Shown here piece by piece: positions 1-36,032 of a stretch of 36,032 nucleotides of DNA (positions within the stretch are counted from its first letter, which is position 1; each line of letters begins with the position of its first letter). The notes under the pieces are model-generated. The model was given only the letters and a program-made list of their open reading frames with translations. It was not told the origin of the DNA and ran no database searches. The position numbers were made by a program, and so were the translations under genes. This stretch comes from a virus, in IMG/VR virus record IMGVR_UViG_3300048135_000037, positions 1-36,032 of that record, one strand, 5' to 3'.

Positions 1-1
1 A

Positions 2-1354
2 TTAAAAGATGAAGCTATTGAAAATATAAATCTTGTAATATCCAAAGTAAACGAGTTTACAGATGATGGAAATTTTGACAATGCTTTAAAATTATTAGAC
101 AGAGCAGAAATAAAAGCTAAATCAGGGAAATACACCAAAGACAATGTAGAACAATTTGATTTTGGCTTAAATAGAGATAATATAAATAAAAAGAAACTTG
201 TAGAAGATGGTTTTAATACTTTAGATAAAACATGGGGAAATGCAAGTTCTACTCCAGACCAAATAGAAAAAGCCAATGAAGTTTTTATGACAGACATATA
301 TCCTAACTTAAACTCTAATGAAAGAGCTAGATATAGAAACAACCTAAAGGTATATTCTGACGGAAATGAATTAAAATTCAGAGCACTTACTAGCCCAGAA
401 TATGATATGGACTCTCACGAAGCTGTAATAGACGCTAGGAATACATATCTAAAATTTACTCCTGATACCCTTTTAAACCCTACAGAGTTTAAAAGATTTA
501 ATGATGATTTGTTAAATTACAGAACAGAGAACGGAGATTTTTACGACAAACTTAATTCTAAACAACAATCAGAAATTCGTAATAAGGAGTTTATCAGACA
601 ATATGGTGGAAAAATGCGAGAAAATGCAAAGGCATACTTGTCCGAAATAAATAAACAATTTGTCGACTCTGATGAGTTGGGAAGATATTTTAGTTCTTTA
701 CCAGAAAATCAAAGAGAAGAAATTTTAAAATCTTATGGTAGAGCTGTTAGTTTCTCAGATGGAGTTAGCGGAGAAAAATTAAAGTCTAATTTGAAAAAAA
801 GAGGACTCTCAGACGATTTCATATCGGTTGCTATAGGGAAGCCTGCTGAAGGTAATAATAATAACAATTCAGGACAGCCTGACCCAAATCTAAAAATTCT
901 TAAAAAAGATATATCAGAAATGGACGAGATGGAACAATATGAAGAATATGAGAAGTTATCTAAAAAAGATTTTTCTAAATTGACAGAAAAAGAAAGTGCT
1001 GATTTTGTCGTTCTTTATTCAGAGTTTGGTGACCCTGTTAAGTCACAAGAAATGATAAAGAAGCAAGGTCAACAAGCTATGAAAAAAAAGAAAAAAAGCA
1101 ATCTTCAAAGTAGAGTTGATAGAAATATGAATTTATACAATAGGTATAGACAGCTTTTAGAATTAGGCCCTATCCGAGGACAGGGAAAAGAAGCTACATA
1201 CAGAGCTCCTAAAGGTATGTTCGTTGGAGGTCTGATTATAAAAAAGAAAGATTTAGATGCTAGAATGACTCAGCTTTTAGATAGAATGGCCAGAGACAAT
1301 ACTGAAATGGCTAACAAAGGAATGGTTCCAGACTTTTTAGATACGGAGTTGTAA
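2..1354 (+). CDS. Virion-associated protein, C-terminal part (5'-truncated by window edge)
   Basis: The reading frame is open from the first bases of the window, so this is the C-terminal ~450 residues of a longer protein; the ATG at 287 is probably internal. The protein is hydrophilic, lysine- and glutamate-rich and probably mostly helical, with an Asn-rich linker (NNNNN) near window position 860 and a Lys-rich patch (KKKKK) near 1085. I recognise no enzymatic motif. It ends one base before the 1490-residue internal virion protein, and this tight coupling at the end of a late block suggests an internal virion (ejection) or other structural protein. That role is inferred from position only. 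Confidence 0.8.
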   Translation, partial: LKDEAIENINLVISKVNEFTDDGNFDNALKLLDRAEIKAKSGKYTKDNVEQFDFGLNRDNINKKKLVEDGFNTLDKTWGNASSTPDQIEKANEVFMTDIYPNLNSNERARYRNNLKVYSDGNELKFRALTSPEYDMDSHEAVIDARNTYLKFTPDTLLNPTEFKRFNDDLLNYRTENGDFYDKLNSKQQSEIRNKEFIRQYGGKMRENAKAYLSEINKQFVDSDELGRYFSSLPENQREEILKSYGRAVSFSDGVSGEKLKSNLKKRGLSDDFISVAIGKPAEGNNNNNSGQPDPNLKILKKDISEMDEMEQYEEYEKLSKKDFSKLTEKESADFVVLYSEFGDPVKSQEMIKKQGQQAMKKKKKSNLQSRVDRNMNLYNRYRQLLELGPIRGQGKEATYRAPKGMFVGGLIIKKKDLDARMTQLLDRMARDNTEMANKGMVPDFLDTEL

Positions 1355-1355
1355 G

Positions 1356-4300
1356 GTGTCGGATAACAACTACAATCCAGACTTATCTTTATTAGAAGGA
1401 TTTGACAGTTCTTCTTTTTCAACAGAAAACTACAATCCAGACTTTTCTCTTTTAGAGGGAGCATCTGCCGATAATAAAGAAAATTTTTCTTTGGACAGAG
1501 AGACAGACAAGAAAAACTTTTACGACTCACTTCCTTTAGTATTTAAACAAGCATACAATCAATCTATTGGTGGAATGATGTATGAAATGACTCATGGAAA
1601 GAAAAGGTTTAATTTAATGGATGCTCCAGAAAGTATGGTGAGAGATGTTGCTGCTGGAATATTTTCATTCTTTGCTTCTCCAGAAGATATATTAATAACA
1701 GCTACTTCCGCTGGAACTGGAAGTATGTTAGCAAAAGGCGGTATAAAAGCCGCTGCTGGATTGGCTGGAAGAGAAGGTATTAACAGAACTGCTACTAAAA
1801 GAGCTGGTATATTGTTAGCAAGAAAAAGCAATCTAAGTAAAAAGGTTGCTACTGATATTGTTGAAAATGCTGTACAATTAGGAACTCCACAAGCTTTTAT
1901 GTTAGGTGCTTACGACGGATTATATGACGCAGCTAAGGAAACAAGAGATGAGTTGATAGGAGCTGGAGTAAATTTAAAAGAATTTGAAGGAAGAGATTAT
2001 GGAGATATTTTACCTTCTGTTTTAGGGAATGCAAAACTATCTAAGTTTGCAAAAGGTGCTGCTCTAGGTAGTTTGGGAGCATCTTCAAGAGTGTTAAGAA
2101 ACGTCCCAGGGTTAGGAAGGGTTTCTAAATCTGGACTAGGTTTTGAAATAGCAACTTTTTCTACTTTAAGTCCTTTAGCTTATGAAGGAAGAGCTCCTGA
2201 GTTTACAGATTTTGCTATGGCTGGAGGTATAATAGGAGCATTAAAAGTTCCTTCTGTTGGTCAAAAATTTATAAAAAATGTTAGAGAAACTAGACTAGCT
2301 CAAGAAATCATATCTGATGACGATACACTAAGAAGTTCAGCTATAAAATCTTGGTGGAAAAGTAAAGAGTCTAGACAAGGTGGAGCTATACTATATGAAC
2401 AAGCTGGAGAAGTCAGAACTTCTTCTGGAAGAGCAGACAGTATAGTAGGTCAAGCTATTGAAACTATTTCTCCAGAAGGAGGTAAGCCTGGTAAAAAAGT
2501 AGTTTCTAAAAAGAAAACTAAGATAGCTAATCATCAAACTACTGCCTCCGCTACTATCGTAGATGGTTCTTATGTAAATACAAGAGCTGGTTCTACAATG
2601 CAAATAGATTTAAGAACAGGTCCTAAGGGAACTGAAATAACTAGATATCAGTTAGACGAAGTTAATAGTAAAAAATTCTTTGACTTCTTTGTAGACTCAG
2701 AAAATCCAATATTAGCTTCAACTAATGCTGTAGAAGATTTAGGTTTAGCTAGAAAAGCATTAGAAAAAAAGAATCCAAAGCTTGTACCAGAATTGCAAGA
2801 AGCAGAATATAGAGCTTCTGTAAGAGCTGCTCTAGATAAATCTGATGGATATTTACCAGAAGATATAGAAAAAGCTTTTAGGGATACTTCTGATTTTTTA
2901 AATAGCAGAACAGCTGGAGACAGAGTTAAAAAAGACTTGTTAGCTGACGCTGTTGAAAACGGGAAAGTTTTAGATTTTGACATAAGAAAGTTGTCTTCCA
3001 AAGAAAGATATCACTTAACAGAAAATCTTAGAGCTCAAAAGTATATTAGAGAGTTTGTAGAAAACGCTAAACAATACGATACAAATTTGATGTACAATTC
3101 TAGTTTTGGAGGACAAACAGATGCAATGTCTCAAGTTTTTAGAGGTTTTAAACCTTTTTATTATCAGCTTACAGACCCTAATGCTAGAAAAGTTGTAAGA
3201 CTTTTAAACAATGTTAATCAAGGAGTTCAGCAAAAAACAGCTACTAGATTATATAATTTTATGAAAGTAGTTAACATAGCTCAAAAAGCACCTAAACCTA
3301 TTAAGAAAGCTTATGATGATTATATTAAAGGTAGCGGAAAAGTTACAGCTTATGACGACTACCAAGAAATAAGAAAGCTTCATCAAAACCAAGTTAACTC
3401 TGGAAAGAAAATAGTTTTTGGTAAAAATGACGGATTTACTTTGTTTATAAATAACTTAGAAAGGTCTAAAGCTGGAAGAAGACAAAACTCTGCAGCTTCT
3501 CAACTAACTGACAATAGAATTACTTTCTTGACTCAGATGAAAAAATTAACTGACGAAGTGTACGCCGACGCACAAACAACTCTTCCGAACCTAGAAGTAT
3601 TCGAAGTTGGATATGCCCCTACAATTATTAAAAGAGAGTTTCTAGATATTATGTATGACGGAAATAGAGAGCTTACAGAAAGAACTCAAGAAGTTTTAAA
3701 TAGATTAAAAATTATGAGAAACGATGTCGGAGACTACGCTCCTGAGGTTGAAAAAGAATTAAATGATATTATAGAGTCCACCTTAAATAAATTTTCTACA
3801 TCTAAAAGTAAAAGAAAAAGAGAGTTTTACAAAATATTTACTCAGTATAAAAATAATGTATCTAGTAATGGAAGAAAAACATTTCAAGACAATCACTCTC
3901 TGTATAACCTTCTAAACAATCAAATAGAAGACAAGAGATTGAAGCCTTATAGTTTACTTGAAAGACCTAAAGCTAAGTTTGGTAAATATGACAGAGGTGC
4001 TGACGTTGATTTGGTAAGAATGGGACTAAGAAATGCTATGGACGGATTATTTGAAAAAGATATGAAAGCTGTATTTTCTCACTATTTTACTGGAGCTAGT
4101 AAAAGAATTGAACTTTCTAAAGCGTTTACATCTACTGGAACATTATACGATGATATGTTAAAGAAAATAAACCCAGAATCCAAAATGCCTTTATCTAAAT
4201 TGCCAGATTTTTTAGGAGGAGCAAAGATGCCCTTTATGAAGCAAACTGAAAGAGAAGCAGTAGATATTTTAAAACAATCTTTCACTGGAGAGTTAAACTT

Positions 4301-5828
4301 TGCTAGAGGAGATATGGCTGGCTCTTTAACAGAAGCTTTTCAAACTATTGGTAATCTTCAGATGATGGGTAAGATTTCTTTTGGTTTTGCGGTTATTCCT
4401 AACTTAACTCAAACATTAATATCTACAGCAGTAGAAGCTGGACCTATTACATCTTTGAAATCTATGGTAAAACTTTTTGGTCCTTTTGCAGATAGAGAAT
4501 TAAGAGAGAGAGTTGGTCAAAGTGGTGCAACCCTTTTAAGTACTATTGAAGAAATGTTAACTGTAAACCCAGCTCTTAGAACTAGTGTCGAAAGAGTTAC
4601 TCAAACTCAAGCTCCTTGGAAGGATTTTATACACGGAGAAATGGGTTTAAAGGGTGGAATAGAATATGCTACTCAAAAATCTGCATATCTTTTCTCTTGG
4701 ATAAATCAAAAAAATCAGATGATTGCCGCAGCTTCTGCCGAAGAAACAGTTAAAAAGTTAACTAGAATTGTTAAAGGTAAAACCTCTGGAATAGGTCTTT
4801 TAGATTCTTTAGCTCCAGCTCAAAGAAAAAAATGGGCTATAAATAAGCTAAATAGAATGGGACTTGAGGAAAAAGATATATTAAAACATGGAGATATGAT
4901 TTTATCTGGAAGATATGAACCTATTAAAAAAACATTATTTACTGGACAAGAAGTTAGTGTTATGCATCCTATGAAAGAAAAGATGTTAAGAAGTATGCAA
5001 AAGTTCTCTATGAATACTCAGCTTCAAAGAGACTTTGTGCTAGACCCTTATTTGTTCAATGACCCAGACTTAAAACCTTTATTTCTTTTTAAGAGATTTG
5101 GATATAGACAAGCTACATATATTGGAAAAACAATAACAAGGGAAGTAGCAGACGGTAATATTATGCCTTTATTGCAATTAGGAATGGGCGGTTTAGCTGG
5201 AGGACAGTTTGTTATGTGGTCTAAAGAAAAAGCTCAAGACTTAATATCTGGAGACCCTCAATATTATGCTAGAGAGGAAAGATTGAATATGTTGAAAGAG
5301 CCAGAATGGAAAGATTTTACAAATAGACTTCAAGCAGTGGGTTCTTTAGGAGTCTTAACAGATATAATGACAGACGAAAATCCTTTAGGAGCTATAAACT
5401 TCTTTCTAAAACCTGTAGTTATAGACGATATACAAAGAATTGGAAGAGCAGCTAATGCTTTTATAGGTAGTATGGAAACAAACTATCCAGAAAATTGGGA
5501 TGTTCCATTCAGAAAAGGAGCAATAATAGCCGCTCCTGTAGCTGGTGGTGTAGTAGGAAGATTGACAAGAAGAGCTTTGCAGACAGAGAAGCAAGAAAAA
5601 GACCAAGTTAGGGCTAGAAAAAGAGATGCTGTAAGAGCTATTAAAGACGCTGTTATAGCAGACGACCCTAAAGCTGCTGTAAGAATAATGGTGGAATATA
5701 ATAAAACATATCAAGATAGATTTCCAAGCTTGAGAATAAAACCTTCAGATGTTAGTTACAGTCAAATATTAAAAGATAAAGTAGAAAGATTAAAAAAACA
5801 AAGGGAAGAGGTCGAATATAGACCATAG
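1356..5828 (+). CDS. Very large internal virion / DNA-ejection protein (putative)
   Basis: A 1490-residue protein starting at a GTG one base after the previous stop. The N-terminus carries two copies of an NYNPDxSLLEG motif 20 residues apart. The rest is largely charged helix broken by Gly/Ala-rich hydrophobic stretches (near residues 95-140, 275-290, 1000-1030, 1270-1290 and 1385-1395) that could insert into or lie on a membrane. I see no transglycosylase or protease signature. Size, amphipathic character and place at the end of the late genes fit the large internal core proteins of podoviruses that leave the particle and form a channel in the cell envelope. That assignment rests on family knowledge and context; the coding call itself is secure. 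Confidence 0.8.
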   Translation: MSDNNYNPDLSLLEGFDSSSFSTENYNPDFSLLEGASADNKENFSLDRETDKKNFYDSLPLVFKQAYNQSIGGMMYEMTHGKKRFNLMDAPESMVRDVAAGIFSFFASPEDILITATSAGTGSMLAKGGIKAAAGLAGREGINRTATKRAGILLARKSNLSKKVATDIVENAVQLGTPQAFMLGAYDGLYDAAKETRDELIGAGVNLKEFEGRDYGDILPSVLGNAKLSKFAKGAALGSLGASSRVLRNVPGLGRVSKSGLGFEIATFSTLSPLAYEGRAPEFTDFAMAGGIIGALKVPSVGQKFIKNVRETRLAQEIISDDDTLRSSAIKSWWKSKESRQGGAILYEQAGEVRTSSGRADSIVGQAIETISPEGGKPGKKVVSKKKTKIANHQTTASATIVDGSYVNTRAGSTMQIDLRTGPKGTEITRYQLDEVNSKKFFDFFVDSENPILASTNAVEDLGLARKALEKKNPKLVPELQEAEYRASVRAALDKSDGYLPEDIEKAFRDTSDFLNSRTAGDRVKKDLLADAVENGKVLDFDIRKLSSKERYHLTENLRAQKYIREFVENAKQYDTNLMYNSSFGGQTDAMSQVFRGFKPFYYQLTDPNARKVVRLLNNVNQGVQQKTATRLYNFMKVVNIAQKAPKPIKKAYDDYIKGSGKVTAYDDYQEIRKLHQNQVNSGKKIVFGKNDGFTLFINNLERSKAGRRQNSAASQLTDNRITFLTQMKKLTDEVYADAQTTLPNLEVFEVGYAPTIIKREFLDIMYDGNRELTERTQEVLNRLKIMRNDVGDYAPEVEKELNDIIESTLNKFSTSKSKRKREFYKIFTQYKNNVSSNGRKTFQDNHSLYNLLNNQIEDKRLKPYSLLERPKAKFGKYDRGADVDLVRMGLRNAMDGLFEKDMKAVFSHYFTGASKRIELSKAFTSTGTLYDDMLKKINPESKMPLSKLPDFLGGAKMPFMKQTEREAVDILKQSFTGELNFARGDMAGSLTEAFQTIGNLQMMGKISFGFAVIPNLTQTLISTAVEAGPITSLKSMVKLFGPFADRELRERVGQSGATLLSTIEEMLTVNPALRTSVERVTQTQAPWKDFIHGEMGLKGGIEYATQKSAYLFSWINQKNQMIAAASAEETVKKLTRIVKGKTSGIGLLDSLAPAQRKKWAINKLNRMGLEEKDILKHGDMILSGRYEPIKKTLFTGQEVSVMHPMKEKMLRSMQKFSMNTQLQRDFVLDPYLFNDPDLKPLFLFKRFGYRQATYIGKTITREVADGNIMPLLQLGMGGLAGGQFVMWSKEKAQDLISGDPQYYAREERLNMLKEPEWKDFTNRLQAVGSLGVLTDIMTDENPLGAINFFLKPVVIDDIQRIGRAANAFIGSMETNYPENWDVPFRKGAIIAAPVAGGVVGRLTRRALQTEKQEKDQVRARKRDAVRAIKDAVIADDPKAAVRIMVEYNKTYQDRFPSLRIKPSDVSYSQILKDKVERLKKQREEVEYRP
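1368..1444 (+). repeat. In-frame 60-bp-period direct repeat (NYNPDxSLLEG)
   Basis: A 17-bp sequence, AACTACAATCCAGACTT, occurs at 1368-1384 and again at 1428-1444, exactly 60 bp apart. It encodes the first part of the duplicated motif NYNPD-(L/F)-SLLEG at the N-terminus of the giant virion protein. The following SLLEG codons are conserved in protein but differ at several bases, which suggests selection on the peptide. Confidence 0.8.
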
Positions 5829-5836
5829 GAGATATC

Positions 5837-6418
5837 ATGAACGATAAAAGAAAACAAAGCGAACCAGAATTTCTAACAGGATTAAAAGCCTTCATAGAAA
5901 GAAAGCAAAACGAGATTATATATAACTTAGCTCAAAAAGAATTAAATCTAAGAGCTTTACTTCCGCAAGGAGAAGAGTTATCAGAAAGAGAAGATACGCT
6001 GTTATCTAGAATGGAAAGAAGTTCATCTGCTCTTGATGAAATAAAACCGAGCAAAAAAAGTTCTGAGAATGTAGAGACGATGAAAAGTTCTAGGAAAGAA
6101 GATATCTTAGAAGGCGTTGGAATGATGCTGCCTGAAGGTTCTAGGGAAAAAATGCGTAAATCTAACAAAGAAAGAAAAGAAGCTTTTGATAGAGCTCTTA
6201 AAGAAAAACCTTTAATGGATAGAATACAAGGATTTTTTAGAACTGATAACTCTGAAGATAGAGCTCTTTTAGAAGCTCTTGAATCTTACAATGAAGACTT
6301 AGATTACAGAACTAAATATTCAAATAGAGGTGGCGGTGGAGAAAAACCTCTTAAAGCAGAATATAGAAAGGCTATCGATACTCTGCTTCAACAAGCTAAG
6401 TTAGGAAAAAGAAGTTAG
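5837..6418 (+). CDS. Hypothetical helical late protein
   Basis: A 193-residue, strongly charged, probably all-helical protein with a short Gly-rich loop (GGGG) near residue 167. It starts at an ATG preceded by AGGAG eight bases after the giant virion protein, so it belongs to the same late operon. Its stop codon overlaps the stop of the convergent helicase gene (TAG at 6416-6418 against TAA at 6417-6415 on the other strand), leaving no room for an intergenic terminator. I recognise no family; a virion-internal or assembly role is only a positional guess. Confidence 0.8.
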   Translation: MNDKRKQSEPEFLTGLKAFIERKQNEIIYNLAQKELNLRALLPQGEELSEREDTLLSRMERSSSALDEIKPSKKSSENVETMKSSRKEDILEGVGMMLPEGSREKMRKSNKERKEAFDRALKEKPLMDRIQGFFRTDNSEDRALLEALESYNEDLDYRTKYSNRGGGGEKPLKAEYRKAIDTLLQQAKLGKRS

Positions 6419-7734
6419 AATGGAACGTCTGGCATTTGTTTTGCAACACTTGCTTCTGCTTCTTCCACAGTATCATAAAGCGTACAACAATCTGGTGAGA
6501 ACCCAACCGTTGCTTTCCCAGTTGACCCATACCTATTTTTAGCAACAACTATATCTAATCCATGTTTTCCATGTTTTGCATTCTCAAAATTTACAGTCCA
6601 AGGATAGTGTGTAAATGCTACAATTTCTGCGTCTTGTTCTAGATTTCCTGATTCGGCAAGGTCACTAAGTTTAGGAATTCTTTCAGTCCTATATTCAATA
6701 TTACGATTAAGTTGTGATACTAGAATTACTGACATTTGTTCTGATTTACATAACCATTTATACCTTCTAGATGTATCTCCTATCTTTAACCTTAAATCTC
6801 TTGTATCGTTAGTAGGATATTCTATTAATCCTATATGGTCATCAATAACTACGTCAGGCTTTATACGTCTAATTTCCCTAAAAGTTCCTTCTAAGTTTCT
6901 TATATTATCAAACATAAATAATTTATCAGTATATTTTTCTTTAATAGTATTTAGACTTTTTTCAATCTCTGATTTACTAGTTACAGCATTATGTCTTAAC
7001 ATATGATATGTAATACCTTCGGACTCCATAGCGATAAACTTCTTCATCATTTCAGTATTAGGCATTTCTCTGTTGAACATTGCAACCTTTTTGCCAGACA
7101 ATACAAGGTTTCTAGCTATGTTGGCAACTGTGGTAGTTTTAGCATTTCCAGGTCGCCCAGCAAAAATAGTTATTTCACCCTTGGTCATACCTGAGATAAT
7201 ATTATCTAAAGGAGCAAAACCAGTGGTGGTTAGGTTGCGTTTGTTAAACAGGGAATCTTTAGTCATAGTTAATAAGCTATCTAAGTCAAACTTCTGACCA
7301 GGCTCTAAGTTTAATAAAGAGCTAGTCGTATCGTGCACGTCAACAAGCAAAGAACTTATATCGTTCCCATCGTCGAAAGCTCTTTCTGCTATCTTGTAAG
7401 ACTGATTTACTAGTTTTCTTCTTAGCCAATCAGAGTGAATTTGTTTTGCATAAGATTCTACATTAGCAGTACTAGGAACAGACTCGGCTAATCCTGTGAT
7501 ATAGTATGTTATACCTTTTATTTTACTAGATACATTTACTATATCTACTGGTATATTTTCAGACTTTAACTCTAATATAGCTTGCCAAATCTTTTCATGC
7601 TTCTCTACATAGAAAGCTTCTTTCTCTTGTATGTAATCTTTTACTACATCAAAACATTCTTCTTTCAATAGCACAGAGCCTATAACAGCTCTTTCAGACT
7701 CTTCGCTAAATATACCTTCTCTTAACTCTTGCAT
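6415..7734 (-). CDS. DnaB-type replicative DNA helicase
   Basis: A 439-residue protein with the two-domain plan of DnaB helicases. An N-terminal helical domain (about 1-100) matches the DnaB-N primase-interacting domain. It is followed by a RecA-type motor: Walker A GRPGNAKT (193-200), Walker B VVIDDH (295-300), SQLNR (340-344), a DLAESGNLEQDAE segment (358-370) and a KNRYGSTG arginine-finger segment (399-406). It unwinds DNA at the fork using ATP. An AAGGAG lies 11 bases upstream of the ATG, and the start overlaps the end of the upstream zinc protein by 13 bp, so translation is probably coupled. The last residues, PDVPF, resemble an SSB C-terminal tip, which is odd for a helicase. Confidence 0.95.
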   Translation of the reverse strand: MQELREGIFSEESERAVIGSVLLKEECFDVVKDYIQEKEAFYVEKHEKIWQAILELKSENIPVDIVNVSSKIKGITYYITGLAESVPSTANVESYAKQIHSDWLRRKLVNQSYKIAERAFDDGNDISSLLVDVHDTTSSLLNLEPGQKFDLDSLLTMTKDSLFNKRNLTTTGFAPLDNIISGMTKGEITIFAGRPGNAKTTTVANIARNLVLSGKKVAMFNREMPNTEMMKKFIAMESEGITYHMLRHNAVTSKSEIEKSLNTIKEKYTDKLFMFDNIRNLEGTFREIRRIKPDVVIDDHIGLIEYPTNDTRDLRLKIGDTSRRYKWLCKSEQMSVILVSQLNRNIEYRTERIPKLSDLAESGNLEQDAEIVAFTHYPWTVNFENAKHGKHGLDIVVAKNRYGSTGKATVGFSPDCCTLYDTVEEAEASVAKQMPDVPF

Positions 7735-8081
7735 TTATGACAAACTCCTTTCACCATAGGTATATTTTTATATACAGATTGGTCTAGATATCCAGGAGCT
7801 TGTTTATTATCATCCTGAACTTCGACTGCCCAAGCCTTTTTACATAAAGGACATCTGGTCGGAACTCTTACCATAGATACTTTTTCATGCCCAGGTCTTA
7901 CCCTTTGTGCAGAAAAATATGGATTCTTTTTACCGTGAACATACAAGTCAAGTAATTCTTTATCAAACCATTCCTTGTAATTTTTTGGGTCTGTTAGTTT
8001 CATATAGTTATAGTAAGTCATAAACTCAGATTTTTCGTACTCGAACTCCTCTGGTGACTTATAATTAAAGACACTTCTCAT
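7722..8081 (-). CDS. Zinc-ribbon protein next to helicase
   Basis: A 119-residue protein with two cysteine pairs, CPLC (77-80) and CHKC (114-117), at the usual spacing for a four-cysteine zinc ribbon. The N-terminal 70 residues are acidic and aromatic and unassigned. AGGGAG stands upstream of the ATG. Its 3' end overlaps the helicase start by 13 bp, so the two are made together, which fits a helicase-loading, priming or DNA-binding accessory. No primase catalytic motif is present, so it is not called a primase. Confidence 0.8.
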   Translation of the reverse strand: MRSVFNYKSPEEFEYEKSEFMTYYNYMKLTDPKNYKEWFDKELLDLYVHGKKNPYFSAQRVRPGHEKVSMVRVPTRCPLCKKAWAVEVQDDNKQAPGYLDQSVYKNIPMVKGVCHKCKS

Positions 8082-8105
8082 TTTATTCTCCCTGTTATTT
8101 TTTTA

Positions 8106-8444
8106 TTACTTTAGTTGAAAAGTAAGTTGGATTAACTCCAACAAATCTCTATATCGAATGGTTGCATATATTTCGCCTCTATCTTGTTTGATAAGCGTAA
8201 TATCACAATCGTCAGGTGGTAAAAGGTAACTGGCTATAGATTTTCTAACTTTACATTGAACCTTCATTTTTCTTGAAGTTTCTTCGTCTAGTAAATAATC
8301 TATAATTAAATCTACTTCTGGAGATTCGCCTAAACTTCTTCCGTCGCTACCCCAGGCTCTTTTTGCATTAAAGCCGTGAGACTCAGCGATGTCTACGCAT
8401 TCTTTTTCGAAGCGATTACCTTTTGCTTTTGATTTACTTGCCAT
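8106..8444 (-). CDS. Holliday-junction-resolvase-like PD-(D/E)XK nuclease
   Basis: A 112-residue protein that follows the compact archaeal-Hjc/VRR-type nuclease pattern: KGNRFEKE (conserved Glu13), a basic loop RAWGSDGRS (29-36), EVD (Asp45) and VQCK (Lys65). The residue normally Glu in the ExK motif is Gln63, a variant tolerated in some PD-(D/E)XK enzymes but worth noting. Its likely task is cutting branched recombination or replication intermediates next to the annealing system. It has no Shine-Dalgarno sequence; instead a TTGACA/TATATT promoter lies so close that the transcript would begin at or beside the ATG. Confidence 0.75.
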   Translation of the reverse strand: MASKSKAKGNRFEKECVDIAESHGFNAKRAWGSDGRSLGESPEVDLIIDYLLDEETSRKMKVQCKVRKSIASYLLPPDDCDITLIKQDRGEIYATIRYRDLLELIQLTFQLK

Positions 8445-8449
8445 ATTTT

Positions 8450-8479
8450 AATATACCGATTTATTGTTATTATTGTCAA
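8450..8479 (-). promoter_or_regulatory. Sigma70-like promoter, predicted leaderless transcript
   Basis: On the minus strand, TTGACA (8479-8474) is followed after 18 bp by TATATT (8455-8450). Only five bases separate the -10 from the ATG at 8444, so transcription would start at about the A of the start codon. No Shine-Dalgarno sequence exists between them. The same arrangement recurs upstream of the ribbon-helix-helix gene. Confidence 0.6.
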
Positions 8480-8877
8480 CTTAAATTTTTTAGTTTATCT
8501 ATATCAAATCTTTCTGCTATTTTCTTAACAAAGTTATCAAAGACCATAAACGTCTCTTTCCACTCTCCGTTGTAATACATTTTTGTAACAACGGTGTTAG
8601 CAAGAACGACAGATTGCTCAGGACTTGTGCTATGTGTGGATATAACTCCAACAGATATTTTTCTTGTAGCTCTCCAGTTGTCAACTATCCTTTCTATTAC
8701 CAGTCTTTGTCCAGTAGGAAAAGGAGCGTCGTCTTTCTTACAGTCTCCTATTAGTAAAAACTGGTTGCCAACTTCGAAGCAAAAGTCTATATCTGTTGGT
8801 GATACAAGCCCGTCTTGCAATCCGTCAAAAATTATAGGTTGTTTAAACCTTTTCTCGTATTTTATAGGTCTTTTCAA
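8476..8877 (-). CDS. Putative PD-(D/E)XK-like nuclease, TTG start
   Basis: A 133-residue protein starting with TTG, supported by AAAGGA about eight bases upstream. The segment PTDIDFCFE (27-35) followed by a hydrophobic strand and GDCKK (44-48) matches the D...(D/E)xK core of a small PD-(D/E)XK fold (Asp31 or Asp29, Asp45, Lys47). A conserved QRLVIER helix follows. These residues suggest an Mg-dependent nuclease, but the fold call is from motif only. It lies between recombination genes, immediately upstream of the resolvase-like gene, in the same leftward order. Confidence 0.65.
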   Translation of the reverse strand: MKRPIKYEKRFKQPIIFDGLQDGLVSPTDIDFCFEVGNQFLLIGDCKKDDAPFPTGQRLVIERIVDNWRATRKISVGVISTHSTSPEQSVVLANTVVTKMYYNGEWKETFMVFDNFVKKIAERFDIDKLKNLS

Positions 8878-9032
8878 AATTTTTCCTTTCGAGAATACCC
8901 TTCTAAGCGTTTATAATTACACTTTCGACATAATTGTCGACTAATATGTGTTTCGTCCATAGAAGGGCAACCTCGTACGTTATTCTTAAAATAGCCATTT
9001 TTAGGCGTTATATTCCATTATTTTGTACTCGC
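8874..9032 (-). CDS. Small Cys-containing protein (start uncertain)
   Basis: An open frame ends with TGA at 8876-8874, overlapping the TTG start of the next gene. From TTG at 9032 it gives 52 residues; from ATG at 8960 (GAGG 10 bases upstream) it gives 28. It contains GCPSMDETHISRQLCRKC followed by NYKRLEGYS, a C-x13-C-x2-C arrangement with a histidine that looks like a small zinc-binding module. It fills an otherwise empty 120-bp gap between two genes in a tightly packed operon. Its reality is inferred from packing and composition. Confidence 0.4.
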
Positions 9033-9198
9033 AATCAGCCCAATCGTGATTTGCGGTGAAAACAAAGCCGTCTTTACGCAGCTCATTGATAGTGTTCTTA
9101 AGTTTATTCGGAGTTAAGCCGTATCTAATAAAAGCTTCAAACTCCGTTATCCCTTTTTGTGTCACTACGTGATTTTTTATCTTGTTCTTTAATCTCAT
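9001..9198 (-). CDS. Helix-turn-helix DNA-binding protein
   Basis: A 65-residue protein with the layout of small phage HTH proteins: VVTQKGITEFEAFIRYGLT (12-30) as the first helices and turn, then LKNTINELRKDGFVFTA (33-49) as recognition helix and wing. GGGAGA sits 8 bases before the ATG. The first 62 bp overlap the 3' end of the upstream gene in another frame, an unusually long overlap. Probably a regulator of phage gene expression or an accessory of replication. Confidence 0.75.
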   Translation of the reverse strand: MRLKNKIKNHVVTQKGITEFEAFIRYGLTPNKLKNTINELRKDGFVFTANHDWADCEYKIMEYNA

Positions 9199-9388
9199 TT
9201 GATATCTCCCTATATCTTTTTCTTAATATGTGGACGAGATACTTTTCTTCTCGCCCACTTATTGTTTCAATGTCCTTAAATCCAATCTTGCTAAATCTTT
9301 TCGTAACAAGCACTTCGGTCGTTCCAGGCTTGTATCCCATAAGGTCTTGAAAAGACTTCATAATAGCATTCCATTTACTAATGTCCAT
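9137..9388 (-). CDS. Hypothetical small basic protein
   Basis: An 83-residue protein. I choose the ATG at 9388, which overlaps the previous stop as TAATG, over an upstream TTG at 9397. The N-terminal half contains a GYKPGTTEVLVTKRF strand-turn; the C-terminal half is a charged helix rich in Arg, Lys and Glu. It overlaps the following HTH gene by 62 bp. No family recognised. Confidence 0.65.
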   Translation of the reverse strand: MDISKWNAIMKSFQDLMGYKPGTTEVLVTKRFSKIGFKDIETISGREEKYLVHILRKRYREISNEIKEQDKKSRSDTKRDNGV

Positions 9389-9624
9389 TAGTCGCAAGTT
9401 TCGCAGAATGAAGGACCCATAGCTATTGCCGCATTCTCTAAAACATCATCACTAGTAACAGGTTCCGAGTTTTCATCTTTGTCAAACTGTTCCTGAAACT
9501 GAGATTTTAGTTTATGCCTTAGCTCTGACGTGGACTTATCCTCGTCTTCTTTCCTGAATAGTTCTAATATTTCTATTAAACCCATACATTCTTCTTTCGT
9601 TAATCTAAATAAATAGTCTAACAT
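9388..9624 (-). CDS. Hypothetical acidic protein
   Basis: A 78-residue acidic protein whose first half looks helical (LTKEECMGLIEILELFRKED) and whose tail ends FCETCD with a Cys-x2-Cys pair. It starts at an ATG overlapping the stop of the SSB-like gene (TAATG) and ends overlapping the next start. Translational coupling to the SSB-like protein suggests a DNA-metabolism accessory, but there is no motif to name one. Confidence 0.65.
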   Translation of the reverse strand: MLDYLFRLTKEECMGLIEILELFRKEDEDKSTSELRHKLKSQFQEQFDKDENSEPVTSDDVLENAAIAMGPSFCETCD

Positions 9625-10184
9625 TAGAACGGCAATTCGTCTTCAGTGACTGGCTTCTCAACCTTTCTATTTGATTTGAAAACGTTGATAGCAGTCGGTG
9701 TTATTCTTTCTTCTCCAGATTGGTCAGTCCATTTGTCGTGAACAACCTTGATAGTCACGGGATTACCTGCGATATCAGACTCCATAACCATAGGTAATAA
9801 ATATCTACCTTGGTCATCTTTTGTCATTTCGAAACCACAAGCTTCTGCAAATATCATATATCCTTTGTTATTACCTTGATTATCTTCAAGCTTAGGATAT
9901 TTTGTTTTATCTGGAGTTTTAAATCTAAAGTAACCCTTAGATTTGACGTCCCTACCTTTTAAGTCTTTATGATTATTATCGTCAAGCTTATAGGTAGCTT
10001 CAAAGATATCGCTTAAGTATTGATTCTTAACAACTATATCTTTTTTAATTGTCAATTTACTAACCGTAGCCTCATATGTTCCTTCTTCAATAGTAGCATA
10101 TTTCTTACCACTAGTATCGTCAGAAGGATTATAATAAGCTACATTGTTATCTATGTCATTTAATACATCTGTAACATTACTCAT
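9624..10184 (-). CDS. Single-stranded-DNA-binding-like protein with SSB tip
   Basis: A 186-residue protein starting with an ATGA overlap with the upstream annealing-protein gene. The middle is beta-rich (EEGTYEATVSKLTIKK, IFEATYKL, KGYFRFKTP, VTIKVVHDKW) as in OB-like phage ssDNA-binding proteins of the DUF669 type. The C-terminus is acidic and ends EDELPF, the hallmark tip by which SSB proteins recruit partner enzymes. It probably coats ssDNA at the phage fork and hands it to the Rad52-type annealing protein encoded just upstream. Confidence 0.75.
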   Translation of the reverse strand: MSNVTDVLNDIDNNVAYYNPSDDTSGKKYATIEEGTYEATVSKLTIKKDIVVKNQYLSDIFEATYKLDDNNHKDLKGRDVKSKGYFRFKTPDKTKYPKLEDNQGNNKGYMIFAEACGFEMTKDDQGRYLLPMVMESDIAGNPVTIKVVHDKWTDQSGEERITPTAINVFKSNRKVEKPVTEDELPF

Positions 10185-10798
10185 TTTTTACTCCCAGTTA
10201 ATTTAGACATTACTTTATCGTAATTGTCTTGATTTATCTTACCAGACATAAGTGCTTTATGCACTTGGTCTGCTTCTTTTTTATCCATTTCTGCAATTAC
10301 GTCCATAAGATTATTTACTTGAACATCTCCAAGACTCTTATCTACATACTGCTTACGATAGACGTCATCTGCTACATTACATAGTCTATTTACTGCTACC
10401 TTGAACGCATCTGAGTTAGCAGCTTTTAGGTCATTACCTAAGTCTACATACCCTGAGCCATTTCTAGATACAGCTATTCTATGTGCTGCAACTGAATCGA
10501 AACTACGAGGTACACCTTCGTCCATAACTTTAAGACGTCCGTGAACTACAATAGCTTTGTCTCCAAGAGTTTCATATTTAATTACTTCCCAAGACCAGAT
10601 AGGATAATGTTGGTTTAGTCTCCAACGCATATATCCTTCATCTACATAATCAAAACCATTTCTACTTTTAACTACGTCTTGAGGAGTAGGTTCTTCTGAA
10701 ACCTTTTGGTGTTTACGTATCAATACGTCGTTTGAAGCCTGCTCTTGCAACTCTTCTATATCGGATTGATACATAGCCAATTCAGCCATTTTACCCAT
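10181..10798 (-). CDS. Rad52-type single-strand annealing protein
   Basis: A 205-residue protein. Residues about 45-160 follow the Rad52/22 and phage Sak pattern: a KSRNGFDYVDEGYMRWRLNQ segment, WSWEVIKYET, VVHGRLKVM, a VAAHRI strand and then DLGNDLKAANSDAFKVAVNR, the family's conserved helix. It anneals complementary ssDNA in recombination-dependent replication. The C-terminus (160-205) is a charged helical tail. It overlaps the exonuclease gene by 8 bp upstream and the SSB-like gene by 4 bp downstream, so the three recombination proteins form one coupled unit. Confidence 0.85.
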   Translation of the reverse strand: MGKMAELAMYQSDIEELQEQASNDVLIRKHQKVSEEPTPQDVVKSRNGFDYVDEGYMRWRLNQHYPIWSWEVIKYETLGDKAIVVHGRLKVMDEGVPRSFDSVAAHRIAVSRNGSGYVDLGNDLKAANSDAFKVAVNRLCNVADDVYRKQYVDKSLGDVQVNNLMDVIAEMDKKEADQVHKALMSGKINQDNYDKVMSKLTGSKK

Positions 10799-11672
10799 TT
10801 ATACTCCCATTGTTGTAAGGACATAGATGTCTAACGTCGCAATACGACTGACATTTTCTACCGTCCCAGGTTTGCTCTTTACTACATTGTTGAGGTAAGT
10901 TTCCAGTATCTAGAGCTTTTACAAGCTCATCTCTAGCAGATAGAAACTTATTTTCAAGTACTTCGTCATCGTACTTTGGCACTTCAATTAGATAGATATG
11001 TTTATCTAGACCTCTATCTCTAGCAACCGCTATACCGCCGTCTCTTAAAGTTACTTGTATATACATACTTTTAACTTCGTGTCCAGCTCTCTCTAGCAGA
11101 TATCTATACCAATTGACTTGCCAGCCCCAGTCGCCAAAGTCAGCTAAGCCTTCATCTCGGTACCATTGTTTTACCATTTTAGGAGAACCTTTTTTTCCCC
11201 ATTTACCGCTTGATTTATACTTAGCCCCTGACGGGTCTGGTATTAGTTTATATGTCATCCCTAATAGTTTAGCACATTTGTAAGAACCAGTATTTTTATA
11301 GTCTAATAATGTTTTAGTCTCCTTGTCATACAAGTCGGCTATACCAGTTATGTCAAACTCTTCTAACACTTCTTCTAGCAAATGTCTGTCGTCTTCGTGT
11401 TGCTCTAGCTTTAAGTGGTGCATTGTTCCTGCTAGAGAAAATGCTCTATCTTGAGGGTCTACATAGTATTCCTTAGTCCTTTTAAGATATGACTCACAAG
11501 CTCCATTTAGCAACTCAGTCGTAGACGGCTTTCTATTCGGGTCTCTTTCTTTCGACATTTCAATTAAAGTAGGTAATGACATACCCATTTTAACAATATC
11601 GACATTGCCCTTGCTTACGTCTTCAAACGTTACTTTATCTCCATTTGGGTAAACGAAACCAACTGCGGGCAT
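10791..11672 (-). CDS. Cas4/RecB-like PD-(D/E)XK exonuclease with Fe-S cluster cysteines
   Basis: A 293-residue protein preceded by AAGGAGA. Nuclease motifs are the GTMHHLKLE histidine helix (82-90), ITGIADL with Asp113, and LLDYKNTGSYK with Asp124 and Lys126, then a WQVNWYRYLL helix like the QxxxY motif. Four cysteines, Cys59 plus Cys263, Cys274, Cys278 and Cys284, leave one N-terminal and three or four C-terminal ligands, the split typical of Cas4/AddB 4Fe-4S clusters. It probably resects DNA ends to make ssDNA for the adjacent annealing protein, as exonuclease-annealase pairs do. No CRISPR array is nearby, so it is not an adaptation gene. Confidence 0.85.
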   Translation of the reverse strand: MPAVGFVYPNGDKVTFEDVSKGNVDIVKMGMSLPTLIEMSKERDPNRKPSTTELLNGACESYLKRTKEYYVDPQDRAFSLAGTMHHLKLEQHEDDRHLLEEVLEEFDITGIADLYDKETKTLLDYKNTGSYKCAKLLGMTYKLIPDPSGAKYKSSGKWGKKGSPKMVKQWYRDEGLADFGDWGWQVNWYRYLLERAGHEVKSMYIQVTLRDGGIAVARDRGLDKHIYLIEVPKYDDEVLENKFLSARDELVKALDTGNLPQQCSKEQTWDGRKCQSYCDVRHLCPYNNGSING

Positions 11673-11826
11673 TATTTGTCTCCTTGTTATTTACATAGTC
11701 TGTCATCAAACTATGTAGTTTATCTTTAATCGACACACCTTCTTTTGTCGTTTTAGACTTAAACTTTATCCAAAGTTTTTTGTCTACAACAAAAGAGGTT
11801 TGATATCTATTTTTTGTATTTATCAT
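11635..11826 (-). CDS. Ribbon-helix-helix DNA-binding protein
   Basis: A 63-residue protein from the ATG at 11826. The segment RYQTSFVVDKKLWIKFKSKT (7-26) reads as a beta strand plus helix, and VSIKDKLHSLMTDYV (31-45) as the second helix of an Arc/CopG-like fold. A basic tail follows. A longer upstream start would place the promoter inside the gene and has no ribosome site, so I reject it. The 3' end overlaps the exonuclease gene by 38 bp. A promoter lies six bases upstream, giving a leaderless mRNA; autoregulation is plausible. Confidence 0.7.
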   Translation of the reverse strand: MINTKNRYQTSFVVDKKLWIKFKSKTTKEGVSIKDKLHSLMTDYVNNKETNNARSWFRLPKWR

Positions 11827-11832
11827 AATAGC

Positions 11833-11862
11833 AATATAGTTAAATAGTTTTACCTTGGTCAA
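11833..11862 (-). promoter_or_regulatory. Sigma70-like promoter for RHH-exonuclease-annealase operon, leaderless
   Basis: On the minus strand TTGACC (11862-11857), an 18-bp spacer and TATATT (11838-11833) stand six bases before the ATG at 11826. The expected start site falls on or next to the start codon, and no Shine-Dalgarno is present. It would drive the RHH regulator and the recombination genes below it. Confidence 0.6.
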
Positions 11863-11878
11863 GCAAAACTTTATAACT

Positions 11879-12100
11879 TTATAAGTCAAGCTTCCTAAGT
11901 TCCTTATCTATTTCTATCTTTATATCTTCAGGAAGTTCATCAAAATAATCGTGAAATATCTCGTATGCCTCTTTATATTTAGTTCTTTTTGATGATAAAA
12001 ATTTTATTCTAGCATAATCTTCCTCTAGCTTTTCTATATACAGAAGTAGTTTATCTAATTCTGCGTCTACTTTTTTAAACTGCTCGTAACCTTTACTCAT
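11879..12100 (-). CDS. Hypothetical small coiled-coil protein
   Basis: A 73-residue charged protein, likely two helices with heptad-like Leu/Ile spacing (residues 10-50) and an acidic ELPEDIKIEIDKEL tail. AAGGAGG precedes the ATG, which overlaps the stop of the next upstream gene as ATGA. Last gene before the RHH promoter. No family recognised. Confidence 0.7.
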   Translation of the reverse strand: MSKGYEQFKKVDAELDKLLLYIEKLEEDYARIKFLSSKRTKYKEAYEIFHDYFDELPEDIKIEIDKELRKLDL

Positions 12101-12258
12101 TTTTCCTCCTTAAGGACGTAGTGTCCTAGATTATTATTAACTTCTTCTAAGTCTTGTACTAGTCGTTTTATCCTATCATTGAATATAATATTATTCTTAT
12201 TCAAATGACCTTCGTGTCTTATAGACCACGCTTTGTCTATCTTTATCTCTTTACTCAT
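12097..12258 (-). CDS. Hypothetical 53-residue protein
   Basis: A short gene missed by length filters. It begins ATG at 12258, overlapping the preceding stop as ATGA, with GGAGGAAG just upstream, and ends in an ATGA overlap with the following gene. The product starts MSKEIKIDKAW and continues as a charged helix (RIKRLVQDLEEVNNN). Overlaps at both ends and the ribosome site support translation; function unknown. Confidence 0.65.
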   Translation of the reverse strand: MSKEIKIDKAWSIRHEGHLNKNNIIFNDRIKRLVQDLEEVNNNLGHYVLKEEK

Positions 12259-12593
12259 TCTTCCTCCAATTCAAAGTCTGACCAGTCTCGGCATTCGCTA
12301 CATATAGCGACTCCAACTTCTAGTCCTTCATCTTCCATTACTTCTGTTATAGCGCTACCGCCGCAACAAGTAGACATCCATACCATATCGTCTTTGTCCA
12401 CTATCTCGAAAGGTTCGTGCATTTCACTTCTTACTTCATCAGTCATATTACCCTCACATTGTTCACATTCTTTAACATAAATCTTTGGCTCGTCGCCTTC
12501 GTGGCTATTACCACAATTACAAACAACCGTTGGTTCCCATAGACCTTTAGACGACTCACCTTTTTCAGTCGATATAAATCCAAGATAACTCAC
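12255..12593 (-). CDS. Small zinc-binding protein (two cysteine knuckles)
   Basis: A 112-residue acidic protein with cysteine groups CNCG (25-28) and CEQC (43-46), then TCCGG (75-79) and CSEC (98-101). These could form two zinc ribbons. AGGTGAG precedes the ATG. It overlaps its upstream neighbour by 4 bp and the following small gene by 4 bp. One of several Cys-pair proteins in the leftward operon; no enzyme motif. Confidence 0.75.
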   Translation of the reverse strand: MSYLGFISTEKGESSKGLWEPTVVCNCGNSHEGDEPKIYVKECEQCEGNMTDEVRSEMHEPFEIVDKDDMVWMSTCCGGSAITEVMEDEGLEVGVAICSECRDWSDFELEEE

Positions 12594-12778
12594 CTGTTGT
12601 CATTCGCATAATCTAATTGTTTGTCGTTGTATGCGTCAACTTGATTTTGATTATCTTCTACTAGCTTTATTAATTCAGAGTTGAAAATTTCCGTCATCAT
12701 ATCTGTATCATACCATGTAATTCCAGTATCTTCATCTCTATACTCTAAAACTTGTACGACTATAATTTTATCTTTCAT
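12590..12778 (-). CDS. Hypothetical small acidic protein
   Basis: A 62-residue protein from the ATG at 12778, which has GGGAG eight bases upstream; an in-frame ATG at 12793 lacks a site. The sequence opens with a strand (KIIVVQVLEYRDEDTG) and continues as an acidic helix ending YANDNR. Its stop overlaps the next gene. Function unknown. Confidence 0.65.
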   Translation of the reverse strand: MKDKIIVVQVLEYRDEDTGITWYDTDMMTEIFNSELIKLVEDNQNQVDAYNDKQLDYANDNR

Positions 12779-12923
12779 ATTTAATTCTCCCATTTTTTAT
12801 TGCAGGCAGCGTCGCCAGACCAATAAACGTATTTGCTAACCCAAGAGTAGTCGGATTGAATACCGACGCTAGTCCCGTATCTAGCATTAATTGTTTATAT
12901 ATACTGCCTGCAATTTTTTTCAT
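12768..12923 (-). CDS. Possible 51-residue hydrophobic protein
   Basis: An open frame beginning MKKIAGSIYKQLML and continuing with a mildly hydrophobic Ala/Leu/Gly/Thr stretch (TGLASVFNPTTLGLANTFIG) to a basic end. It overlaps the downstream gene by 11 bp and contains that gene's ribosome site. No Shine-Dalgarno precedes its ATG, only AT-rich DNA. The same DNA holds an 11-bp inverted repeat, ATTGCAGGCAG/CTGCCTGCAAT (12799-12914), and two internal 5-bp hairpins, so a structured RNA is an alternative. Confidence 0.4.
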   Translation of the reverse strand: MKKIAGSIYKQLMLDTGLASVFNPTTLGLANTFIGLATLPAIKNGRIKYER

Positions 12924-12998
12924 ATTCACAATTTAATAATTTTATATTTAAAAACAAATACTTTTTTATTTTTTTTTATTTTTTTTTCAACCTCAATA

Positions 12999-13073
12999 TA
13001 GCTCTATCTAGCATATAATATAATTAAATCTAGCTCAATCTAGCGAATATTAATAAAAAATAAACACCGACGG
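12999..13073. repeat. Left copy of the cassette-flanking repeat family, in a 190-bp non-coding gap
   Basis: TAGCTCTATCTAGC (12999-13012) and TAGCTCAATCTAGC (13031-13044) are near-identical 14-mers 32 bp apart. A third, degenerate member, GCTCCGTCGG on the minus strand, covers 13067-13076. The same family recurs at 16889-17057 on the other side of the amidoligase cassette. The rest of 12924-12990 is nearly pure A/T with long A runs on the minus strand. Confidence 0.65.
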
Positions 13074-13080
13074 AGCAGAA

Positions 13081-13130
13081 CGGACGCAAAACTGCGCCCG
13101 TCCGCAATAGTAGTTTATATAAACCTACTA
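13081..13130 (-). terminator. Tandem hairpins at the end of the amidoligase gene
   Basis: Two inverted repeats follow or overlap the amidoligase stop. The first is an AT-rich hairpin, TAGTAG...CTACTA around TTTATATAAAC (13108-13130). The second is a GC-rich one, CGGAC-GCA-AAAC-TGC-GCCC-GTCCG (13081-13104). A T-rich tract (TTTATTTTTTATT on the minus strand) comes about 20 bases later rather than immediately, so termination is probable but not of textbook form; a stabilising 3' end is the alternative. Confidence 0.45.
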
Positions 13131-14833
13131 TAATCCGACTGAGTCAGATTGTTTGAAAAGTGAAACAAGTCGTGCGTATTCCCAAACTCATATGTAGGGC
13201 AATACTCAGACAATCTTGTGTCGCTAATCAAAGGAAATTGATTATGCATATTGTCTACATAGTGAAACTTGTGCGTCACTCTATCAAATTCGACTACCGA
13301 CTGCATACCTCCGAAGCAACTAGTAATATGATTCTCGTCTCTTCGTCTTATTGTTTTAGTCCTATCTTTAAAGAACTCTCTTGTTTCGTCTGGTATTCTG
13401 AAAGTGTCAAAGATATTTTCTATCGACATAAACGTTCTATCTTCTCTACTTCTTAAATATCGTAGCATAGGCTCGACTAGATAGGGCTTTTTATGTTTTG
13501 GCAATTTGAGATATCGTCTTAACATTTCGCTATCTTTTTTATACTGAGCTATGTCGGTAGACTCTCCGTCTTTCATATGATATCGGTTATACCTTAGTTC
13601 AAGCTTTCTTAGCTTGTCGTTTTTTAAAGGTACTAGCGACTTATATATTTCGTTCGATTTAAAGTTATTATATGAACTTAATTGTCCCGACTTTATTTCT
13701 TCTGCTATTTCGTAACAAGTATCTACGACATTAGTCCAAAAGATAGTCCAATGTTTTATCTTTTCCGTATTAAGAGTTCCGCCGTGATATCTTATTTCTA
13801 TTCCTTGATTTGCTTGAAAATGACAATGCAAATTAAGTCCGTGATATCTCTTGTCGTTATACTTGTCGTTACTGAAACCGCCGTTATCATAGTAAACGTC
13901 TATGAACTCATCTCTGTCTGCAATATATGCAAAGTCTTTTACAGATTGACTTACTTTCCTAGACCAATTACCCGACAATCTCGACGGAGGCACCCAAGTA
14001 TAAACATGAGGCTCTATCAACTTTGTCATTAAAGTTAAGACGCTAAAATGTAGCCAGTCGTAATCTCTTGCGTCAATATGCAAGTGAAGTCCACATCTTA
14101 CTGACGGATAAGCTTCTATTCTTTTTAAAGAACTTGTTATAGTATCCACATCTTGGACTATTAAATCTCCTCGTCGTGGTTGCATTACTATTTCATTTCC
14201 GTATCTATGTTCTGAGTCCGTTACGCTTCCGTCGTAAACTACATCTTGTCTACGAGGAGTTAATTGCAAGTCTACTTCTAATTCCCTAGACTCGTTTATT
14301 CGTCTATGTAGATAGTCTCTGATATCGCTATTATATTGTTCATCTTCATAGTTCGTCTCAATCTCTATACCGACATATCTCCTTGACTTGATAAGATTAA
14401 ATGTATCTCTTTTATAGTTATCAGTCGCAGGATTTACGAAGTCGCTATTATCTCTAATGAAGTTATTAGAGTAAACTTCCCAAACTGGTCTTTCGTCTGG
14501 GAAACAATCGTAGCAGTAATAATCTCCGGACGTTTCTGAGTATTGTGCTTCATCACTATCTATTTCACAATCACAATCGGCGCAATGCGTAATGATGTCG
14601 TAATAACAATTTTCACAATAATATTCAGAATGTAATTCAGAATATCTTGTGTCGTCGAAAGGTAAATGTTCTCCGCAGTTATCGCAATGAGTGTAGTCCT
14701 CGGAACATCCGTCACAGACATAATTTCCGTCTGGATTTGTAGACTCCATTTCTCCTTCTTCTTGCTCACAACCGCAGTCTGCACACTCTTCCATTTCCAG
14801 TATTACTTCCTCGTCGTGGTTATATTGCGTCAT
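13115..14833 (-). CDS. Amidoligase-family enzyme with N-terminal multi-zinc region
   Basis: A 572-residue protein from the ATG at 14833, chosen because GGAGG stands six bases upstream; it overlaps the glutamine amidotransferase gene by 14 bp. Residues 17-110 hold repeated CxxC pairs (17/20, 40/43, 50/53, 73/76, 84/87, 107/110), a LIM- or treble-clef-like array. Residues about 150-370 match the glutamine-synthetase-fold amidoligase family: RYVGIEIET (152-160) with the metal/ATP ExE, YDGSV (200-204), GNEIV (212-216), CGLHLHID (247-254), and IEIRYHGGTLN (345-355). Such enzymes use ATP to join an amine to a carboxylate. The C-terminal 200 residues are helical and unassigned. The substrate is unknown; a peptide, protein or cell-wall component is conceivable. 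Confidence 0.85.
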   Translation of the reverse strand: MTQYNHDEEVILEMEECADCGCEQEEGEMESTNPDGNYVCDGCSEDYTHCDNCGEHLPFDDTRYSELHSEYYCENCYYDIITHCADCDCEIDSDEAQYSETSGDYYCYDCFPDERPVWEVYSNNFIRDNSDFVNPATDNYKRDTFNLIKSRRYVGIEIETNYEDEQYNSDIRDYLHRRINESRELEVDLQLTPRRQDVVYDGSVTDSEHRYGNEIVMQPRRGDLIVQDVDTITSSLKRIEAYPSVRCGLHLHIDARDYDWLHFSVLTLMTKLIEPHVYTWVPPSRLSGNWSRKVSQSVKDFAYIADRDEFIDVYYDNGGFSNDKYNDKRYHGLNLHCHFQANQGIEIRYHGGTLNTEKIKHWTIFWTNVVDTCYEIAEEIKSGQLSSYNNFKSNEIYKSLVPLKNDKLRKLELRYNRYHMKDGESTDIAQYKKDSEMLRRYLKLPKHKKPYLVEPMLRYLRSREDRTFMSIENIFDTFRIPDETREFFKDRTKTIRRRDENHITSCFGGMQSVVEFDRVTHKFHYVDNMHNQFPLISDTRLSEYCPTYEFGNTHDLFHFSNNLTQSDYSRFI

Positions 14834-15830
14834 GCTCAGCCTCCATTTCGTCTCCAAATTGTATGTCAACAACTTGGTCTTCCGTCAATATCTGACCAGT
14901 CTCTGTGTCGTGAAACATCCACTCTTGACCTACTTCGTCCCAAAACCATTCTTCTGGACGACCTCCATAGACTTGAGCTAAATGCTCTTTTTCGTCGTCT
15001 ATATATTGTTGAGGTATTATAGGTTCCCACTCGTCATCTTGTTCAGACTGAGACCATGACGTCGCATAGTTATTTAGACTATAATGATATACTCGACTAT
15101 CATACTTGAATTTAGTCTTTTCTACATTTGTTTTGATATCGTCAAATTTCGCCGTATCAAAAGCATATAATGTATTTTTATTAAGACTATATACATCTAC
15201 GTCGTTTATACCATTCTTGACTAACGCGTCTTCTACAAAACTATCTTCACTTGCATAGAATAGTGTTTTTAATGACGGCACATAGGCGACATATAAAGGT
15301 CTATTCTCCTCACGCGTAAGATATAATTTCATAGGGTTTTTCTTGACGAAGGACAATGCGAAGTCTGCGTCAAAGTTCTGGACTGCTTCTTGTATATTGT
15401 CGCTATCGTTAAGTGATTTAAATATCAGCTGACTATCGACGGGACATTGTTTGTCCAGTTTAGTTTGCATTTCTGATATATTGTAAACACAGCCGTTATG
15501 AGCACCGACGACATCGCCGACTCTAAACGGATGAGCATTTGATTTGACTATTGCACCTTCGGTCGCAAATCGTGTATGACCTAATAAAATATAACTATCA
15601 GTTTTTAAACTACTAACTGCGTCGTGATATTCTTTCGTATCTACAAATTTGCTTGACGGCAAAAGTGATTTATATATTCTAGTGTTAGCTCCGACTTTAG
15701 CAATACCAGACGAATGAGCACCACGACTCTCGCTATCTACTGCCATTTCTCTCAACACTTTCTTAACAACTTTTAATTGCTTGTTAGTGTAAGGCGTCGG
15801 AGACTTTGCTATGCCATAAATTCCACACAT
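14820..15830 (-). CDS. Class II glutamine amidotransferase (Ntn hydrolase)
   Basis: A 336-residue protein with AAGGAGA before its ATG. It begins MCGIYGI, placing the nucleophile Cys2 at the processed N-terminus. GHTRFAT (84-90), NAHPF (98-102), GAHNG (109-113) and VDSQ (131-134) are the glutamine-binding and oxyanion residues of GAT-II domains. The domain ends near residue 230. A 100-residue acidic, Trp-rich tail (WEPIIPQQ, EEWFWDEVGQEWMFHD) replaces the synthase or isomerase domain of housekeeping members, so this is a free-standing amidohydrolase or ammonia donor. It overlaps the amidoligase gene, implying the two act together. Confidence 0.9.
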   Translation of the reverse strand: MCGIYGIAKSPTPYTNKQLKVVKKVLREMAVDSESRGAHSSGIAKVGANTRIYKSLLPSSKFVDTKEYHDAVSSLKTDSYILLGHTRFATEGAIVKSNAHPFRVGDVVGAHNGCVYNISEMQTKLDKQCPVDSQLIFKSLNDSDNIQEAVQNFDADFALSFVKKNPMKLYLTREENRPLYVAYVPSLKTLFYASEDSFVEDALVKNGINDVDVYSLNKNTLYAFDTAKFDDIKTNVEKTKFKYDSRVYHYSLNNYATSWSQSEQDDEWEPIIPQQYIDDEKEHLAQVYGGRPEEWFWDEVGQEWMFHDTETGQILTEDQVVDIQFGDEMEAEHDAI

Positions 15831-16003
15831 AGTCTGTTTCTCCTTATATTAAGGTTATCAATTAACAGACCGCTATCAAGCGTCTGTTCTGTATCAGTAT
15901 CTCTACCAAATCTTTGCGACAATCCATAGACGACTGCGAAAGGATTACAGCCCAACTGCACTCGACTAGTGCAAGAGTATTGTCTATGAATCATCGCTAC
16001 CAT
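15809..16003 (-). CDS. Small hypothetical protein in amidoligase cassette
   Basis: A 64-residue frame whose ATG directly follows the TAA of the upstream gene, with no separate ribosome site, so it would need reinitiation. It contains CNPFAVVYGLSQRFGRD and ends after a region that carries the amidotransferase's AAGGAGA. It overlaps that gene by 22 bp. Codon use resembles its neighbours. Function unknown; moderately likely to be translated. Confidence 0.5.
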   Translation of the reverse strand: MVAMIHRQYSCTSRVQLGCNPFAVVYGLSQRFGRDTDTEQTLDSGLLIDNLNIRRNRLCVEFMA

Positions 16004-16261
16004 TTATAAAACCGCGTCGTTAATTACTTTTATAAAATTACTATTAGCGGTATCCATTTTGTCGTATGCACGACTTAGTTCATTCATTATCTCTACTTTG
16101 AAGCTAGAGACTATTTCTGCTTCGTCGCATAGTAGTCCAACATCTATTCTAAGTTCTAGTAGTCTAGTCTTGATAGACGCTAATTCATTAGTTAGTCTGC
16201 GTCTTTCTTTTATCATACTATCTAGCGTCGGACTAGTGTTAGTGTTGCATTGTTTGCACAT
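16004..16261 (-). CDS. Small coiled-coil protein with N-terminal CxxC
   Basis: An 85-residue protein beginning MCKQCNTN from the ATG at 16261, selected because AAGGAG sits nine bases upstream; an upstream in-frame start would run into the preceding gene. After the Cys pair comes a long charged helix (SMIKERRRLTNELASIKTRLLEL) with coiled-coil spacing. It lies 19 bp below the previous gene and abuts the next start. Unknown role, perhaps an adaptor or regulator of the cassette. Confidence 0.65.
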   Translation of the reverse strand: MCKQCNTNTSPTLDSMIKERRRLTNELASIKTRLLELRIDVGLLCDEAEIVSSFKVEIMNELSRAYDKMDTANSNFIKVINDAVL

Positions 16262-16280
16262 ATTAGTATTCTCCTTCCGA

Positions 16281-16733
16281 CTACTTATCGTAGCCGTTTC
16301 TGTGTGTTCTATTAGCACCCATAACTGACTGACGACCACCGCGACGAGTAAGCTCGTCAAACGATATTAGGTCGCGTCGGGATAGTTTAGGGTTATCATC
16401 TGTAAAGTTATCGACTGACACTGCGGCTATACGACTGTGTGTCTCGAAACGACTATGTTTATAGTTTACGACAAAGCGATAGCCCATACGCATAAGCTTA
16501 CGTGAGACGTTGTTTACAACCCATAGTGAACCTTTCATATCGTCAGCAGGTATCTCTAAGTCATTACCTTTGATGTGGTCAGTAATAAAAACCGTCCAAC
16601 CGCTATCTTGTCCATTAGGCACAATAGTCGATTCTATGCCAATCGGCAGTGTTTCAATCTTGACGCGTTCCTCTACGACGTGAGTATGCCCACAGTCGCA
16701 AGTACAGTTGCGTCGTTTAATCATAGTAGTCAT
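16281..16733 (-). CDS. Hypothetical protein, first gene of amidoligase cassette
   Basis: A 150-residue protein with AAGGA eight bases before its ATG. It has an N-terminal CTCDCGHTH cluster (10-18) that could bind metal, a beta-rich middle (GWTVFITDHI, GSLWVVNN, GYRFVVNYK) and a basic tail. It is the first gene after the promoter at 16833-16861 and so the head of the cassette transcript. No family recognised. Confidence 0.7.
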   Translation of the reverse strand: MTTMIKRRNCTCDCGHTHVVEERVKIETLPIGIESTIVPNGQDSGWTVFITDHIKGNDLEIPADDMKGSLWVVNNVSRKLMRMGYRFVVNYKHSRFETHSRIAAVSVDNFTDDNPKLSRRDLISFDELTRRGGRQSVMGANRTHRNGYDK

Positions 16734-16761
16734 AATATATCCTTTCTTGACTAAGTTAACA

Positions 16762-17057
16762 TTCCGTCGGAAGCCATTTGCCGTCGGGCTGGAGGCTCCG
16801 CCTACGCGTTAAGTTATCGATTTTCTAGCTTATTTACAAGTGATACTTCAGTCGCTGTCAATTATTTTTCCGCAATATTTCCGTCGGAAGGCTCTATCTA
16901 ACTAATTTAATAAATAACCGACCAATATCGAGCTCCGTCGAGCGGGACTATGCGTCTATCTAGCTCCGTCGGGCGGGAAGCTGGGACCAGAAATCCATCT
17001 AGCTACGTCGAGCTCCGTCGGGTGGAATTTACTGACCTATGTCTAGCTCCGTCGACT
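16762..17057. repeat. CCGTCGG-core repeat array in cassette control region
   Basis: A non-coding stretch holds at least eight copies of a CCGTCG core. TTCCGTCGGAA occurs at 16762 and 16879, and CCGTCGG at 16781. 14-mers of the form (T/G)AGCTCCGTCG(A/G)GC occur at 16930, 16961, 17010 and 17044, with variants TAGCTACGTCGAGC at 17000 and GGCTCTATCTAAC at 16889. Many are partly palindromic. Spacing is irregular (10 to 50 bp). They look like binding sites for a dimeric regulator or initiator. Confidence 0.7.
16833..16861 (-). promoter_or_regulatory. Sigma70-like promoter of amidoligase cassette
   Basis: On the minus strand a perfect TTGACA (16861-16856), a 17-bp spacer and TGTAAA (16838-16833, 4 of 6 to TATAAT) point toward the gene starting at 16733, with an A/T-rich stretch upstream. 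Two copies of the palindrome TTCCGTCGGAA flank it: 16879-16889 just upstream of the -35, and 16762-16772 within the leader. They are placed like operators. Confidence 0.6.
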
Positions 17058-17073
17058 GGAAAAAATTTTGGGC

Positions 17074-17104
17074 AAAAAAAAAGCTTGGGCCCCCGAAGGG
17101 ACCC
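17074..17104 (-). terminator. Rho-independent terminator with UUCG tetraloop
   Basis: Minus-strand sequence reads GGGTCCC-TTCG-GGGGGCCC then AAGC and nine Ts. The stem (17087-17104) closes on a C(UUCG)G loop and is followed by the U tract (17082-17074). It follows the small membrane-protein gene by six bases and separates the 17384-18049 transcript from the amidoligase cassette promoter. Confidence 0.85.
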
Positions 17105-17110
17105 TGGCTC

Positions 17111-17251
17111 TTACTCACAACAGTCACGTTGTGCATCATTTCTACCTAAATGGTATGACCTGATTTTATGAAACTCTATGGTTATACCGACTGCATAGAA
17201 AAATACTACAATCAAGGTAATAACACATAATACAAGTGCTTCTGCCATCAT
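17111..17251 (-). CDS. Small single-pass membrane protein (46 residues)
   Basis: A short gene with AAAGGAG just before tandem ATGs at 17251 and 17248. The product begins MMAEALVLCVITLIVV and has one strong membrane segment (residues 4-27), then a basic stretch and a CC pair near the end. It overlaps the 23-residue zinc peptide gene upstream and is directly followed by the UUCG terminator. Operon position and ribosome site make translation likely; function unknown. Confidence 0.7.
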   Translation of the reverse strand: MMAEALVLCVITLIVVFFYAVGITIEFHKIRSYHLGRNDAQRDCCE

Positions 17252-17319
17252 TTATCTCCTTTACATTTTGGGTAACATTCTTTCGGACTATAGTTACCAC
17301 ATTTATTACATCTAAACAT
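17248..17319 (-). CDS. 23-residue zinc-knuckle peptide
   Basis: AAAGGAG lies seven bases before an ATG at 17319. The frame begins MFRCNKCGNYSPKECYP and ends KCKGDK, giving four cysteines at CxxC and CxxxC that could bind one zinc ion. It ends overlapping the next start codon. Very short, but the ribosome site, overlap and residue pattern argue for a real product. Confidence 0.6.
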   Translation of the reverse strand: MFRCNKCGNYSPKECYPKCKGDK

Positions 17320-17347
17320 TATTTTCTCCTTTACTTATTAAGAGTAA

Positions 17348-17373
17348 GGCGCCCCGAGGTATAGGAGGGCGCC
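17348..17373 (-). other. Intercistronic GC-rich hairpin
   Basis: GGCGCCC (17348-17354) and GGGCGCC (17367-17373) form a 7-bp stem with a 12-nt loop between the gene ending at 17384 and the 23-residue peptide gene. No U-run follows, so an RNA-stability or processing element is more likely than a terminator. Confidence 0.6.
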
Positions 17374-17383
17374 ATCTACTCGT

Positions 17384-17632
17384 TTACTCGTTATTTCCTA
17401 AAGCCCACCAACCATTTCCGTTAACCTTATTAGACCAATCTTCCATTTCTTGGATGAACTTTCGTTGATTTGGATGCTTTCGCTTCCATTCTCTAAGCTT
17501 CTCTTTATTCATCAATCTTAATTGACGCTTAAGGTCTGCTATTCTTAACTCTCGTTGCCTTAGATTTTCTCGTTGAAGCTTTCGCTCTTTTACTCTGAGA
17601 TAATCAGCAACTGTTTTTAATCGCTTACTCAT
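17384..17632 (-). CDS. Small basic helical protein
   Basis: An 82-residue protein with AAGGAA upstream. It is dominated by a long Arg/Lys/Glu/Leu helix (residues 8-55; LQRENLRQRELRIADLKRQL) and ends in WSNKVNGNGWWALGN, rich in Trp and Asn. Likely a nucleic-acid- or protein-binding helix. Family unknown. Confidence 0.7.
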   Translation of the reverse strand: MSKRLKTVADYLRVKERKLQRENLRQRELRIADLKRQLRLMNKEKLREWKRKHPNQRKFIQEMEDWSNKVNGNGWWALGNNE

Positions 17633-17646
17633 TGTTATTTCCTTCC

Positions 17647-17675
17647 GAGAAGGGGCGATTGCTCGCCCCGTTCTC
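17647..17675 (-). other. Strong intercistronic hairpin before a ribosome site
   Basis: GAGAA-GGGGCGA-TTGC-TCGCCCC-G-TTCTC forms a 12-bp stem with one bulge in the 57-bp gap between two leftward genes. The ribosome site of the gene starting at 17632 follows it directly. Lack of a U-run points to processing or translational control. Confidence 0.6.
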
Positions 17676-17689
17676 TGTTTTCGGTTGTG

Positions 17690-18049
17690 TTATACCATTA
17701 TCTCAACTTTAAGTCCTAGTTGAGGTAACCCTTGCTTCTCAGAGTTACGCTTGTTCATTCTGACCCTGTCTTTCGCGAGTTGCTTGTTCACTTTGGTTAC
17801 AAGCTCTGAGATTGTTTGCATATCTCGTTGCGTGTTCTTAAGGTCTGAGATGACCGCCAAGTTTGATTGCGCTCTAGTACCCTTGACTCTGTGGTCTGAG
17901 GCATACTTGTCAATCAATGATTGCGCCGCATCCTGAGATATTACGCCATCTTTGGCCATGGTTTGGTAAGTACTCATTGCTCTGTCATAGACATCGCGAG
18001 TTACTACACCCTGTTTTTGTTTAACTACATCCGTTTTTTTAGTAGACAT
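17690..18049 (-). CDS. Hypothetical early protein, first gene left of the control region
   Basis: A 119-residue protein from the ATG at 18049, chosen because AAAGGGA lies nine bases upstream; a longer in-frame extension to 18229 has no site and runs through control-region DNA. The sequence, beginning MSTKKTDVVKQKQ, is helical and basic with a DVYDRAMSTYQTMAKDG segment and a coiled-coil-like second half. First gene left of the putative origin, so probably expressed early. No family recognised. Confidence 0.7.
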   Translation of the reverse strand: MSTKKTDVVKQKQGVVTRDVYDRAMSTYQTMAKDGVISQDAAQSLIDKYASDHRVKGTRAQSNLAVISDLKNTQRDMQTISELVTKVNKQLAKDRVRMNKRNSEKQGLPQLGLKVEIMV

Positions 18050-18499
18050 TATATTGTCCCTTTCGTTAATTGGCGTTATATTAAATCTCTGTTGTAGAGA
18101 ACCGCCAAACTTTGCAAACATAGTAGAAAAATTAAGCTTTGAACTCAGCAAATTGTGACGCGTTATGCGGGACGAGGCTCCCACCGCGAGTGTCTGATAG
18201 TTCCGAATTGTCAAATAATACATAAACAACCTACGGCGGTTATATCAAAGAGTCAATAGTTTTCTATAAGTTTTTTTTGGCGTGTCTGTAAGTGTTAATA
18301 TTGTTAGACTTAGTAGCAAAAAAAAGTTTGCTTAGAGGGTTGACACTAGGAAATAATAGATATTTTTTTCAAAAACTAACACTATATCCAAAAACCGAAT
18401 TTTCAACCAAATATTGGAATTTCTAATAGGAAAAAGACCCGACCCCTCATCGCGAAGAAAAGAAGCACACAAACTAAGCCAATTTTTTGAGATGGCGTC

Positions 18500-18528
18500 T
18501 GTGGATATGTGGATAATATTGTGGAAAA
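18500..18528 (+). other. Putative replication origin: three DnaA boxes
   Basis: TGTGGATAT (18500-18508), TGTGGATAA (18508-18516, exact complement of the classical TTATCCACA) and TGTGGAAAA (18520-18528) follow one another in the same orientation. Next to them are A/T-rich tracts (18481-18487 and 18598-18610) that could unwind. In a phage with its own DnaB-type helicase, this suggests host DnaA-assisted initiation. Confidence 0.6.
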
Positions 18529-18626
18529 CTGAACGTTTTTTGAAATTTCGGGGTAAAACTGGTGAGGTGGCAAAATTCGACGACTAGAATAATTTTGATA
18601 AAAAATTTTTCGATTAGACCCTCTCT

Positions 18627-18692
18627 AGAACACCGAGCATTATTTAAGATATAGATTTAATATTCTTAGTTATTTAAGAACATCGAACATTA
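18627..18692 (+). repeat. 16-bp direct repeat pair near origin
   Basis: AGAACACCGAGCATTA (18627-18642) and AGAACATCGAACATTA (18677-18692) differ at two positions and start exactly 50 bp apart, each beside a TTATTTAAG. They may be iterons or regulator sites in the control region. Confidence 0.5.
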
Positions 18693-18917
18693 GTGTTTTT
18701 TTTCGTCCTTCGAACTGTCAAAGTTACTCTGTTTGCTTTACTTGGGTCAATATCTTTTTTACATTTTGTTAATTTTTGTATTTCTAGCGATTTCAAGAGC
18801 ATTAGAAACTAGAACATTGTGACGTCGTGCGGTTTTTTTAACATTTTTACCTTTTTTATTTGACTTGTGTAGTATTTTTTATGTAAGTTGCATACACAAC
18901 AACGTTTAGGGAGAACA

Positions 18918-19229
18918 ATGGCAAAAGAAAAAGCAATGAGATTAAATATTGGTGGTCATGAATATAAAATAATAGAATTACCACTAGAGCACGAAGACAA
19001 TGATAAAGAATTGTATGGTAGGCATCTTGTAAAAGATAATATTATACTTATCAATAAGGATATAGAAGAGTCTAGAAAGCTTGAAACCTTCATACATGAG
19101 GTATTACATGCAATTTACTACAATACTGGCTTAGAGCACGATGAGAGGACTATTGAAGCTATAAGTAATGGATTATTTCAATTAGGAGTAGGAGAGTTTT
19201 TATGGAAGACATCAAAAAAGCAATCTTAA
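18918..19229 (+). CDS. Small zincin-like metallopeptidase
   Basis: A 103-residue protein from the ATG at 18918, preceded by AGGGAG (an upstream ATG at 18888 lacks a site). HEVLH (60-64) is the HExxH zinc motif, with Glu80 in ERTIEAISNGL as probable third ligand, the layout of ImmA/IrrE and SprT-like minimal metallopeptidases. First gene of the rightward transcript. It may cleave a host regulator, but the target cannot be read from sequence. Confidence 0.8.
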   Translation: MAKEKAMRLNIGGHEYKIIELPLEHEDNDKELYGRHLVKDNIILINKDIEESRKLETFIHEVLHAIYYNTGLEHDERTIEAISNGLFQLGVGEFLWKTSKKQS

Positions 19230-19405
19230 AGGCAAAAGAACAGGGTAATACTGCATTAGTGCAACGATTACAGCAAGAGCTAGATGCGTTAGAACAAATA
19301 CGTCAAAACCTTGATTGGGATAGATATGAAAAAGAATTGACTGTTTTAAGAAAACTAGAAGATAAACCCGATAAAGAGGACTTTCCAGATGAACCAGAAA
19401 ACTAG
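19202..19405 (+). CDS. Small charged helical protein
   Basis: A 67-residue helical protein (KKAILKAKEQGNTALVQRLQ, then an acidic tail) with GGAGAG before its ATG. It overlaps the metallopeptidase gene by 28 bp and the next gene by 17 bp. Unknown function; could be a partner of the peptidase. Confidence 0.7.
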   Translation: MEDIKKAILKAKEQGNTALVQRLQQELDALEQIRQNLDWDRYEKELTVLRKLEDKPDKEDFPDEPEN

Positions 19406-19748
19406 CACAGCAGAAGACGTAGTATCATATATAAAAGATAACTACCCTTCTACAGAAAAAGAATTTCAAACTCTTTTAAATGAAATGTATCTAACATTTT
19501 GTAAGAAACAGTTTGATTATGGTCCTGGCAATATTGCTATGGGTACCACGTTGAAAAACGAAAAAGAAGTCAATACAGCCTTATTTGGTATAATTGTAAG
19601 GCTAAATGACAAGATAAACAGACTAGTCAATCTTTCTACTAATCACGACTTCGAGGCTAAGAATGAGCCTGTAGAAGACGCATTTTTAGATATAGCTATA
19701 TATTCAGTTATGGCATTGATAGTCAAAAACCAGAAATGGGGCAAATAA
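19389..19748 (+). CDS. DUF1599 / MazG-like nucleotide-associated protein
   Basis: A 119-residue all-helical protein with the signature KKQFDYGPGNI (39-49), GIIVRLNDKINRLVNL (67-82) and EDAFLDIAIYSVMAL (95-109). This matches the DUF1599 family, related to all-alpha NTP pyrophosphatases and found with phage nucleotide-modification genes. Acidic residues in both halves could hold Mg2+. Probable role in the nucleotide pool, not proven. Overlaps both neighbours in the operon. Confidence 0.75.
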   Translation: MNQKTSTAEDVVSYIKDNYPSTEKEFQTLLNEMYLTFCKKQFDYGPGNIAMGTTLKNEKEVNTALFGIIVRLNDKINRLVNLSTNHDFEAKNEPVEDAFLDIAIYSVMALIVKNQKWGK

Positions 19749-20479
19749 TGGCGAAAGCTAAATTATGGACAGATGAAGAAGTAGTAATATTACATCAGTA
19801 TGAAAAAACAAATAAATCTGCTTTTCAACTGTACCAGGAAATTAGGATAGCTGGATACAATAGAACGTATAAAGCTGTACAAAGAAAAATAGAAATGCTA
19901 GGATTTAGAAAACCTAAGCGATATAAAACTGGACACGAGCTAAGTATAGGATACCTAGACATAGAATCTACTGGTTTTAGTGCAAACATAGACGTTATGC
20001 TTTCTTGGTGTATAAAAGGAAGAGGAGTCAAAAAGGTAGCTGGTGCTTGCATTACAAGAGAAGAGCTTATGTCTGATAAGTCAGATGCTCGTATAGTAGA
20101 GCTTCTAGTAGAAGAAATGAACAAGTATGATGTAATATTCACATATTACGGTACTAGGTTCGATATACCTTTTATTAGAACCAGAGCTTTATATCACGGA
20201 ACATACTTTCCTATGTATAGACAAAAGTCTCACAAGGACTTATATTACGTAGTAAGGTCTAAATTAAAGCTACATCGTTCTTCATTGATGGCTGCTACAG
20301 AGTTCTTTGGTATTGATGGAAAAACAAGAATCAAACCAGAATACTGGCAAAAAGCAAGATGGGGCGATAAAAAGTCTTTAAAGTATGTATATGACCATAA
20401 TGTTGCAGATGTAGAGATATTAGAGTTATTACATAGAAAGCTAGAAGAACACGCACCACCTATGGTGAGACCATTATAA
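19748..20479 (+). CDS. DEDD-family 3'-5' exonuclease with N-terminal Myb/HTH-like domain
   Basis: A 243-residue protein starting at a TAATG overlap. Residues 6-55 (WTDEEVVILHQYEKTN, then an RTYKAVQRKIEMLGF helix) resemble a SANT/Myb-type DNA-binding helix bundle. From 67 the RNase-H-like exonuclease fold shows YLDIESTG with Asp71 and Glu73, TRFDIPF with Asp139, HKDLYYV with Asp164, and HNVADVE with Asp221. Such enzymes trim DNA or RNA 3' ends. The fused DNA-binding domain suggests targeting to phage DNA or host-DNA degradation. Confidence 0.85.
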   Translation: MAKAKLWTDEEVVILHQYEKTNKSAFQLYQEIRIAGYNRTYKAVQRKIEMLGFRKPKRYKTGHELSIGYLDIESTGFSANIDVMLSWCIKGRGVKKVAGACITREELMSDKSDARIVELLVEEMNKYDVIFTYYGTRFDIPFIRTRALYHGTYFPMYRQKSHKDLYYVVRSKLKLHRSSLMAATEFFGIDGKTRIKPEYWQKARWGDKKSLKYVYDHNVADVEILELLHRKLEEHAPPMVRPL

Positions 20480-20488
20480 GGAGACGGT

Positions 20489-20725
20489 ATGGTAGATAAA
20501 AAAGAAGAAAAGCTAGTAATCATGAATGATGGTAAAGAAATTGAGTTTGTTATGTCTGATTTATCGGATGAGGCTAAAGCTCAATATACTAGGGCCAATG
20601 AACTTGCTGGTCAATTGATGCAAATAGACCGACAAGCTAACGAGTTAAGATTCCTAGCAAATAACTATATTCGCTTTGTTATCGACGAACTTGAAAAAGA
20701 AGTTGACGAAAAAGAAGAAAAATAG
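20489..20725 (+). CDS. Small DUF6447-like protein
   Basis: A 78-residue protein with AAGGAGA before the ATG. It opens with an IMNDGKEIEFVMSDLS hairpin and continues as a helix (AQYTRANELAGQLMQIDRQA) ending in an acidic-basic tail. This beta-hairpin plus helix pattern recurs in small aquatic phage proteins of unknown role. Family match from memory, moderate. Confidence 0.7.
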   Translation: MVDKKEEKLVIMNDGKEIEFVMSDLSDEAKAQYTRANELAGQLMQIDRQANELRFLANNYIRFVIDELEKEVDEKEEK

Positions 20726-20732
20726 TTAAATT

Positions 20733-21494
20733 ATGAAAGAACGCAAAGTAAAGGGTGTGACACACCTGCTTTTTGAAAGTCAAACAGAGTTTAGAGAATA
20801 TCATAGAGATATCTCTCTATCAACTGATTGGAGACATTCAAACAAGGGAGATTGGATATTGACTGACGATGGTCAGGTATGTCAAGTGTTGCACCTGGGC
20901 GTATTAAAAAAACACGACAGAAAGAAGGAAACTACCTTTATAAGAACAATAATGGGTTCTTATATATGTAGTCCTAAAGTAGTGATAAAAGGTGACATGA
21001 AAACAAACATGCATACTTTTTCTACTGCAGGCGAATCTCCTTCTGTTAGAAAGAAAAATAGAAAAAACGCTACTGATAAAGAGTTTTTGTTTGGCAAGTA
21101 CGTTGCAAAAGGAGATGATGTGGTCGAAGCATATATGAAAGCATTTCCTAGTAAAAATGAAAACTACGCTAAATCACAAGCAAAATTATTGTTAAAAACA
21201 GACAGGGTGAAAAACTTGATTAGAGAAGAAATAGATAAATACTTGAATGAAGCGGAAATTACTCCGAACTATCTTTTGGAAGAAATGAGAGACATTATAG
21301 ACAAAGGTGGCTCTTCAGATAGAGATAAGATTACAGCGATAACAACATTAATGAAAATATCTGGAATGATGGATACAGAGAAGACTACAGAGTCTTTAAC
21401 ATTATTTCAAGGTTTTACAAAGGAGCAATTAAATGCAATTCAAGGGTCCGAACACAAAAAACTGGCGGAAGTTAAGAAAGATAGCGAGAAGTAA
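20733..21494 (+). CDS. Terminase small subunit with extra N-terminal domain
   Basis: A 253-residue protein. Residues about 115-175 (EFLFGKYVAKGDDVVEAYMKAF, then SQAKLLLKTDRVKNLIREEI) match the terminase-small-subunit HTH that binds pac or cos DNA. The rest is a helical oligomerisation and C-terminal region. The first ~95 residues are an added beta-rich domain (GDWILTDDGQVCQVLHLGVL, TFIRTIMGSYICSP). It lies three genes upstream of the large terminase. Its last 62 bp encode a zinc ribbon in another frame. Confidence 0.85.
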   Translation: MKERKVKGVTHLLFESQTEFREYHRDISLSTDWRHSNKGDWILTDDGQVCQVLHLGVLKKHDRKKETTFIRTIMGSYICSPKVVIKGDMKTNMHTFSTAGESPSVRKKNRKNATDKEFLFGKYVAKGDDVVEAYMKAFPSKNENYAKSQAKLLLKTDRVKNLIREEIDKYLNEAEITPNYLLEEMRDIIDKGGSSDRDKITAITTLMKISGMMDTEKTTESLTLFQGFTKEQLNAIQGSEHKKLAEVKKDSEK

Positions 21495-21660
21495 TCGTTG
21501 TTTAATTTGTCACTATCCTTTAAAGAAAACAGCAGTATTCTTATGGAGTGCTAAGAAAAAAGACACTACGCATATAAAATGCTTTAACTGTTTAACAGTA
21601 TATAATAAATCATTTGGAATTACCGACGTAGGTATACCAAGAGAGGTAGGTGAATCATGA
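21433..21660 (+). CDS. Small zinc-ribbon protein
   Basis: A 75-residue basic protein with CLIC and CFNC pairs (residues 23-26 and 50-53). AAAGGAG lies inside the terminase small-subunit gene, eight bases before this ATG, so the 62-bp overlap is genuine. The stop overlaps the next ATG (ATGA). Basic charge and zinc site suggest nucleic-acid binding, perhaps in packaging. Confidence 0.75.
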   Translation: MQFKGPNTKNWRKLRKIARSNRCLICHYPLKKTAVFLWSAKKKDTTHIKCFNCLTVYNKSFGITDVGIPREVGES

Positions 21661-22058
21661 GATTAGCTGTATATGGAACTCTTAGAAGAGGATTTGAAGA
21701 AACTGGAAAAATAGAAGATTTCAGTTTAGTATTTCCTGGTCACAAGCATTTTCCAGCTTTAATTAAAAATAAAAAAGGAAAAGGAGCTGTAGTAGAGGTT
21801 CTAGATGTAGATAAAGAAGAACTAAGTATGTATGATATGTACGAGTCTGTAAAAGACGGTCTTTATATAAGGACTACAGTAGATGTTATAATGGATGATA
21901 CAGATGAAAAAGAAAAGTGTTGGGTCTATGTAGCTGGACCATTGCTTTGGCAAAACTCTAGTATGTTTACAGAAGTACCAGACGGAGATTGGCTTTCACC
22001 TAAAACATTAGTAATGATGGATAGAGTTTATGAAAAAGAATACCAAGAAGCCAGATAA
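21657..22058 (+). CDS. Gamma-glutamylcyclotransferase-family protein (AIG2-like)
   Basis: A 133-residue protein beginning LAVYGTLRRG, the substrate-binding loop of the GGCT/AIG2 fold. YDMYESVKDG with Glu63 provides the catalytic acid, and YIRTTVDV and CWVYVAG form the following strands. Members convert gamma-glutamyl amines or peptides to 5-oxoproline plus free amine. Its presence in the same phage as an amidoligase and a class II amidotransferase suggests it trims or reverses a gamma-glutamyl-type product. It overlaps the large terminase start by 29 bp, so it is transcribed with packaging genes. Confidence 0.9.
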   Translation: MRLAVYGTLRRGFEETGKIEDFSLVFPGHKHFPALIKNKKGKGAVVEVLDVDKEELSMYDMYESVKDGLYIRTTVDVIMDDTDEKEKCWVYVAGPLLWQNSSMFTEVPDGDWLSPKTLVMMDRVYEKEYQEAR

Positions 22059-23616
22059 TTTTAATATCATACCTCCTGACCTATCTCAGAAGGAAAGAGC
22101 GCTAGAGCTTGCAAAGAAAGACATAGTTACTTTTGGACAAATGTTTTTACCAGAAGACTTTATGAAATCAACTCCTTCTCCTTACCAGTATGAATTAAGT
22201 GATATATTACTAGGAGACGAAAAGCGTGTTTGTATCATACTTCCTAGAGGACATGCAAAGTCTACTTTAGCTAAGACTGCTTTATTGCATCAACTATACT
22301 TTGCTCCTCCAGAAAAGAAACAATTTATAGCGTGGGTGTCAGAAGAACAATCTCAGGCTATTGACCATATTAAATACATACAAAATCACATTGATGTAAA
22401 TCCTGCATTACAATATTATTTTGGAGACTTGAAAGGAAGTAAGTGGACAGAGAAAGAATTTACCACTGCTAGAGGAGATAGAATCATAGCAAAAGGTACA
22501 AGTCAAAGATTGCGTGGTCGTTCACAGTTAGGACTGCGTTATACAAACATAATTCTTGACGACTTCGAGTCAGAATTAAACACGAAAACACCAGATAGAA
22601 GGAGAGAGATAAAAGAATGGGTAATGTCTACAGTAGAACCCGCACTAGAAAACTCCAAAGAAAACGAAGGGTCAATATGGCTTATTGGTACAATAGTCCA
22701 CTACGACTCTTTTCTTCAAGGCGTATATGATGGATGGCTAGATGCTGAAAAACAAGGAAGAAAGTCTGCTTGGCAAGTATTGTACAAGAAAGCTATAGTA
22801 GACGATGTTCCTTTATGGCCTAGTTATTTTACAAAAGAAAAACTTATGGACATAAGAAGAAGGTTCACAGAAATGGGATTAGTACATAAGTTTGCTCAAG
22901 AATACCTGAATGAAGCAAGAGATTTAGAAAGTGCTAAATTTCATATAGATAGACTAAACTATTATCAAGGAGAGCTGGTTAGTAAAAACGGATTTAACTA
23001 TATGATGGTTGATGAGTCTGCTATTCCTGTTAATGTATACATGGGAGTTGATTTAGCTTACGAGTCAAATGCCAGAAGCGATTATCAGGTTATAATGACT
23101 ATTGCTATGGATAGAGATAGGAATGTATATGTTGTTGATTACTACAGAGAACATTCTCCTTTGTATAATATGCCTAAAACAATTGTTGATATGGCAAGAA
23201 GATACCACCCAGTAAGAAGAGTTAACGTTGAGAAAGTCGGAGCTCAGGGATTGGTGAAAGATTATGTAAATCAACTGGCTGGTAAAGATAGAAAACTAGC
23301 TCCTGGATTATCTCAAGGAATAAGACCTCCTCATGGAATTAAAAAAGAAGATAGATTAGAAGCTCTTTTATGTCCTATAGTAAATAGAAGAAAGTTGTTT
23401 ATAAAGAAAGAACATGCAAACCTTGTAGATGAGATGTTTGAATTTCCAAAAGGTAGAAATGATGACCTTCTTGACGGTCTTTGGTATGCAGTTACAACAG
23501 CTAAGCCTCCTAAAAGTGGAGCAATAGACTCTGATAAATTAGAAGACAAGATAACTAAATTAGAAGAAAGTCGTACTAAAAGAGTCGTTAATTGGGTTAC
23601 TGGACAGAAAATATAA
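22030..23616 (+). CDS. terL: Terminase large subunit
   Basis: A 528-residue packaging ATPase-nuclease. The motor has Walker A LPRGHAKST (71-79) and Walker B NIILDDFE with Asp177/178. The RNase-H-like nuclease has GVDLAYES (Asp341), NVEKVGAQ (Glu401) and RNDDLLDG (Asp478/479/482). It pumps DNA into the prohead and cuts the concatemer. It overlaps the GGCT gene by 29 bp and is followed by a promoter and then the portal gene. Confidence 0.95.
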   Translation: MKKNTKKPDNFNIIPPDLSQKERALELAKKDIVTFGQMFLPEDFMKSTPSPYQYELSDILLGDEKRVCIILPRGHAKSTLAKTALLHQLYFAPPEKKQFIAWVSEEQSQAIDHIKYIQNHIDVNPALQYYFGDLKGSKWTEKEFTTARGDRIIAKGTSQRLRGRSQLGLRYTNIILDDFESELNTKTPDRRREIKEWVMSTVEPALENSKENEGSIWLIGTIVHYDSFLQGVYDGWLDAEKQGRKSAWQVLYKKAIVDDVPLWPSYFTKEKLMDIRRRFTEMGLVHKFAQEYLNEARDLESAKFHIDRLNYYQGELVSKNGFNYMMVDESAIPVNVYMGVDLAYESNARSDYQVIMTIAMDRDRNVYVVDYYREHSPLYNMPKTIVDMARRYHPVRRVNVEKVGAQGLVKDYVNQLAGKDRKLAPGLSQGIRPPHGIKKEDRLEALLCPIVNRRKLFIKKEHANLVDEMFEFPKGRNDDLLDGLWYAVTTAKPPKSGAIDSDKLEDKITKLEESRTKRVVNWVTGQKI

Positions 23617-23624
23617 AATTTCTC

Positions 23625-23654
23625 TTGACTTTAGTAGACAAAAATCTTTATTTT
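23625..23654 (+). promoter_or_regulatory. Possible promoter for the head genes
   Basis: TTGACT (23625-23630), an 18-bp spacer and TATTTT (23649-23654) lie in the 63-bp gap before the portal gene, whose GGGAG is at 23672-23676. It would allow strong separate expression of portal, scaffold and capsid. Confidence 0.4.
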
Positions 23655-23679
23655 TAGACTAAAAACTAATTGGGAGTAT

Positions 23680-25683
23680 ATGGCTAATTACGACGAAAAT
23701 AAATCAAAGCCGCAAATCACAAAAGAATTATTTAGGCGATGGAGAGATGCAAGGCAACAATGGGATGCCGAAGCTAGAAATGCAGTAGACTTTACTTTAG
23801 GTAATCATTACACTAAAGATGAATCAGATGCTTTACAATCTGTAGGGCAAGCTGACTTTGTTATAGATAGAGTATATGCTGCTGTAGATAAATTAAAATC
23901 ATTGCTTACAGCTAGACCTGCTAGGTTTTCTGCTATTGCTAGAGAAGATTCTGATAGCAAACTTTCTAATGTATGGAAAACAATACTTGAATACGTTTGG
24001 GATATTTCAAACGGAGATTCTACTTTTAAGCAAGTTGTTCACGATTATGCTGTTACTGGACTAGGATATATGTATGTATATGTCGACCCTGAATCCGATT
24101 ATGGAAGGGGCGAAGTCAAATATACGCACGTAGACCCTTTTAGGGTATATGTAGACCCAGCGTCAAGAGATAGATTTTTTAATGACGCATCTGGAATTAT
24201 ATTGTCTACTTTTTTAACCAAACAGCAAGTTTTAGACCTTTATCCTCAACTGGATGAAATGATTGACAATATAGAAGTTGGAGTTAATTCCTTATATGGA
24301 GAAGATTATCCAACATCTACTTTAAAAAACAGTAACAATGTTTTAACTCCAGCTGAAGCAAAAGACCTTGATTATAATGTAAATCAAAAATATCAAATAC
24401 TTGATAGGTTTTATAAAGTAAAAGTTCCTTATTATAGACTATTTAATACCGTGTCTGGTCAAGAAAAAATTATTGACCCAGAAGTATATGCAGAAATACT
24501 TCAAGAAGAAGAAAATGTAAAAGCTTTAGAAAGCGGTGCTATACAAGTAGAAGAAATACAACAAACAAGAATTGCTCAATGCAGTAGCATTGGAGATACT
24601 TTACTTTATGAGCGTATTCTTAACACTGATATATATCCAATTGTTCCATTTACAAACATTTGGACTAATACTCCCTATCCAAAATCAGATGTGAACAAGG
24701 TTAAAGACTCTCAAAGACTTTTAAATAAGTTATTTTCTCTAACCTTGTCACACGCTCAATCTGCAGCTGGATTAAAACTTTTAATTCCAGAAGGAAGTGT
24801 TGATAATGTTGGTCAGTTAGAAAAAGATTGGGCTAATCCAAATGCGGTTATTGAATATAATCCAGAATTTGGAGAGCCACACTACCCTCAACCAGCTCCT
24901 TTAACTAGCGAGTTTTATTATTTAATTGATAGGGTAGAAAAATATATAGATTTAAATTTTGGTATACCTGAATTATTACAAGGATTTAAAGACGGAGGTC
25001 CAGAGACTGTTAGAGGTACAATGCTTTTATCAGAAATGGGTGAGTCTAGAGGTAAATCAAAATTAAGAGATATTGAAGCAAGTTTATCAAAAGTTGGTCA
25101 AGTAGTTTATAATTTATGTAAAGACCACTATAGATTTGCAAAAACATTTAGAATTGTACAACCAAATAACGATATTACTGAATTTTCAGTTAATATGAGA
25201 CTGTATGATGATAAGCGAAAAGAAATGATGACTATTGAAAATGATATTCAATTAGGTCAACATGACATTCGAATTATATCAGGTTCAACTTTGCCAAGCA
25301 ATAAGGTAGCAGAATATAATATGTACCTTGATGCCTATAAGTTAGGTCTGGTAGATGATGTTGAGGTTTTGAAGAAAAGCGAAATCTTTGACAAAGAAGG
25401 TGTTCTTCAAAGAAAAGGAAGTATGGCACAAATGCAACAGTATATTACACAGCTTGAAAATCAAGTAAAGAAACTAAGTGGTGATTTACAAACGTCTGAA
25501 CGTGAGCAGGTATCTGCTAGAAAACGAACAGAAGTTGAGAAGTTTAAATCTACATTAAATGAGATTTCTTCTTCCACTAAGGTTAAAGAAAAAGAAAAGG
25601 TAATGCAGCTAGGTAATTTGGTAGACCAAATGGGACAATCTTTGGAGACTGAAGAAAATAACAATCGTGGTTCAGAGTCTTAG
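23680..25683 (+). CDS. Portal protein (head-tail connector)
   Basis: A 667-residue protein. The order terminase, portal, scaffold, capsid and the content of residues 1-200 support a podovirus/P22-like portal: a helical start with WRDARQQWDAEARNAVDF, then DFVIDRVYAAVDKLKSLLTARPARF, GLGYMYVYVDP and HVDPFRVYVDP. It forms the dodecameric DNA gate at one capsid vertex. A C-terminal coiled coil (MAQMQQYITQLENQVKKLSG onward) probably makes the barrel or contacts the scaffold. GGGAG precedes the ATG. Confidence 0.9.
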   Translation: MANYDENKSKPQITKELFRRWRDARQQWDAEARNAVDFTLGNHYTKDESDALQSVGQADFVIDRVYAAVDKLKSLLTARPARFSAIAREDSDSKLSNVWKTILEYVWDISNGDSTFKQVVHDYAVTGLGYMYVYVDPESDYGRGEVKYTHVDPFRVYVDPASRDRFFNDASGIILSTFLTKQQVLDLYPQLDEMIDNIEVGVNSLYGEDYPTSTLKNSNNVLTPAEAKDLDYNVNQKYQILDRFYKVKVPYYRLFNTVSGQEKIIDPEVYAEILQEEENVKALESGAIQVEEIQQTRIAQCSSIGDTLLYERILNTDIYPIVPFTNIWTNTPYPKSDVNKVKDSQRLLNKLFSLTLSHAQSAAGLKLLIPEGSVDNVGQLEKDWANPNAVIEYNPEFGEPHYPQPAPLTSEFYYLIDRVEKYIDLNFGIPELLQGFKDGGPETVRGTMLLSEMGESRGKSKLRDIEASLSKVGQVVYNLCKDHYRFAKTFRIVQPNNDITEFSVNMRLYDDKRKEMMTIENDIQLGQHDIRIISGSTLPSNKVAEYNMYLDAYKLGLVDDVEVLKKSEIFDKEGVLQRKGSMAQMQQYITQLENQVKKLSGDLQTSEREQVSARKRTEVEKFKSTLNEISSSTKVKEKEKVMQLGNLVDQMGQSLETEENNNRGSES

Positions 25684-25707
25684 ACTAAATCACGAAAGGA
25701 GAAAAAC

Positions 25708-26478
25708 ATGGCAATTGAACAAGAACAACAACAGGTTGAAAAGAAAGACCCAATTGTGGATTCTGTGGTGGAACAAACAGTTTCATTACAAGAAGAAGCC
25801 GTAGAAGAAGGTGTGGAAGCATCTGAAGCTGTAGACTGGGAACAAGAAGCTAAAAAGTTTCAATCTATGTACGATAAGAAGACAGCAGAGCATGAGAATC
25901 TTACAAGAGAGTCGCAAGACTTACTTCAGTTAAGAAGCGCATTATCTGAAAAACCCGAATTAGTAGATATGATTGAAAAAGGACTTTCTGGAGAATCAGT
26001 TGAGGGCAAAGAATCGGAGGGAAGTACAACCCCAGAAAACTTTGACCCTTGGGACGCCTATTACAAGCCAGAATCAGAGTCTTACAAATTTAGAGTAGGA
26101 CAAGAAAAACAGCTTGTACACGAAACAGTAGATAATGAGTTAGCTAAACTACAGAATCAAATGGCGATGAATAACTTAAAAACAGAATTGGTTTCAGAAC
26201 ATAATCTTGGAAAAGATGATGCCGAAAGATTTTTACAATTTGCAACAACACCAAAAGCTAACCTTCCTATTGAAACACTTATTAAAGTGTGGAAAGAAAA
26301 TGAAGGCAAAGGTGCGAAAGTAAGTGAAAATATGGAAGCAGTAAAGAAAACTAAATCAATTCCTAAACCAGCAGGTGTGCTTCAGGGTGGCGAACAACCA
26401 CAAAAATCTGAGGCTGACCAAGTATGGGATAGAGTTATGAGCGCTGGGACTCGTGGTAGGCTAACTAAACAATCATAA
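25708..26478 (+). CDS. Capsid scaffolding protein
   Basis: A 256-residue, strongly acidic, Gln/Glu-rich, mostly helical protein between portal and major capsid genes, preceded by AAAGGAGA. A central coiled coil (about 45-90) and a basic C-terminus (residues 215-256, KKTKSIPKPAG onward) are typical of scaffolds, whose C-terminus binds the shell. No protease motif is visible. Confidence 0.85.
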   Translation: MAIEQEQQQVEKKDPIVDSVVEQTVSLQEEAVEEGVEASEAVDWEQEAKKFQSMYDKKTAEHENLTRESQDLLQLRSALSEKPELVDMIEKGLSGESVEGKESEGSTTPENFDPWDAYYKPESESYKFRVGQEKQLVHETVDNELAKLQNQMAMNNLKTELVSEHNLGKDDAERFLQFATTPKANLPIETLIKVWKENEGKGAKVSENMEAVKKTKSIPKPAGVLQGGEQPQKSEADQVWDRVMSAGTRGRLTKQS

Positions 26479-26495
26479 ATAGTTAGGAGACTAAA

Positions 26496-27872
26496 ATGGC
26501 TATAAATAGCGGAATACTTAAAGCTTCCGACATTACAGCTTCAACAACAAGTGCTGGTTACGGGCAGGCCCCAGACCAAAGAAAACTGTATGATTTCTCT
26601 GATAGAGTTGCAGAATTAACTCCAGAAGAATCACCTTTTTTCACCTACTTGGCTAATGTTTCTAAAGTTGCGACTGATGATAATGTTTTCAGATTTCTTG
26701 AAAACAGAAGTCAAATCAATCACACAGATAGAAGCTTTTTATTAGCAGATGACGTTAATGGCGGAGCAGCAGTTTCTAAAGACGTAGTTTACTCATTTAA
26801 AGTTGACACAGCTTCAGCAGGAGCGGTTAACTTTCTTACCAAAGGAATGGTATTTGCAGTAAACACTTTAGACGACGCAAACGGTTATACTCAAGCTATT
26901 GTAAGAGTTGAATCTGGACCATCAGCTGGTTCAGCAGATTCAACCTTCCAAGGTAGAGTAATTGGTCTATCTGATGCTAATACAGCAACTGGTTATAACG
27001 TGCTTTCAAACAATGATACTTGCCAAATTATTGGTACATCATTTGAAGAAGGAACAGCATCACCAGATACTTTTTCAGATAGTCTAGACGACGGATTTGG
27101 TTATACACAAATCTTTAAAACAGCTTGTGAACTAACAAACACAGCAATCGCAACACGTCATCGTGGATATGCGAATGAGTTTGATAGAATATGGGCTCAG
27201 AAATTACGCGAGCACAAAATTGACATTGAAAGAGCTATGCTCTTCGGTCAAAAAGCTCGTTACCAAGGCGTTCAGTATACTGAAGGTCTAGTAGGAAATA
27301 TCTTAAAGAATGTAGCACCTGAAAAAACAGATGCTAATGCATTAGCTTATTCTTCTGGTAAAGCTTACCATAGAAGTATTGAAAAAGCTAATTTAACTTA
27401 CGATAAATTACTATCAGACTTAGAGGTTATATTTGACCCAGCAAGAGGCGGAGCAAGTGAAAAACTTGTTATGGCTTCTTTACCTGTAATTTCATTCTTT
27501 AACAAGATGGGCGATGGAGCATTTATTGATGCATCTATTGGTCAATCAGCAAGTCCTTACAGAGTAAATATGGATAACGTAGAAGGTGCTTTTGGACACA
27601 AATTAATGGAAATTAATACTGTGCACGGAAGTATGTTCTTAGTTAAACAGCCTTTATTTAGAGGAATGGCAAAAGGATTTATGTTAATGGCTGATATGAG
27701 TCAGTTAGCATACAGACCTTTAGTAGGTAACGGTATTAACCGTGATACTCAAATCATGACAAATGTACAAAGTGCAGATGAAGATTTGAGAAAAGACATG
27801 ATTCTTACAGAAGCAGGTCTTGAAATCACATTACCAGAATCTCATGCTCTTTACAACGTGGAGGGAATTTAA
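26496..27872 (+). CDS. Major capsid protein (HK97-fold)
   Basis: A 458-residue protein with GGAG before the ATG. The N-terminal ELTPEESPFFTYLANVSK, the middle ERAMLFGQKA (spine-helix region) and the C-terminal GMAKGFMLMADMSQLAYRPL follow the SU10/DUF5309-type capsid pattern. A beta-rich insertion (about residues 85-195, SFKVDTASAGAVNFLTKGMV to GYNVLSNNDTC) probably forms an external loop or spike. Codon use is richer in C-ending codons than neighbours, as expected for a highly expressed gene. Confidence 0.93.
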   Translation: MAINSGILKASDITASTTSAGYGQAPDQRKLYDFSDRVAELTPEESPFFTYLANVSKVATDDNVFRFLENRSQINHTDRSFLLADDVNGGAAVSKDVVYSFKVDTASAGAVNFLTKGMVFAVNTLDDANGYTQAIVRVESGPSAGSADSTFQGRVIGLSDANTATGYNVLSNNDTCQIIGTSFEEGTASPDTFSDSLDDGFGYTQIFKTACELTNTAIATRHRGYANEFDRIWAQKLREHKIDIERAMLFGQKARYQGVQYTEGLVGNILKNVAPEKTDANALAYSSGKAYHRSIEKANLTYDKLLSDLEVIFDPARGGASEKLVMASLPVISFFNKMGDGAFIDASIGQSASPYRVNMDNVEGAFGHKLMEINTVHGSMFLVKQPLFRGMAKGFMLMADMSQLAYRPLVGNGINRDTQIMTNVQSADEDLRKDMILTEAGLEITLPESHALYNVEGI

Positions 27873-27873
27873 G

Positions 27874-28335
27874 ATGAAGACAGATAGAATCAACGAAAAT
27901 AGTGGTGCATACGGTTCAGCTAACAGAGATGTTGTGCTTGTTCCAGATGCAGCTACTTATACAATTTTAGCAGAAGACTCAGGCATAATTCACGTTTGTC
28001 CTGACCTTACTGCAGATATTGTAATTACACTACCAGCAGAAGAAATCGGATTAAGTTACGAATTCTGGTATGGTGGTGCAGCAGCAGACGTTCAAGACTG
28101 GCAATTTGACACTGGCGCAGATGCAAACTACTTTGTAGGTGGCTTAGCACACAGTGATGTTGACGGTGAATTAACTGCAGTAGTATACTCAGATGGAAAC
28201 AGTAACTCAAAAGTTAGTGTTTTAACACCTGAAAGTGGTACTATGGTTAAATTCGTTTGTGATGGTACAAAATGGTATTTAAACGGAACAGTTGTTTCGG
28301 CTACAAATACTGCAATTGTATTTGCTGACCAGTAA
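27874..28335 (+). CDS. Putative capsid decoration or head-stabilising protein
   Basis: A 153-residue beta-rich protein from the ATG at 27874, which has GGAGGGA upstream (an in-frame ATG inside the capsid gene is rejected). Alternating strands (DVVLVPDAATYTILAEDSGI, ADIVITLPAEE, MVKFVCDGTKWYLNG) suggest a jelly-roll or similar surface fold. It follows the capsid gene after one base and shares its style, so an abundant head protein is likely; identity inferred. Confidence 0.7.
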   Translation: MKTDRINENSGAYGSANRDVVLVPDAATYTILAEDSGIIHVCPDLTADIVITLPAEEIGLSYEFWYGGAAADVQDWQFDTGADANYFVGGLAHSDVDGELTAVVYSDGNSNSKVSVLTPESGTMVKFVCDGTKWYLNGTVVSATNTAIVFADQ

Positions 28336-28355
28336 TAATAGTTATTAGGTACTAT

Positions 28356-28376
28356 GGAGTGAGCTAGTCTCACTCC
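28356..28376 (+). terminator. Hairpin after capsid genes
   Basis: GGAGTGAG-CTAGT-CTCACTCC forms a perfect 8-bp stem with a 5-nt loop 20 bases after the decoration-protein stop. A T-rich stretch begins only about 20 bases later, so it may be a weak terminator or an mRNA 3'-end stabiliser for the abundant capsid message. Confidence 0.5.
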
Positions 28377-28415
28377 GAAACCTATAAAGAATTTTAAAAA
28401 TAATAGGAGAATAAA

Positions 28416-28607
28416 ATGGCGAATTTTAATACAACTACAAAAGTTATTATTAACGATATGTCAGCTGGAGATAGCAGCGTATCTGGTTCTTTAGCTAAAG
28501 AAATAAATGACTATATAGAGACTATTGACGATGCAAAGCTTGTAGATATTAAAGCTGTTAGGCTTGACTTAAGTAGAGTTGCTTACATTGTAATTACTAA
28601 AGATTAA
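28416..28607 (+). CDS. Small hypothetical structural-region protein
   Basis: A 63-residue protein with AGGAG before the ATG, mixed alpha/beta (TKVIINDMSAG, then a helix KEINDYIETIDDAK and strand VAYIVITK). It ends TAATGG, overlapping the next start. Unknown. Confidence 0.7.
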   Translation: MANFNTTTKVIINDMSAGDSSVSGSLAKEINDYIETIDDAKLVDIKAVRLDLSRVAYIVITKD

Positions 28608-28855
28608 TGGCTAATTGTCAACATTGTAATGAGCCAAATCCTGAGGGAATGTTTAACTGCACCTCTTGCGGTCAAAGAGCGGCAGCACCTAGATGGAGTA
28701 CTCAATTTGTTGTAAGGGAAAACAATCCTTTTGCAACAGCTATTAGAAAAGACCAAATTGATATTAATACTATATCCCAAGAAGAGGGAATGAAAAAGCT
28801 CAAAGAAGGAGCTTCTAAAGTCTCTCGTAAGGGACCAAGACAAAGGATATTATAA
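28607..28855 (+). CDS. Zinc-ribbon protein in tail region
   Basis: An 82-residue protein beginning MANCQHCNEPNPEGMFNCTSC: two CxxC pairs (4/7 and 18/21) spaced as in small zinc ribbons. A basic tail ends RKGPRQRIL. Overlaps neighbours at both ends (TAATG). Possibly a virion nucleic-acid-binding or assembly factor. Confidence 0.75.
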   Translation: MANCQHCNEPNPEGMFNCTSCGQRAAAPRWSTQFVVRENNPFATAIRKDQIDINTISQEEGMKKLKEGASKVSRKGPRQRIL

Positions 28856-28974
28856 TGCCAATGGTAAATGGAAAAAATTATGCTTATACAGAGGAAGGCA
28901 TAAAAAAAGCAACTAAAGCAGCTAAAAAAGCTGGTAAAAAAGTTTCATACAAAAAAAATACAAAGAAGAAATAA
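28855..28974 (+). CDS. Tiny Lys-rich protein
   Basis: A 39-residue protein (MPMVNGKNYAYTEEGIKKA, then Lys/Ala repeats). It starts and ends in TAATG overlaps. The YTEEG-plus-poly-Lys form is common among small DNA-condensing or virion proteins; no enzymatic role. Confidence 0.65.
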   Translation: MPMVNGKNYAYTEEGIKKATKAAKKAGKKVSYKKNTKKK

Positions 28975-29141
28975 TGGCTAAAAAGAAAAAACGCGCAACT
29001 GGTAAGCCTACACCGACTAACCCAAGCAAGTGGTCTTATTATATATCACAAGCAAAGAAAAAGTTTGATGTATATCCAAGTGCTTATGCAAATGCTTGGG
29101 CATCTAAGCAATACAAAAAAGCTGGAGGCGGTTGGAAGTAA
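28974..29141 (+). CDS. Small basic protein
   Basis: A 55-residue protein with a basic start (MAKKKKRATGKPTPTNPSKW) and a KKKFDVYPSAYANAWASK motif followed by GGGW. TAATG overlaps at both ends. The aromatic FDVYPSAYANAW pattern recurs in phage late regions; function unknown. Confidence 0.7.
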   Translation: MAKKKKRATGKPTPTNPSKWSYYISQAKKKFDVYPSAYANAWASKQYKKAGGGWK

Positions 29142-29413
29142 TGGCCTACAGGGGCGGACTTAGAAAGTGGTTTAGCGAGGACTGGGTTGATATCGGTTCT
29201 AAGAAAAAAGGCGGAGGACATAAAAAGTGTGGACGTAAAAAAGCTAAGGGAAGTAAAAGGAAATACCCTAAGTGTGTTCCTGCTTCTAAAGCAGCAAGTA
29301 TGAGCGCCTCACAAAAAAAGAGTGCAGTAAGAAGAAAAAGAGCAAAGAAACAAGGAGTTGGTGGTAAACCGACGAATGTAAGAACTTTTACTAGAAGAAA
29401 GAAGAAGAAATGA
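29141..29413 (+). CDS. Small basic DUF5872-like protein
   Basis: A 90-residue, very basic protein. I use the ATG at 29141, which overlaps the preceding TAA. GLRKWFSEDWVDIGSKKKGG, then CGRKKAKGSKRKYPKC and a SMSASQKKSAVRRKR segment match small phage proteins with a conserved Cys pair and basic tail, recalled as DUF5872. Probably binds nucleic acid in or near the particle. Confidence 0.75.
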   Translation: MAYRGGLRKWFSEDWVDIGSKKKGGGHKKCGRKKAKGSKRKYPKCVPASKAASMSASQKKSAVRRKRAKKQGVGGKPTNVRTFTRRKKKK

Positions 29414-29553
29414 GAAGACCAGCGTTTGGGACACAAGTTAGAATATCTAACGGAAAGAAGAAGACAAGACAAGGTCTTAGTAAAAATACTAAGTATGGGA
29501 ATAAATTGAGTAATAAAAATTATACAAAAAAGTATAGAGGACAAGGAAGATAA
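29410..29553 (+). CDS. Tiny basic protein
   Basis: A 47-residue Lys/Arg/Asn-rich protein starting in an ATGA overlap and ending in a TAATG overlap with the large structural gene. The sequence MRRPAFGTQVRISNGKKK is followed by a disordered basic tail. Unknown. Confidence 0.65.
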   Translation: MRRPAFGTQVRISNGKKKTRQGLSKNTKYGNKLSNKNYTKKYRGQGR

Positions 29554-31199
29554 TGGCTGATTTTAAAACAAGAGTAGATGATTTGACAGGCTTTGGTAGC
29601 ACTGATGATGTTGCTATAGTAGACTGGCTTACTGCTGGCGCTAGAGAAATCATTGATGTTTTACCAATGTCTAAATTAGAAAGAATGTCAGAGGTAGAAG
29701 AATTTACAGGAAACACTCCTGTTGAAGACAAAAAAATATTAGATGTCTTAAGAAAAGACGAGAATAATAGTAGCATATTAATGCCTTGCAGGGAGATAAA
29801 TGCTAGCCAATCTGGTAGAGCTTCAGATTCTAGTTATATGGAATTTGCTACAAGTTCTGACCCAGTATATTATTTAGAAAATAAAAGACTTTACACATTG
29901 CCAGCTAGTGCAGCAACAGATGACAGTAAATTAGTAAAAATTAATGAAGATTTTACGATACTGGCTACAGATACAAGCATACAAAACTTTCCAAAAGAAG
30001 CAACAAACGCTGTAGTGTTATATGCTTCAAGAAATGCCTTAATGAGACTAATGAATAGCTTGCAATCCAATACTTTAATAGACGACACTTCAACAGGTGC
30101 ATTAGCCCTTATGAATGCAGAGATTGATGATGTAGTTCATGATACAACTGGTTCACTTAAGTTGGCTAAAGACCAAATAGGTGCTTTTGTTACATCTATA
30201 GGTGATATAGACGATACTACAGAATTGTTTGACAGCACAAATAAAAGATTTACAGTAGTAAGAGATGCTTTAGTAAAAGCACAAGATATTATAGACAATG
30301 ATGGTTTTGGTGCTGACTTAGATGTAACAGATTTTGTTGGAGATGTAGATACAGCTTTAGGTAAAATAAATGCAAATTTAACTGATGAAGAAGCTATATT
30401 AACCGATGACCCAACTAATGGAGCTATTTCTGTAGCATTAGAAGCAATTAAAACAGGTGTAGACCAAGCAAAAGCAGCAGCAGATAAATTTCTTGCAGAC
30501 GGCTCAGATTCTGTTTTTGGAGATGAAGATACATTTTTAACTGATAACTCTCAATTAACAAGAGTAAAAGATGCTTTAGATAAAGCACAAGAAACTATTA
30601 CTGGAGACGCACCATCAAGCACTACTAGTGCAAGAGGTGCTCAGTCACAAGAAGATGTAGAGTTGGTAACTTCTGCTTTAAATATATCTCAAACAGAAAT
30701 AGCAAGAGCTCAAGCTCATTTAGCAGAATGGACCTCTATTGGAGATATGAGAGTAAAAGAAGTACAAGTGGCACTTAATGAAGCAGATGGTTATGCAAAA
30801 GAAGTGCAAGCTAGACTTGGATATGCAGCAGCTTACATAGCTGCAGCAAATGCTAGAACACAAGAAGGTTCTTCAAGAATGGCTCAAGCTAATTTAGGTG
30901 TAGCAGTAGCACAACAAGAATTACAGAGAGCAAATATAGCTATAGCAGAAATAAACTCTTTGATGGCTTCATACTCTTTAGAACTTCAAAGCGTTGCTCC
31001 TTATATGAGTGAAGTTTCAGGAAAGCTAGCAGCAGCAGCTCAATATGGTCAAGAATTTCAAGCTAGACTTACTAGAGACCAGGCTAAGTACCAGTGGTAT
31101 ACCCAACAGTATCAAATGGTAAATGCTCAGTTTCAAGAAGCATTACAATTAATAGGTATAGATAAATTAAAAATTGAACAAATGAGCGAAGGTAGATAA
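29553..31199 (+). CDS. Virion structural protein with long coiled coil
   Basis: A 548-residue protein. The N-terminus (about 1-160; DVAIVDWLTAGAREIIDVLP) is an adaptor-like mixed domain. Residues about 160-350 are acidic repeats, and 360-540 form a long Ala/Gln-rich helix (VQARLGYAAAYIAAANAR, then QQELQRANIAIAEIN) of the coiled-coil type. Such proteins sit between portal and tail genes in aquatic podoviruses as head-tail connectors or neck fibres. Starts at a TAATG overlap. Confidence 0.75.
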   Translation: MADFKTRVDDLTGFGSTDDVAIVDWLTAGAREIIDVLPMSKLERMSEVEEFTGNTPVEDKKILDVLRKDENNSSILMPCREINASQSGRASDSSYMEFATSSDPVYYLENKRLYTLPASAATDDSKLVKINEDFTILATDTSIQNFPKEATNAVVLYASRNALMRLMNSLQSNTLIDDTSTGALALMNAEIDDVVHDTTGSLKLAKDQIGAFVTSIGDIDDTTELFDSTNKRFTVVRDALVKAQDIIDNDGFGADLDVTDFVGDVDTALGKINANLTDEEAILTDDPTNGAISVALEAIKTGVDQAKAAADKFLADGSDSVFGDEDTFLTDNSQLTRVKDALDKAQETITGDAPSSTTSARGAQSQEDVELVTSALNISQTEIARAQAHLAEWTSIGDMRVKEVQVALNEADGYAKEVQARLGYAAAYIAAANARTQEGSSRMAQANLGVAVAQQELQRANIAIAEINSLMASYSLELQSVAPYMSEVSGKLAAAAQYGQEFQARLTRDQAKYQWYTQQYQMVNAQFQEALQLIGIDKLKIEQMSEGR

Positions 31200-31540
31200 T
31201 GGCAGCAATAGAATTTACAGGTAGAGAAATTTATAGTAGAGTACTACAAGCAGTTCCTGATGTATCAGAAAACTATGTAGTTAATTTAATTAATGAAGCA
31301 TTGATTGATATGGGTAGATATACTAATCAAATAGAGAATGCTAAAACAGACTTGTTGGATAACAAACTGTGGTATGATTTAGATGATAATCAGAGCATAA
31401 CAGTTAACAAGGTGTTTAGATGTTCTATTAAAAATACAAGTGGAGAGTATATAGATATTCCTAGATTAAGTAGTGGAAGAATAAAACAATTTTACAGCGA
31501 AACATCGGTAAGCAATGTATTCGCATGGAGTGAAGTATAA
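31199..31540 (+). CDS. Putative head-tail adaptor
   Basis: A 113-residue protein starting at a TAATG overlap and ending in one. Helical N-terminus (EIYSRVLQAVPDVSENYVVN) and a beta C-terminal half (SITVNKVFRCSIKN, YIDIPRLSSG). Size and place next to other connector genes fit an adaptor or closure protein; no firm family. Confidence 0.6.
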   Translation: MAAIEFTGREIYSRVLQAVPDVSENYVVNLINEALIDMGRYTNQIENAKTDLLDNKLWYDLDDNQSITVNKVFRCSIKNTSGEYIDIPRLSSGRIKQFYSETSVSNVFAWSEV

Positions 31541-32250
31541 TGTCATTAATATCAAGTACGTATAAAGACCCTAGTGATAACTTTGTTTGGTGGATAGAAG
31601 GAGATAGAATAGCTATTGCAACCAACCTTGGAGACGGAGGAACTACAGAAACATCAGAGAGTAAACTAAAAGCAGTTCAATTAGGTTCTCAAGTTTCTTA
31701 TCAGTCTTCTGGAGACCCTATTCCTAAGAATTTGCTCAATGAAGCTCTAGATACTACAGAAACGGCAGTAGATGTGGATGAAGGTGGTCAATTTTCAGTC
31801 AATGAAATGATTCAAATAGATGATGAAATAATGTTGATTACAGCTATAAGCACAAATACATTAACTGTTACAAGAGGATATAGAGATACTACGGCAGCAA
31901 CTCACGCAGACGACTCTGAAATAAAAACAATAAATGTGGTTTCTGATGGTATTATTATATCTTATTATGCAGAACCAGATAAATTGGTTTCTCCAGATGG
32001 TACAAAACCTGCTATAGAAGGTACAATAGATATTGACAATGTTTTACAACCAGCGTTAATAGATTATGTAAAAGGAAAAGCTTTGATGGATGCAGCAGCT
32101 AGAGCAACAGATGGTAATCTAGCTCAAATTAGAATGGCGTCCGCACAACAATGTATGGCTAATTATAAAGAAGCTGTACGTAGATACGGTATGAAGAAAA
32201 ACGATAAAACAGGTGGCACAAGAGCTGTGGCACCAGCAGATATGAGATAA
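31540..32250 (+). CDS. Structural protein with inserted beta-domain (tail or neck)
   Basis: A 236-residue protein. Residues about 62-128 (LLNEALDTTETAVDVDEGG and LITAISTNTLTVTRGYRDT) form a compact beta-domain inserted between two halves of an adaptor-like fold; the terminal part (KGKALMDAAARATDGN onward) is helical. Inserted beta-domains of this type occur in phage connector and tail proteins. Confidence 0.65.
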   Translation: MSLISSTYKDPSDNFVWWIEGDRIAIATNLGDGGTTETSESKLKAVQLGSQVSYQSSGDPIPKNLLNEALDTTETAVDVDEGGQFSVNEMIQIDDEIMLITAISTNTLTVTRGYRDTTAATHADDSEIKTINVVSDGIIISYYAEPDKLVSPDGTKPAIEGTIDIDNVLQPALIDYVKGKALMDAAARATDGNLAQIRMASAQQCMANYKEAVRRYGMKKNDKTGGTRAVAPADMR

Positions 32251-32260
32251 AGGGGCAACA

Positions 32261-32557
32261 ATGGAAGTAGGTAAAGAAACTAAATTTACACTATCTATAG
32301 AGACAGCTATTAGTATACTTGTCACTGTAGGTATGATAATTGGTATGTGGTATTCATTGCAAGCAGAAATAGAGCTAGCTAAAGAATTGCCAGAACCAGA
32401 GGTTTCACGTATGGAATATGATTTAAAAGACCAAATGATACGTGATTCAATATTAAACACAGAAGAAAAAGTAGATAAACTTGAAGATAAAGTAGACTCT
32501 GTTAAAGATGATACGAGAATGATTCAAGAAACTTTACTTGACATGAATAAGAACTAA
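32261..32557 (+). CDS. Small membrane protein with coiled coil
   Basis: A 98-residue protein with one membrane segment (about 15-34, SILVTVGMIIGMWY) and a long acidic-basic coiled coil (about 35-98). AAGG(G) lies before the ATG. A single N-terminal anchor plus periplasmic helix resembles inner-membrane spanins and some holin-associated proteins, but no lysin is nearby and I leave function open. Confidence 0.6.
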   Translation: MEVGKETKFTLSIETAISILVTVGMIIGMWYSLQAEIELAKELPEPEVSRMEYDLKDQMIRDSILNTEEKVDKLEDKVDSVKDDTRMIQETLLDMNKN

Positions 32558-32569
32558 TGAGGTTTTCAA

Positions 32570-32953
32570 ATGAACAACAGATTTATATCATACTTGGTAT
32601 TAACGCTTTGCTCATCGCTATCATGGCTGCACTCACAATCAGTCAACTTAGATAGCTTTGACCAAATACAAGCGCTTAATATACAAAAATGCGCAGTAGT
32701 GCAAGTTAATGCGGGCTGGAATTATCAGAATAGAGTAAAGGTAGAGAAATTAGCTAACCTTTGCTATATAGGAGAAATAGACTTGACCAATAAAACTGTT
32801 GGTGCAGTCATTCAGAAGGAGTGGAATATCAAGGTTGTCCCTACTATTATCATCCTGAAAGAAGGTAAAGAAATTATGAGATATGAGCCTGGTATAAGTA
32901 TGAGGTTTGACGAAACAGAAGTATTTAATAAGATTAAAAAAGTTATTAAATAA
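32570..32953 (+). CDS. Exported thioredoxin-fold protein lacking CxxC
   Basis: A 127-residue protein with an N-terminal signal sequence (about 1-23, charged MNNR then YLVLTLCSSLSWLHS). The rest follows the thioredoxin fold: VVQVNAGWNYQN where active members have WCxxC, then IGEIDLTN, VVPTIIILKEGKE with the cis-Pro, and RYEPG. The two catalytic cysteines are absent (NYQN in their place), so it is probably a binding, not a redox, protein. Other cysteines (41 and 65) are not placed as an active site. It may act in the periplasm or envelope. Confidence 0.75.
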   Translation: MNNRFISYLVLTLCSSLSWLHSQSVNLDSFDQIQALNIQKCAVVQVNAGWNYQNRVKVEKLANLCYIGEIDLTNKTVGAVIQKEWNIKVVPTIIILKEGKEIMRYEPGISMRFDETEVFNKIKKVIK

Positions 32954-33117
32954 TGTTTAACGGACCAAACGGAGCTGGTAAAGGTGATAAGCCTAGAGGT
33001 ATGAAAATATCTAGAAAAGAATTTGAAAATAGATGGGAAAAGATTTTTGGACACAAAGGTGTAAATAAAGATATATTCAAGGAAGACAATGCCAAGAAAA
33101 AAAACAAAAGCAATTAG
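32953..33117 (+). CDS. Small basic hypothetical protein
   Basis: A 54-residue protein starting at a TAATG overlap: MFNGPNGAGKGDKPRGMKIS, then KEFENRWEKIFGHK. It overlaps the next gene by 29 bp. Short phage proteins with this KGDKPRG opening recur beside tail genes; role unknown. Confidence 0.65.
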   Translation: MFNGPNGAGKGDKPRGMKISRKEFENRWEKIFGHKGVNKDIFKEDNAKKKNKSN

Positions 33118-33388
33118 AAAGACAACTAAGGGAAAAAACGCTAACTACAGGCCTACGAAGAAAGGCGCTGGTATGACAAAAAAAGGCGTTAAAGCTTACA
33201 GAAAAGCTAACCCTGGAAGTAAATTAAAAACTGCTGTTACTGGTAAAGTTAAAAAAGGTAGCAAGGCAGCTAAAAGAAGAAAGTCTTATTGCGCAAGGTC
33301 TTTAGGACAACTAAAAAGAAGTTCTGCTAAAACTAGGAATAATCCTAATTCTAGAATAAGACAAGCGCGTAAAAGATGGAAATGCTAA
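33089..33388 (+). CDS. Basic DUF6321-like nucleic-acid-binding protein
   Basis: A 99-residue, highly basic protein (about 40% Lys/Arg). GAGMTKKGVKAYRKANPGSK and KRRKSYCARSLGQLKRSS are the recognisable core. Such proteins are seen beside phage packaging and tail genes, and the charge suggests DNA binding in the capsid or at ejection. It starts inside the preceding gene, after AAGGAAG. Confidence 0.8.
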   Translation: MPRKKTKAIRKTTKGKNANYRPTKKGAGMTKKGVKAYRKANPGSKLKTAVTGKVKKGSKAAKRRKSYCARSLGQLKRSSAKTRNNPNSRIRQARKRWKC

Positions 33389-33404
33389 ACAAACAGGAGA
33401 TACT

Positions 33405-33557
33405 ATGAACATTGTAATTAGTAAATTAATGACAGGCTTATTAAGTGAAAAAATCTTAAAAGCTGTATTGTTAAAACTTGGTGATTATCTTATCAAGAAA
33501 TCAGACAATAAACTAGATGATGAAATCTGGGCTGAAGTTAAAAAAGCCCTTAAATAA
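33405..33557 (+). CDS. Small hypothetical protein
   Basis: A 50-residue amphipathic helical protein with AGGAG before its ATG (MNIVISKLMTGLLSEKILKA, then LGDYLIKKSDNKLDDE and a VKKALK end). The KSDNKLDDEI segment is typical of small phage proteins of unknown role encoded near lysis or tail genes. Function unknown. Confidence 0.65.
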   Translation: MNIVISKLMTGLLSEKILKAVLLKLGDYLIKKSDNKLDDEIWAEVKKALK

Positions 33558-33570
33558 AAAAGGAGAGAAT

Positions 33571-33600
33571 ATGAACTGCGAATGTGGATGTGGGTGTTAA
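33571..33600 (+). CDS. Nine-residue Cys-rich mini-ORF
   Basis: AAAGGAGAGAAT stands directly before ATG, and the frame reads MNCECGCGC then TAA. The next gene's ATG is three bases after the stop and has no good ribosome site of its own. Four cysteines in nine residues, the strong initiation site and the spacing suggest a leader peptide or translational coupler; a metal-binding peptide is a second option. Confidence 0.5.
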   Translation: MNCECGCGC

Positions 33601-33603
33601 TAG

Positions 33604-36032
33604 ATGCCTAGAAGGTCATTACAATTAAACGACTTTAGCGGAGGACTTAATACCAAGTCCTCTCCTAGGGATATTGCGCCTAATGAGGTATCTAAAGCAA
33701 ACAATGTAAACCTACATAATTCTGGTTTAATATTATCTTCCTCTGTATCAAGTGCTAAATCATCAGCTAATGCGCCCAATGCGCAAACAACTGCAGGATA
33801 TGGTGCTTTTATTTTTAATAGTCAATATAACACAGATTCTAATGCTGGAGATGTGACTGGTCCAAACGTACAAGTATTTGCATTTCCTGAAAACAATACT
33901 TCAGGAACTAATACAAAGATATTAACTTACGCTAGAGACTTTGGAAAGACTTCAAACTTTACTTTAACAGAAGCTTCTGGAGATGCTATCATTGATATGC
34001 AACACGAGAATACAGTATTGCCAGTATATTATTTTGTAGACGGAACTTTATTTGTATCAGATGAAACTGTAGTTGATGGAACTAACAGTACAGAACCAAG
34101 AAGATTGGTTTATGTAAGTGAAACAGATAGGTTTGGAACTGATGTTAGCGGTTGGCTAGATACTACTATGAAAGTAGAAAAGAATGGTTCTCAGTTTCAC
34201 TCTATAGTAAAATCAGATACTTTACCAGAACCAGATGGAACTGTTGGAGAGTTTAGCGTTAGTTTACAAACAGACCCTACGTTAGATTCTCAGTCATTTT
34301 TTAAAATTATTAAAAATACTGAAAGCACTAACTTCTTAATAGTTACTCCAAATCCTAATGAAACAAACCCAGACCCTACTGCTGATATAAAATTAACAGA
34401 TAAATTAATTCATTTAAAACTTACAAACTCCGAAGACATGTCATCTGTTACTTTAAACTACGGTGATGATAGTGGTATAACAACTGGAGGAATAGCAAAC
34501 CTTAAAGGAGAAATTATACATATTAACGGTGAAGCTATGAGAGTAAGAAGTACTGGTACTTTAGATTTGGCTTCAGGTGGAGATAAAAAAGTTCTACAAC
34601 TTCTTGTAGATAGAGATGTGTTTGGAACTGGTGCTTTAGAGCACGCTAGTGGAGCAAACGTTGAAACAACTTTAGAAACTAGTATAACTGTTACTGGCGG
34701 TGGTTGGGAAGCAGGTTCTTATGAATTTTGTCATACAGTAGTAGATTTGCAAGACAATGAAACATTGCCACAATCACCTCAATCAACTTTATTTCCTATT
34801 ACAACAGGAGCATATTTTACCAATGTTGGTTTTATTATAAAACATGGTTCTTTTACTGCAAGAAAAAATGAAAAAGGCGTAAGAGTTTATACAAGAAAAA
34901 AAGACGGTAATGGTAGATGGATATTATTTTTAGATGTAGATTATCAAAGAGGAGTAAGAACAAACTTATTTGAAGATTACGATTCTTTTTCTAGTGCAAC
35001 TGGCACAGGAAGTAATTATAGGAAAGTAGAAGGAATTGATGTAGTAAATCCTTCTTTAGATACCTATGAAAGTATTAATGGTTATTCTCAAGACGAAGAA
35101 AGTATTGACTTTGGTACAGACGGAGGATACAGAGCTTCTACTGTATGTGCAAGAAGAGCTTGGGTTGCTAATGTAAGAAAAAACAATGAAGTGTTTGATG
35201 ATAGAATTTATTATAGTCCAGTAAACAAATTTGCAACATTTCCTGATAGTTATTACTTAGATATTGGTATTAGCGACGGAGATTCTTTTACAGCATTACA
35301 TAGTTTAGGGAATAGATTGTTAGCTTTTAAACAGAAAAAATTATATGTGATTAATGTATCTTCTACTTCTGATGCTGGTTGGTACTTGGAAGCTGAGTAC
35401 GATGGTATGGGTTGCATATTTCAAAACGCGGTAGCTAAAACTCCATTTGGTATATGTTGGGTAAATAGAAATGGTGTATATATTTTTGACGGTTCATCAG
35501 CACCGAAAGAATTAACAGCAAAATTAGATGATAATTTATGGCAAGCTGGACAGGAACTAAGTAGTGCTTTGTTAAAACCTTCTATAGCATATGAACCGAA
35601 GTATAAACAATTATATGTTTTACAAGACTCTGCAATGACATCAAACAGTGGTGTAGATACAGAAGATAAAGTTTTCTGTTATGACTTTGCAACGCAAGGT
35701 TGGACCACGAGAGCGTGTGTAGGAAGTGCAGATGTATCTAATTTTGTAGAATCATTTGATGGAATATATTTTTTCAAACATTCAGATAATAAAATACATT
35801 CAGTAACTAATGACCATGGAACTGAACAAATTGTATTACAAACAAAAGATATAGACTTTGGTAATCCTGGTCTAGTTAAAAAAGTTAAAAAAGTGTATGT
35901 AACAGCTAAAGATGATGGAGGAGCTGGTAATGGAAATACTTTAACTTTAAAATACGCTTTAAATGGTAGTAGTTCTTTTGGAAATGCAGCAACCGCAACC
36001 CCTGAAGATGGATTAGGTCAATTTGATACACT
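33604..36032 (+). CDS. Large beta-rich tail protein (tail tube/nozzle-like), 3'-truncated
   Basis: The frame remains open to the window end, giving at least 809 residues. It starts three bases after the mini-ORF. The N-terminus LQLNDFSGGLNTKSSPRDIA is a recurring start of large aquatic-phage tail proteins. The rest is repeated beta segments (VYYFVDGTLFVSDE, RRLVYVSETDRFGT, GICWVNRNGVYIFDG, KLYVINVSSTSDAG) with beta-propeller character in the C-terminal half. This fits the tail tubular/nozzle protein of podoviruses. The C-terminus is outside the window. Confidence 0.8.
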   Translation, partial: MPRRSLQLNDFSGGLNTKSSPRDIAPNEVSKANNVNLHNSGLILSSSVSSAKSSANAPNAQTTAGYGAFIFNSQYNTDSNAGDVTGPNVQVFAFPENNTSGTNTKILTYARDFGKTSNFTLTEASGDAIIDMQHENTVLPVYYFVDGTLFVSDETVVDGTNSTEPRRLVYVSETDRFGTDVSGWLDTTMKVEKNGSQFHSIVKSDTLPEPDGTVGEFSVSLQTDPTLDSQSFFKIIKNTESTNFLIVTPNPNETNPDPTADIKLTDKLIHLKLTNSEDMSSVTLNYGDDSGITTGGIANLKGEIIHINGEAMRVRSTGTLDLASGGDKKVLQLLVDRDVFGTGALEHASGANVETTLETSITVTGGGWEAGSYEFCHTVVDLQDNETLPQSPQSTLFPITTGAYFTNVGFIIKHGSFTARKNEKGVRVYTRKKDGNGRWILFLDVDYQRGVRTNLFEDYDSFSSATGTGSNYRKVEGIDVVNPSLDTYESINGYSQDEESIDFGTDGGYRASTVCARRAWVANVRKNNEVFDDRIYYSPVNKFATFPDSYYLDIGISDGDSFTALHSLGNRLLAFKQKKLYVINVSSTSDAGWYLEAEYDGMGCIFQNAVAKTPFGICWVNRNGVYIFDGSSAPKELTAKLDDNLWQAGQELSSALLKPSIAYEPKYKQLYVLQDSAMTSNSGVDTEDKVFCYDFATQGWTTRACVGSADVSNFVESFDGIYFFKHSDNKIHSVTNDHGTEQIVLQTKDIDFGNPGLVKKVKKVYVTAKDDGGAGNGNTLTLKYALNGSSSFGNAATATPEDGLGQFDT

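Follow-up and report, generated by a model that had tools for sequence, protein, structure and literature searches.

A minimal amidoligase and glutamine amidotransferase pair, with a zinc module that apparently changes partner, at the core of an uncultured phage clade

The window analysed here (36,032 bases) is the whole IMG/VR virus record IMGVR_UViG_3300048135_000037 and belongs to a tailed, aquatic phage in which terminase and DnaB helicase genes were recognised. In its variable leftward region, alongside replication genes, a gene for a stand-alone class II glutamine amidotransferase (GAT) is followed on the minus strand by one for an amidoligase (AL), the two having 14 bp in common (Table 1). 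The Shine-Dalgarno motif of AL lies inside the GAT gene, and the two are likely to be translationally coupled. A third gene, for a gamma-glutamylcyclotransferase (GGCT), is located 6 kb from the pair on the opposite strand, between the terminase subunits in the terminase operon, where it overlaps TerL by 29 bp.

Table 1. Positions in the window of the three genes, their start signals and their principal domains.
Feature	Position	Strand	Basis
GAT, stand-alone class II (Ntn) glutamine amidotransferase, 336 aa	14820..15830	-	Pfam, PHROG, AF2, Foldseek, alignment
Shine-Dalgarno AAGGAG of GAT	15840..15845	-	sequence
GAT C-terminal folded acidic Trp domain (predicted), residues 274-335	14826..15011	-	AF2, alignment
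AL, Amidoligase_2 protein, 572 aa from ATG 14833	13115..14833	-	Pfam PF12224, AF2, VIA-align
Shine-Dalgarno GGAGG of AL, within the GAT 3' end	14840..14844	-	sequence
AL N-terminal zinc array, residues 17-110	14504..14785	-	Cys conservation, spacing, charge
AL catalytic domain, glutamine synthetase (GS)-like (predicted), residues about 145-385	13679..14401	-	invariant columns, predicted fold
GGCT, GGACT/AIG2-like gamma-glutamylcyclotransferase, 133 aa, Glu63	21657..22058	+	Pfam GGACT, conservation

Several other genes of the window were recorded. A small Cys4 zinc protein (21433-21660) separates TerS from GGCT in every inspected clade locus reaching this region and has no Pfam family above cut-off. 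The structural operon encodes two small, very basic, Lys/Arg-rich proteins (29132-29413 and 33089-33388), and a short protein at 32570-32953, with no PHROG match, shows by eye a signal-like N-terminus and a thioredoxin-like sequence without CxxC. The open reading frame adjoining the pair (15809-16003) was considered as a gene for a peptide substrate and rejected, being matched in the nearest relatives only (L001, L002 and L010) and not core. PADLOC returned no match to an anti-phage defence family. None of the isolated phages searched was close to the window, and a pattern scan of 84,980 genomes with A1, for prokaryotic homologues or a host, confirmed no relative.

AL matched Pfam Amidoligase_2 (PF12224) at 6e-22 and 79.1 bits, the curated cut-off being 22. 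The mechanical open reading frame begins at a TTG 13 codons before ATG 14833; numbered from this ATG, the zinc array (17-110), GIEIE (155-159) and CGLHLHID (247-254) fall exactly where the initial annotation had placed them. The catalytic motifs are G-x-E-x-E, within GIEIE, H-x-H-x-D (250-254) and E346-x-R348-Y-H350, and G155, E157, E159, H250, H252, D254, R348 and H350 were kept in all 32 aligned relatives. The AF2 model obtained with clade alignments (pLDDT 80.7) has a predicted glutamine-synthetase-like fold, the absence of which had been fixed beforehand as grounds for rejecting the assignment. In VIA-align, its best match was YbdK (Z 13.2), followed by glutamine synthetase (12.7), glutamate-cysteine ligase (12.4) and, lower, Dop and gamma-glutamylmethylamide synthetase (both 11.1). 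In one relative (L009:9983-11723), the amidoligase is spread over two overlapping frames (452 + 166 aa), a frameshift that is either biological or a sequencing error.

GAT matched Pfam GATase_6 (3e-15) and PHROG 4736 (1e-41). The motifs MCGIYGI, GHTRFAT and GAHNG were found, in agreement with the class II assignment made from the sequence alone; the protein has the class II hallmarks of a Cys at position 2, an Arg/Asn-Gly/Asp glutamine pocket and a predicted Ntn fold. Catalytic Cys2 and the glutamine-binding residues R87, N112-G113 and D132 were invariant in 27 of 27 relatives, and no loss of catalytic Glu or Cys was thus observed in either enzyme. The AF2 model from clade alignments (pLDDT 82.9) was closest in Foldseek to GlmS (1.8e-13); PurF was also matched, and EgtC more weakly. 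The acidic, Trp-rich tail described for this protein is indeed acidic (net charge -0.18 per residue), with W295 and W304 invariant in the alignment of relatives, but it is hardly a tail: the model predicts a flexible linker (about 248-269) and then a folded alpha-beta3-alpha domain (274-335), with a pLDDT mostly of 82-90 that drops at the extreme end.

GGCT matched Pfam GGACT (PF06094) at 4.7e-15, and its YGTLR loop and Glu63 were invariant in 52 relatives, so that its identification also holds. Its tblastn search against phage records gave no match although profile searches do detect GGCT there, BLAST being insufficiently sensitive for this family.

Scans with AL, GAT and TerL collected many partial genomes forming one phage group, hereafter the clade. 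All clade loci extending 9 kb or more upstream of TerL showed the GAT-AL order (67/67), and all those extending 400 b or more contained GGCT (130/130), an association that exceeds chance; several loci are views of one contig. The triple is thus core to the clade, and more distant TerL relatives are consistent with it wherever the contig extends far enough. After removal of duplicates, 30 genomes held all five compared genes. Mean pairwise distances in these genomes were 0.56 for AL, 0.37 for GAT, 0.23 for GGCT and 0.12 for TerL; of all five genes, AL is the most divergent, and for a core gene it evolves fast. Positive selection on AL was rejected, its dN/dS of 0.2-0.4 being higher than that of most neighbours yet below 1. 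Once terminase divergence was removed, AL and GAT still diverged together (partial r 0.84), the corresponding value for AL and GGCT being just 0.20. Co-divergence of AL and GAT does not prove their contact, since adjacent genes are inherited together.

Compared with the window, L020 and L102 have a backbone that is 95-98% identical, a GAT that is about 71% identical (dS about 1.8) and an AL that is about 45% identical (dS about 2.4). By these values, the pair has been swapped as a block, through recombinational exchange. The exonuclease gene of the window (19736-20479) differs from that of L010 and L002 by a dS of about 0.6, the other compared genes being at about 0.25 or less, which we attribute to a putative separate recombination event. 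In L006 (16749-19908, against 1356-6418 of the window), unrelated or 23% identical genes replace the terminal part of the region for the large structural protein, and the replication genes beside it are otherwise conserved.

The triple is already known in phages, and profile and gene-order checks showed it to recur in unrelated ones. The three-family link pointed out for this locus is thus real; it is also less novel than the initial annotation implied. Iyer et al. 2009 is reportedly the origin of the functional prediction for the phage amidoligase cassette. The same families have been described in RIO-1, phiEco32, LUZ24, PA11 and OM43 phages, in most cases with a putative role in peptidoglycan modification or superinfection (PMC5498523, PMC10580990, PMC11945000, PMC3890496). 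In the papers searched, we found no experimental test of the function of the phage amidoligase cassette, which is published there only as a prediction (PMC10580990, PMC5498523, PMC11945000).

In other phages, AL was near GAT on the same strand in 88 of 90 loci, including a minimal Arthrobacter cluster; this sample, assembled through a single pattern scan based on GAT and completed with named phages, is biased to relatives of the first sequence of that scan. Like the window, the cassettes of Pseudoalteromonas RIO-1, Pseudomonas LUZ24/DL54/PA11, phiEco32-like phages and Salmonella 7-11 associate Amidoligase_2 with a class II GATase and often GGCT, and are set in an early or replication region, as is our pair. 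They also contain a COOH-NH2 ligase and an ATP-grasp, and their GATase bears a zinc unit, whereas the window has the pair alone, zinc on AL, and GGCT at a distance on the other strand. The COOH-NH2 ligase (PF14395) was found in none of 15 clade records, the same search being positive in 4 of 6 other phages, and the RimK-type ATP-grasp (PF08443, the sole ATP-grasp family searched) in none of the same number of clade records and in 13 of 14 control genomes. The Arthrobacter phages Wheelbite and Laroye resemble the window in having the minimal three families and no other ligases in the fetched region, and differ from it by an adjacent GGCT-AL-GAT order and by the presence of zinc on neither protein. 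AL and GGCT occur together in Blautia (gut), Geobacillus GR1 and Heliusvirales phages, in whose fetched regions no GAT was seen. Blautia and other Heliusvirales phages (L201, L384) have GGCT close to their terminase, and in L390 (4950-6393) an amidoligase and GGCT pair is found beside head genes, the record naming Anaeroplasmataceae (Mollicutes) as host. Amidoligases are also annotated in Catovirus and Hyperionvirus, two viruses of eukaryotes.

The zinc array of AL consists of three C-x2-C-x(about 19)-C-x2-C units. Ten of its 12 Cys were kept in 37/37 relatives and the other two, C17 and C50, in 35/37; the sequence between them is variable, and the array nevertheless remains acidic across relatives (-0.21 to -0.30 per residue, mean -0.26). 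It is not a LIM domain proper, its linkers being of 6-7 residues against two in LIM and no Pfam LIM match being obtained; L137 gave a weak one (8e-5). Among the best matches of the AL model in BFVD were two proteins of uncultured Caudovirales with 18% identity or less to AL, A0A6J7X5D3 (Amidoligase, E 4e-17) and A0A6J7X2B6 (E 2e-13). The latter is named 'LIM domain containing protein', and, judging from this name, LIM-like zinc modules fused to an amidoligase are probably already in public data, uncommented.

In other phages, the zinc unit lies elsewhere. Their GATase C-terminus bears a C-x2-C-x(about 20)-C-x2-C unit (three units in Salmonella 7-11), and in the biased sample described above (n=88 pairs) zinc was on GAT only in 78 pairs, on neither protein in 10 and on AL in none. 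The 10 pairs lacking it imply that the unit is not essential everywhere. In the clade, the three-unit array was present on 37 of 37 ALs and a knuckle on 2 of 42 GATs, being absent from the other 40 and from the GAT of the window. The deep clade members L372, L351, L361/L137 and L136 combine a short GAT knuckle with the AL array, a state that a transition would predict, and the clade GATs were monophyletic in the tree (support 0.98). The profile HMMs of the AL and GAT units each recognised units of the other kind, with means of 9.5 and 7.6 bits, the controls giving 2.5 and -2.0 bits for Cys-preserving shuffles and 1.3 and 0.1 bits for 80 natural CxxC-CxxC segments; these scores are modest (best 20-23 bits) for a relocation, as zinc knuckles converge easily. 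What appears to be new is the change of partner of the zinc module, which would have passed from the GAT C-terminus to the AL N-terminus, together with the presence of the minimal version of the pair among the core genes of an uncultured clade.

A module found on either of two neighbouring proteins is a usual sign of joint work. Together with adjacency and co-divergence, it suggests that GAT and AL form a physical complex and favours the part of the initial annotation in which the two act together; the participation of GGCT in the same reaction is weak, because its divergence follows the terminase. We rejected a common pathway with GGCT as one of its steps, since this gene belongs to a separate operon and does not track GAT-AL. 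Being conserved but tied to the terminase, it is at most accessory, and a looser link with the amidoligase may exist, other phages repeatedly having the two genes side by side. Docking of the GAT tail onto the zinc array, as had been proposed, is not favoured: both are strongly negative, with a net charge of -29 over 102 residues for the array and -22 over 90 residues for the tail. An acidic array with variable sequence and fixed Cys better fits the docking of a basic partner.

We thus favour, as slightly on the probable side, a reading in which GAT and AL constitute one glutamine-dependent amidation machine equipped with an acidic zinc adaptor, GGCT being a separate accessory. Both proteins would probably be made early in infection. 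GAT would hydrolyse glutamine through its Cys2 Ntn mechanism and hand the ammonia to AL, whose GS-like site would use ATP to phosphorylate a carboxylate and would convert it into an amide. The acidic Cys4-zinc module would be a shared adaptor, carried by the GAT C-terminus in most phages and by the AL N-terminus in the window clade, and would most likely recruit a substrate-bearing or positively charged partner, not the acidic tail of the other enzyme. GGCT would be a late-operon accessory able to remove gamma-glutamyl groups. That ammonia of glutamine would end up in an amide is what the families of AL and GAT imply; direct ammonia transfer is an assumption, since free ammonia or amines can serve as substrates for GS-like ligases and EgtC-type class II domains remove gamma-glutamyl groups.

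The published proposal for RIO-1, phiEco32, LUZ24, PA11 and OM43 phages (PMC5498523, PMC10580990, PMC11945000) would have the pair amidate or relink carboxylates on the stem peptides of the host wall, with GGCT trimming, so that rival phages or their lysins fail (superinfection). The position of the pair in a variable region with replication genes fits this proposal, as does the fast evolution of AL, conflict genes often evolving in this way. A comparable logic is seen in MurT-GatD of Staphylococcus aureus, whose amidotransferase is of class I. This system, like our pair, combines a ligase and a glutamine amidotransferase encoded by two genes and amidates the D-Glu of peptidoglycan in a glutamine-dependent manner (PMC3267633), but it has a Mur-ligase fold and we claim no homology. 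Neither the COOH-NH2 ligase nor the RimK ATP-grasp that belong to the long cassette, however, were found in the 15 clade records, and an AL-GGCT pair is present in the phage whose record names an Anaeroplasmataceae host. Mollicutes are wall-less; this phage and the amidoligases of Catovirus and Hyperionvirus suggest that wall chemistry is not the whole story for the family. We consider the wall proposal unlikely for the clade, though a serious candidate.

In another reading, which we judge improbable, AL-GAT would be a targeted protein amidase, its array docking a host or rival-phage protein whose acidic side chains or C-terminus would be converted into amides, a modification that to our knowledge is not known from phages. 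Quite improbable, finally, is a small-molecule role in which AL would join glutamate to an amine or cysteine-like acceptor (as YbdK, GCL or EgtA), GAT would be an EgtC-like hydrolase and GGCT would degrade the products: the structural matches of AL to YbdK, glutamate-cysteine ligase and gamma-glutamylmethylamide synthetase, that of GAT to EgtC (E 1.3e-9) and the adjacency of GGCT to AL where no GAT was seen agree with it, but GAT scores higher with GlmS and PurF than with EgtC and retains all of its glutamine-binding residues, a zinc array of this size and conservation is difficult to account for in a ligase acting on small molecules, and GGCT does not co-diverge with the pair.

The partner-changing zinc module is evidence that GAT and AL act as a single complex, and it offers a handle for finding the target, by array deletion and pull-down. 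The minimal two-gene version of the clade studied here is the form of the cassette in which its function is easiest to test.
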